Shown piece after piece: positions 1-64,000 of a DNA stretch of 64,000 bases. This stretch comes from Tubiluchus corallicola (lineage: Eukaryota > Priapulida > Priapulimorpha > Priapulimorphida > Tubiluchidae): assembly GCA_030141605.1 (NCBI GenBank), contig JAQGDQ010000680.1, positions 49,885 through 113,884 on the forward strand, written 5' to 3'. The first letter of the stretch is position 1, and the number at the start of each line of letters is the position of its first letter. Under the pieces are notes generated by a model. The model ran no database searches and was not told where the DNA came from. It saw only the letters and a program-made list of their open reading frames with translations. The position numbers and the translations under genes are program-made.

Positions 1-1459
1 TTCATACTCATTTAATTCAGAATAAACCGAATATACTTGTTCACCATACTTAACTTGTACTGTTTTTTTGAAAATAATTACGATATTATAACGTCTACCA
101 AAATTATAATCGAAATCATAAAGTAGATTTTAGATAATAATATTTTTTTGCCAGTTTAATCGATATTATTCCAAGGAAAATTTTACAAGAGCTAGAATCA
201 ATTCAGTTTTACCTGAAGTCCCAACAACAATGTTTACATTTTTACATTCTCTCTTTCTTCTGCTTTGTTTACACGTCACTTTTCTGTATTAATTCGTTAA
301 CAATCAGGATTGTGATGAAAACTTAACTAAACATATTGCAAAAAATTCTAAACAATTTAAATATCTAACAAAGTTAACATGCAGCTTTTTTAATATCATT
401 TAGATTTATAATAAATTTAATACTGTCTTGAGGAACTAATTTTTTCTAGTAAGTGTTGCGTATATCCTGATGGAACACATTATAAAAAAGGGTAGGTATT
501 AAAAATTCACATTTTAATCAGACAGTTTAAATAATATAAGAATCCAAAAAAAAATAAATTATATAAAAAAATAATTACATTCACAAAAATGTTCTGTAAC
601 TTTCGCAAAATACATGAAAAACTAAAACTACAAAAATCATTGAAGCGCAGAAGTAATTTCTTACTCCCCATTAATTTATTGAATTTATGAGCCACTTGTA
701 TTTATCAATAAGTATGATCCTAATTGTACTTGAGCGGAAATGATCTCGTTGCGCCGTCTTTTGAGAAAATTAGTTACTGTACACGTATAATATTTAACTA
801 CCAAGTGCTTATAATTTCCTTCCACGGCTCTCGACAGCTGCTGTCATTACGCATTGTTCTTGTTTTGTTCAAAAATTTCTAAAGTCTACTTCACATTGAG
901 TATTCTAAATGTTAGTTCACACTGAAATGTTAAATGTGTTTACACGATAATTGCTTGAGCAATTACTCACCATTTTATATTTTGTTACTTATGAACAGGT
1001 CTGAATTAAAACTTTTCGACGTGGGTCGATCGTTGCAAATTGAGAATTTATACAAATAATTTATTCGATTAAATATAACAACAGAAGTACAGAACGTTGC
1101 TGAGAACAAATAGTAGATGTTCGTGTTTGGTTTTTATGCTTGTAGTAAACACATGATACCTACTTTTTGTCAATAAGTTCTAAACCAATATTGTCAATAA
1201 AGATACGTTGACACATTTTAATATTGATCAAGAAAGCCATGCAACGTTTGTGACTGCAGCATTGCTAGAAATAAATAATTTCGCATAATTATATATTGTA
1301 AAGTTTTACACAATACTTATAAGGAATGGTGTAAAAATGCAAGGAATTTACACATGATAGCATTTTACCACATCTTATCATCATTTGGTGCTTCCTTTAT
1401 GCAACATGCCACTATTTGACCATGACTGAATTGTGTTGATGTCCATAGTTAGGTGTAAT

Positions 1460-1765
1460 GCTCATTATCATAATCATGCTCATAATAACGTCTGCTGTAG
1501 TCAATGTCATTGGGCAGGCAGAATTCTAGAATTAAAAAGTGCTTTTAAGACAAGTAAGCACAGCAGTGATCCAGCAAAAAATTAAATGCTACTTAATGCC
1601 AGTAGATTGTCAGCAACAATTTCGCGCGTTATCATCATCATAAATTATGCCCATACGACACTTGTAGACATTTGGCAGGCAGATTTCTAAAATAAAAAAA
1701 TCGACCCTCAAGACAGGTAAATACAAGAGTAATCCAACAAAAAACTAGATGCCAAAGTAATGATG
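1460..1765. repeat. Degenerate two-copy tandem duplication (about 170 bp unit)
   Basis: The block starting near 1460 recurs from about 1630. Shared landmarks in the same order are a TCATCAT-type run, GTAGTCAATGTCATTGG versus GTAGACATTTGG, GGCAGGCAGA followed by TTCTA, AAGACA(A/G)GTAA, and ATCCA(G/A)CAAAAAA. The copies have diverged by many substitutions and small indels, so this is an old duplication. No coding frame runs through it. Confidence 0.6.
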
Positions 1766-2239
1766 CTCTGTAACATCACATTGTAAATAAAACGGGATTG
1801 ACAACACAACACAGGAAGCAAATGGTCCACCTTGAATGTACTTTTTGCATTTCGCGTGGAAGCACGTACGTTCGGCATGCCTAACCGACAGTGACCGTGT
1901 TCCTGTTTAATTTTTTAATGCCAATTTTTAAATTCATTAATATAAGCACTGCACCACGTGAATTTCGTATTAGCACTTTGAATTGATTCAGTCGGTGCTA
2001 TTAATGAAAGTAAGCGAACCTGCCAGGATGTTTAAATTTAATCAGAATGTTTAGGTTACTGTAATTGTATACCATTATTTATTATTGTATTATGTAAGTG
2101 TTATTAATCGAACACAGTAATTAATAAACCCTTATTTTAATATGTTTTCACAGCGCATAATGTTACGGTGAATAAGAATATTAGGTTTATTTTATTAGCC
2201 AGAAAGCTAAGCTAGAAACTTACTTTAAAACTTAGCCGT

Positions 2240-2437
2240 ATGGTATACCAGCAATCTTTTTCGGTATGCAAATTCCAATATGATCAAAAAGGAGGGAATG
2301 AACCATTAAAAAGAGCTGATAGATATATAGCAACCACGGAGCAAAATAGAGCTAATGAGCTACAGAACTGCTTTTCCTCTGGTTTTATTTATGAAGATGC
2401 AATTAATATTCCTCATTTACCATCATGGCATCAGTAA
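2240..2437 (+). CDS. Possible isolated exon or short ORF, unidentified
   Basis: An open frame of 65 codons from ATG at 2240 to TAA at 2435-2437. Composition is coding-like in its second half (residues include RADRYIATTEQNRANELQN and PHLPSWHQ). An acceptor-like TACCAG ends at 2251, so it could instead be a last exon beginning at 2252. I recognise no family and see no neighbouring exon with a matching donor. Chance is a real alternative in AT-rich DNA, although the run is less repetitive than most random frames here. Confidence 0.15.
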   Translation: MVYQQSFSVCKFQYDQKGGNEPLKRADRYIATTEQNRANELQNCFSSGFIYEDAINIPHLPSWHQ

Positions 2438-4774
2438 TGGAACACATGATATTCTTGATGTATCTTAGGTAGCAGAAATTAATTTAAGGAAAAAAATTAA
2501 ACAAATGTAGGGGAACGTGATCCACAAAAGTTATCCACAAAAAATCGTCATATCTATAGCGGTGAACCATAGTAGTGGTAAACCGTACCACTGGTGAACT
2601 GTCGAAATACCATTCCCATAGCCCTACACAACTGATACGAAGCTTCTTCTTCGTGATAATGTGTTAACTTCATCAAATTGAAGGCTCTAACATGAAAGCT
2701 GCGCTCTCAGCTTGTGGATGTCATGTTAGTGTGAAACTTCTTCCTGTGGAAATAAAAATAGTTTATAGTGGTGCATAGTAAAAGAGATAGTAATATCGCC
2801 AAGCTCTTCAAGGTAGGGGTGCTACACCCTACACTGCATTCAACATGCGGTGGAGTACCTTAATCCAGGTTAAATCGAACGTATGGCATTCCTGAATAAG
2901 TTTGAGAGTGCCAAGCTGGATTGTTGACCCTGTAGGTGGTTCCATTCCCTTGCAGTGCGTGGGTAAAAAGAGTGAAGGTGATAATCACAAGAAGAATACG
3001 GTATGTTGTATGCAAATGAATTTTCCGAATGTGAAGGAATAGTGACATTTTTGCTGGGGAGGCATTACATTACTTCAGTTAGTTAGTGCATTTATATCAG
3101 TTAAAATTTTTTATTATGCATTTTTGTGGTGTTACAATATGTGTTAAACTTTGGGTTATTAGGCCTACATTTTGTGTTAGTTTTTTATTACATTATCAGT
3201 TATTACGTTATGCTTTAATTTTTTCCGTTATTACAATATCGGGCATTTATTACATTATCAGTTTTAACAGGCCCCTGAGCTGTAGCCCATAAAGCCCATG
3301 CCTTAATCTGGTGTTGGTTATGTCGACAAGGACAAATGTTATTGCTGAAATATTTATCAGGCATTATCATAGTTGTTCATAGTTCATGCAGGACTAATAA
3401 AACTCAAATAGGTAATGGCAGTTGGTGTTCATGATAGCAGTATAAGACAACTGAATGTGGAACAATAAATTTCAATACCGTAAAGGGAGCAAAAATAAAT
3501 TTAATAAGTTTTCTGGTGTAATAATCGATAACTAAATAACAAGAAAATAGTTGCCCTGCAAGTGCCTCCCTATTAGTTACTCTATATTTAACCGTTAGCC
3601 TGTCTATTATCTATATTATTAATTATAGGCATACTAAATATAAGCTCTGCCTAAGCATCACACCTAGAAGGTAAAACCGAATCCATAAAAATGACTGACA
3701 CAATACAATATTTTTATTTTTTTAAATAAAACTGTGACTGTCAGTGAAAAATGAGATGATATATACATTATAGTTCTAACACGTATACTTGTAACTCAGC
3801 ACTGGTATCTTGACAGTATTGCCCACTTCTACCATGATCACAGTTTGTCCTTTCTTCATTCGATGGCTGTGGCTAAATGGGTAAAGGCATAATAGTCTAC
3901 ACTCTACAGAATCCCAGAAACTGGCTCTTGCTATTGTATTGATTGTATTGCATCTTTAAGCATCTATGCATGAGTAAGCAGAATATCATTCAGTATAAGT
4001 ACAAGCAAAAAGAAACTGAGTTCTCATCAACCTTAGTTGGTATTAGTGCTCTAATTAATAAATGTGGTAAACATTTTGTTTACAAGTTTATATCAGCTTC
4101 GTGTTTGTTGTTGCTGAATTATGTATCTGCGTATTTATTTTAAAGGGACAAAAAGATAGGTTTTGTTTAATTTTGCGATTTAATTAAACAGCTACGAAAA
4201 CTCACACTTTGTATTAAACAGCTCATCTGATATTCAGTTGCATAGCTTTATTTTTACACTTCATTTCTTTATTGACTCAAATAACTTTGTGACTCAACAT
4301 ACTCATTATTTCCCTTGACTACGTAGGCCTAACTTGGAGATAATGTGGCTCAGCTCATGGCATTATTAAACTAAGACCTCATGTAGACTTCACCACAACG
4401 CTAAGCTTGTTGCCAGAAAACTAAAATCACTGTCTTTTACTTACAACTAGTTTTTAAACAACAACATTTGCTGTGGCGTTATTTGTATTAGCTTTTTGAG
4501 ACAAAGTAATTAAATGATACAAAATCTCTATAAGCTTTCAATAATGTAAACTTGAAAGACACGAAAATATTTTAATCACTCGAGCATGAACTTTTCAGGA
4601 TAGAAAAGGATAGATGGATAATTAACTACAAAAATATATAAGTAATGAACTTTATAGCTATTCACCTCAATTTTTTCAAGTTCTATTTTAAAAGTCAGGA
4701 AGGTTTTAACCATTTTATAATGAACTGTCGTATTTGTAATCTTACAGGTACATTAATTTGCAAAAATAAAGACA

Positions 4775-6466
4775 ATGACAGCAGATAAAAAAGAAGCAAG
4801 TGCACATGAGTTGTCCATCCGGGCGTATGCCTCACTTGGATTTGCTATAGTGTGTCTTTTTATTGGTTTGCCTTTATGGTGGAAAACCACGACTGTATAT
4901 AGGATAAGGTTACCTTATCATGATATAGGTAACTTGTCTCATTCACAAATCACGTTTACATGTTATCTGACTATTGTAGCATGCAGTGATGATTTTAAAG
5001 TTCGAAATTTGGATTTGTTCAAACGTGAACTTGAAACACAGCTTTTTCTTTACCAGAGTATTTCAGCATATCGTGAGATTGTAGTGCAGTATCGAGTACA
5101 TTCACGATTTGCTTACGACGAGGAAAAAGAGCTGTTGTCTCAAGCTGAAACTCTAAAAGAGTTAAGCTATAAAATGACTTTACAAAATATCTTAGATCAG
5201 TATGGACATTATCATCTATTTCTCTTACCGAGGCAAAGCAAATTTTCCATGGTCACCAATTCTGATAAAAACATGTACTTGGGCCGCCACAGGAATGTAT
5301 TCATATTTTTACCAAATGATGAAAATCATCTAACAGGTATTGTCTCTAATGTGACTGAAGTGTTTAGAGACATCATTGTAAATGAACAATCCATTTTGCA
5401 AATTGTGAATAATACAGCCAACGTCAAAGTGACAAAGCATCTAGAGCCTGACAGAAATAGCATGAGATCAGTAAAGTCACACGCACAGTATGACATTGTC
5501 TTCAGTTTGCTTAACCCTCAACCAAATGTATTCAACGTACTTTGTGATTTTAATGCAGCTGTGCAAAAGTATATGACAGGTTTTTTTGAGAAGTTGTCTG
5601 TGATTGCAGCATTTAAAGTGGAGTCCCATATACTTTATTTTACAGCACTCGGCATGCATCCAAAGAAAAATGAGAAGACTGGTAATTTTGAAGTGTCGCA
5701 AGAACAACTGCCGCACAGTATAAATGCAATAGAAAAGCGTTTAGCGTCTTATGTGTCGACCAATCCCGTTTTACATTTTGTGGTTTATATCACTCCAAGT
5801 CAAATCACCCCTCTTGTAATAATTGATAACAATGAAACAGAAGTACAAACAAATGCTTTTCTGAGTCCTCGTTGGGGCGGTATTCATATTTATAATATGC
5901 CAGCACAGGATGAAAATAGTTCTTCGCCTATTCAGCATGTAATAAACTTGGAGACTTCTATGAAAGTATTCCTGACACAGCTACGTCTTTTCCTAGGGAT
6001 TAGTAACCATGGTTTTAATGAGGTAATACACAGAGAAATACCAGCACATGAAGGTATAAACGACTGGGAAATTGACACTTTAATATGGCAGCGAACAACA
6101 GAAAATTTGCTCACTACAATTAACACACTACAGTCACTTGCCCAACTGCTAGAAGAGATTAGCAACATTGTTATTAATGATGAAATTGGACAGGAGGTAT
6201 CTTTGGCTGTGGCATCAGTGCATGAGTCATGTAGATTACTGAAACGTGGTGATATCAAAGAAGGTTACAAACGATCCCAGCAAGCTCTCATTGCCTCGGA
6301 AAAGGCATTCTTTGATCCATCTCTTCTAGCATTACTATATTTTCCAGATGACCAGAAGTTTGCTATTTACATTCCTTTGTTCCTTCCTATTAGTATACCA
6401 ATAATTATGTCGCTACGCCATCTACGTTACATATTCCAGGAAAAAGAGAAAAGAAAAACAGATTAA
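4775..6466 (+). CDS. PIGS: GPI transamidase component PIG-S
   Basis: PIG-S is a subunit of the ER-membrane GPI transamidase complex (with PIGK, PIGT, GPAA1 and PIGU), which swaps C-terminal signal peptides for GPI anchors. The 563-residue product is close to the length of human PIG-S (about 555). An N-terminal membrane segment (about residues 17-36, ending GLPLWWKTT) and a C-terminal one (about 529-547, in FAIYIPLFLP) flank a large lumenal domain, the known topology. Family hallmarks are visible: SLLNP near residue 247, SPRWGG near 364, SNIVI near 464, and FFDPSLLALLYFPDDQKFAI just before the second membrane span. The reading frame has no introns. The first ATG fits because the following residues lead directly into the first membrane span. 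A likely polyadenylation signal lies 99 bases after the stop codon. Identity is recognised from family motifs and is very secure. Confidence 0.97.
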   Translation: MTADKKEASAHELSIRAYASLGFAIVCLFIGLPLWWKTTTVYRIRLPYHDIGNLSHSQITFTCYLTIVACSDDFKVRNLDLFKRELETQLFLYQSISAYREIVVQYRVHSRFAYDEEKELLSQAETLKELSYKMTLQNILDQYGHYHLFLLPRQSKFSMVTNSDKNMYLGRHRNVFIFLPNDENHLTGIVSNVTEVFRDIIVNEQSILQIVNNTANVKVTKHLEPDRNSMRSVKSHAQYDIVFSLLNPQPNVFNVLCDFNAAVQKYMTGFFEKLSVIAAFKVESHILYFTALGMHPKKNEKTGNFEVSQEQLPHSINAIEKRLASYVSTNPVLHFVVYITPSQITPLVIIDNNETEVQTNAFLSPRWGGIHIYNMPAQDENSSSPIQHVINLETSMKVFLTQLRLFLGISNHGFNEVIHREIPAHEGINDWEIDTLIWQRTTENLLTTINTLQSLAQLLEEISNIVINDEIGQEVSLAVASVHESCRLLKRGDIKEGYKRSQQALIASEKAFFDPSLLALLYFPDDQKFAIYIPLFLPISIPIIMSLRHLRYIFQEKEKRKTD

Positions 6467-6564
6467 TTAGTGTGATTCAAATATTTTAGTTCTTTTTATA
6501 ATAGATTCAATACAAAATTTACACTTAAGTATTACATGTTGGCAGTGTATTTGTGGACATAATT

Positions 6565-6570
6565 AATAAA
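6565..6570 (+). terminator. Probable polyadenylation signal of PIGS
   Basis: The canonical AATAAA hexamer sits 99 bases after the PIGS stop codon, in AT-rich sequence. It is the first such hexamer downstream of the gene. The cleavage position itself is not visible. Confidence 0.6.
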
Positions 6571-6583
6571 CTTAATGAAGAGA

Positions 6584-7199
6584 TAATGTGCTATTTGTGA
6601 ATGTTGACACTAATGGAAAGTCTAGGACATGCTCTGATTTTTTGAGTCCTGTTGATATAAACAAACTCGGAGGTCTTCTTTGTGACGATACTGTCCTAGA
6701 ACTTCCACATGTCAAGGACTCTTCCTAGATTCATACTGATTTTGTAGTGTGAGTGTTTCAGAATGGACGATTGAGCTAAAATACAACAGCAATAGTATAT
6801 TTGAGTGGAATGCTCAACAGCAGCAGCAGTTTTGATTAAGTATGTTTCATTGTGAGTAGATCAGCAGACTATTTTTCATGGCACGGTATTTCCACCTCAG
6901 TGTACTCACCGTAACATCAGTGGGTGCAACAGATTAAAAAGAGTCAGCACATCTGTGCTCCCCCTTTACAGTGTGAACAGAGTTGTGTTGTTTTAGCAAA
7001 CGTGCTTTCTGTTTCTGATTCACACAGTAGTGAAAGTAAAATTATTAGCTTTGCCGGAACTTTGAAAACAACTAGGCTGGATTCCAATAGAAGCTTATTT
7101 AAATATTTTTTCGATATGAGTTTTGATACACATCAGTATCAGACGGTAGAACACGCATTTCAAATGAAATACTTTTACTACTTCCAGTATGGGAAGTAA
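6584..7199 (+). pseudogene. NADAR-like ORF fragment (6924-7199) with a broken upstream frame
   Basis: The 92-codon frame at 6924-7199 ends with HQYQTVEHAFQMKYF. This resembles the core of NADAR (YbiA-type, DUF1768) N-glycosidase domains, where a ..Y.SVEHAFQ..KF-like motif follows an SNFYP-like strand; here the strand corresponds to LFKYFFDMSF. The rest of the domain (roughly 100 residues downstream) is missing. The frame stops at 7197, or could splice at GGGAA|GTAAAA. Upstream, 6584-6729 is open and reads VNVDTNGKSRTCSDF, then hits a stop. This looks like a decayed or partial copy, perhaps carried by a mobile element. The match rests on one motif only, so the call is tentative. Confidence 0.35.
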
Positions 7200-7262
7200 A
7201 AATAACCCTGCGTACACAAGTGCAAATTAAATTTCGTCACCAAATTCAACCATAATCCCAAT

Positions 7263-7478
7263 TCACTTCAAATTACATTTCCAGTGCAGACTATGAATTA
7301 AGAACGAAAAATGGTTCTCAAAATCTAGTAAGTCGATTAGCATTATTGGTATTAAATCTTGTTTTAGGAAACTCGATTTTCTTCTTTGAAGTTGCTCAAT
7401 GGTTAAGTCTGCTTGTGAAGGCAATATGTTTGCAAGTTGTTGTTGCACTAGGTCATAAGAGAGCTTGATAATCCTCAC
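7263..7478 (-). pseudogene. Decayed tandem copy of the last exon of the neighbouring unidentified gene
   Basis: The translation contains ILPSQADLTIEQLQRRKSS, nearly identical to ILPSEPDLTIEQLQRRKSS in the exon at 7518-7744. At DNA level the two blocks align over about 200 bases, with a spacing near 245 bases. After the shared motif, this copy has lost bases relative to the intact copy, so its frame departs and ends differently. It also lacks the clear acceptor that precedes the intact exon. It is most simply a non-functional duplicate of the terminal exon. An alternative last exon is possible but less likely. Confidence 0.6.
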
Positions 7479-7517
7479 TGCTCATTAATCCAAATTATGC
7501 TTGGAATGCAAAAGTTT

Positions 7518-10500
7518 TTATGAATAAGAGTGAGAAAATGGTTCTCTAAATCTAGCAAATGAATTAGCATTAAAAGTGGTATTAAATCGCATTTTAAGCT
7601 GCTGCCATATACTTGATTTTCTTCTTTGAAGTTGCTCGATAGTTAAGTCTGGTTCTGAAGGTAATATGCTTGCATGCTTTTGTTCCACAAGCTCATTGAC
7701 AGCTTGGTAATGTATCCTCATTACTTCTCGTAGGTCATGAGCAACTACAAAGAAATGAAAATGCTAATTATCAGTGTGCATATAATAGCTGTGATGTACA
7801 CATACGTACAATGTTTATAATAATTAACCAGGGCCTGGCTATGAACAAGTTTGGCTCGGACCTTAATAAGTTTACATTTTACGTATCATAACTAAGTAAC
7901 TAATTTCTGCAAAAAATTATTATTTTGACTTTCTTCAGAAACTAACATAAAATCGGGGTTAGAAATGATAATATTCAAAATTCAAGTTGACATGGACTGA
8001 TTAAAAAGATCTTAAAGCACTTTATATTTACAAATATAGTTTTCTAACAGGAAGATTTTGCATAGCGCGTGAAGGTAATGTAAATGAATTGCTTACTAAA
8101 GTTGAACAATAAGGAGTTTTATATTTTATCGAGAATAATTATATTGTTCAATGATTTGCATAATATTTCTTATCTTTATGTTATATTGAGAGATCAGTGA
8201 ATTTTGTGATGCTTGTACCTATAAAGTTATCAATGAACAATTAGAAGCATTGCAATTTTAAGCAAATAATCCCCATATTTTAGCAATCTGTTTCGCAAGA
8301 TACATACATGTATGTAATGTCAACTGTTTAAACTACTTCAATATTTTTGTGAAGTTCCTCATTGTTTAAGCAAAAATTCGTTCAACCAACCAGATATACA
8401 AAAACTGTTTCATTAGTAGAAAGTGCTTACTACTGAGTAATAGTAGCTGAATTTCCACAACAAATAGTAATCACTCCGAAAAAGTAGTGGGGGCAATTAC
8501 TTTTTTAAAAAAAATAGTTGTTGCAATTATAATTACTGTATGAAGGTAGCGCTATCATAGCCACTACTTTTGTGCCAGGACTTCTGGGCATCGTTGGTTT
8601 AGTACAGCGCAAAGTGGAGATTGAATGTGAAAAGAGCCCGTTAATAGTGATAATTAAATTGTTAACTGGCAGCTAAAGAAACCTACACACAAGTACATAT
8701 TGCACCAAACTTTATTAAGGTTCTAACTACATTCAAACCTCTTTATACTACCCACTTGGCCCAAGTTTGCGGTAAGCAAGTTTAGCATTACAACTATGTA
8801 TATTAATGCATACATGTCTACGCAAATCTAGACATTTTGTTTTGCCAAAAATACGGGCTGGCATTAGAAAGGAGGCTATACAAGGTTGGCATTAGAAAGG
8901 AGGATGTTATAACGAGGTTTGACTGTGGCCCATCATGATTTTAAAGAAACACTTGCAGGTCATTTATACATTGTCATATCAAAGAAAATTATTCTTGTGA
9001 CAGATTATTTTATTAACATGCAATAAAATACTGTTCAAATTTAAAACATGTTTATTTGTTTTAAAAATAAGCAAAATATGTCTTTCAAGAAAAAACTCAC
9101 GAATAACAATAACCAGAGAGGTATGTGACATATTAGAGTCTCTTCACTGTGCCTGAGATCTTTACAATTACAAGTACGTATACAGTGACACAGCTGACTA
9201 AACCTGTAGAAGTCTGCAGTTTTTATGAAAACACAACTCGCTATGTACACATTTTCAACAGAAAGGTTTAAATGTAGTGCCGTTATAATTATAAGTAGTT
9301 AAATTATGATTTAACGCTATCTGTTTTCAAGATAGTGGTACTACTGCAGCATTACTAATTTTAGAAGTGATGCTAAGTAGTGGTTCAACATGTGGCACTA
9401 TTACCTAACACTGTCACTTAGTAAGTAAATGAAATTTTAGCTTTATCAATTTCTCCTACCTTTCGTTTCAAAGGACCTTCCTGTGCTCTCAAGCTTCACT
9501 TTTTGCAAGAAATTTATCATTGCCGCTGTTGCAAGAATCTTGCCTTCTCTTGTCAGTCCTTCAAAATATTGCAGGTCCACCTCAAGTGGATTAGTCGGTG
9601 GGAGAACACAGCAAAGTCGAACCAGTTCAGCAAGTATTTTCCACAGGGGCATGTCTACATTTAGGTAAAAATATGTGGTTTGAGATCACTATTCCAGTTT
9701 ATTGCCGTTATGCGTGCTTACAGGGGTTATGGACACAGCCTATTTCAACACATAGATAAATTGGACATGTGGACACAAGGTAATTTGGAAACATAGGATC
9801 TTTGGACAAAAGATAATTTGAAACAGAAGACTTTTGGACACTAGGTGTTTTTCACGGGATATTTAGACAGGAAGGTAATTTGAATACATTAACTGTTTAG
9901 ACACCAAAGTACCATTTGGATTCAGTCCTGATATCGTACCATTTATCAACATCGTTTGTTTAGTTATGCCCTGTTCTTGTAGATGGGCTGAATTTAAGCC
10001 GTTTTTTGCAAAATTCACGAAGTTTCTAATACCTAGAAAACTGTGGATCAAACAAATGATTTATTATCTATTTTGAAAGATTATTCTTCTCGCTACTTCG
10101 AATTAAACATTGCGCGAGAATTACAATGCGTGTCCAAATTACCCGTGTCCCAGTCACATTACCAATTTGTCCAAGCTGCCTTGTGTCCAAATGACCTATG
10201 TATCAAAATTACCTATGTGTTGAAACAGTTAGTGTCTGCACACCGTTATGCAGGTTGTATTTCAGTGCAAAATATCGGGTGACGCAGAAAAAATTTGCCA
10301 AAGTTTAGACTACAGTATTAAAAAAAGGGTCCCAAGTTTAAACTTCACAGCATGATATTACAGTACTTTAACTTTTGGTTGTAAAGTCACATATATAGAG
10401 GACTCAATACAAAGCAACAAAACCTTTAAGAAATCAACCAGTTTACATTATGGTTTTCACCACAGAAACTAAATCACTGATAAAGATATGTTGCCAAGAA

Positions 10501-13500
10501 AAAATGCAACTTAATCATCCGGATTTCTGTATCTGAAATTCCCATAAAGCACAAGAAAACCCTCCACTTACAGAAATCTTAAAAAATTCATCTTGAAATT
10601 TTATACCACTTACGGTACTGCCTTTTTGCATGCAGTGCTTGCGTCAGCAGTAACGCTGTATGAAGCTTGTAAATTTAAACTCCCGCAGCAACCATTAGGG
10701 GCAGCCATTTTAATGGTAGGTCACTTGAAACAAGTTTAGATAATATTTCTTGAAGTTTGAAAAAATAATCAGACAACGCATAGCACATATATTAGTAACT
10801 AAGAAAAACTTTAAATTACTGTATCTTGTCGATAAGATTAAAAATAGGCTTTTGGTTAGTTTAGAGTGGCGCACCCTGGAGAGTGAGCCAGTGACATTTT
10901 ACCAATTGGCACAAACATTTTAAATTACATTTCTAGTTACATAAGTCTTTCCAGCAGATAAGCAAAGTGCTAAGTAATATAGATTTGGATGGAAAGTTTT
11001 TAGGTCATAATTTAACATTGCCTTTTTTCCCCTGATTTAAGTTTGCATAGTGACGTCATGTAATGGTGACTTCAGAACAGTAACGCGGGAGATTTAAAAT
11101 GAAAACAAACAAAAATTCCTTTTAGCGCGAGTATAATATATGCATAAAAATGCTGTGAAGTTGTTCACAAATCATCAAATTCACAACCTAGAGTCATTGA
11201 ATATGCCAGTAAAGCCCAAAGGGATGCATAACAGAGGTACATCCAAATGGAGCATGAGGCCTTAGCAGTTGTATGGGCCGTCAGCCGTTTTAGACTCTAC
11301 ACTGTACAAGATTGTGACATTTTGTCGCATACAAACTGATTTATCAGGAATATGCAACAAATGTTTTCTTTTTTTGGACTGAGCACACCACAGTGTATCA
11401 CATGTGGATAAAGATAAAAAATGGAAAGATCATAAAGTTTTTACACACTAATTTCTCAAGGCAAGATCTTTTTATCCAAATTTATATGACAGTCTTATTA
11501 GTTTGATTAATACCAGGATACAGGTAGGCGTTCTTTGCACTATTACCATATATTCAGAAATTCAATAATGAACAAGCAGACAAACAAACATGAGTGCTTT
11601 TTTATAAAAACGTGCAAAAATTTGTTTAATGGCATATTCTAACGAATAAAATTCACATACACTTTTACATAGATATAAGAGAACTTAAATTACCCCATCC
11701 CAGGTTAAACGAAGGAGAGGAAGGGCATTTACCAAAGTATGGATCCACCATGAATCCATCAATGCAGCAGAGCATCCCAATGAGCATTGTCACATCGAGA
11801 TACCATGTGCCCGGCCATCCAGGGTATGTACTTCATAACCATAACTGCATGGAAAGTGTCTGTAGTGCTTATACATCATAGATTTCTCCCACAGGAGAAA
11901 TGCAGCAATTCCAAACGACTCTGTATGCTCCTGTACCTCTAGGACTGCATCGCATATAGCAAGAAAATTCTTCGTCTCACCAAAACACCATTGAGCACTG
12001 CCACCCAATCAGATTCTGTCTACTCCAGATGCCTATACTGTAGCAATTCCACCACACAGATGTGGGACCAACAGCCAAGAACGACGGCATTCGCAACAAA
12101 GTTTCACTGCTACTTTAAATACTGCAAAGGAACCGCCTTGAATTCCTCTCAAAGAAATAGAGAACAGAACCAGAAATCACTTTGTTTGAGATATCATAGT
12201 TAATAATGAACTGTTTCACTGCCCATCTTAATCCAACAGATTACAGGATCACCAAAAGTCTGCTGTCAAACGTCTTACTTCAATCACAACTTAACCCGTA
12301 ATGTTAGTAACAACGAAATCACGGTTCAGTGAAATCCAGAGGCACAAAACCTTACCTGAGCAAAATCATTGAAGTCATGTGGCGGAAGATCGCTATCATA
12401 AACAGGAAGGGCAGAGGTATTAAAGGAAGGGCAAGGACTCAACTCTATCACAGAACAAAAGTGAATATTTTATTATGCTAAAAATTAGGATATGTACAAA
12501 ATGAACTCCAGTATAAATGGGATAACTGCGACGTCACAAAGATAGCGATACACAACTGAGATACCTTCATGTTTCCATAGTGACGTAGTTTTCAGCTTTA
12601 GTGGACTGTCTTTTTCCGGACTGTCTTCTGTCATCTGCATTAAAGTAGCATGGTTTGAACGTAGCCAGACATATGGGCAGCCATATCTTATGTAGGCAGC
12701 TATGAGAAACAAGGTTGATCTGTCATCCTGGGAAACAATATTTATGATTAGTTTATTGAATCAACAGGCCAATTTTTCCTTGTAACCTGTATTACATGCA
12801 GCTTGCGATATGTACTACACTATAACTATTACTTGTAATGTGATATTATAATCATGCAATTCATTAATCAAGAGTTAAGCTGTTGTCAATGTCAAGTCCT
12901 CTTCACTCTGGGACGCATACAAGTGATTCTGCACCACGAGCATCTTTGGATCTGTGGGGTATCTGTTTCTGGTTCCAGTAATAAGGCACTTGCTTTCTTG
13001 TGTCACTAAGAGAATGAAACGACAACCATTGATATTTTTAGCACTACTGACAATTAGGCCTGTAACGATACATCAATGCATTAATGCATGGTGATATCTT
13101 TTATTACGATATGCATACCGTCAAAGTGCATCCGTATTGTGATAATCTGAGTTAATCATATTTAGCAAATTAGCATACGCTTGACCGTGTGCCGATAAAA
13201 CAATTCAAACTGCAGAGAATGCTACTAACTACGTAGCAGATGCATTAATGCATGGTGATATCTTTTATTACTATATGCATACCGTCAAAGGGCATCCGTA
13301 TTGTGATAATCTGAGTTAATCATATTTAGCAAATTAGCACACGCTTGACTGTATGCCGATAAAACAATTCAAACTGCAGAGAATGCTACTAACTACGTAT
13401 CTATAGATATTTAGATACCTATAAATCAGTGCAGTGAACAATAGTTGACTTGACACAGGCACTGCTAGAAGCAGAAGCACTTGAAAATGTGTATCTGTAG

Positions 13501-16500
13501 CAGGCTAATTAGTAATTACAAGTTATTTACATATAAACTTGTGAAATGGCAAAAGTAAACCAGAAAATGCACAAGCTACTTTTAAACCTAACGTGTTGAT
13601 AAGTTTTGCTTTTCGGATGGTTTACAAAACAAACAATAGCCTACTCATTACACAAGTAATAAATAAAAATCAGACAGTTTACAATACTAAAACTGTCGAT
13701 TGATAAAATATGTTTAGCACCTTTATCTAATGTTTTTCGTAAAACCTGCACACTCTGGCTCAACTGTAGCGTGATATTATATCGTCAGGTTAGTATCATG
13801 ATAAGTATCGTATGTGTATCGTATGATATGTATTGTATGACCTAGGTGTTTCATTACAGCCCATTGACAATAAAGTTGCCTTTTATAAGTAAAAAATAAC
13901 AAATACAATATAAATCAGGTGAAAACACAGAAAGATGTAGTTCCCCACAGTGCCTACTAGAGAGCTGGCCCTGCCGACAGCCCACCGTTTAAGACACTAG
14001 TTGTCACACCTTGCAGACGAACTCCTGATCACTAGGTGAAGCAGGTCGCAATCCAAAAGAATGTTTAGTTCCATCTCCCCAATTGGTCAACTGTTTCTGC
14101 GTGTCGATTGACATCATAAGAGCTTTCCTTAAAAGTAATTTTCGCTAATGTATAATTACTAAATGCATAATGACATGCAGCTATTAAAGAGCTGATTTGC
14201 TTGTTTTAAATAATACATTTTCAATTTTTTTGTGAAATCTTTTTGAAAAAACAAATTTCCTAAGGGGCAGCTAGCTAAATATATGCTTTCTACTAATGTA
14301 TATGTTGACTCAGTCAAAATGGCCAGCATGCATGCAATCTGAAGAACACGTTAAATTCTGTTTCTTTAGTCACAGTGAAATTACTTAGAATAATTTTTGT
14401 ATACAACTCAGCTTTCAAAGGCAGGACCTCCTACTTAAATTAGATGGTCAAGGTGAGGCCGGAACCTGTAGATGAGATAATGTGCCTGGCAAAGTTATCT
14501 CGGCTACATCTGGATGCACATGCATCCTCCCTTCTGGACAAGGTAAACAGCCAGAGTCGGCATGATTCAGAGCAAGAATCGATGCACTCATTCATCCACT
14601 GACCAGCATTGGCACCATTCTTAGCTTTGGTCATTAAGCATGATGCCACGATCACCAAGTTGTACACTTAGGTTCTGTGCACCACAAGGAAATTACAATA
14701 GATATTTCATAGGAAAGGGTACGTGACATTTGAGCACAGCCATTTGGGCATGCGATATATGGGCATGGCACACTTGGGTACAGAACATTTGGGCATGGGG
14801 TACATGGGCATGGCACACTTGGGTACAGAACATTTGGGCAGAAAACCCAGTCAGCTGAGTCAGCAAACCCAGTAAATCCAAATAACTAAAACCAGTCAAT
14901 TAACTGCACTTTCCAGTTTTCACTATATAAGAATTCAGTTTTTAGCATGTAACTTTTAAAATAAATGAAGTAGAAGACACGGTAAATTTTCATTGGCATT
15001 TTATCAAAATATGACAGAATTTTGTTTCAAAAACATCTGCTGCATCACAAAAAAGCAAATAACAGAAATGTGCACTACAAAAATGTGTTCATACCAAAAT
15101 TTAGTGTCAGTACAACTAGTGCAGCAATCTAACCAGTATATCTATTGTCAGCGAAACTTTTGGTAGAGCCAGGTTTATAAGATTATTACTTCAAGTAATT
15201 ATAAAGACATTTATTAAACCATTACCGCCTGACATCAATCTGCAATATGCACAATCCTTTTATCTTGTTAACATGCTCGCACATGCCAACAGCATGGTAC
15301 ATTCTATCACAATACTATATTAATTGAACGCTTGGTGTGGTTTAGAAGAAAGCGACCTAAAATGCGTTGTTTAGATCATTGGTCGCTTATAACTAGCTAG
15401 ATCAGTTAGTAAGCCAATTAAATGATATATGCTTAACAATGCCATGATCAACAATAATTTTAAGCATTTTTGCTGTATCTCTTCTGAAATGCATGATTAT
15501 ATGATGCATCCAGCCTGTAGCGGATAGCCCTATAGGCTGAAGCCTAAGGCCCGGGATCAAAAGGGGTCCGGCAAAATAAAACGAAAAATTTTTTTTTGTA
15601 AGAAAAAATAAATTGACAAAAGAGCAAGGGGCCCGCCAAAATAAAATATAGAAAAAAGTTTTTTTCTCAAAAGTCAGTCACTATATTTCAAATCGGGTTT
15701 ACACAAATCAAGTTTACACAATTTAAGTTTACACAATTTAAGTTTACACAATTCACGTTTACACAGTTTAAGTTTAAGTTCAAAATTTCAGTTTCTGAAT
15801 TTTTCTGGGGGCAAAGTCAGTTATAATTTCTGAAAAGTCCATTTTTTTCAACATATCTGACTCAACATGCATCAGTGATAAATTGTTTAATTTGTCATCC
15901 TTTAGAGATGACCGTAAAAAAGTTTTTATCCTTTTCAGAGCAGAGAATGATCGTTCCCCACTGCAGTTTGAAACCATCATACACAAGTACATTCTAACAC
16001 ATATGTAAACATTTGGGAACAGTGACAGAAGGTTATTGGAAACAATTTGCAGATACATCTGTAGTTCAATGCTGCCGTTGCAAGTTTGGTCACATTTCTG
16101 GATAAACGACTGGAAGTGTACTAACTCTTCTACAAAAGATGTCTCTAAATCATTAGGATACGTGTCCAAAAGATTTCGAGCAGCTTGGCACAATCGGTGG
16201 GCAAAAACTCACAAAATTAAACAAACTTACAAACGACGAGAACTCCACAAAAACACGTCAGCTCAGCAGTGTAGCCACATTTAAAAGGCCCGTTCCAAGC
16301 TCAAGCCTAAGGCCCATAAAATCATAATCCGCCGCTGCATCCAGCAATAGGTTTTTACACACGCGATATATAGTTGTTTCCAGTTTTACACAATCATACT
16401 CACGAAAATAATAATATTATTAATTTTCTTAAAAAAACTTTAGATGTTTTAAAGTTACATGACAAGGATTCCCATAATAATTTTAGCGTACTGGGCAGAG

Positions 16501-18225
16501 TGATTTGTAGTGCAAAATCGGAATAGTGTATTCTTGAGTGGTCGAGTCATGTAGGACGTAACTTGCGCATCACAACTGGTACCAAAATGTCTCGCACCCA
16601 AGTGGGCCGGCATCCAAGTGTATGGCACCCAAACGGTGATGCCCAGCCTTCCCACGCCCAAATGTTCTGTTCCCATCTGGCACATGTCCAGTTAGCAAAT
16701 CTTTCTGATTTGTTGTAAATGGGATTTCAAAAGCTTTTCTAGTGGGGACAAAGCATTTGGGCGTGGGAAGGCTGGGCATCACGTTCTGATGCTCTGATGC
16801 CCAAGTGGGTTGGCATCCAAGTGTATGTTTGGGTGCCATACACTTGGATGCCAACCCACTTGGGCATGAGACATTTGGGCACCAGAATCGACGCACACTG
16901 CACTTGTGAAAGAAAATAATTCTGGTACTGAATGTAGAAGAAAATAATGAATTTCACAAGAGATGCCATGAAGCTTAATCTTGAAAGTGATAACTAGATA
17001 TTAAGAATTTTTCCCATTAATTCGTGAATACTATCGTGTAATTGACATTAGAAATAAGTAAAACACTCACCATGCATAAAAACCTCTGGTGCTGAACGCA
17101 GGTGGAAATCATGCATTTCACAAGAGATGCTATGAACAAGGGTAATCTTGAAAGTGATAATTAGGTATTGAGAATTTTTTCTCATTTGCTGACCTACTTT
17201 CTTTGAAATAGGCAGCTATTATAAACAACTTAAAGTAAATAACTATGGAAGTTTTTGCTGAATCAATCATTCCATAGTTATTTATAAAGCACACCAAGCG
17301 CTGAATGAATAGTTACATGTTAATGTTATAGGCTATCGTCGGCTCACTTGGAATAAGCATTGTTAATATCGAACAACTAAATCGCACTGTTCATATTACA
17401 GACATGCTTTAATCATTCATTATAAAAACTACACATAGGCTAATCCTGAAGGAGGAGAAAGTGCAGAAACGCAGTTAACTGATTTTAATTGTGTTATTAA
17501 ACATTATGACAGTTAGGAACATAGTGAATTACTAAATATTTTATAAACAAAAATAGCAAAAATTTTAGGTACAATATTACATTCTGTTCGTGCCCAAGTG
17601 TCCCCATGCCCAAATGTCACGTACTCATGCCAGACATCACATGTAATCTTTTACCATAGACAGCATAGTGCTACTTTATGTTACCCTAGTACAAAAGGGA
17701 TAAACAGGGCCTACTATAGAAAAATTTAAGGAACTCACTTGTCATACGGCAGGACTCCATATTTTGTACCAGATGCAGCTGGAGAAAAACTGTTGGCCAA
17801 AATGGAATTCTGGTCACTTTGATTGACCTGCTTCAAAAATAAATATTGAAATTAAAAATAAGTGTTTTTCTTGTCTTTTTATATTAAACTGTGCCTACTA
17901 AAAATAGGAGCCTTAAAATAGAATTTTGAGGCCCTCACTTTTATATTGTAACTTTGACCGCTGAGTAGCCAAAATAATTAGTCGACAATAGTAATTAGCC
18001 TAGTAGACCATAAAGGAAAATTTTGTCCTGTCGTATGGTATCATTATCTACGAAAATGTTTATAGTAGTTGAATAACTCACCACAGGTTCATTTACAATC
18101 GTGCACATTAGTTCTTCTTTTCCTTGCACATAGGTTGCAAAGTAACGAAAGCCTTCGATGCACCCAATGCTAGACAATTCACTTAAAAAAGACTGAAGTT
18201 TCTTCTTCTGGTTTGGAAATTTATC
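7518..18225 (-). CDS. Unidentified multi-exon gene (nine exons recognised, 5' end missing)
   Basis: I do not recognise the product. Exons, in transcript order, with phases that join without a stop: 18082-18225, 17739-17827, 14010-14127, 12921-13005 (its acceptor may instead be at 12992), 12565-12727, 12356-12444, 11981-12019, 9460-9654 and 7518-7744, which ends at a TAA stop. Most have good GT/AG sites, for example CAG|GTAAGG after 12356 and CCCAG before 12727. The joins 14010 to 13005 and 11981 to 9654 do not match in phase, so a small exon or another splice site is missing in each. The visible product is about 380 residues and looks soluble. Recognisable stretches are GCIEGFRYFATYVQGKEEL, KYGVLPYDK, RYGCPYVWLRSNH, LPVYDSDLPPHDFNDFAQ, and a C-terminal helical part with LTIEQLQRRKSS. 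No signal peptide, membrane span or catalytic motif is obvious. It converges on PIGS. Large introns hold the foldback and hAT insertions listed separately. Confidence 0.7.
9714..10242. mobile_element. Foldback-type element, family A copy 1
   Basis: Long imperfect inverted repeat arms consist of degenerate short repeats: GGACACAAGGTAATTTGG-like units on the left, and their reverse complement (TTGTGTCCAAATGACC-like) on the right. The outer 25 bases of the arms pair well (GACACAGCCTATTTCAACAC on the left). The direct repeat CCGTTATGC flanks it at 9705-9713 and 10243-10251, a plausible 9-bp target duplication. There is no coding capacity. It lies in an intron of the unidentified minus-strand gene, 60 bases from the exon at 9460-9654. 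A second family member is at 55559-56838. Confidence 0.75.
10545..11155 (+). repeat. Dispersed repeat family R, copy 1
   Basis: This block shares ordered landmarks with 25840-26290 and 34584-35005: AAAGCACAAGAAAACCCT at the start, TTGAAATTTTATACCACTTA, GCAGTAACGCTGTATGAAGC, GGTCACTTGAAACAAGTTTAG, and AGATAAGCAAAGTGCTAAGT. This copy is the longest, and all three have the same orientation. No open frame is conserved, so it looks like a non-autonomous element or part of an untranslated element end. No terminal repeats were identified. Confidence 0.7.
11193..11339 (+). pseudogene. Ty3/gypsy RNase H fragment
   Basis: Frame +1 from 11193 reads VIEYASKAQRDA, then a stop, then QRYIQMEHEALAVVWAVSRF. 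The ...YAS..L......Y...E.EALAVVWA...FR.Y pattern is the classical RNase H region of gypsy-type retrotransposon polyproteins. An in-frame stop and the absence of flanking RT or integrase show it is a short dead fragment. It directly follows repeat R copy 1. Confidence 0.7.
13056..13864. mobile_element. hAT-like non-autonomous terminal-inverted-repeat element
   Basis: The left end AGGCCTGTAACGATACA and the inverted right end ATGGGCTGTAATGAAACA form short imperfect terminal inverted repeats. TGACAATT (13048-13055) and TGACAATA (13865-13872) flank the element as a near-perfect 8-bp duplication, the size expected for hAT transposition. The interior has no transposase and includes a 163-bp tandem duplication. 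It lies between two exons of the unidentified gene, about 50 bases from the exon ending at 13005. Confidence 0.65.
13079..13404. repeat. Two-copy 163-bp tandem repeat
   Basis: The unit starting GCATTAATGCATGGTGATAT occurs at 13079 and 13242 and runs to ACTAACTACGTA at the end of each copy. The two copies differ at only a handful of positions, so this duplication is much younger than the element that contains it. Confidence 0.9.
14440..14667. other. Coding-looking segment of uncertain strand
   Basis: This GC-richer stretch is open on both strands. On plus, the frame from ATG at 14442 reads through PEPVDEIMCLAKLSRLHLDA to a donor-like AAG|GTAAAC. On minus, it reads WMNECIDSCSESC and RDNFARHIIS. 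Neither frame could be joined in phase to the exons of the unidentified gene. It may be a remnant exon or chance, and I do not assign a strand. Confidence 0.2.
15514..16336 (-). mobile_element. hAT transposon remnant with 8-bp target duplication
   Basis: GCATCCAG occurs on both sides (15506-15513 and 16337-16344), the 8-bp duplication typical of hAT elements. Both ends carry TAGCGGAT / GGCGGAT-type sequence followed by an AAGCCTAAGGCCC-like block, in inverted orientation. The only coding content is the transposase C-terminus at 15780-16193, so this is an internally deleted, non-autonomous derivative. Confidence 0.75.
15780..16193 (-). pseudogene. hAT transposase C-terminal dimerisation domain fragment
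   Basis: A 137-codon frame ends the element. It contains SNCSGERSFSALKRIKTFLR, followed by LKDDKLNNLSLMHVES. This is the signature of the hAT family dimerisation region (ERSFS.LK.IK..LRS....RL..L..L), closest in style to ZMYM/zinc-finger-MYM-like hAT proteins. The zinc-finger and catalytic core are absent, so it cannot encode an active transposase. Confidence 0.85.
16797..16867. repeat. Perfect 31-bp hairpin
   Basis: Arms 16797-16827 and 16837-16867 are exact reverse complements, beginning ATGCCCAAGTGGGTTGGCAT, around a 9-base loop. It sits within the family B foldback structure and is its best-preserved part. An exact 31-bp palindrome in otherwise decayed DNA implies recent formation or gene conversion between arms. 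Confidence 0.95.
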
Positions 18226-20098
18226 CTTTAAAAAATTATTTGTGGTTTAGCAAAAACTGTTATTTATAGTAATCTTTACCAAGATACAGAATTTTAACTA
18301 GTCTAAAGAGAAAAAAGGCTTTATACCGATTTCCATGTTGGTTTGATGTTCTTTAATGAAGCTTCTAAAAATTATACCAACGCTTTCATATCAGCTACTA
18401 AAAGTTTGTTTTTCATTACTAGTATATGTCACCTAATTCATAGTCATGTAGTGCTCAAAGTTGTTTTTGGTAATTTCTTATTACCGAGTCTTGTAATGTC
18501 ACACACGTACAAAGGTTCAAGCCTCAAAAAAGAAACTGTCACTTGTTCGATCTGAACCTTTGGGAAAGGTGTGAGAATATGGGAGCGTGAAAGTTTGTAA
18601 CGGGCAGGTATCGATAAACCTCTAGATAGCTAATGAGCTAGAGAATAATATGTGTTTTTGCCGAGGTGTTACAAAATTTTTGTTTGGTTACACCAACACT
18701 TCAAATATGTAATTTTATACTTGTTGAATGAGAAAGTCGGGAAAGGTGTGTGAATCCTGCACAGGCACGTACATGTCGTTACTCGTTATATATCTAATGA
18801 CCTATAATAAAGTCACAAGAAAAAGTCACAATTAGTTTTAGCTACAGTTAGGATTAGGGTTATGCTTATTTCTTTTTTCCTGTAATTTTATTCCTGTGAG
18901 CTTTTTCTGTAACTTTTTATCTAGAATCCACCTGGGAGGGGGAGCGATAAACAGCATATTCTTTTGCTGATTTGTTACAAACTTTTCTTTGATTGCACCA
19001 GGTAGCTCTAAATCTGAAGTACAGGGAAATGCAGGAACAAAGATTCTAATGGGCTGCTTGCAATGCTCATAGGCAGGAGGAGTACAAGAGAGGAATATAT
19101 CTTTGCTGGGTGTTACAAAGTTATCTGTAAGAGAAAGTACATTTGAAGGTTTTTCAAATTTTCAATAGTTTGAATGTCAAACTAACTTTAATTTGATTCA
19201 ATGCTGAATAGCGCATTCGAGGCTGAAAATGTTACAAATGTTACACCTTCAAAACACGCTTGGACAAATTTGCACGTACTAGAAATCTCCTATACTAGCA
19301 CCCAAGTTGGCACACGAGGTAGAGCGTTTGCCCAGATAAACTATATAATTGCTCAGCAGACAATAAGATAACAAAAATTATCAGTTGGCTAACATTCACC
19401 ACCAGGTGACACTCACCATTTGGTACAGGTTAATAAAAAAGTGGATTGTAAATGGAAGCACACTATATCAGGTGAGCAAATCAGATGGGAGGCTATTATG
19501 AATCTTGAAAGTTGATATCAAATATTCAATATTGAATATTAAACCAACTTTAAACGGTTTAGATGCAAATATTGTATATGAGCGAGACAAAGTCGTGGTG
19601 TACGAGCATGTCAAATCAAATATAACTCTATATTTAAATGTTAGTCCTACAGAGTGGGCATAGTGAACACCACAAAATCGTGGAAGTGAACAAATAAACT
19701 TCATCCCTACAAAAAACATTGTGAACATATCGCACTCCACGTAAATTAACTCTGGTAATTTACATTTCATCATCCACGTCAATATCTATCAGATGCAGAT
19801 GCTTCAATCAACACAAACTATCAATAGGAGCTTTTCTTCACACGACAGTAATCTAGTAGCTTGAAATTAAATAAGCCAGTATGCCGGGCTTGTTGTACAA
19901 CTGCAAAACTCTTTGATTAGAATAGAGCACACGCTCACACAAAAATGTTCTGTAGATTCCACTAAACCGCGCTCACAGAGTATAAATTTTCAAATAAACG
20001 TAATTATTCTGAGCGTGTTTACAGCTTACCATTATGTTTGTTTACATTACTGTCATAGAAACGCGCGGTACTTGCGATTGCCGCTAGATGTTGCATGC

Positions 20099-21041
20099 TG
20101 TTGGGAGCCGTTTGGACCACTGCGCCAAGTAGACCACTTGATGCGCTAAAAGTAGTGTCCTACATGGGCAGCCCAAGTAGGACACTAGCGATTTTTATCG
20201 AGAAACTTGCTCTGGCAAAACTTGTTTCCAGTTTATATTACCATTGTTTATAAGTATTGTTATGACATAATAAAGCATAAAACAAAATTTCTTTTAGAAA
20301 TGGATATTCCTTGGCAATTTACAAATGCATTTCTTACAATAATTTCATCATTATGATTAACTCCATTAATATATCATAACATTAAACCTAGTATCTAATG
20401 CTTTAAAGAGAGAAATTCTGCACACGGTTATTACAGAAATAATTGCAAATTTAAAAATGAGACAGATGCTGCTAAGCCTTCACAACACCAAAAAGTAATT
20501 TTTAACATTTAAGAAAAGCAAGGATAATTAGTTTTAATATTATCAGTAGTATTGTAACATGTAGGGCACTGTCCTACATGGCTCGCTAGCCCATGTAGGA
20601 CACATAGATCGCTAGAACGTTTACTTATAAGAAAACAATTATTTGCCCAAGAGGTAGTGAAACGGATCACCTGTTTGTGAAGTGAGACAAAATCAAAAAT
20701 GATATACCTTAAACAAATGTTGAATTCGCAAAAAAGTGGGGTTTTTTCACTTCAACAACATTAATATCGAAACCAAATTTAATATTGTCCGTTCTACCAG
20801 CTCAGAATAAAATTCTTTTATTTTATTAGATGTATAATAAATTATTCAACGTGTATTAACGTTTTTAATTATTATTATTACATAAACAAGCACAACGGAC
20901 GGTGTCAGTACACTTAACGACTGAATTCACGACCTGTCTCTAGTGTCCTACTTGGGCTAGCCCAAGAAGACCAATTGGTCTGGGCTAGCCCAAGAAGACC
21001 AATTGGTCTACTTGGCGCAGTGGTCCAAACGGCTCCCAACA
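20099..21041. mobile_element. Terminal-inverted-repeat element (MITE-like) with exact 38-bp ends
   Basis: The first 38 bases (starting TGTTGGGAGCCGTTTGGACC) are exactly repeated in inverted orientation at the right end. CATGC flanks both ends (20094-20098 and 21042-21046) as a 5-bp direct repeat. Inside are several GTGTCCTACATGGGC / GCCCAAGTAGGACAC-type inverted motifs and a 28-bp tandem unit GGGCTAGCCCAAGAAGACCA... near the right end. There is no coding capacity. The superfamily is not clear from the ends. It lies in the presumed shared upstream region of ACOT9 and the unidentified gene. Confidence 0.85.
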
Positions 21042-22093
21042 CATGCTTTTTCAACATGTCAGCTGTGGCAGTTACGTAGGTTTTCTGGGACTGTAGTTTT
21101 TTAAAAAGCTAAGGAAAACTCTGAACTCACAATTGAGGCCCCATTGACTTTCGCCTTGCGAATCGTGTATCCGATATGGTGAAGTAAAAATATTTCTGTA
21201 TGCCTTGTACGTCAGGGTACACTATAGCCTAGGCTATGGAAATAGTATACTGGCTTACCAAGTTTATGAAGTTAGCATTAGCAAGTACTTATGGCGCTCT
21301 TGGCAAAAAACTTCTGATGGTCTACCCTTTTAATATTTTGTTTCGTGGGTGAAACAACAGATATTGCGCATTTTTTGTATGCCTGAAGTTACAGTTCAAT
21401 GTCTAGTTGCTATAGTATTAGACTGAACCATGTTATGGTTAGGTCTCTTAGACTTTGCAAGCAATCAGTGAAATAATATTATAGCACCAAGTCAGAAGCT
21501 TATTACTTATTTTTCCCGTTACCTTCGTCAATCTAAACGTCTGCAATCAATCGGCCCAGTGAGCCCACCCCTTGTCTAAAATTTAATATGAACAACTGGC
21601 TGTGCCAGACAACATGCAAGCTATAAAAAAAAGGTATTTGGGAGCATAATATTGAAAATGAGGAGCGCTGAAGAGCGATAGAGGGCTAAATTAGTAACAT
21701 GCACCATTCCATATCGAATACTTGATTGCCGAGCGAAAATTAATAGGAAGCCAAATTATTGTAATTGGGTGCCTTAAATTCTGTATTATCTTACTCAATT
21801 AAACTGCGATCTCTCACACTTAATTGTTAAAGTTTTTCAGGTGTTCCCAGTCTTTCCTATGATGTGCATATCTCACAGTTTTGTCTTGCATCTAAATTGT
21901 ATAACTGTGCCTAGTTGTTATGGTGATTTTTGTTTTAATTTGTTTCTTTTGTTGTAATCAAAACAACAAAATTCTTTTTGGGTACTAACAAAATCTTGTT
22001 ACCCAGGCAAAAGTGTAAAATTATAATTGCTTTAATTGTTTAGATTTGATGGTAATCTTTTGCTTTAGTGTCTCTAGTCATCCAACATTGATT

Positions 22094-22126
22094 GGGCATC
22101 AGAAGGTCAAACTTTTTCTGATGCCC
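22094..22126. repeat. Short perfect hairpin (11-bp arms)
   Basis: GGGCATCAGAA and its reverse complement TTCTGATGCCC flank an 11-base loop. It lies about 70 bases upstream of the LINE fragment. No function is evident. Confidence 0.7.
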
Positions 22127-22194
22127 GGTCGACCCAAACATCGACCCTCAAAAATGTAAAATTATGAAAATCGGCAACCAAATTTCCGATCATC

Positions 22195-22575
22195 ATGACA
22201 TATAATAGTGATCTCAGTGCAATTGAAAATGTCACTGAAGAAAAAGATTTAGGTATTATCGTGGACAATAAGCTACAGTTTACAGTGATATACTTGAAAT
22301 ATCCCTGAAGGCACAGCTGATTAATATTAATAAAGCATAACTTCAGATAATTGATCCCTGATATGCTTGTAAGTATCTGTCTCTACAGATCAACAGTAAG
22401 GCCTGTCCTAGACTATGCTGACGTGGCATGGACCCTTCAAGACTCGAGAAATGCCATGACATGAGAGTTTGAAAGCATTCTGTGAAGAGCAAGTAGAATG
22501 ATTCCAGAAATTGCTGAACGGTCCTATCCTGAAAGGTTGCGACAACTTGCAGCTGTTGTAGTTCTAAATAAATAG
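22195..22575 (+). pseudogene. CR1/jockey-like LINE reverse-transcriptase C-terminal fragment
   Basis: Two out-of-frame pieces carry the typical tail of non-LTR reverse transcriptases: ENVTEEKDLGIIVDNKLQFT near 22225-22285, then LYRSTVRPVLDYADVAW near 22380-22430 and RASRMIPEIAERSYPERLRQ near 22485-22550. Stops and a frameshift lie between them. The pattern (KDLGV.VD..L.F; RS.VRP.LEYA..VW; R.A.RMI) is well known from LINE ORF2 proteins. It is a dead fragment. Confidence 0.8.
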
Positions 22576-23111
22576 TGACTTGCGCAACATTTAGGGTATT
22601 GCTTTGTCAGGCGAGAATCTGTAATAGAAAACTGTAGCAATTACAGTACTGTTGGAGGAAATACTCTGAAACATTTTGCCATGGCTCTACAGTGTTCTTG
22701 TTAATGTGTGCTGTTTACAATTGTGTGTAGGAAGTTATTGTTCAATGGCCAGAAAACTCAATTTCAGTTTTCAAAATTATTTCAACAGTTAATGACTGTG
22801 TTTTATATTTTGTGCATGTTATCTTTTGTGATTATATGAATTTGGCTGTTAATGTTTTGCCTGGCTGTGCAGATCAGTTATAATGAAATCTGATTATGTT
22901 TTTTTTGTCTGGAGCATAAGTTTATAATTTACTGATTTTATATAACTGACAAAACTTCTTGGTGGATTTATACAAATTATAAAATGTCATATCTATATTT
23001 TCAGGCGAAGCTGTCGTATATCGAAACATTACTTGCAGGTTTCATTGTGCTGTTCCCCGTTTTTTAATTTTTCAACATCTACAAACTCTTTTTTCCCTTG
23101 TGAAACTGTAG

Positions 23112-26100
23112 GTGATCCTGGTCATTTAAGTTGTCCAAGCATACAAGATGGTAAGTACCTGCAATCTTAAAAAGTATAGATATGAAGGACGTCTTCACTC
23201 AAATGTGTATCATTTTTTTCATAGTGATTATGATAATTAAAAAAATGTGTATTCCAGTTTAGAACTTCGTGGTCACTGTGGTGCACACAGTAAAAGGCTG
23301 CCTGTAGTGATATGAATCATTGTCATGTAGGTGTATATTGTAAAGCTTAACAAAAGTCATACATGGTATAACTGATATTTCGCTTTGTGCATGAATATCG
23401 TAATATGTACAACACAGCCATGATCTGAAACAGTACCAGAAACTGGCAGTATCTATTTTCATTAGTGGCTGTTTCATTTTTGTAACTGCTGCATGATGTG
23501 TTGGAAACTGACTATCATTGTTTAAAGTTTGCAAAACTGATTAGCTTTTTATTTTTCTGTTTAGCTGTTCTTCATATTAAAAAGTGTTTTTATATTTTTC
23601 AGTACGAAATGAGATGATCAGCATTGTAAGAAAACAATTAAAAGATAGGTGAGTAATCAGTAATATAAATGGGAATTATCATTATGTATTTTGTTCATTT
23701 ATTTTTTATCCTGAGAATGCACATTTTCACCCTGAGAACATAAAATTCTTTTTAGGTAACATGAGACAGCATTTATTTCACTTTGTTTATTGGGTGGCAA
23801 CTTAATTATAATATTTCTATGACCTTTGTGGTCATTATTACTTGCCAAAATTTCATTTATGTAAGCACTTAAAACTGTAGTGACAGCCTTGCCAATTAGT
23901 GAAATGACTGAAAAATATATAAAAAATAAAAATTAAAAATTTTGTTTCACTTGTTTCAGTAAAGTAGTCTGTTTGTTTAAAATAACTGTTACGAAAACTT
24001 ATGTTATGCAATTATCCAGAAGTCTTTGTAAAAATATATTTTAGTGAAAGTGGGCTATTGTCAAGTGGAGCTCCTACTTTGACTTCAAAGCATATGAGAG
24101 ATGGTTATGCTGAGGCAGTAATACCACTAGCTAGTGATCAAGAATTGAGAAGAAAATATGTGACTTTCTGGCGTACAGGCACAAGGTTTGGTCGAGTCAT
24201 GGAAGATCTGGATACAATGGCAGGTAAGTAGTGAAATGCATTGATGGCAACAGTGCTGTGTATGATTACATGAGTGCTTAGAAGGACATGGAGCTATCCC
24301 CATTTTGAAGTTGGAATAAGATAGACTAAATGAGTTGATATTTCAAAGCTCAAATAATCATTTTGTAAAGGTGATCTAGTCAAACTTGCCTTTGATTGAA
24401 AATGTCAGAACTATAAGACGTGGTATTTGTGGCTGTTTTTACCTGCTGTTTAGCAAAACAATTTTTGCAGACCCTGTTTTGCAGTCATAATAGTTTTGTA
24501 TGTGAGAAAGTGACTTAGCTTAGCTATCAAATGTATACAGCAGGTTCTTTTGGTAATTACAATGTCATCAGTTTAAGATACACGTATGCACGATATAATC
24601 GTCTATGAAATTGCCAATATTAGGTCATAGGGAAATGAAATTTTCGTCAATAAGATTGGCTCAATGTAATTAACAATTATGTGTTAATAATAATACACAA
24701 TATATTTGAACATCTGATGTCAGTGTGCAAGTTCTGAGCATCTCACTCAAATACCTGCATTCTTGATGGGCTGGTGTGAGAGCAAAATCAAGGTCAGAAT
24801 CAAATTCAAGACTTTCAAGCACATCTTGTACATATTTCATGAATTTTTTCTATCAGTATCCATTAGAAGCACATAGTTTTTCTGACTGGTAATGAACTCG
24901 TTAAACAGCTGCAAGATGTGTTCTATAGCTTTGAATTCAGTACTGACCATTCTATGTCCTTTTTAATTTTAACCTTGGACTACAGGTTATACAAAAGACT
25001 CGGAGCATGCACACTAAGCATTAAGTTTATTCAGGGTTTTTTTATTACTTTAGGCATCTTTTGACACATCTATAAGAACATTCTCTGTTATTGCTCGTTG
25101 TTCTTTGTTTACTAGCAAATAGTTCCTTGTCGCCCTAATGAACTAAGTTAGTTCGCAGTAACTATGATTTATGTAATTTGTATTCAGAATTCCACAGATG
25201 GTATTACATGTTATATAAATTGTTATATGTAGCCATTGCTGCTATTTCATTCCATCTGGATCTAAGCATTCCAAACACAGATGTTTTCAAAATTTGTCCA
25301 TGCATATCCAATAGCAATTACTTAAGTCAAATTTTCTATGTTTGCAACAAGAGAAACTATTGCCTACAATTTTCTGTGCACCTATTGCTTTTGACATCGG
25401 TGCACCAATTTTTGACATCTTGTATTCTTATTAATTAGTAATTTAGCTTATGTGATATCAAGCATTTAATTTTTTTTATCATTTCAGGTTTTGTTTGTTT
25501 TAAACACAATAGCAGTCTCATCAGTAATCACTGCATGTCATTTGTGACTGCATTAGTTGATCGAATAGGTGAGTTTCTGTGCTGACTTTTCTGCAAACAA
25601 TTTTCTGCCTTTGAGCAAAATGTATGGGTTAAGCATTGCCATTAACTATTGCACTGTGATATAATTTTACTTTAGGGGGGGCTGTCTCTAGACTACAATA
25701 GGGCTCAAACTTACTGTTGTGCTTTTCCAGAATTTAATTTTTTTTCTTAATATACAATTATAATAATATATTTTAATTTAAAATTTTATAAATTAATATA
25801 ATTTAATTTAGTATTATATCTCATAGTTTATGAATTGTTAAAGCACAAGAAACCCTCAATTTACATAAAGTTTAAAAAATTTGTCTTGAAGTTTTATATC
25901 ACTTACATTGTGCCTTTTTGCAAACAGGTCTTGCATCGGCAGTAACACCGTATAAAACTTGTAAATTTAAGCTCTCGCGATGACTGTTAGACGCAGACAT
26001 TTTGACGATAAGTTATTTGAAACAAGTTTCGATAACATTGAGTAGAGTTTGAAAAAACAATCTAGTTACATGAGCCTTTCAAGCAGGTAAGCGAAGTGCT

Positions 26101-29100
26101 AAATAATATTACTTTGCACAGAAAGTTTTTGGGACATTGTTGAATATTTCCTTTCCTTCCTCTCATTTACGTTGCGTGTATATGAAGTCATGTAATGGCG
26201 CTGTCAAAACAGTATAGCGAGAGATTTAAAATGCAAACAAACAAAAAATCCTTTCAATGCGAGTATGATATACGTATGAAATTGCTACAAAGTAACATAA
26301 TTTTTAAGGCAATTTTTCTGAAACTTACTTCAGGTACCCTTTTTCTTGTACTTTACTGTCATAAATACCTGTTAATTAGATGCAGAAAGCACAATAGAAA
26401 TTTTCATTCACAGCCATGATATTTAATCTAGTAAATGACATATAGATGGCAGCACTATACAGGTTATTACATTCTCTTTGTGAAGTTTAATTGTTGTGAA
26501 ACAAGATTTAGCACTAAATTAATTTTCCATTCTACACAATACAGTGCGCAACAGATTACAAATTAATCTTGACAACAAGTTTAGGAATGTGTTCAGAACA
26601 TCTCAAACTAACTGGTTTACTACTAGCATTATTGTTGGATTTTATGCCACTTTTACTCGGAGAAACGGCGACATTACCTTTATCAGGAGTTTTATCCTGA
26701 ACTACGGATTTAGCTTTATCAGATACAACCGACAATTGAACACAAGCAGGGTATACTGTAGTTTTATTATCAGAATTAGTCACTGGTACAGAAGTAACAA
26801 CTTTAGAAGTTGCAAATGGAAGCTTTACATTACAGTTGTATGGCTACAGTGTCCTTTAATTCAGGCACATGAACAGGTCAGTAACACTATAAGGTGCGTT
26901 TCGATACACTGACAAAAATTAGCAATTCTATGAGACAAAAAAATACTAGTACTATTACTAGTTTTCAGGTTTCATAGAACTTGTTTCAAAGTTTGCATGG
27001 CTCATTCTGCGAGTCCATTACAAGCAGGATGGTACGGAGGATGCTGCAAACATATTTCGTAGCACTTCCATAGTTTTGTTTGCAGTGATTGTAGACATTT
27101 GTATAACCTCAAGCCACTTTGAGCAATTATCTCTATCTTGTTCCACTCAGCAAAATCAATTTGCATGCATTGCCACATTCTAGTTGCAAACTTCTACAGA
27201 TGCAATGGAACTACAGCTGGCTTACGTTGCACTAGTTGACATGTAGTACAAGCTTGGGCAATTTGTTGTATGTCAGAGTCAATACCTGACCACCACAAGC
27301 TACGACAAGTGGATTTCATACGATTGATACCGAAATGTTCTTTATGGACCATCTATCAGCCTACGCTGAAAGACTGCAGGAATGATGACCCACAACAAGC
27401 AATTTTTATCAAACGATATTTCGTCGTTGTCGCGGAAATAAGGTAGTAATTCCTCATTGACAGCAGTAGGTCATCCATGCAATGTACATTCAAGTACTTT
27501 ACACAGAACTCTATCTTTACTAGTAGTTTGTGCAATACGATTGGCATTTAATTTAATGTCATCACTAAATGACGTCATATACTCAGATTTGCAGTTACAC
27601 TTAACTGTCTCTGGTAACGGCCATCAACTCAAACCATCACAATTAGCATGATGCTCTAAATGTCGATATTCAATGACATATGAATACGATGCGAGAATGA
27701 GGAACTGGACTGCTGCATAGAATGCAACATTGTATTGCTGCAGCAGCCATAGATGAAAGACTGGACTTTGGCCCTAATAAAGTTAATAACGGCTTATGAT
27801 CAGCAACCAATGTAAACTTTCTACCATAGCAGTACAGATGAAGTTTGCTAACACTGAAGATTAATGCAGGAGGTTCACGTTGTGAACCGTTTTGTTCTGC
27901 CAGGGTAATAGTATGCAATACAAAAGCTACAGGCTTTTCTTCACTACCAGGCATCACTTGTGATAGCACATATGCCATAGCAAGACACATCACATGCTAC
28001 TTTTACTGGTTTCTCAGAATCATAGTCCACTAGCACTCCGTCACCTATTAAAGTGTTCTTGCAAGATTCGAAGGCTTTGGTGAATGCATCACTGCAATAC
28101 CGTTCTGAGTCTTTATGCAGCAACTGATTCAGCGGATATAGCATGGATGAAAGATTTCACGCAAACTTTCCATAGTAATTCAGGAGGCCTAACCAAGAAT
28201 GAAGCTGAACAGCATTAGTCGAACCTGGCACATTGACAATTGCATCCATTTCTCTTCCAGTGGATGAATGCTATGTCTATCAATGACATGACACAAGTAT
28301 ACAAAACCGTCTTGCAAAAATTTGCACTTGCCCATTTTAGCTTTCACATTATAATCTGCTAGTCGCTCAAATACGTTTTCTAATGCAAATAAATACAAAG
28401 ATTCAGCCACATCTTTCAAAGCTACTAAAATGTCATCTATGTATCACTTGACACCTGGAAGACAACTTGTGATTCTTTCCATTACAGATTGAAAAATTGC
28501 CGGGCTGTTGCTATTCCCTAATTTAGGCATTTGTAGTCATACAAGCTACAATGTGTAATTATAGTGAGCAATTCACCCATGCGTCATCCAGCTGTAACTG
28601 TTGAAATGCATTCACAAACCTACCTTGGAAAATCACTACCCACCAGCAAGAGAAACAAAGATGGATTCTGAAGTAGGTCGGTGTATTGGTAATGTTTTTT
28701 TATTCTATAACAAATTGTAACTTCTTGCAGAAGTCAGAGATGGCATGATGTGCATTGATCAAGACATCAAGCTGACGGGACATGTAAGCTGGGTGGGAAA
28801 GACATCGATGGACATTTCTATGAAAGTAGAGCAACTTAAAGACAAAGTGTGGAAACATATTTTAGACACCCATTTTCTGATGGTTGCAAGAGATCCAATT
28901 CGTGGTAGAGGGTAAATGTTTACCATACTTTACTGTTTTGGACTGATGGTTATTTGTTTGTAATTTTCAATGTATATTAATGAAATTATTTCAAAACACT
29001 ATTTTTGTCACTTTGCAAAGATTTCTTTCAATGTGCAAAAGTGGAAGTAATGCAAGAAAATTTTTGACATCAATTTGACTGAAATAAAGGACAAGAGAAA

Positions 29101-32100
29101 ATTTCTCATCTCTGTTAGCAGTAAGCAGTATTTCCAGTTGGCTTTTTATCAAATTAGTTTTCAGTTAGCAGTTTGCAGAATTAATGGGCCTAGATCTGTT
29201 AAATATAGTTTCACGTTTATTAGAATTTATATTTCCATTTAGGATGTTGGTAAATCCATTAGAACCAGAAGGACCAGAAGAGAAGGCGGAATTTGATCTT
29301 GCAGCTGCAGCACAGATGAAACGACGCCAAGAGGCTGAAGATTCACTCTTAAAAAAAGTGCCGACTCAGTCTGAAAATGAGCTTGTTCATAATATGTTTC
29401 TGCATACAATTGATGCACAGTATGCACACTTCCATTTAACTATGATAATGCATGTGTATAGCCTATAGGCTTACGTTTTGCATTAAAACTTACTGGTATT
29501 TCGGGAATTACTATTTATATTTAATTTACAATTCAAATGTAAAATGAGTTCTGAATAATTAACACACTTTTATATCTTTATTTATTAGGGCTGGTTCTTT
29601 TAGAAGAGTAAAACCAGATGGTGCAAGATGGATGGAAGACACAATGCTAAAAACAGTCTTATTATGCCATCTTGAGGTATGCTTTAATTATGTTTTTATG
29701 TATTTGATATTATCTTGATAGTTACTTTATTGTGTTTGCAGCTTTAGTATGGAGGTGCTTAGTTTAGTTTGTTGTGTTTATTTAAGTTTCCGTGTAGGAC
29801 AGAAATATCTATGGCAAGATCTTTGGAGGCTTTCTGATGAGACAAGCTTTTGAGCTCGCATGGACAAGTGCTAACTTATACTGGTATGATTTTGTTTTTG
29901 CTTTTACTTGCTAATTTCAAATTCTGTTGTATAATTTAAATTGCTTATGTTTTGGAAGCAACTGCTCAGTGACTAAATAAAAGAGTGATTCCAGGGCTCA
30001 AAAAGTATGTTTTGACCAGGGTTTCTCTTGGGCACCGAGCAGTGACTGACTAGCTGCCAAACATAAAAATTGGTAACCCGACGTAATAGAAGTGTACGTA
30101 ATGAAAGCAATTCCAAGGAGAATCATGATGGGTTGGGCATCTTCTGAGCACCAAGCAACAGTTACACTAATTAAGCTTAAGAGCTAAAGCTTAGTTCCAT
30201 GATCCTATGTAGAAAAAAAAAGCAGTTCAAGTTCTTAGTTCCACTAATGTATTAGAATAGGAACTAGTTCACTTTCCAGATTTCAAGTTTGAATTATTAT
30301 AGTACATATGCAACAAAAATATTAAAGGTACGCAACTATCCATAAGCTGATGATTGAAAGCAGTCACTCTCCAAAGTGCCTCTGTCAAAGTACAGTAGAA
30401 TCTGCTTAATAAATCCACAGATAATAAATCAATTCGGTTATTGTGGCCACCATTGCTGGAACAGAACTGTAAAATCTGCTGTTTATTAAATCCAGGCTTC
30501 GCTTTATAAATCCAATTGCGCTCTGTGAAGACACAAAATTGTGATGTAAGACTACACAATTGTGCTGCGTTTTAGTTTGAGCTAGACCAGCATCTTTGTG
30601 CTATGCACTTTTTACAACTTTCCATGACTGCGGTGACTACAACAACGATGCAAGAAATACTGTATCAGTTGCTGAAGTACAATGCGCTGAAACACTACAA
30701 AATTGCATCTTTGACAAAACTTTCTCACTAAAACAAACCAGTGACTACACTGGACATGTTTCAGTGTTAAACTTATCTGCATGCTGTATAATGATCTGCA
30801 AATGAATACCTGTTTTGCATGCATAATCATATTGAATTAAAATGCCGATTCTAATTGATAAACTGTTGTGCGCGTAAAACCTTAATGGCTAAAAAATGAA
30901 TAATTATCGCCAATATGCTGAGTTTACTTAAAAAAATTTCACAGTTTACTGAGGCTGCTAAGTGTATTGGCTTGTTAAAGAAACAACAAGCACTGTATTA
31001 ACATAGAAAATGCTACTTAATAGGTCTCTTTGGTTTATAGATCCAGCCGCTTAATAAATCCACCATGATGCAAAGCTAAATGGATTTATTCCCACTTAGC
31101 TTCGCACTAAGGTTGATTCATTAAGTGGCGGTCACTGTATTACTTATAACCAGTGTTGCTTAACTATTAAAGGTAGAATGAGTGTTTATAAATATAGTAA
31201 TTAGACTTTTCCAATTACTAAAGTATTAGTACATGTACGAGTGAGAGATCAAACAGCCAAAGCCACATTAATTTGAAGTTCCTTATAGGATACAGATGTT
31301 CCTTATGTATCCCCCAGAGATTAATAAAGTCAGCAAGGTGACCTTCTGCTTTTAAACTAGTAAAGCTTTAACCTACCGTTCAGACTATGGGGTGTATGAT
31401 CTAAATTAGCAACCAATCTTTTGGGTCATAGATTTGTAAAAAATTTCTACTTTTTCCTTTCTAGATGTGGAACCAAAACCGGGTTTTTTTATTATTTTGT
31501 TTTTGCTGAGTAACGTAGTGTAAAATGCCTTTCTGACTTCTACAGCCCTATGTTCGTGACACTGGTCGTATTTCCTAAATTAACAAACAATGTTGGGGCC
31601 TAGACAAGTTAGGAAAGCCTTGATAAAATCTGGTTTTGCAAATGCATTGTTTCAGAGTATAATTGAGCAAGTGCAGTTTCGAGCCATTACGTTATACAGC
31701 AAAGGAAAGATTGGTTGCCTTATTAATTGTCTTAGTTTTGTAGGTATTAACTTTGTCTGCAAATTTACAAATTCTTAATTAATTTATCTAACGAAATTAA
31801 ACAATAATTATAAATATTAGCATAAACATCTTTGTTTTGCATTGTATAGTCTGTAAATAATAACAAAGATTGGAATCAATAGCAATAGCAAAGAAAGCAA
31901 GGAAAGATTGGGGACCTTATCAATTTTGTTATTCATTAGTTTTGTAGGTATTAACTTTGTCTGTAAATTTACAAATTCTTAATTAATTTATCTAATGAAA
32001 TTAAACAATAATTGTAAATATTAGCATCATCATCTTTGTTTTGCATTGTATAGTCAGTAAATAATAGCATAAATCTCTTTACTTTTTTATAATTCTTGCA

Positions 32101-35100
32101 GTCAGTCACCTCCTGTAGTTCGAGCAGTTGATGACATATTGTTTAAGGCACCTGTAGAAATTGGCTCATTGCTGTTTTTATCTTCGTTGGTATGTATGTA
32201 TACATCAGACATATAACTCTATACCTCACGTAGATATAAATTTCATGACTAGATGCAGCAGCTTTACTTGATAATTCCTGCATCAAACTTGCAGGTTCCA
32301 TGTTTCTTGGCTGACGACTTTTTGTTGCTAAGCTTCCTGAAAGCATAAGACTTCAATTTTGGGCATTTTTGGTCTAATTTTTTCTTAAAAATTATTTCAT
32401 TTAGTGAATGGGACTGTGTCTACAGTTCCAGCAGTAATGCTTGGATAGTCCGTTTCTATAAGTGGTATTTATTTGCTCGCTGGTGAAGTAACCCATAATG
32501 AAGACTATTTTATGTACAGTATTTGTTCCAGCTTAGTAGAACCGTGAATAAAAAATAATCAGTCACATTTTAGAAAGAGTTTAGGTACGATCCGATATTA
32601 CTCCTATAGAAACTCTTCTTAAGAAAAATCAGTTAATAAAATGAGTGCACCAGTAACATTTCGTTTAATAAGACCACATTTTTCAGTAATAGGCTACAAA
32701 AGCAATATAAAAAAAATTGTGTTTTTGGTAGTTTGCCTGTTTTATTAAGATACGCAGTTGAAATTTAACCATTTCGATGATTCACCTTTTCTTAGTCAAT
32801 GTCGTACTAAAGTTAAAATTCAATTGTTTCGTCAATATTGTTCTGCATGTACAGCCTTTAAAATACTTTTTAGTCTATTGAATGCACTTAAATCACTGTT
32901 GTAACCTTGAGTCAATCAGTATGTAACTGAACTGCATGCACTACAAAAAGTTTTTGTATTTAACTCATTAAATCATGTCAGGCAAACATGATGTTGTTGG
33001 ATAAATTTAAAGGGCTACAACCCTGTAGCCAGTGGGAAGTGCTGCTCAAGAGTTTAGGGATCGCACAATACTGAGAAACTTACTGGAAAATGAAAAAGTT
33101 TGAATGAGTAAAAAACAAAGAAATTGTGTTAGAGAAGAGGAAGACATAGAAATTTGATTATTGCAGTGGTTAAACACACTTCTGTTAATAATGGACCAAT
33201 TTACAGGCCGTTGTAGCATGACGTTAATTAGGGTAAAGCGTTTACATATTGTGTTTTGTCAAATACATATGATTGGAACACAGTAGTTGCCAGATATATT
33301 GTTAAGTGGCAACTACTGTAATACATGTATCTCTCGACGATTAAGTACCATATTATTTCAATGAGAAAATTCTTTGAACATCGTGGCATCAACAATGGTA
33401 TTCTAATTAGTAGAAAAAGACAGTAGGTTGGCTGTAAGTAGTATGATTTGCATTCTTTGCATTGATAAAGGTTTGCTGAAAATCTACAAGTTTTTAATCA
33501 CATATTTTGTTTCCTGCAGATTGTTTATACTCTAAACAACAAATTGGTTGTTAGAGTACATGCAGAAGTTGTAGATGCAGCAACAAATGTACACACCACA
33601 ACAAATACTTTTTACTTTGTGCTTGACGCCCCAAAACTGAACATGGTTCCACCCGTTATACCTAAAACTTATGCTGGTATGTATTTACTGTTATAGATTT
33701 ACACAGCCTGATTTAATATTTTGTTTATTTGAAAATACAATTCCTATTGCCACCTGTTGAGTTTACTTGACAAATGAAAACAGGGTACAGGCTAGTCTAT
33801 ATTTATGTTAACAATTGCACATGCTGAATCTATGCATTCCATAGTAAAGACATACAGTGTGCAGTAAGGATAACAAGAAGCATGATGGGTGATCAGAACT
33901 TTTTTGTCTGCACCTTTTATTTGTGTGAGAATCAAATGTTTTAATGTTTTCCTTTATTGTTAGAAATGCTTATAACGAATTGTACATCACATTTGCTGGT
34001 ATGTTTCACTGTAGAGTCAGTAACTTGCATACAAGATAGATTTGCATTGTATGGTGCAGATTATCTGTACTCGGTGAGACTGCTTGGATAGGTGAAAAGA
34101 TGACAATTGAAATGCATACTTAAAGAATGTTTTGGCCATCTGTGGCTATTTATTTTTGCTGGCGAGTTGCTATGCTGCATAGTAATAAATCTCTAATATA
34201 GTCGAAGTTATTTACTGCATCAAATAATGAGTGGCATAGAAAATGAGATGTATTCTATCTTGCATTCATAAAAAAATCAGTGAATCTCTTTTTCATGCAG
34301 ATTTAATAACTGCATGATAAATGGATTTGTTATATTCAGCTAGTATTATTGCAATATGGCTACTGTGACTGCTATAAAATCCTATGAAGGTATGGCCAGG
34401 CATGTGTATGGGAATTGTCCAGCTAAGATTATTTGTATCTAGACAAGTTGATTATACATTTCCAAGATAGAGTATTAATTGGTACTACAAATTAAATTCA
34501 TTTTTTTCCTTTATGTGCAAACTGGTTGCTAAGATTTTGTTAACATAGTTACTTATAATACATAGATAACCTACCGCACAGTTAAAGCACAGGAAAACCC
34601 TTTGCTTACATAAAGCTGTAAACTCGTCTTGAAATTTTAACGCCTACATACTATCTTATTGCACACAGAACTTGTATTAGCAGCAACGCTGCATAGAACT
34701 TGTAAATATGAACTTGACCATTAGGTGCAGGCATTTTGATGGTAAGTCATTCGAAACAAGTTTAGATGTCATTGCTAAATTTTGAAAAAATAATCATAGT
34801 ATTTATAGTGCACACTTCACTTACTAAACAGAAGTATATTGTTAGTAAGATTAATAACGTGTTTTGTTGAGTCAGCGGTGCTCACTGGGACCGGCTGGCA
34901 CGAACATTTTAATGACTAAGAAATCCTTTTCTAATTACTTAAGCCTTTCAAACAGGTTAGCATAATTCAAAGTAATATACCTTTGTATGGAAAGCTTGTT
35001 AATTTGTTAAAATTTGTGAACTGCGTGTACAATTTTGATGTTTGCCAACAAATGTTTCCCATTTTTTATTCCGATTTTTGCTATTAGATTGTTGGTGTTG

Positions 35101-35245
35101 CATTATCAGAAATTTTTTTTTCGGCAACTAAACTACTTTGACATATTGCAGTTACCATAATAATTTTTATAATAATTAATATCTGTGGCATCTTTTTGCA
35201 GAAGCTATGATGTACGTGGATGGAAAAAGACATTTTGAAAGTTAA
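23112..35245 (+). CDS. ACOT9: Acyl-CoA thioesterase 9, mitochondrial (11 exons recognised, N-terminus missing)
   Basis: ACOT9 hydrolyses acyl-CoAs to free acid and CoA in mitochondria using two hotdog folds. Exons: 23112-23150, 23603-23648, 24045-24223, 25488-25568, 28731-28911, 29243-29419, 29589-29676, 29798-29883, 32102-32189, 33520-33676 and 35202-35245, all with GT/AG ends and consistent phases. They give 387 residues (human about 439). Family landmarks in order are EVRDxM-like start, RFGRVMEDLDTMAG, SFVTALVDRI, GHVSWVGKTSM, FLMVARDP, then in the second fold ARWMEDTMLK, IYGKIFGGFLMRQAFELAW, VRAVDDILFKAPVEIGSLLF, VRVHAEV and PKTYAEAMMYVDGKRHF. The mitochondrial leader exon was not found; a 34-base candidate (22,9xx-23,0xx, AKLSYIETLLA) is in phase but unproven. 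About 20 residues between the second and third exons of the human protein have no counterpart. Introns hold gypsy, pogo-like and R-family repeats. Confidence 0.95.
25840..26290 (+). repeat. Dispersed repeat family R, copy 2
   Basis: Starts AAAGCACAAGAAACCCT and follows copy 1 through TTGAAGTTTTATATCACTTA, GCAGTAACACCGTATAAAAC, TTGAAACAAGTTTCGATAAC and GAGATTTAAAATGCAAACAA. It lacks an internal block of roughly 150 bases present in copy 1. It lies in the ACOT9 intron between 25569 and 28730. Confidence 0.75.
26556..28620 (-). pseudogene. Decayed Ty3/gypsy pol in an ACOT9 intron
   Basis: Minus-strand fragments follow polyprotein order from high to low coordinates. Reverse transcriptase is represented by a FQQLQLDDAW stretch, the YIDDILVA catalytic motif near 28440, and ADYNVKAKMGKCKFLQDGFV. 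An RNase H with EKPVAF, KLHLYCYGRKFTLVADHKPL and LGPKSS follows at 27670-27993. Integrase-like sequence around 27000-27330 comes next, and the usual C-terminal end with RCSEHIPKLVVKINL lies at 26556. Many stops and frameshifts separate them. No LTRs were recognised. The element lies antisense to ACOT9 and is inactive. Confidence 0.85.
30393..31137. mobile_element. Pogo/Tigger-like MITE in an ACOT9 intron
   Basis: The left end CAGTAGAATCTGCTTAATAAATCC pattern (first 20: CAGTAGAATCTGCTTAATAA) matches the inverted right end CAGTGACCGCCACTTAATGA. TA dinucleotides at both borders fit the Tc1/mariner-pogo target duplication. Further GGATTTATT / AATAAATCC motifs occur in both orientations inside. 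No transposase is encoded. Confidence 0.7.
31702..32075. repeat. Two-copy tandem duplication, about 197-bp unit
   Basis: AAGGAAAGATTGG, TTAGTTTTGTAGGTATTAAC, TTTACAAATTCTTAATTAAT and TTTTGCATTGTATAGTC occur in the same order from 31702 and again from 31899. The second copy ends just before the ACOT9 exon at 32102. Similarity is high, with about ten visible differences. Confidence 0.85.
34584..35005 (+). repeat. Dispersed repeat family R, copy 3
   Basis: AAAGCACAGGAAAACCCT, TTGAAATTTTAACGCCTACA, CAGCAACGCTGCATAGAACT, TCATTCGAAACAAGTTTAGA and AAGCCTTTCAAACAGGTTAG match copies 1 and 2 in order. It is in the last ACOT9 intron. Its interior keeps a block (GTGCTCACTGGGACC) that copy 1 has as GCGCACCCTGGAGAG and copy 2 lacks. 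Confidence 0.7.
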
Positions 35246-38200
35246 TCAAGGATCCTTAAATGTTGCATTATAGCCAAAACCTTTGGTCTATTTCATATAG
35301 CTAATTATGTGAAAGAAAGCTTACTTTACTCATTTTGGAATGTAATACACTTTTTGGTATAACGTGTTTGAAGCTTTTGAGGTGCAGTTTCATTACAACA
35401 TGAAATAGGTCTAACGTATCTGTTTTGCAGGAAGTTACACTACTGTATTTTTTAAAACGTCTTGTAAGGAGTTACTATTCTATTCTGTTAATCGAAAGAC
35501 ACAGAAAAGCAAGGACACAACATTACATTAAATGCTTGGGGAAGAGCGCATTCAGTGATCTCTGACTGAATTTAATCTGAATGTGATTTGCCAATGATGC
35601 TGAAAAAAATTATGAAAGAATTAAAAAAAAATGAGGCAGTCTTATAAAAAATATCGTCTCTTGCTGTCTTTCCTTTTCAAAGTGTGCCAATCACCTGATG
35701 CTTTTTTATACATATTGCTCCAGGCAAAGCCAATTCAGAGCCACCGAAATTCTTGCTTCTGTAATTCACACATACCAGTGCAATAATTATTATTTTCTCG
35801 TTATACCAATTTTACATTTTACAACTGTACTGCACACCATACCTTGGCAATTATGGATATCCCACAGACAGCTAGGTAACGAAATCGGTGTCGGGTAGGC
35901 CCGAATAACAAAAATCAACAATGGAAATGCTGAATCGTCTAGAAAGAATGAAAAACAGAAAAGCTCTACACATTGATTTATCATTTTCAAACTATATTGT
36001 AACTGTATTAGACCATTTCTGCACTCTAGATATTTACGAGAAGGAGACATGATTAGAAAAATTTCATTTAAAAAATTATTTGGATGCCTATAAGTTACAT
36101 GTAGCAATATTTATTAGTAATATTTACAAAGCTTTGATTTATAAATACAAACAGCTGTTACTGACAAAGTTTTCATATAACACAAAGCACATATATCACA
36201 GAAATGTGTTACATGAATCTATGATTGAACACATATGACACAATCATTTGGACAATAAACTAGTTGAATCTTAAAATGCTGTTCTACTACTAACAAAAGA
36301 AATATTTGTGTAAGAATGGCACAATATTTTAGTACATGATTCTTAGATTAACTTCTATATAAATCATAGCAAATACAAAAAATGCAGTCATAGCAAATAA
36401 CAGAGGTATTATGGGCAATGAAACTAATTAATTTTGCAGTATTTACTAATCCAAAGAAGAAGAAAGTGTGCGAGATTTCACATTGTAGTATTTAAAATGC
36501 TGAAACTTTATCAAAGCAAAAATTTACAGAAACATAGTTCTGTAAATTATTAAAACGTAGTTATTTCTTAGATTTTAAAAGAACAGATTCATATACACAT
36601 TTAAAATTTTAAAATACATTTTTTGGAGCAAATTGTTTTTGCAAATGTTAAGAGTAAGGAACCTACTTTTAGAAACACAATTTCAGAACAATCTAGTGAC
36701 CCTTGGCTCTTAATTTTTATACAATTTAAATGTGTAAATGGTCACATGGTAAGATCTCAATTACAAGCGAAGTCATTTCACCGAAGATAGACCACAATGC
36801 TCTTAATACTGAACACATTTACCCGAGTGTGTTTAACTTTTACAGTGGAAAGTAGTCTCACTCAGTACGTCACATTACAACAACAAATAAAATCATAAAA
36901 TGAAGTCGCTACACTTCAACTAGACACCCTGCACTAGCAGCAAGTACATTTGTCACAAAAATGTCTACATAGAAAATAAAACAACAATGACACATACACA
37001 TTACATAAAAAATTGTCCAGTCAACGAAAAATTAAACTATATACTTCAAAAATTATGTACAGCAAATATTACATAGTAGAAAACAAAATGCACATTACGC
37101 AAAATAAACATTGACGGCAGTGTTTAAAATGTGTGCTTGCACAGCAAAATGTCTTTAAGTCAGAAATTAAGCTTTTCTAGCTATTATCCAAATCTCAACA
37201 TCATGAGGATCAGTTTGATAACAACTTATCGCTCTATGTCATTTCTAGGGTGCACGTTGAAGTTGAGTGCACACCGTCTACAGAAAAAATCTCTGTTAAA
37301 GTTTGTCATTGTTTTTGTCGCATTTCCACAAAAACACTTGTTTAAATCCAATAGATCGCTCTTCCAGACTAGCTTGGCAAGAGAAAAAATCGCAAGCGAA
37401 ATGACTGCTTCCATGAGCTACTATTAGAGTTTGAAAATACGAGTTTTTACCAATTGCATGGCTACTTTATTGGCAGAGAAGCCACGTGGGTAAGGCATTA
37501 TAAATTTAATTTTTAGCATTTTTAACATAAAGGTCCAATGTATTTAGCACTTGTTTTTGAAAAAACAAAAAACTGATATTGGACCAAATTTTTAATGCAT
37601 TCTACTTTGATCATAACATAGTTTTAACTATGCCAACTTATAGACCGTTTTGGTATGCACGCACCCAAATATTGAGGCTTCTGTGAAATAGTCATTCACT
37701 ATACAGTAGTTGAGGCACTTTTATACAAAGTATTTATGTTAATAACTGCCCATGGCAACTCACAGCCAAATTAATTTTTCCACCTTCGAAGCTTGCATGT
37801 GTCACATAGTCTAAACTTTTTTGTCTGTCTTTACAATGATAGCACAATGCAGCGTTAATAAGCACAAAACATTTCTTCAGTGTTTTGAATCATTGCTCAC
37901 TGACTACTGAAAAATTCATCAAATATGTTACACTTGCTATATAAAATGTCACCAAATTGACTCAGACACAGCTGGCTTACCTCTAGTGCTTATCTTGCTT
38001 GTTAAACATATAGATTGAGCAATGGCAATACAAATGTGATTGTGTAGATATGGCTATTCACACGTATGTTCTGCTGTATGACTAGCCCAAAATTAAACGT
38101 CTAAAAGACAGCATCTTTTCTCTTTATTCCATGACTGTAGTTGACAGCACTATTTCTAGTGCAATCAGCTATAACCAACAAAGCTTAGCAAGTACATCAT

Positions 38201-38748
38201 ATTTGTAATTGTCAATCATGTTATCAGGTTTCTCACAGCTTGTCTTCATCCAGAATACTGTAACTCCGTAGTAGAGTAAAATTTAAAAATTCACTAGTCA
38301 TCTAGTTTCAGATAAAACATGCTATTCTAATGCAACATGATTAGGAAACAAAAACGTCACGACATCACTTTGAAAGTGTCTGAAAGTGCCTTGCATCAGT
38401 ATATAAAAGGTTTGGTCAAAGTTAAAATTGGTCCTTCTAGGTGGAACTCCTGATTTTATAAGGAATGTTTTTGAACTTCAACACTCAAAAAGTATGTCTT
38501 GTTTATTGACCATGTGTTCATGACTGTAATTAGATTTCAGTTTTTACACTTGAACAATGGCCTGTTTGTTAAACAATAAGAATGCTTAATAATACACACA
38601 ATGTTGCCTGTTTAATCATAGGCTTTGAAATGCATTATGGTCCATCACTTGCTAAATGGTTTCAAGTGTTTGTTTCATCTACCACTTGTTAAATAATTTT
38701 CGGAGAGTATGGCAGCCTTTGGACCAAATAAGAAACAATCATTGCACA
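35246..38748. other. Convergent intergenic/3'-UTR region between ACOT9 and integrin alpha
   Basis: Both neighbours end here. Candidate polyadenylation hexamers are AATAAA at 36254-36259 on plus (ACOT9; ATTAAA near 35526 is nearer) and TTTATT at 38123-38128, which is AATAAA on minus for the integrin transcript. A 62-codon minus-strand frame at 37226-37414 is listed separately. No other coding signal is seen. Confidence 0.5.
37226..37414 (-). CDS. Small ORF with paired cysteines, unidentified
   Basis: A complete ATG-to-stop frame of 62 codons on the strand of the integrin gene, downstream of its stop codon. It carries a CFC...CRRC arrangement (LNKCFCGNATK, then DFFCRRCALNF) that resembles a small zinc-ribbon spacing. 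In-frame stops lie directly upstream of the ATG. It may be chance within a long integrin 3' UTR. I recognise no family. Confidence 0.15.
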   Translation of the reverse strand: MEAVISLAIFSLAKLVWKSDLLDLNKCFCGNATKTMTNFNRDFFCRRCALNFNVHPRNDIER

Positions 38749-38829
38749 CTACAACTCATCACCATACAACTTTTTCTTCTCCATTGTAGCTGTCATTTCC
38801 TCTGGCCTCGTTCGTTTGAAAAAACCAGC
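38749..38829 (-). CDS. Integrin alpha cytoplasmic-tail exon
   Basis: This 81-base exon (acceptor TTTTAG, phase 0) encodes [20 protein letters not shown] plus six further residues and a TAG stop. GFFKR is the membrane-proximal motif that binds the beta-tail salt bridge and talin-regulatory partners in integrin alpha chains. The residue before it is alanine after Cys-Trp, where most alpha chains have K-x (e.g. WKxGFFKR). The tail is short and ends KLYGDEL. It is too short to show up as a long ORF but joins exactly to the membrane exon. Confidence 0.93.
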   Translation of the reverse strand, partial: AGFFKRTRPEEMTATMEKKKLYGDEL

Positions 38830-41800
38830 CTAAAAGAAATAATTGTTTGTATAGTACGAAAAAGGTTCAAAGATGGAACAAATTTACTCATGAGAGCAAG
38901 TAGTAATCGCCAGAATATAATGTTAAAGAAAGGTCTGTCTGTATTTTCCTTCACTAATATAATTTGATAGGTATTCAGTTATGTAGTAAAAGCAACTTTA
39001 CTAATATTTGCTCTAAGCAAACTATATGACAATTTGAAAATTAGTTTTTCTGCTTATACACCAGGCTACGAAATAGCTCAAGGAAATCTTAAGTCCCTAA
39101 CAAACATGACTTTGAATGTAAATTTTGAACCTTCATCAAGCATACTTCTGTATGGATCCATAAGTTTTTTACCATAGACTTGATATGTTGACTCATCCTA
39201 GTACTAGCCAATACCCCCTTAATGTGGCATAACGTTTTCAAAACGTTTTGAGCAAAATGTTTTTGCTAAACCATTTTCAAAATGGTTTGAGTGTTCACAC
39301 AGTCACTGGGCAAACCGTTTTTAAAGAAAAAGAAGATGCATTGCTAACATTATGCTGCAAAGAAATTTAGTGGAAAACGGGTTTAAACTACACTCACAAC
39401 TTGGTTTGCCGGACAAAAGCGAGGAGACGTCCGTCCGAATTTGCCAATTGTCCATATTTGCCTATACTAAGCGAATACGGTAGGCACCGTGTATTAGACC
39501 CAGTAATGTAGAATCAATCGCCTAATTGTCTCAAAAAGGTCTGGTACGGGCTGCTCCCATGCAAAAGCATGTAAAAACTGTCGGCAAATGACTCCAATAA
39601 CTCCGCATGATTGATTCTATATTTTTATATATAGAGATAGACACGTGATTACACTGATGTAATGATGTAAACAAAGTGACGGCCCGTCAACTAGCGATCA
39701 GCTTATGAAACAACAGACTGTTCATGCAGGATTTTTAATGGTCCAGATCTTGTCCGATTCTCCTGATATCAGCAAAAGCAAGGTCCGGTAAGCCGAGATA
39801 TGAGTGTATCTCACAAATTGGTGTCAAACATTTGGAGACATTTTGGACTATCACGTGAACACTCAAATCATTTTTAAAATGTTGATATTTGCTGTGTGAA
39901 AGGTAGACGACCTGCGATACTTAGCAGGATTTGCTATCATTAGTACCATCTGTTTGTAATACTCACCCAGCAAAGTATTAGAATTATAACAAGTAATAAT
40001 AACACTCCAGCAACTATAGACACAATAATAATCCATAGGGGGAATGCTTGTTCTATTTCTACACGGAGAGCATCAGGATAAGCTTTAGTTACTGCCTAAA
40101 AATACAATAATTTTCCAGATTAATTTAGGTCCTCCATAAGTACATACTAAACTGAGGTGAAGTAAGTAAACATTATCGTGCAAATTGCTTTTTAACTCTT
40201 TGACATTTTTCAACTGTAACTATTACATAATATAAAATATCAGTTAAAACAACCTTTCAGAAATTACTTACCAAAGCATAGTCATTACTTGTGTTTTGCT
40301 CTACATTTAGCGAAGGGTCTATTGTTACATTAGCTCTGGATATTATTTTCACATAATCTACCGAACTGTAATCCTGAAAAAAGAAATGCAATTAATCAAA
40401 GGTGCAGCCTCAATAAAGAAAATTAGATTAAGATTTATCAAGGAAAAAATTACATGAAAAATTTTGTTTAGCTAAATTACAATTATGAAAGCATTCAATG
40501 GTCTGTCATGCTAACAAAACTCTCTTCATACTTGATAAAAAAGCTAGTTTCAAAACACTAATAATTTGCACTTTGCAAATAATGCAGCAAACAAAAATAA
40601 AGAATTAAGACATACTTGTATAAAAGTACTATTCCATAGCCGGGCACGGATAGTAATTTTGGCACTTTCTCGGAAGCCCAACTCTCCAATATTGCACACA
40701 AATGTGAAGCACTTGGCCGTTCCGAGTTGGCAGTCCTACAAAGTAATAAATAAAAAATAACTTCACTTTGAAATGGTCAACAGAAGTGTTAAGAGTCTTC
40801 AATAACTATCTACTGGGTTAAGGTCTCAACTTACTTTGATACTGTATTCAATTGTATAAAGGGCAACTGAAGCAAGTATGAACGTTTAAAGTTCCAAAAC
40901 GATTGGCAAACAAAAAATGAGCAGTTATGAACTTACCATTGTGACCACCTTATCAGAAGATTTTTTGTCTACGATTTCAGAAGCTTCACGTTTACGGCGC
41001 TTCCTCATTGCACTTTCTCCCGTATCATGAATGCCTAAATTGTTTAAATCTTCTACCGACTGATTGTCCTCCTTTGGTTCTCTTAATCTTAATCTTGCTT
41101 GTGTCAACTAGCAACATAAGACGTGATTGTTATGAATTGGTAACAAGTTTATGAATCCACTGAGCAATTTTGGACCAATGCATAAAAAGATAGATAACTA
41201 ATTTCATGCTTAAATTTCCTCATTGAAGCTACTATTCTTTGATAAAATGCATCATACATTATAACAAATTATTTAATGCAACTACTGTAATGTCAAAGTG
41301 AAAAACCATACATGCCCGTAGAAAAGTAAGAAGAGTGAATATATTAGAAAGGTGAAAGAAACTTACTTCTGTTGCTGGCGAAACAGTTGTTGCTAAGGCT
41401 GCATGCGATTTAGGATTTATCTGAGTTAGCATAAAAGAAACAAACGAACTATATTAGTAAGATAGTTTTAAAAAAATAAGTGTTACAACTTAAGATGATT
41501 TGAAGTGATTTTCTTTATATATTTTGTAAAATAGCTAAAGTAAGGTAAAAACAGGTAAAAGTAAAATTTTAACAAATTCAAAACATTGATAGCTACTGCA
41601 TTTATTCTTTAGTGTTATTTTTCACCACATGCACAAAATTAGAAAAACCATCTAAGTGACTCCGCCACTTATTAGAAATAGAAAATGGTATTAGAACCAA
41701 GATAAATCAAGATAACCTGTTTACCCGGACATTTAGGGGATTTACATACGCTTTGTCCACTATACATTCGCCAGGTCCAGCTACCTGCAATACAACAAAC

Positions 41801-44800
41801 ATTATTTGCACACGAGTTTTATATTATAACATAGTTAAAAATGAACTTCAACACCCAAATATTTTTGAAATAAATAATGCAAAAAAACATAATACAGAAT
41901 TTTTTAAGTGCAAAAGTTTCGAGTGATCAAAAAGTTCGAAATTAAGTAATAATGCCATAGCTCCCAAAATGGCGATTTTCCATAAAGGTTTAGACACCAA
42001 AATCCCTAAGCTGGCACTGTTTTGCATTTCCTTATAATAATACCAGCCGAATAATGAAAAATATAGCAGCTTCTGTACGTGAGCCAAATAATTTTGATTG
42101 AATTGACTGATAAAAGGTTTTGCTTTTAAAGCAGGGCTACATTTTAACTTTTGTGTTGAAAAACATTAAATCTCGCAGAAATTTTGTCCAACCATTAGCT
42201 GTTAGTAAACACAGTACATGCCTGCGGTTGCAATGGGAACTGCGACATCTATTAGAAATTACTTGTCATGTCTATAAACGACAGTTAACAATCATTTATG
42301 TATGTCTACATGATTTCCCTATAAAGGAGCTCTAATATGAAGTATAAAGTCTTTGGTTGCGAGATGCAAGAATTTCAAGGTGACTAAAGTTTTGTTTCCT
42401 ATTTTCGGCAAATCTGTGGGAAAGACATGCTAAAACTGTTAAAACCAATAATCTATAATCTGTAATCATTTACTGTCATCTACAATTATGTAAAAATATA
42501 TTACGAGCACACAACTTTCTTTGGCATTTTCCGCAAATCCTGAATTTTGAAAGTTTACCAACAGTATCAAATTCTAATTTCCTTGTATAACACACATAAT
42601 GTAAGCCACACGGGCATATTTAACAATAAGGCTAACTAGGCTACATTAGTCTGAAGTGCCAGATTTTAAGGGCCTCCTCAGAAAATGCATATACCTTCAT
42701 ATTCAAATAAGTGCATATTTTAAAACACGCCGTGCCAAGTTACTGAGTCCGTTTTTATATACACCCATATAACATAAATGGTACATGCCTACTTAGATAT
42801 AAGTTCTACACAAATATATGTAATTAACAGTTACTGCGTAGGTAGTAGAGTTATTATACAGCACACAAGTAATTTCATATTGTGTTTCGCATATAATCGA
42901 CCATAAATTCATAACAGAAACGGATGAGATTGATCTAGCAGTCTAGGGGGTAGTATTATCTTTACACACTCCAAGATACAGCTCCAATAGGGCTACTTCC
43001 ATGGTTTTTGAATCATAGGCTCACTTGATTGATAACTTCTGGATGAGATAGTTTAGTTTAAACATAATTCATTATAGGATTAGATCAGACCGTTTGAACA
43101 ACATGATTAGGATCCTCACCACAACAAACTATATACTCTATTTACAAAAACATTTATAGTAAGAATTGACTATACCAACATAAGCTGACAAGTTTTACTA
43201 CAAGATTAGTTAATGGTTGGATGAGTTAATGACTGTTTTCACTTTTATTAATAATTTAACAATAGAAGCAGGCTATTTATGTCAAATTTGTTCAGTTATC
43301 AAGAACTCATGATAATGAGGAGCTGGTTTATTTATGTGGATTTTTCATTCTGCAAACTGCTTGTTATTGAATCAGTCCCTATCTCAATCAACATGATTAT
43401 AGAGGCCGAAAATGCTTTAGTGCAAGGTTGAAATCAGACAGTAGAAAAAAATAGATTTTATTCGAAATAAATAAGTAAATTTCATTCAAGTTGAGAAAGA
43501 AAAAGTTCGATTCAATTCGAATTTGAGTTTTTTTAAATTTTGCACTATACCAATTAATATTCAAGAAATCAGGAAAGCATTTGTTCTATATTTCGCAACA
43601 ACTGAAGTCACAAATACAAAATCTGCAAACTTAGTGGCACCATTTTTAGTATTCTTATAACAATAATAATTACTAACCTCCGGAACTTCAAGCATGTACA
43701 ACAAATATTTTCCATGCTCCCTGTTATTTTCTACTTCATACGGCCAAGAAACCACAACTTGTAGCTTGTCTATTCTACCTGTACCATTATTCACAACCTG
43801 AAAAAATTACACTTTAATACAACAATTCAAATAAATTATTGAAATTAGGCCCCATGTTTTTGGGGAAAAAATAGCATTATTATCTTTACACTGAAGGCAG
43901 CAATAGTTCCTAGAAAAAAAAACAGTATTTACAAACTGTTTACATATTTACCTACCACATAATTATGTGCAACTAAACTTCCTATCTCTTCTTCTTGCTT
44001 CATTGCAAATGCTCCAACAACATCACCACCAAATAGTACCTGATCCTTTGGATACGTTGAGCTAAACATTAAAGAAAAGTAATTGATTGAATGATAATGA
44101 GGAAACAACTGGAGCTGCTTTCTCCAGCTCTATGTAAATCCCGTAAGACCACAGAAAACCATATGAGTAAAGCTGGCCTTAGAAGGTGCGGGGCCCTACT
44201 GGAAACAATTTTGGTAAGCCTTAGGTCCCCAGCTATGGTCTGTTGGATTACAAAAATGTACCATTATAGGCTTTATATTTCTGTAACAGAATGGAAAGCA
44301 ATTAAAACATGTGAAAACCCCAATTGTTTTAATAAAAATGGTTTACTAAAGATATCTAATTATTTTTTATTCTGAAAATAATGAAACTGCAATGAACAGA
44401 CCTCATAACGACATTGATATAACGCACGATTTTTGCTTAACGGTTCAGTTTAAATATATTTATTTTACTATCTATAAATAAATAAACAGCGCTAAGTTAC
44501 ACAAACATACGTTGTAGGACATTTTGCTCATTTATTTGTATGATCTATGACACATTATATCTTTGTTTTTTCTATTAATGTGAAATTCTAGCGACACTTA
44601 TATCACTCAATAAACTTAATAATTAAAACAAATCGACAATCTGTCCCTTATCATAATATTGTTTACATTCAGACTTGTTCTAGCTGCTTAACTTATTTGT
44701 GTGGAACACCCCCTCCTGCTGCCAATTAGTCTGTTATAACAAGGGTTTAATGTACCTGTAGTTACTGCTATCAAAAATTGGTAGCAATCACATTTGCATT

Positions 44801-47800
44801 GTATTATTGTATATACACGTAGAACAAAAAGTAGGTTAATCTACTCTCTACTGCAAAACTCTCAGAAGCATGAGACTTGTTTGGAGAAATCAGTCCAATC
44901 AGAAACAAGAAATTCAATTTTCAGATATTTCACAGGTAATATGTAGCATATTATGTTGCCAATCAGCACAATTCATGAACGCTTCTACAATCAAGGGAAC
45001 TACATCTCATGCACAAAATGATATTACTGCAAATCATTACCCTTCAATCAGTATTTCTGCCCGTATGATTACTTTAGCTTCTAAGTGAAGCACATTGTCC
45101 TTAGGATTAATTTCCTTGCTGGATGTAGTCGCAACTATACTAATGTTGAGCAACTTTGCTGTAGCTGGAATGTTAGCAGTGTCCACGTCAAATTTTAATT
45201 CCGCTTTACCATTCTTTTTAAAAGGATTGCCAAGTTCACATACTGCTGAGTTGTTAATGCTCTTACACACCTCCGTTCCAGACTAAAATATAGAATAAAT
45301 AGTATGTCACATTTAAAGTAAAAAAACACATTAGTGGTTTGCTTTTACCAATATACAACATACACACTGCGACAGATAATGCCCATGCATACTAGATAGG
45401 CATCAGCAACAAAATCAGTTTCATACCGTGTTATCTGCATATTATCTGTGTTACACGAATGTTGTACTTTCAAAAACTAAATGTACCATTTCATATACCA
45501 TCAGTCATACAGAATTCAAATTCAAAATTATACAGTATTTTTCCTGAAATTTTTTTATTGTAAAATAATAATAAAAGTTATACAATTTTCTTCCTGGGAT
45601 CAAACAGTAGAAAGAATGTGCAAAAATTTGCAAAACAATAAAACTATTAACTACCAGAGGTACATGTCTATGACAAGTTCCACAGTATAGCACTAAATTA
45701 ATTTCAACATTTGTAGAAAATACACAGAAACTATAATTATGTTGACATACATTAAAAATAAATGAATCTATGAAATCTGGAAAGCTGACTGTCACTTCAG
45801 TTTCGTAAGCTGGTTCTCCTCTGTTATATATCATTACTGTCACCATTAATTGCTCTCTCTCTCCAAGCACTAAAATGGGGCGACCAGGTGCACTAAAACA
45901 AGAATATGAAGAACACATAAATGAAGAACAAAGTATATGTTATCAATAAATTTAAGAAGTAATACAATATCTTGCATAAGTCCCAAGAGCATTATAAATC
46001 AGTTGCAACATAAAAAATTAAGTTCTGTTAATATTTCTTACGAAGGTAAATCAAAACTGCCTTCTACACTGAGGTCACTGTGACACTGCTCATCGCTGCC
46101 ACAATCTTTTAAAAACTCCACCTGTGAAACAAAAAACAATTAACATCCAATAAACACCATTGACAGTAAAAAGTATATCTAGAGAAAATAGTGCTTATGA
46201 AATAATAATGAAATGTGAGATACAGTATTAGGAATAAGAAAGTACATGAGTTAAAGTTTACTAAAATTTACATCCTGCAGCCCAACAAGTGCTAAAAGCT
46301 ATCTTTAATTTCATGAACTAGTTTCTTAGAACTGAAGTAATTAAATTTCAATTTGAACAGCAGATGCTAATCATAAAACTAACAAGGATATAACAAAAAA
46401 GCGGTCTTTTATTAAAAAAAGCAGTAATAAAAGATTAGTAAATACGAAACCACGGATTCAATCAATAAACTGGGCTGAGATTGCTGTGATAAGGGAAGAT
46501 GCTATCAGGCATTAAACGGTTTTTGGCAACGCGTCAGAAAACCAGCTTGTTTTGACTTTAGCAAAAATGTTCATTTCTGTCACCACTGTTACATATCAAA
46601 GTTATAATTATAGCAAAGTGAAGTGCACAACAGAAAGTGCATAGCAAAATATTATTGTTACCAGAATGATGTATTTTCTATCGTCCATATGCAATATATT
46701 GAAAATATGATCTCTGCCATTGTATACTAAAACACACATTATCAACTAATTACCTTAAACTCAGACTCGATACTTTCTTTCCCCAGGATTGGGTAGTCAT
46801 CCATGCTTGGTAATGGCTCGTATGGTTGAGGCATTTCTGGTGTGTCAACCACAAGTTCATTTGTAACAGTAAATTTGATAGGGTTGAGAATATCCCTTGA
46901 TTCAGACTATAAAAATAAAAGAGAAACTTCATTCCATGCCCTAATATGCCGATAAGCTAGTAAATTATTTGACAGTGAAACGGGACCTAAATTTAACATA
47001 CTAATTACCTTTAGGTAAACAGTTTCTTCATTTCCACACACAAGTCGATTGGCTTTTTGCCTGTAAAGAGTAATTTCCCTTGTTACTTTCCACTGTGGAT
47101 CTCCAACATTTTTAAAGTAAACTCGCTTCAAGAAATCATTCATCTTCATGGAGTCCGCTACTATCTCATATTTCATGCGAAGTCGTGTATTAAACCGTGC
47201 TGGTTTTGCATTGTATTTGAAGCAAGGAGTAAATGTGAAGCTGCAATAAAAATCGACATACATTAACTTTATAAAAACTCAAAACTGCTCTGTTTGAGAA
47301 GCACACAGAAAACACAATTATTTTACATCTCACAAAGATTATTTTAGTCTTCATAGTTACTATCAATATGCATGGGAATTTGAATTTGTGAAGCAACAAC
47401 ACAGAAATAAGTAAATGATGTAAAGTTTGACCAATACCATGCATGTGACACATGCAAATCGTTTTTAGTAAATCTTTTCCAGCTTATTTTTTCTTTTAAA
47501 TATTCCTTAGATATTTAATTCCAATTATATAGTTCTTTTTCGCTCTCTATGTTCGCTTTCATCACTCTTAAATCTGATGTACAGCTGTAGTATAAAGAAT
47601 GGAAATAAATAACACTGAATTGCTCGATAATTATAAGGTTAGGGAAAAACATCAATGTTAAGAGAATCGTATTTACCATAGTCGGTTAGAACCATCATCA
47701 CAGTTTCGCTTGGTGGGGTCGATCGCTTTGACTAATCCCTTGATTTCAGTTGTCAAGTGAATGACTGGTCTTGCCCTGTTAGCAGTAAAAATGTGTGAAT

Positions 47801-50800
47801 GAATGGTCTTGCCCTGATAGCAATAAAAATGTCAATTTCACTGTATGAACGATAACAGTTAACAAAATTTTCATTTAACTAGTTTTACCTAGAGTGGTTT
47901 TCTGTACCATTTTCATACAACACAAATTAAAGAATGACCAGCAATTTTTCTGTCAAAGTTTGTTACTAACATTCACATAATAAAATTATATATTAGTAAG
48001 CAGTAGCCTTAATCATTTAAATGTTTCTAAAAAATAAGAATTCAACTAGTTTGTGTCAAAGAATTAAATAAGGGCTATACCACAGCAAAAATGCTTGATC
48101 TTGTCCATATGCTCCTACCAACAGATCTGGATACCCATTATCATCCAGGTCAAGCCCACCAGCAACTGAATGTCCAAACGTAGAAAAAGGACCTTCAGGT
48201 AACATGTCAGATGTAATCACCTGTAGGAACAACCATTCAATTTTCTGTACCATAATCAGTAAAACATTAATGCAGTGGATAAAACTGGATGACTCAATTT
48301 TCAAGTTAGGAAAATTATATTAGCACTTACCTGAACTGGTTCTGAAATTATTCCATTGGCAGAACCATGGTAAATGTAAACAGTTCCATTATTCTCATAA
48401 GGGGCACCCACTGCAATATCTAAATAAAGAAAAAGGAATTCCATCGGTGAGCATATTTGGAACGTTTCTGCTTTTTCGTGACAACACGCACACTAATGAA
48501 GGCTTTTACGAACATTTGCGCTAGTGCTAAAAAATTCGTTTGGGGGATATGTATAATAACACCAGCTTGAATAAAGTATAAATTACCCATCTTTCCAGAT
48601 TCAATAAGCAGGTAAAACTTTACATTTATAATAGACGTAGTTACCACAAGAACAAGTATATTCATATTGTCTAGAAAGGAAAACAGTTTGTGTGCTATAA
48701 ATTACTAAAGTTCTATAAACTAGATCATATGTGATTCAGTAGAACTTGTGTTAAGGACATCAACAATTCTAGTTTGTAAGGACTTGAGTGCAACAAGGCA
48801 TGTAGGTTATCTGAACAGACGATAAAATAACGATGTCTCTTTTACAAAGTCATGTCTTAGTAATACCTTCATATCCATCTAAATTCACGTCGCCAATATT
48901 TGCTACAGAGAATCCGAACTGTGAAAATTTTGAACCAGTTATCTTAACAGGTGTACTCGACAAAGCCAATCCCTAAAAACAAGAAACTATTATGAATACA
49001 GCACGTAAAAACAGCTATTCACACAAAAATGTCCAATAAACAAATTGTTTTACACATAATTATTATGATACAATTAATCGTAAATAAGGTATCACCTGTT
49101 TTGTACTATGGTATACATAAATTGCACCACCCTCTTCATTATTTTCTCCTCTATAAAAAGGTGCACCAACGACCAAGTCAGGATTGCTGAAAATAAAAAA
49201 GTATATTTCCTTACAAACTTTACAAGCAGTTTTTAAACAATGCACAAATTACAATTCATAAACTACAAAAAATATTTTCAAATTAAAAAACACACCAGCA
49301 GTAGGAGTACCTAACTATTTGTACATCTCTTATTACTGTGGTGTGCCTACCTATGACAGATGATTTCATGGGGAAAAAGTGTCACTGGCAGAAATGAGCG
49401 GAGAGCAGATTTGTGGATGGGGAACACTCACAAATTCTGTAGTTTTATGGATTGGGAGAAGCAAGTTTTTTGTGCATACATGGATTTTTAATGCCTAAAT
49501 TTGCGAATTTTACTCGAAATTGCAGTTTGCATTAAGGTAAGATTTTCAATAGTTTTAAGCAAAAGTTTTACCCATTTTGAGTTTTGTCATGATATGCTTT
49601 AAGGTATTGTTTTGTGATATAGTGGTGTGATATGGCATGGCATTGTCTGGTTTGTGTGGCATGGTTGGTATGGTGTAAGTACACATGGTGTGGTGTGTGT
49701 AGTGGCAACAACTTGATGAATTGCTGACAAGAGACACATTTATTCCAAGAGACACACCACAATATCGACAGCACCCCAAAATCAAACCCTAGCATGACAG
49801 TGTGTTGCAGTTGTCACCATGGGTTTACAAGCAATTTTTTGCAACATTTTGCTAGTAATTTATTGCTGATTAATGATCACAACTTCTAGCTTCATACAAA
49901 AACATTTTTTTAAACAATAAGGTACACATGGCAATAGGGTCTAGTTTTTACCAACATTTTTGCGGATCTTGCAGATGCGTATATAAATGAGAAAGCGATA
50001 TCCGCACATCTCTAGTCATTAGAATTAATCGGAATTACGTGATCAAAGTTAGTAATAATAAATTTTAATAAAGATTACTTCATGAAACAACAACAGAATA
50101 ATTACAATAAAACTATACTGGTCACAATAACAAATAAATTTAGAATTAAAAGTCAAAATAAAAGAGATGATAAAAACACGAGAATGAAAGAAAAGATATA
50201 AAGGAGTCAAAGATCTAATAGTTTAAAGAATTAAAGACCAAGGATATAAAGAGGTAAACGACTAAATGAATATGGTCAAAGACAAAGACATCTTTGTTAA
50301 AAAGTCTAAACGTAAGTCAAAACGTAAAAGCCTCAAGAATGGGAAATAAAACCCTCTAAAAAGAATTTAATGATTTAATTATTGATTTCAATCAGTTTCT
50401 TACAATCAAATCTATTTCTTACAATTAATTTTAATTTTCTTATAATTAAATCATAAAATTGATCACCTTCAATTATAATCATCCACAGTTTGTTATTTTA
50501 CCAATTACTTTTCTCAGTAAAGCTTATCATTATAGTTACACAAAAATAAATCCGAGTCATGATTGTAGCACATAATGCTTCTCATTAGGCTGCTTTACAC
50601 TACAAAAAAACATTGCTTCTATCAAAATACCTATATGCTTTCATAGTAATAAATGGAGATGCACAAGATGCATTCCAGTAATGACTGATAGATATAAACC
50701 TGCCATTTTACCAGTTTTATTAGTTACATTTCTATATATGCAAAAAGGTAAATTTTTGAGATGGTGCAAACTGTGCGGTGCATATAAAATGCGAATGTTG

Positions 50801-53800
50801 CAGGTAATATTGTTGCTATTCCTTGCGATAGAGTAAAATATTTTGTTACATTTCAACCATAAGCATCCTATTTTTCTGACATTATGAATTTGCTTTTCTA
50901 TTTTAAAATGTTTTGTTGACTAGAGATGATGATAGTTGTTAACATTTGCCATTTAACAGCATACAGCAATTGTTATAAATCATGTCAAAATAAACAGATA
51001 AGCCTGAATCTTTGTCAGCCTGCAATGAACAGGATACACATGCATTACTGCATTAAAAAGCAACAAGGAATCTAGCACCAGTCGACCAAAATATTTGATT
51101 GGAAGGCATGAAATAAGTGTGTCAGTCATTTTAAAACTTGATTTAAAAATGCGTTATTTCATGTGCAACCAGCTAGCTTGAAAAACTGTAAAATTAGATA
51201 CCTATCTCCATTGAGGTCAACAGCTGCCACCACATGGCCAAAATATGAACCCAAGTTTTCACCTTTAATGTTGCCAACTTGAACTAGAGTCAGATTACCA
51301 CCTTCCCCTTTGTGAAAGAACACGATCTCACCGAGATCAGCACTACGTGGTGCTCCTGACACGTATGTCATCTTATCACCAAGAAACATACCAGTAGTAA
51401 CTGAGTAACCTGAAGCAGAAAAATAATAATTGTTAATAAAAAGATGAAAAACAAAACTTACTAAAGATGAATAAAAACTTAATAATTAACTTTAGTTTCA
51501 GTTTTAAAAGAACACGTCCTTTAGTAGAGAGTTTACACTTGAAGCTGTTGAAAAATAAAAATTCCAAGAAGTTTAATACTTAGGTAAATTTGCAAAAGGT
51601 TTATAACAAAACACACCTTAAATACTTTAAAATGGAAACCTGTAAGTAGTCCTTGCAAATTAGCATATAGTTTTAAATATTTGCATTACAGTTGCACAAA
51701 CAATTTTAAAGCAAAATATTAGGTTAACCTGGAATATAGAAACCAGTTTTGCATCAAAGCAAGATGAAGTATGTACTTCTCTCGGTACATTTACCACAAA
51801 AAGGATGCATATTTTATTAATATCATTTTTCAGTACAGGATTATGCACTGTCCCAAAACACTTGCAATACTTGTAGTCAAGATACTGTATCTTAGAGAGA
51901 ACAAAAATAGTTAAACATGTTCAAAAAAGTATGCTCCTTTATCACTAAGTTTCTGGAAGGTGATATCATAAGAACTCTTTTTGCTGATACCTAAATACGA
52001 ATATAGGATAGCTGCTCATAGGTCCAGTTTTTGTCTCAAACCTCTTAGTCAAAAAATTGCTTCACTATTAACTGAAGATCTATCATGACTATCTTCTATG
52101 ACAGAAATATCTTATGAATGTTGTTAAATTATATCGACAAAAGGGGTATGCCTGTGGAAGGCTACTTTATCGCTGTATCTCTAGAAGGTGATATCAAGAG
52201 CTCTTTTCATTGGAGCCTAAATACCGAGGCAGGACAACTGTTCATAGTTTTAGTTTTCCCTCAAGAAGTTTTTTGTCAAAAAATAGTTTCACTGCTAACT
52301 ACAGCCTCATTTGCTTCAAGAAAAAAAATCAACAAATATTTCCTACCACTGGCAAACTACCAGGGTGCGTTTTGGGCATATATTCATATTTTCATTTTCT
52401 AAATGCAGCAAGGTTTACCTTCAGTGGCTGCAGGCCTGTGGTGATCTGTATAAAAGGTTATAGTAATAAAATGCATAACTATATCCTACCTGCCATTAGA
52501 CTAATGCACGGCAAAGTTACTACATTATAAACTTAACATGTTTTCAGGTGCACAATCCAATAGGCAAACCAGGTAATACAGTTTGAGAAACGTGTTTATA
52601 CCTAAATAACTATATGCCTTGGCTGGTAATGGTTCAGTTTCTACTGGACTGTTGTACCACCTATTGTCATCTGTAATTTCTTCTTGAAGAGAGTTTACCA
52701 TAGCTGATCCCATCCATGCATATGAACCAGGAGCTCCAAGCAATACTGTATTATCCTATCAAATAACAAGTTAAAGATCAAAGTAAGTATAACATACAAA
52801 GTACCAAACATAGCACATATACCATAAATGGCTTTAAAATAAACTACCATATTTTTGCATAAAATTGATTACATTGAATCAAAACAATCACAAATTCATT
52901 AATGCAACCCCATTATTTACACCATACATAGTGTAACCACACTCGGTAGTCATCAGGAAGAACCTGACTAGTATTTGGGTTAGGGATAAGTTGGTCCCAA
53001 ACAATTCTGAGGTCACGGCCCTGGCCCAGGCAAAATAGGTACTAATTTAAAGTTAGTTACTTGTTAATTCTGAACTTCTTTCATTTTATAATAAAGACAA
53101 ACCTCGGCAATGTGGGCATCAACACCAACTTGACAATAACCATACTGTTCATGACCCTTTTCATTCTGCAATCCTCGGCATGCATCATACATTGTATTAT
53201 AATCTAATGTTTGCGTCAATCCATAACAAACACCAATCCCATACCGATAATCTGTGCTGCTCATAATGTATCTATGGGCACAAGCCTGTAAATACACAGA
53301 AAACGGTTTGCACAAATTTGCGCATTTGTGGTCCTTAATTTAGAAAGGCAGTGCTTTGCCAAGTTTCTATAAAAAGCTGTAAATTATGCAGAAGGTAAAT
53401 GTTATTGAACAAGAGAAGAAAAATTGAGGATTGATATCTTTGTGAATAAAGAAAGTTGTATCTTTTCACAAGATCAATTTAAGCCATTCTGTTAGCAATA
53501 ATTTATTAACTAAACCTAGCTGACAGTTAAACATAATATTGATGACAAGAACAGATTTTGTTCATATTCAGGAGGCATGTCAGATAAATGGAATTTACTG
53601 AGCAACAAATTGCAGCGACAGGCACATAAAAAGACGTTATGTTAAGAATATATAAGTAGATTAATATTTAATGAAGACTGGTTGAACTTCTGTTAAATGA
53701 ATAAATTAAAACATTTAGTAAAACTTAGGAAATCAAGAAAGAATGAAATATGTGTAATTATAATGCTACCATATCCAATTAATTTTACAGACCTGAGACA

Positions 53801-54784
53801 TAATTCAGCCACTTGCTAAAATTTTTATTAATTATAACCTTTTGAATGTGGTTTGTATACAGTATGTCTTCAAAATAACATTACTGTTTCTTTAAAGATG
53901 AGATTGCGTAAATGATGTATTACCAGTACAGATCCACCTCTGCCTTGGCTTCTTACAGTAACTCCTAGCCATTGACCATCTTTAATTTCATCCCTAGCAG
54001 GACCTGTCAAATAAATCAATATTTAAAGTATTGCATTATTAGTATTATTTTACCAAGACCACATCTTGACAGAACGAATAAACTTAATGTACTAATTGAT
54101 TTAACTTAACAGCACGCTGTGCTGACTTTTCTCTATTTAGATTGCAACGTAGGTTCAGATCTCACGCCGAATTCGTTTTATCCAGGTTATAGGTAATCAG
54201 TAAAATACTTAGGCCTAATCAGTATACTAAAAGCGTCCATTAATTGATTAGGTAACAGGCACCATCTATGATAATTATTACCCTTAAGAACATCACTGAC
54301 TGCAAACACATATACTGTTATAATGGCAGCGCTGTTAAGTAGATATATTATAACTCTATAAGCAAAATCCAGTGCTCATTTCTTTTTTCAGTTAACACCA
54401 ACAATATGAAGACAAGGTCAAGAGGTGAGATTTTTGCCACAAATATGAGAAATTCAAGCCAGCTTCAATTTTAATTTCAATTTCAATGCACCACAAACTG
54501 TTTGGATATCACTGCTGCGGTTATGTATTATGTAAGACTACAAGCTGCTACCTAGTAGCTGCACATCCCACTGTTATCAATATATACAAATACCCTTTAC
54601 AAAATTGCTACGTACTAAAGTGTTTAATGATCAGGGTTTGTGTTCATTACCTAAGCCAATTAAGTTCTCTACGTTAACAGCAGTGCAGTCATCACGCCTA
54701 GCACTAATAGGACATTTCTGAACCAATCCTGTCAACTTTGTTCCTGGTTGACCTGTTTCTCCCTGAGGTGCACCGACCAATAAT
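38749..54784 (-). CDS. Integrin alpha subunit, no I-domain (24 exons recognised, signal-peptide exon missing)
   Basis: Single-pass adhesion receptor chain that pairs with a beta subunit. Exons in transcript order: 54651-54784, 53924-54003, 53103-53285, 52602-52755, 51202-51409, 49096-49186, 48867-48972, 48331-48419, 48081-48220, 47677-47775, 47009-47240, 46754-46906, 46042-46121, 45751-45892, 45041-45282, 43956-44061, 43678-43797, 41725-41784, 41367-41420, 40937-41107, 40616-40735, 40272-40373, 39967-40095, 38749-38829. All phases agree, giving 1024 residues. [11 protein letters not shown] opens the beta-propeller. Three DxDxDG-type calcium loops follow ([27 protein letters not shown]), then thigh and calf domains, a basic cleavage site (RKRRKR), one membrane span, and [18 protein letters not shown] follows the third exon directly, so no I-domain is inserted. 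The cleavage site and lack of an I-domain point to the RGD/laminin-type clades; the exact orthologue is not resolved. Introns are mostly simple AT-rich DNA. Confidence 0.95.
39271..39881. mobile_element. Putative inverted-repeat element in the last integrin intron
   Basis: CCATTTTCAAAATGGTTTGA...CACAG at 39271-39302 is repeated in inverted form at 39852-39881 (CACGTGAACACTCAAATCAT...) with three or four mismatches over 30 bases. Additional short palindromes (AACGTTTTCAAAACGTT) lie at the left border. No target duplication was found. This could be a decayed MITE. Confidence 0.4.
39967..40095 (-). CDS. Integrin alpha transmembrane exon
   Basis: Phase-0 exon of 43 codons. It opens with the juxtamembrane stretch [11 protein letters not shown], typical of alpha chains (compare PVPVWVII in vertebrate alpha-V), and runs into about 22 hydrophobic residues ([20 protein letters not shown]) ending Cys-Trp. 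The donor GTGAGT is strong, and the next exon is the cytoplasmic tail about 1.1 kb away. Confidence 0.95.
40937..41107 (-). CDS. Integrin alpha calf-2 exon with furin-type cleavage site
   Basis: A 57-codon phase-0 exon in the calf-2 region. It is rich in charged residues ([19 protein letters not shown]) and contains [14 protein letters not shown]. The RKRRKR run matches proprotein-convertase sites that split alpha-3/5/6/7/8/V/IIb-type chains into disulfide-linked heavy and light chains. The next exon begins [14 protein letters not shown], with the cysteines expected after this loop. Confidence 0.9.
44389..44755. mobile_element. Possible pogo/Tigger-like MITE
   Basis: The right end CTGTTATAACAAGGGTTTAA and the left region CAATGAACAGACCTCATAAC look like inverted partners (C-T/A-TTAAAC..CCT..TTATAAC), with TATAACG-type motifs inside, as in Tigger-derived MITEs. 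The match is imperfect and no clean TA duplication was identified at the left border. Confidence 0.3.
49610..49720. repeat. GT-rich degenerate minisatellite
   Basis: A run of TGGTGTG, TGGCATGG and TGGTATGGTG units in the integrin intron between 49187 and 51201. Two overlapping minus-strand frames arise only from this low-complexity sequence. Similar GTGGTGTGG tracts end the repeats at 62.2 and 63.2 kb. Confidence 0.7.
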
Positions 54785-55558
54785 CTGCAATAAACGACAT
54801 GAGTTACTGCATAAACTTTTACCAACTTCTGCGACTTAATCATAAGCACAACATTTAAAAAAGAATTAGTCTGATGGTGACGTGACAAATCATTCGTATA
54901 GTAAGATATCCCACTATTCTACACCAACAGTGCCACTTGTGCCAGAATAACAGCAACAATAGAGAGTATGTATTCAAATTTACACATTGATTGTATATGC
55001 ATAACTAATAGGCGCAAAGGACCATAAATTATATCATAAATATTAATGCAAATAATCAATGTCCTTACGGCAGAAATAATTAGTGATTATAATAATTTAT
55101 GAGCCACGGATAAGTGATACACGTAGGATTCTGGTGAACATTCTACTGACGAGAGGAAGGTGGGGGTTAAACTTCGGAGGTAAACATGTTTTGAAGTTAC
55201 TACAAGATTATCAAGTGAAATTATATTATTTATTACGTAGTTAAAATGTACGAGACCTAGAAGATTCAAAACAATCACCACATCGGTTGCTCGTCTGAAT
55301 GGATATTTCACGCGATTAGGTACTAGGTAGTATAGTACAAATGGTGCAATGCACTACACGTACGTATAGGAAGCTACGTATTGCAGTCAAGTATCGAAAA
55401 CAAAAATGTAATTTGTTTGCGTCTTTACTACCTCTTTACTACTACTTTAATGATCAGAAATGAAGACAATGTTTGGTAAGTGAACGCGGTGGATGAAATT
55501 ACACCTGTTCAAAGAACGATAAAGACAGACACGCGGTTTTTATGATTTTATATACAGG

Positions 55559-56838
55559 TGTGCAGACATATAATTAGCTATTTAGACACAAGGTGATTTA
55601 CACACGGATCATTTGGACACATATAGACAATTTGGACACACAGGTATCTTGGTCTCATAAGATATTTAGACAATAGGTCATTTTGACACAAGAAGTAGGC
55701 ATGTGCAGCATGAGTTGTTATCCCGGGATCTTTCAGATTTGTAAAATATTTAAATTTACACCGATTGACCAAAAAATTAATACGCCTGAGCGTGATCTGA
55801 GCCAACAGGTGTGGTATCCATTTTTTAGCAGTGAAACTACTAAAGCAATGATACTACTAGTTTCTATTCAGTAGCTTTACGTGACTAGCCCATCCACAAT
55901 AAACTTCTTATATCGGTGTCCAAGTGTCCTTTGTAAAAAGTGTATACTGTAGAGACGTTTTTTAAAATATTAAAATAGCTTGGGCATGTCAGTATAGCTG
56001 TGGCGAGAACGCCGAAATTTATTCATTATGTGCGGCAACAGAGATGAGCACAGGAAAACTTTTTATCACGCGACAAATGTACTGTACAAACTAGAAAGCT
56101 TTTTACTGCTCATTTTAGTAACTTGTAAAGAGAAAAACTTCTCTTGCTAATACTCATCCCTTAGTCTTAATTAACATCTAAACAGCTTAATCTGTATTGC
56201 ATCATAGTCACCCTTAATTCAATTGAATTTCAATTCAGGGTGAAAACTTACAGCAAGAAATCTCACCGTATCCGTTGCAATCGCCGCACCGTGTCAATCG
56301 CATTTGTCGCAGTTACCGTTACCGCATGCGGATATCCGCATACTATAAAAACGGCCAAATATTTACGCAATTTTTGACCTGAAGACCGTAATTACTATTG
56401 GAAGAGTTGGATGAAAGTAACGAGAAAAAGAATCTTTCAAAAGACATAATATATCGTCTGTTTGATCTGCGGTTCTTAGGCAGGTTTTTTCCGAAATAAC
56501 TCCTTGAATTTTGCAAACAAAGCGGTTTAAATTCAACTATCTTCAACAACAATGTATAACTGAATAACCTATAGATGGTACCATGTCCCCCAATTAATCC
56601 AAATGATACTTTGTCTAAACAGTTTAGGTAAGCAAGCCAGAAACATCTAGTATCCAAATTGTATCTCCAAAACCCCTATAAATAGCCCACGTGTCCAAAT
56701 AACCTATATGTGCCCACATCATCTTGTGTCCAAATGATATATGTGTCGAAATGTCCTATATGTGTCCAATATACCTATTTGTCGGACACACTGTGTCCAA
56801 AATGTTTATGTCGAAAAAGCCTGCGTCTAAAACCCCTG
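55559..56838. mobile_element. Foldback-type element, family A copy 2
   Basis: The left arm (55559-55710) is made of TTTAGACACAAGGTGATTT and TTTGGACACA-type units. The right arm (56685-56838) carries their inverse (GTGTCCAAATAACCTATATG). The left end TGTGCAGACA matches the right-hand end of copy 1, and the right end (CTAAAACCCCTGTA) matches its left-hand end. A hairpin beginning CACCCTTAATTCAATTGAAT lies near the middle at 56209. There is no transposase. It sits upstream of the integrin exons. Confidence 0.7.
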
Positions 56839-57689
56839 TATTCAGACCATTGTAACCAATCTACATCTCAATTGAACTTTGATGTATTTCGCAATTCTGC
56901 AATGGTTCAGATGAGCGTACTTAAATACCTTAAGAACTCGCTCATGAATTAACAGTACAATGCGACCAGCATCCAGACACTCCAAATTTGCTTGCTAGCC
57001 GTCCTCTCAAGTAGTTATCCACAGCATTCATACATTCTACATTGCCTTGTTATGTTAAACCGTTTCTTTTTTACGACTATTATTAAATTTTAGTTTCTGC
57101 TTCATTACTCGCATTGTATCTGTAAATGTATTACTGTACGTTACGTATACTTTGCACGTAACAAAGCTTTTTTGTTATAATTTATCGTATAACAATTTTG
57201 AAATTAAAGTTGTAAGTCAACAAATTTTGACGTTGTCAGAGGCATGTTTTTTTTACTAAACTTGCACTATTGTTGCGTTGCAAAAAAAATTCAGCAAAAA
57301 AGAAGAAATATATTCAGTGTAAACAGTAAACTGCTAATATTTGCGCTTTTACATTCTTGTTTTGGTAGAACGTTGCATTCTCCGAAAAGGTTTCTAACTG
57401 GTTATTCTCCCATGGACATAAGTCTCCGCAATTAGATAATCCTGTAACTGCTTTTCTTTGGTTCAATGTATTATCTGTAATGAGGTGAGGGACTGCATGC
57501 TTGCATGCTTGTAAGTGGCATTACTGAGTTCCATTCAATTGTTGAATATCGCTTGCATTCGTTTTCCATTCATCAGCTAAATTTTGATAATAAGTATTGA
57601 AAAGGTAAGTCCCAAAGTTCATTTTGGTAAAAGCTTATCATGCAGACTCTGGAACTCTATAGAATTCACTTTGATATATTGAAGCATAA

Positions 57690-57900
57690 ACACGGGACGC
57701 GGAAACTACAGGGATTGAAGTCACCAAGATTGAAACTCACTAGGACAAGAACTCGTAGGATGAGATGCACGGGACCAGAAGCACATGAGAGAAGAATTTC
57801 ACTGACTAGAATCAGATATGAATACTGAAGCCCTGTAGATAGTGTTAGAATTTATTAGGTTAGACTGAAACTTTGCAGGTCAGGATTTATTCGGAATTTA
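57690..57900. repeat. Degenerate roughly 15-bp tandem repeat
   Basis: Successive units vary around ACTAGGATTGAAACT: for example ACAGGGATTGAAGTC, ACCAAGATTGAAACT, ACTAGGACAAGAACT, TCACTGACTAGAAT and GGTTAGACTGAAACT. At least ten units can be counted. The plus-strand frame through it (rich in R and T) is a by-product. Confidence 0.6.
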
Positions 57901-59983
57901 TAGTTAATCAGGCTGGAGTTAATGTTCGGAAATGGCTAGGTTGGAGTCACAGGACACAATACTTCTCATCTAGAAAGTTAGGCAAAATTTTTAACAAAAT
58001 TCATGGTTCTTCAAACGTTTTTTCGAACAAGTCGTTTACATTTAAAACCACACTGTTCTGTCTCTGGTGCGCAGATTGGTGAATTTAGGAACGGATGCAT
58101 AGCAAGCTAATTTTGAAATTTATTTAATGAATTCATGGCACAAAAATCGCAGATTAATTATTTATGGAAATGTTTTGTTGTCGTGCGTATAGGGAGTGAA
58201 CAGAGCATTAGAACAGCTATTCCTGCTGTGTAAACTGGCTTCCTGGTAACAGTGCGATCGCAAATGTCATTTCGGCAAAACTCATGCGAAATTGCTCATA
58301 ATAAAATGGAATTTATTGTGCATTACGTTTGCTGCAACACATCAATCAAAAGTGACATGCTTTACGCTAGTGTACGTATGCACAGACAACAGACAATAAT
58401 TGCCATGCTGCATTGCACATACTATATAAATAACATCCCTAAAAGTACAAAGCAAACATAGGTCAAACTTGCGCATTTCTTTGGAAGTTTGAATTAAGCG
58501 AAATACGCTCACTGAACGAATAAAATCAAGTTCCATATCAAATGAAACGAAGAATTCATGTTATCAGAAATCGTTGTTTATTAATAACAGTTGTCTTTAC
58601 AATCAAATTTTCTTTGAAAATACAACCACTTACGTCAAAGTTCAAGGTCAAAAATAAGTGGTACTAGAAATAGCTAAATGGCAAGACATGACAATGTTCC
58701 AGTTGGACCAGCTTATAAATATTACAATCAAAATTGTGCAAGTTGAAAAACTTTATTGAAGTGCATGGCTGAAACTCAGGCTCTGACGACATCTTCAAGT
58801 TTTCACGTGCCAAAAAAACAAAATTTAGTTTTAAGCACAAATGACACCCTAAATCAGCAAATGCTTGTGTGCATTTCATCCACTGATTGATTGTTAACTT
58901 CCATCAAAAATTTGTCTAACTCCAACAAACGAAAAACGATGAAACTATGAATTCCAATAATTACTACCATGACGTAAAAGAGAGCAAATAACTTTGAAAT
59001 AAGTCCACAAATTAATTTCAAGTTTCAAAAACCATGACATTAGTGCGAAATGACTGCGACTAGTGTGCAAGTTAAAGGAAACCTAACCCAATTTAAAACT
59101 ATAGCTGAAAACAATCCACATTGAAAAATATTGAAAATAAAAATGCCATTTTTTTAAAAATGACTTGTAAACGTGAAAGAATTATTGCCGTAGAAACCTA
59201 ATTTTGCATTTGTATCTTCGAAAGGGGCTGCACAAAACAGTCGCTGTACCTTCGAATTCAAATGTAGTTCAGTTGTGATGTGGCACATACGGTCAAGAGC
59301 TCAGCCACAAGCACAGCAGTAAACTTGAATCTTTATATCTTGAGTTTAAATTTTTAAAGGAAAAGCCAAGGCTATCGGGAAGTTTAGCTTATTCTAACAT
59401 TTCAAAAATAAAATAGTGAAAAACACCTCGTATAATTAGTAAAATCAATTTAAACTCGCAATCATTTCACGATGGCTTTTGACAATGTCATCTTGTTGCC
59501 TTGCAACGTAAACACTTATCCTTCCAGTGCTTGAGCTAATTACAGCTGCAGTTGTCATTATCAACTACAAACAATACAAAGCGTTAAACGAGACCCTTTT
59601 AATATCACGTTAGCTTTTGATGAATCTCGTTGCCCACTATGTAATAAAAACCAATTAACGCTGATAATGTAATAGCCTCCAACTCGGGTAGTTAAACACA
59701 ACAAAGTGAAAATTATTTTATGAAGCTAAAACCGAACTCGTCAAATCTAAGTAAAACGCTCGGTAACTTACTATATGCTCGTACCGACGCAGAATCCCAT
59801 GCTTATCTGTAATTAGATTTTGTACTTAGACATGAGCTATAATCTGTGGATTACAGTTATATATGTAAGCACTTTAAAGTTGATGCTAAATAATCCACTG
59901 ACTAATTTTTACATAAACACAGTTAGACAAAAATATTTTATAGCTAGAATAACGGAAGTTCTGAGCGAACTGCAGAAGTTCTG

Positions 59984-60023
59984 ATACGCATGCCTTCGTA
60001 TCAATACGCATGCCTTCGTATCA
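59984..60023. repeat. Exact two-copy 20-bp tandem repeat
   Basis: ATACGCATGCCTTCGTATCA occurs twice in immediate succession without mismatch. Each unit is itself nearly palindromic (GATACG...CGTATC). It is a local recent duplication with no known role. Confidence 0.95.
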
Positions 60024-61742
60024 ATTTTGAAATAATGTCCACAACAAATTCGTTTGGAGAGAGATAAGAACTTTAAATTTCTTTTGCATTTTTAACCAAC
60101 GCATGTTATGTGTACAATGTACATAGTATGGCAATTTCAATATTTTTAAGTGTGCATCAAAATACAATGAATGTTGTCTGACGCTCGGTTTTTTTCCTTT
60201 AGTTGTTGAGTTTTAGTGTATCACACTGAATATTGACAGTATCATTGTACATGTACTTTATTTTTTGCAACACGCTCGTGGAATGTTTGTGCTGTTGAAA
60301 ATTATGTTCAGTGGTGATACCATCACAAACTGAGCTTGCCCGTCGTGCCCCAGTCGTTAATTTAGTTTTAACGTATCATTTAATTATCAGAAACACTTTG
60401 GTGTGGTGTTATTATAGAATGTACACTTTTTACAGTACTTCAAAATATGGTAGGATATGAAAAATCACCCTGCTTAATTTTTAAATTTATCAGAAGCAGT
60501 TGTAGTCAATGCGATTCATAATGTTTCACTATATACGTTGTCGATGAAATTAAAATAAGGCGCTTCTATGATATCCATAAACTTACCAATCACTACAATA
60601 GGCGAGTAGACTTAATTGCATTACGCCTTGTATAAGGCAATGTATTGGAATATAGTGGCTGAGTATTGACGGGAATGCAAGTATTTTACGCTGTACGTGA
60701 CGCCAGCAGTCACCCCAGTGAGGACTGGGAACGGCTTCAATTCGTATGGTAGCCTGTCTAATAAAAATTAGTCCTGTCACAACGTACTACATGTTTTTTT
60801 TAACAATAAACATGAAAACGCGAAACTCAACAAATTATGAAAGTACGTGTGTATTTGTCACGCTAAATATTCATACGACACGGATACGTATAATGCAAAA
60901 GATAACTTCTTTATGAATTATCATCAACACACGCATTGGCTATATTATAGATTTTGGTTGAGTAAAATAAAAGAATAAGTTTATCAGCTAAAAAGTTACC
61001 AATTCATAACCGCCACTTGGAAATACAAGCGGCAAAAGTGAAAAGCAGTAAGATTAGTTATATAAAGTAAAAACATTGTGCTGCATTTTTGTACGAAAGA
61101 CAATTTGTGTAATGAAATATAATTTATTAACTGAAGGCCTATTAGTAGTTTGCTGCACAGATTATAATTTGTAGAATTTTTCTCACGGCGGCGCCAGTAT
61201 GAATATAGATTATAGAACACTAGAGATGTCTGCAAATGATAAACAACGCTGTTTGGATAGGCCCAGTGCCTCACAGGCATTCAATATAAGTCAACAAAAT
61301 CGCGCATAACCTTCTTTTATATTAGCACATAGGCGGCTTTACCAGTCATTCATTATAGATGCATATGGTAATTTAGTTAACCAAACCCTGGCTGTGTGTA
61401 AATGTATGATGCTGCGGAAATATTCAAAATCCCATTTGGGCTGTCGGGCTCGCTTCTATAGAAAGTGCTGATTACACACAATCATGCAATTAAACCATTA
61501 ATATTGCGCGTGTGGTCTACGGGGATCACGAGAGGTTGGCTTGCTAGCATAATACTCAGCTTCATCTAGAGAAATGCAATTTTACTAATTTATTCCTCTA
61601 ATGTATAACCATGAATGAAGAAGTGTTGCCTATAAAAGCACATACATATTGACTCACAATCTCTATATATTAATTTCGGTGGTATAGGACGTTTTATATA
61701 CATATAAGGCCCTATTATATATATATATATATGCATATATAT

Positions 61743-62490
61743 AAGATTCGAGGCTACAGCTCCCAAGACGGCACCATTTTTGGCAATCTTTCCTTTACCA
61801 TTGGGGGTTTATTTTTCGAATCGGGTCCACCAGAAGAGAAACCAGTGGGGGGGGCGACATCCTCCAAAAATGGCACTTTTTCGTCCGTTTTTTGCAAAAC
61901 ACATACCTCTTATTTCTAGAGAACAGGAATGGGTCGGGGATGGTGCCGGTAATGGTTGCATGGCTCGTTCAACGGTGGGTGTAGTGTCGCGGGAGAGCCT
62001 GGGTTTCCCGTAACGGACATTTTCCCGGACCCATACACCCAAACTTTGAGAAAAACTGTGCAAAACAATGCAGAATGACCGCACATTATTGATCATTGGT
62101 AGATGGGTCTAACAGCATTTGTTATACGTAGCAGACAGTTTCAACTTTGCACAAAATGCTTTGTATGGTTTTGCTATGACGCTCTGCTGTTGGTGTTGTA
62201 AGTGTCGTCATCATCTTCGTCATCATGATCATCACGATCACCAAGTTACGTGGTGGATTTGGTGCTGTGGGTGTTATGGTGTGGTATGGTCTGGGTAGTG
62301 TGGTGTAGGTAATGTGGTGTGGATAGTGTGATGCTGTAGTAGGGTGGAATGTGGCATGGTATGAGTGGTGTGGTGGACATGGCTGTGATGGGTGTGGTGT
62401 GGATTGTCATTGTGAGTTTATGTACAAAATGCTTTTGCGGCGTTTGGCTAGTCTGTGTCGGTGTAGTCGGTGGTTTGTGGATATATAATC
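61743..62490. repeat. Complex repeat, copy 1 (about 0.8 kb)
   Basis: Begins AAGATTCGAGGCTACAGCTC after an AT microsatellite. It continues with GGTTTATTTTTCG, CCTCCAAAAATGGC, CCTCTTATTTCTA, GGTTGCATGGC and TTTCCCGGACCCA, and ends in TCATCAT simple sequence and a GTGGTGTGG-rich tract (62205-62420). It is GC-richer than its surroundings. Copy 2 starts 792 bases later with the same order of blocks. No conserved frame is seen. Confidence 0.85.
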
Positions 62491-62526
62491 ATTTCTGGAG
62501 ATATATATATATATATCTCCAGAAAT
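62491..62526. repeat. Perfect 36-bp palindrome with AT core
   Basis: ATTTCTGGAG, then eight AT dinucleotides, then CTCCAGAAAT: an exact inverted repeat that can extrude as a cruciform. It marks the junction between the two copies of the complex repeat. A related AT run (61717-61744) precedes copy 1. Confidence 0.95.
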
Positions 62527-62534
62527 GCCAATAC

Positions 62535-63370
62535 AAGATTCGAGGCTACAGCTCCAACGACGGCACGGCTTTCGCCGATCTATATGTCAAACGAAAGGTC
62601 TCGATCTAGTGCCATTTCACTGATGGTTTATTTTTCGGATTGGGGCCACTGAAACGAACAGTGAGTAAAAAACCTCCAAAATGGCCATTTTTTGCCCGTT
62701 TTTTTGAAAATCATGCCTCTTATTTCTACAGTTCGGGAATGTGCCAGGCGTGACATTCATAATGGTTGGGTAGCCCGTTCGGCAGTGGGTGTTACAGGTG
62801 TATTTAGAATTACGGAAAGGCCACAGCGTCCCGTACGGGCATTTTCACGGACCCAACTACCGATTTTTTCGAAATTCTGACTAAAACATCGTGTACAAAA
62901 AACGTTCTAGCTGCGCCTGGTGGGATTCTTGGAAGGAAATATATACTGTTTGGGAAGAGAAGGTACAGAGCTATACGATAAGTGGGTCACATTTTCAGCC
63001 ACCAAGAGGAGCTGTGACGAGTTGATTGAAGGTTCTATTTTGGGCGATTCTCTCTTAGAAGCTACAGTGACGATTGCATTCTTCTGATGCCATTCCATTG
63101 TAGTTTGCATTTGTCACAGCACATAGTTTTAATTGTGCGCAAAATGTTTTACTTGGTTTCGCTGTGCTGTTGGTGTAGTAGGTGTCGTCATCATCATCAT
63201 CATCACCGTCATAATGATCATGATCATGTGATGAGGTAAGAAATAGTGAGTGTGGTGAGTTACTGTGGATGGTGTGGTGTGGTGTGGTGGGTGTTGTGTG
63301 GTTTGGTATGGGTAGTGTGGTGGGTGTGGCGTGATGTGAGTAATGTGCTGTGGTATGGATGGTTTAATCT
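62535..63370. repeat. Complex repeat, copy 2 (about 0.8 kb)
   Basis: Starts AAGATTCGAGGCTACAGCTC and repeats the block order of copy 1: GGTTTATTTTTCGGATTGGG, CCTCCAAAATGGCCATTTTT, CCTCTTATTTCTACAGTTCG, GTAGCCCGTTCGGCAGTGGG, TTTTCACGGACCCA. It closes with (TCA)n at 63185-63215 and a GTGGTGTGG tract at 63240-63350. Divergence between copies is clearly larger than in the 163-bp or 197-bp tandem repeats elsewhere in the window. Confidence 0.85.
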
Positions 63371-63399
63371 TGGTCGTCGTGAAGTTCAATAGCACATTA

Positions 63400-64000
63400 C
63401 TATCACTTATCTGGAAGGATGAGCGTAATTTAAAATTCTTCTAGTATTTCTTTCTACTTTACTGATACAGTGATTACATTCTAGGCAATCAGAAAATGCA
63501 GCACGGTCTTAATTAAACTGTTAAGATGTTAGAACAATTTTTAAAGTAATCTTACAGTAAGTATTTTTCTATATCATCTCCATAACATGTAGTCACATTA
63601 TTTTACATTCTTAATCTTAACATTTCAGTACTGGGCTTGAACAACAAAATTAGTGGATCAAATCCAGCCTCACTCGCTCAGTTCGTTTCCTTTCACGTTT
63701 TCTTTCTTTTGGGATTAATCTCATTAATGAAATTAGTTTAAATAGCAGCCACATTTTATCACATAGTTAATGGGTCCGTGTATATATAATCTGCTCACTC
63801 AGTACAGCGATCTATAATATCGAACATTGAACATTAATCTTCCGAAATATTTGGTTGATGTGCGTTTTGGACGAGCTGCGAACGGTGACAGTGTGTACTA
63901 CCCCTTGGTAGTCTTGCTGATGATTTGATGACTCATAGTCAACTATTAGCTGAGAGATGAGAATATTATTATTACATGTATAAGCATAACATCAATAATC
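63400..64000. other. Right end of window, no feature seen
   Basis: AT-rich sequence with short frames only and no splice-flanked coding segment that I could support. Confidence 0.5.

Follow-up and report, generated by a model that had tools for sequence, protein, structure and literature searches.

A ten-exon gene for a DUF7886 family protein in the priapulid Tubiluchus corallicola

A 64,000-nucleotide stretch of Tubiluchus corallicola DNA (GenBank assembly GCA_030141605.1, contig JAQGDQ010000680.1, positions 49,885 to 113,884; "the window" below, numbered from its first letter) carries on its minus strand what we are nearly certain is a single-copy, intact, ten-exon animal gene for a 423-residue protein of the DUF7886 (PF25377) family, a family that is already catalogued in Pfam, is named by number only and has no assigned function. 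Re-splicing of the window's minus strand gave ten exons between 20096 and 7518 that run from ATG to stop, and residues 220–362 of the spliced protein match PF25377 over its full length (positions 1–144 of 144) with 168.6 bits (E 9.1e-50, Pfam scan), well above the curated cut-off of 27 bits for this family. A sequence-only reading of the window had described a nine-exon minus-strand gene with no assignable family, perhaps a member of a poorly characterised animal protein family. The last suggestion was essentially right, as the match to DUF7886, a family known by number only, is full-length; a multi-exon gene does end at 7518, but several false exons had been included and its start was missed, and a routine profile search supplies the family (PF25377, E 9e-50).

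Results

The DUF7886 domain

After splicing, the whole DUF7886 domain lies in one reading frame, as a single stretch across exons 7–10 (Table 1), and nothing in the comparison with PF25377 speaks against membership. When exon-sized pieces were compared with Pfam, the 12727–12565 piece matched profile positions 12–66 (E 9.5e-22) and the piece made of 9654–9460 and 7744–7518 matched positions 66–144 (E 1e-19); these two matches abut in the profile, and therefore nothing belongs between exons 12727–12565 and 9654–9460. The letters at the joins are in accord with this: exon 12727–12565 has one spare base at its end (GAA G/gtatct), exon 9654 has two at its start (tag/AC ATG), and their phase-1 join reads KHE-D-MPLWK. 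Exon 14127–14010 finishes in phase 0, its direct join to 12727 being in phase, and exon 17827–17739 (CAA/gtgagt, two spare bases) makes an in-phase join with the acceptor at 14127 (ttttaag/G AAA). Exons 7 to 10 are supported because the DUF7886 match spans three splice joins without interruption; these last three joins are established, as are the intactness of the domain and the family to which it belongs.

When all 343.5 Mb of the assembly were searched with PF25377, no more than two exon matches came up, both in this gene, so that to the extent that the assembly is a guide the gene has a single copy. No second Pfam domain was found in the 423-residue protein up to E 10, an NCBIfam scan returned chance matches only, and none of the solved structures matches it. 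Relatives were sought in viral contigs and prokaryotic genomes and none was found, as expected for an animal gene. A literature search on DUF7886 and PF25377 gave no paper bearing either name; all of its matches concerned C12orf56.

C12orf56 (DUF4551, PF15087) deserves comparison, since the two proteins have by eye a loosely similar plan (an N-terminal half that is partly strand-rich and a C-terminal part that is mainly helical), and a structure prediction has led to the proposal that C12orf56 has a PH domain together with a Ric-8-like helical one (PMC8986115). In sequence they are unlike. The protein has no PF15087 match up to E 10, the genome has a separate C12orf56 gene on contig C2212 (DUF4551 match E 1e-20), and the best pairwise matches of our protein to the C2212 open frames are no better than those of shuffles (z 0.4 to 2.8). 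C12orf56 was rejected as the family of this protein on these profile and pairwise tests and on the genome's possession of its own C12orf56 gene, and we regard it as very unlikely that the DUF7886 protein is a C12orf56 relative that acts as a G-protein regulator. Equally improbable in our estimation is an undescribed family of intracellular regulators whose fold would be distantly akin to those of C12orf56 and Ric-8, with a PH-like N-terminal half that sequence comparison does not recognise. An early guess, SZT2 or another KICSTOR subunit, was abandoned when the complete 423-residue frame was found to match a different family.

The gene model

All nine introns of the 423-residue model are GT-AG, the phases agree at each join, and the chosen frame is stop-free in each of the ten exons. 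Six of these exons (18225–18082, 17827–17739, 14127–14010, 12727–12565, 9654–9460 and 7744–7518) had been recognised in the sequence-only reading, and their in-phase chain and the PF25377 match show them to be real or very likely real. That reading began the protein at 18225 and gave it about 380 residues; in fact there are further open, in-phase exons upstream, the first of them starting with an ATG at 20096, so that the full chain has 423 amino acids. We consider exons 2 to 6 very likely to be real and exon 1 tentative. The evidence for upstream exons 1–4 consists entirely of phase, splice signals and open frame, and residues 1–219 are without homology support. The DNA upstream gave a chain score of 38.5 with a toy splice finder, higher than any of 60 dinucleotide-shuffled sequences, whose scores averaged 14.0 (sd 5.2) and reached 28.5 at most; the finder's own path differs from the hand-built exons, and it is too crude for exon choice and serves only as a score against shuffles. 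An AATAAA-type signal is absent from the 1.1 kb 3' of the stop codon.

Table 1. Exons of the DUF7886 gene, in transcript order (window positions; a slash marks the exon boundary at splice donors)
Feature	Position	Strand	Content and evidence
Exon 1 (tentative)	20030..20096	-	Start codon, residues 1–22 plus one base; ATG, open frame, strong donor ATG/gtaagc, in phase with exon 2; without homology support
Exon 2	18932..19124	-	Residues 23–87; 63 open codons, acceptor ctcttacag, donor CAG/gtggat, in phase, single copy in genome; absent from sequence-only reading
Exon 3	18485..18522	-	38 bases; acceptor tttcttttttgag, donor TCG/gtaata, in phase; absent from sequence-only reading
Exon 4	18327..18364	-	38 bases; acceptor ataatttttag, donor TCG/gtataa, in phase; closes frame between exons 3 and 5; absent from sequence-only reading
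Exon 5	18082..18225	-	Residues 113–160; open frame, donor GTG/gtgagt, single copy
Exon 6	17739..17827	-	Residues 161–190; acceptor gaagcag, donor CAA/gtgagt, in phase with exon 7
Exon 7	14010..14127	-	Residues 190–229; DUF7886 match begins at residue 220 (first 10 residues of domain)
Exon 8	12565..12727	-	Residues 230–283; DUF7886, includes RYGCPYVWLRSNH; PF25377 positions 12–66, piece E 9.5e-22
Exon 9	9460..9654	-	DUF7886; PF25377 from position 66, piece shared with exon 10 E 1e-19; in phase with exon 8
Exon 10	7518..7744	-	End of DUF7886 (PF25377 to position 144), C-terminal tail, stop codon

Stretches left out of the model

Two stretches had been singled out earlier as looking conserved, and they fared differently: RYGCPYVWLRSNH lies within DUF7886, but LPVYDSDLPPHDFNDFAQ (12444–12356) is a fragment of a dispersed repeat. 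The surrounding DNA, 12516–11600, is 73% identical to contig C2185 over an alignment of 960 bases and 69–74% identical to contigs C596, C1766 and C1218 over about 470–570 bases, and LPVYDSDLPPHDFNDFAQ can be read in each of the latter three at 59–62% identity, with an in-frame stop in all three. The 11600–12516 region (minus strand) is part of an older dispersed repeat, with copies about 70–74% identical, that encloses this false exon. Moreover, 12444–12356 has a phase-0 end, which rules out a join to exon 9654, and an exon ending at 11981, as implied by the previously described gap, would fall in the same repeat (12516–11600). The exon 13005–12907 occurs once in the genome, yet in frame 0 it opens with TGA, so that the phase-0 donor at 14010 cannot be spliced to it; the model has no need of it, and with it inserted the family score falls and DUF7886 loses its first eight positions. 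For the C-terminal part, leaving the false exons out gives a DUF7886 score of 170.7 bits in one stretch, versus 147 bits in two for a chain built from the earlier exon list as inferred from its quoted coordinates. The two phase gaps that had been left for filling (13005–14010 and 9654–11981) thus stem from false exons and not from missing ones; both close (14010 to 12727 in phase 0, 12565 to 9654 in phase 1) because the false exons are left out. The open frame 14666–14466 is likewise not needed in the model, and parts of its DNA have weak matches at other places in the genome; it was tried as a small Tim protein (PF02953) and rejected, at 13.3 bits (E 0.06) against a cut-off of 22.3 bits.

Repeats around the gene

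A 943-base inverted-repeat element with 42-base inverted ends occupies 20099–21041, 3 bases 5' of the proposed start codon, and has dozens of near-full-length copies in the genome at 96–100% identity. The sequence GCATG is likely to be its 5-base target-site duplication, which overlaps the ATG of exon 1; because these letters are duplicated, the ATG itself is unchanged by the element, though the DNA directly upstream has been altered.

This recent insertion, introns full of repeats and a degenerate, incomplete copy of the last exon just downstream are what might be expected if the gene were a decaying pseudogene. Against this, the domain is complete (E 9e-50) and without stop or frameshift, the splice sites are intact, and the assembly holds no other copy, so that decay seems to us extremely improbable and we treat the gene as intact. 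The downstream copy is at 7292–7472 (minus strand), just 3' of the stop, where most of the last exon is repeated in tandem at 77% identity over 195 columns with gaps. Intron 6 contains what remains of a hAT transposase C-terminal dimerisation region at 15783–16208 (minus strand; PF05699, E 1.8e-9), and short degenerate intron repeats lie at 14741–14840, 16570–16900 and 9770–9840; these are of the types CCCAAATGT/GTGCCATGCCCA and TTTGGACAAAAGATAA, and the CCCAAATGT/GTGCCATGCCCA type recurs across the genome as well.

Neighbouring genes

The left neighbour is a single-exon PIG-S gene at 4775–6463 (PF10510, E 1e-131), which is on the plus strand and is therefore convergent with the minus-strand DUF7886 gene. 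On the other side, an open exon at 24050–24210 (plus strand; FGRVMEDLDTMAG) may resemble acyl-CoA thioesterase 9, a retroelement remnant with a reverse-transcriptase RNase H-like match (PF17917, E 2e-12) lies at 27673–27996 (minus strand), and minus-strand integrin alpha exons are found at about 45–48 kb. Integrin alpha, like the size of the genome, is in keeping with an animal source. A search of the assembly for the mitochondrial COX1 family found no match.

Properties and possible role of the protein

The 423-residue protein has a mass of 48 kDa and a pI of 8.7. Inspection revealed no apparent signal peptide, and no stretch is strong enough for a membrane helix (the best 19-residue hydrophobic mean is 1.2). 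A crude propensity profile has strand signals in parts of residues 30–165, mainly helix after residue 280 and a mixture between. We infer that the DUF7886 protein is soluble and intracellular, without signal peptide, membrane segment or known catalytic domain, and that its N-terminal half would be partly strand-rich and its C-terminal DUF7886 domain and tail largely helical. The likeliest role for such a protein would be that of an adaptor or scaffold, with the C-terminal region as the part that attaches to its partner proteins. This mechanism, drawn from the absence of other features and the crude secondary-structure profile, is offered tentatively, as a possibility somewhat short of probable.

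It could instead be an enzyme with a catalytic domain so diverged, or so little studied, that it escapes recognition, given that residues 1–219, half of the protein, have no assigned domain and DUF7886 itself no assigned function; however, neither Pfam nor the solved structures include a catalytic relative, and we consider an enzyme unlikely. The adaptor or scaffold proposal combined with the gene and its family, and weighted to the family, makes a reading that we judge reasonably probable as a whole.

Discussion

The gene is an ordinary addition to a known, uncharacterised family, and a re-spliced model is now at hand for an intact member of DUF7886, an animal family without a function. Its locus also illustrates that intronic repeat fragments can look like conserved exons to a reader working by eye. 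Should laboratory animals have orthologues, their knockout could yield the first function for DUF7886.
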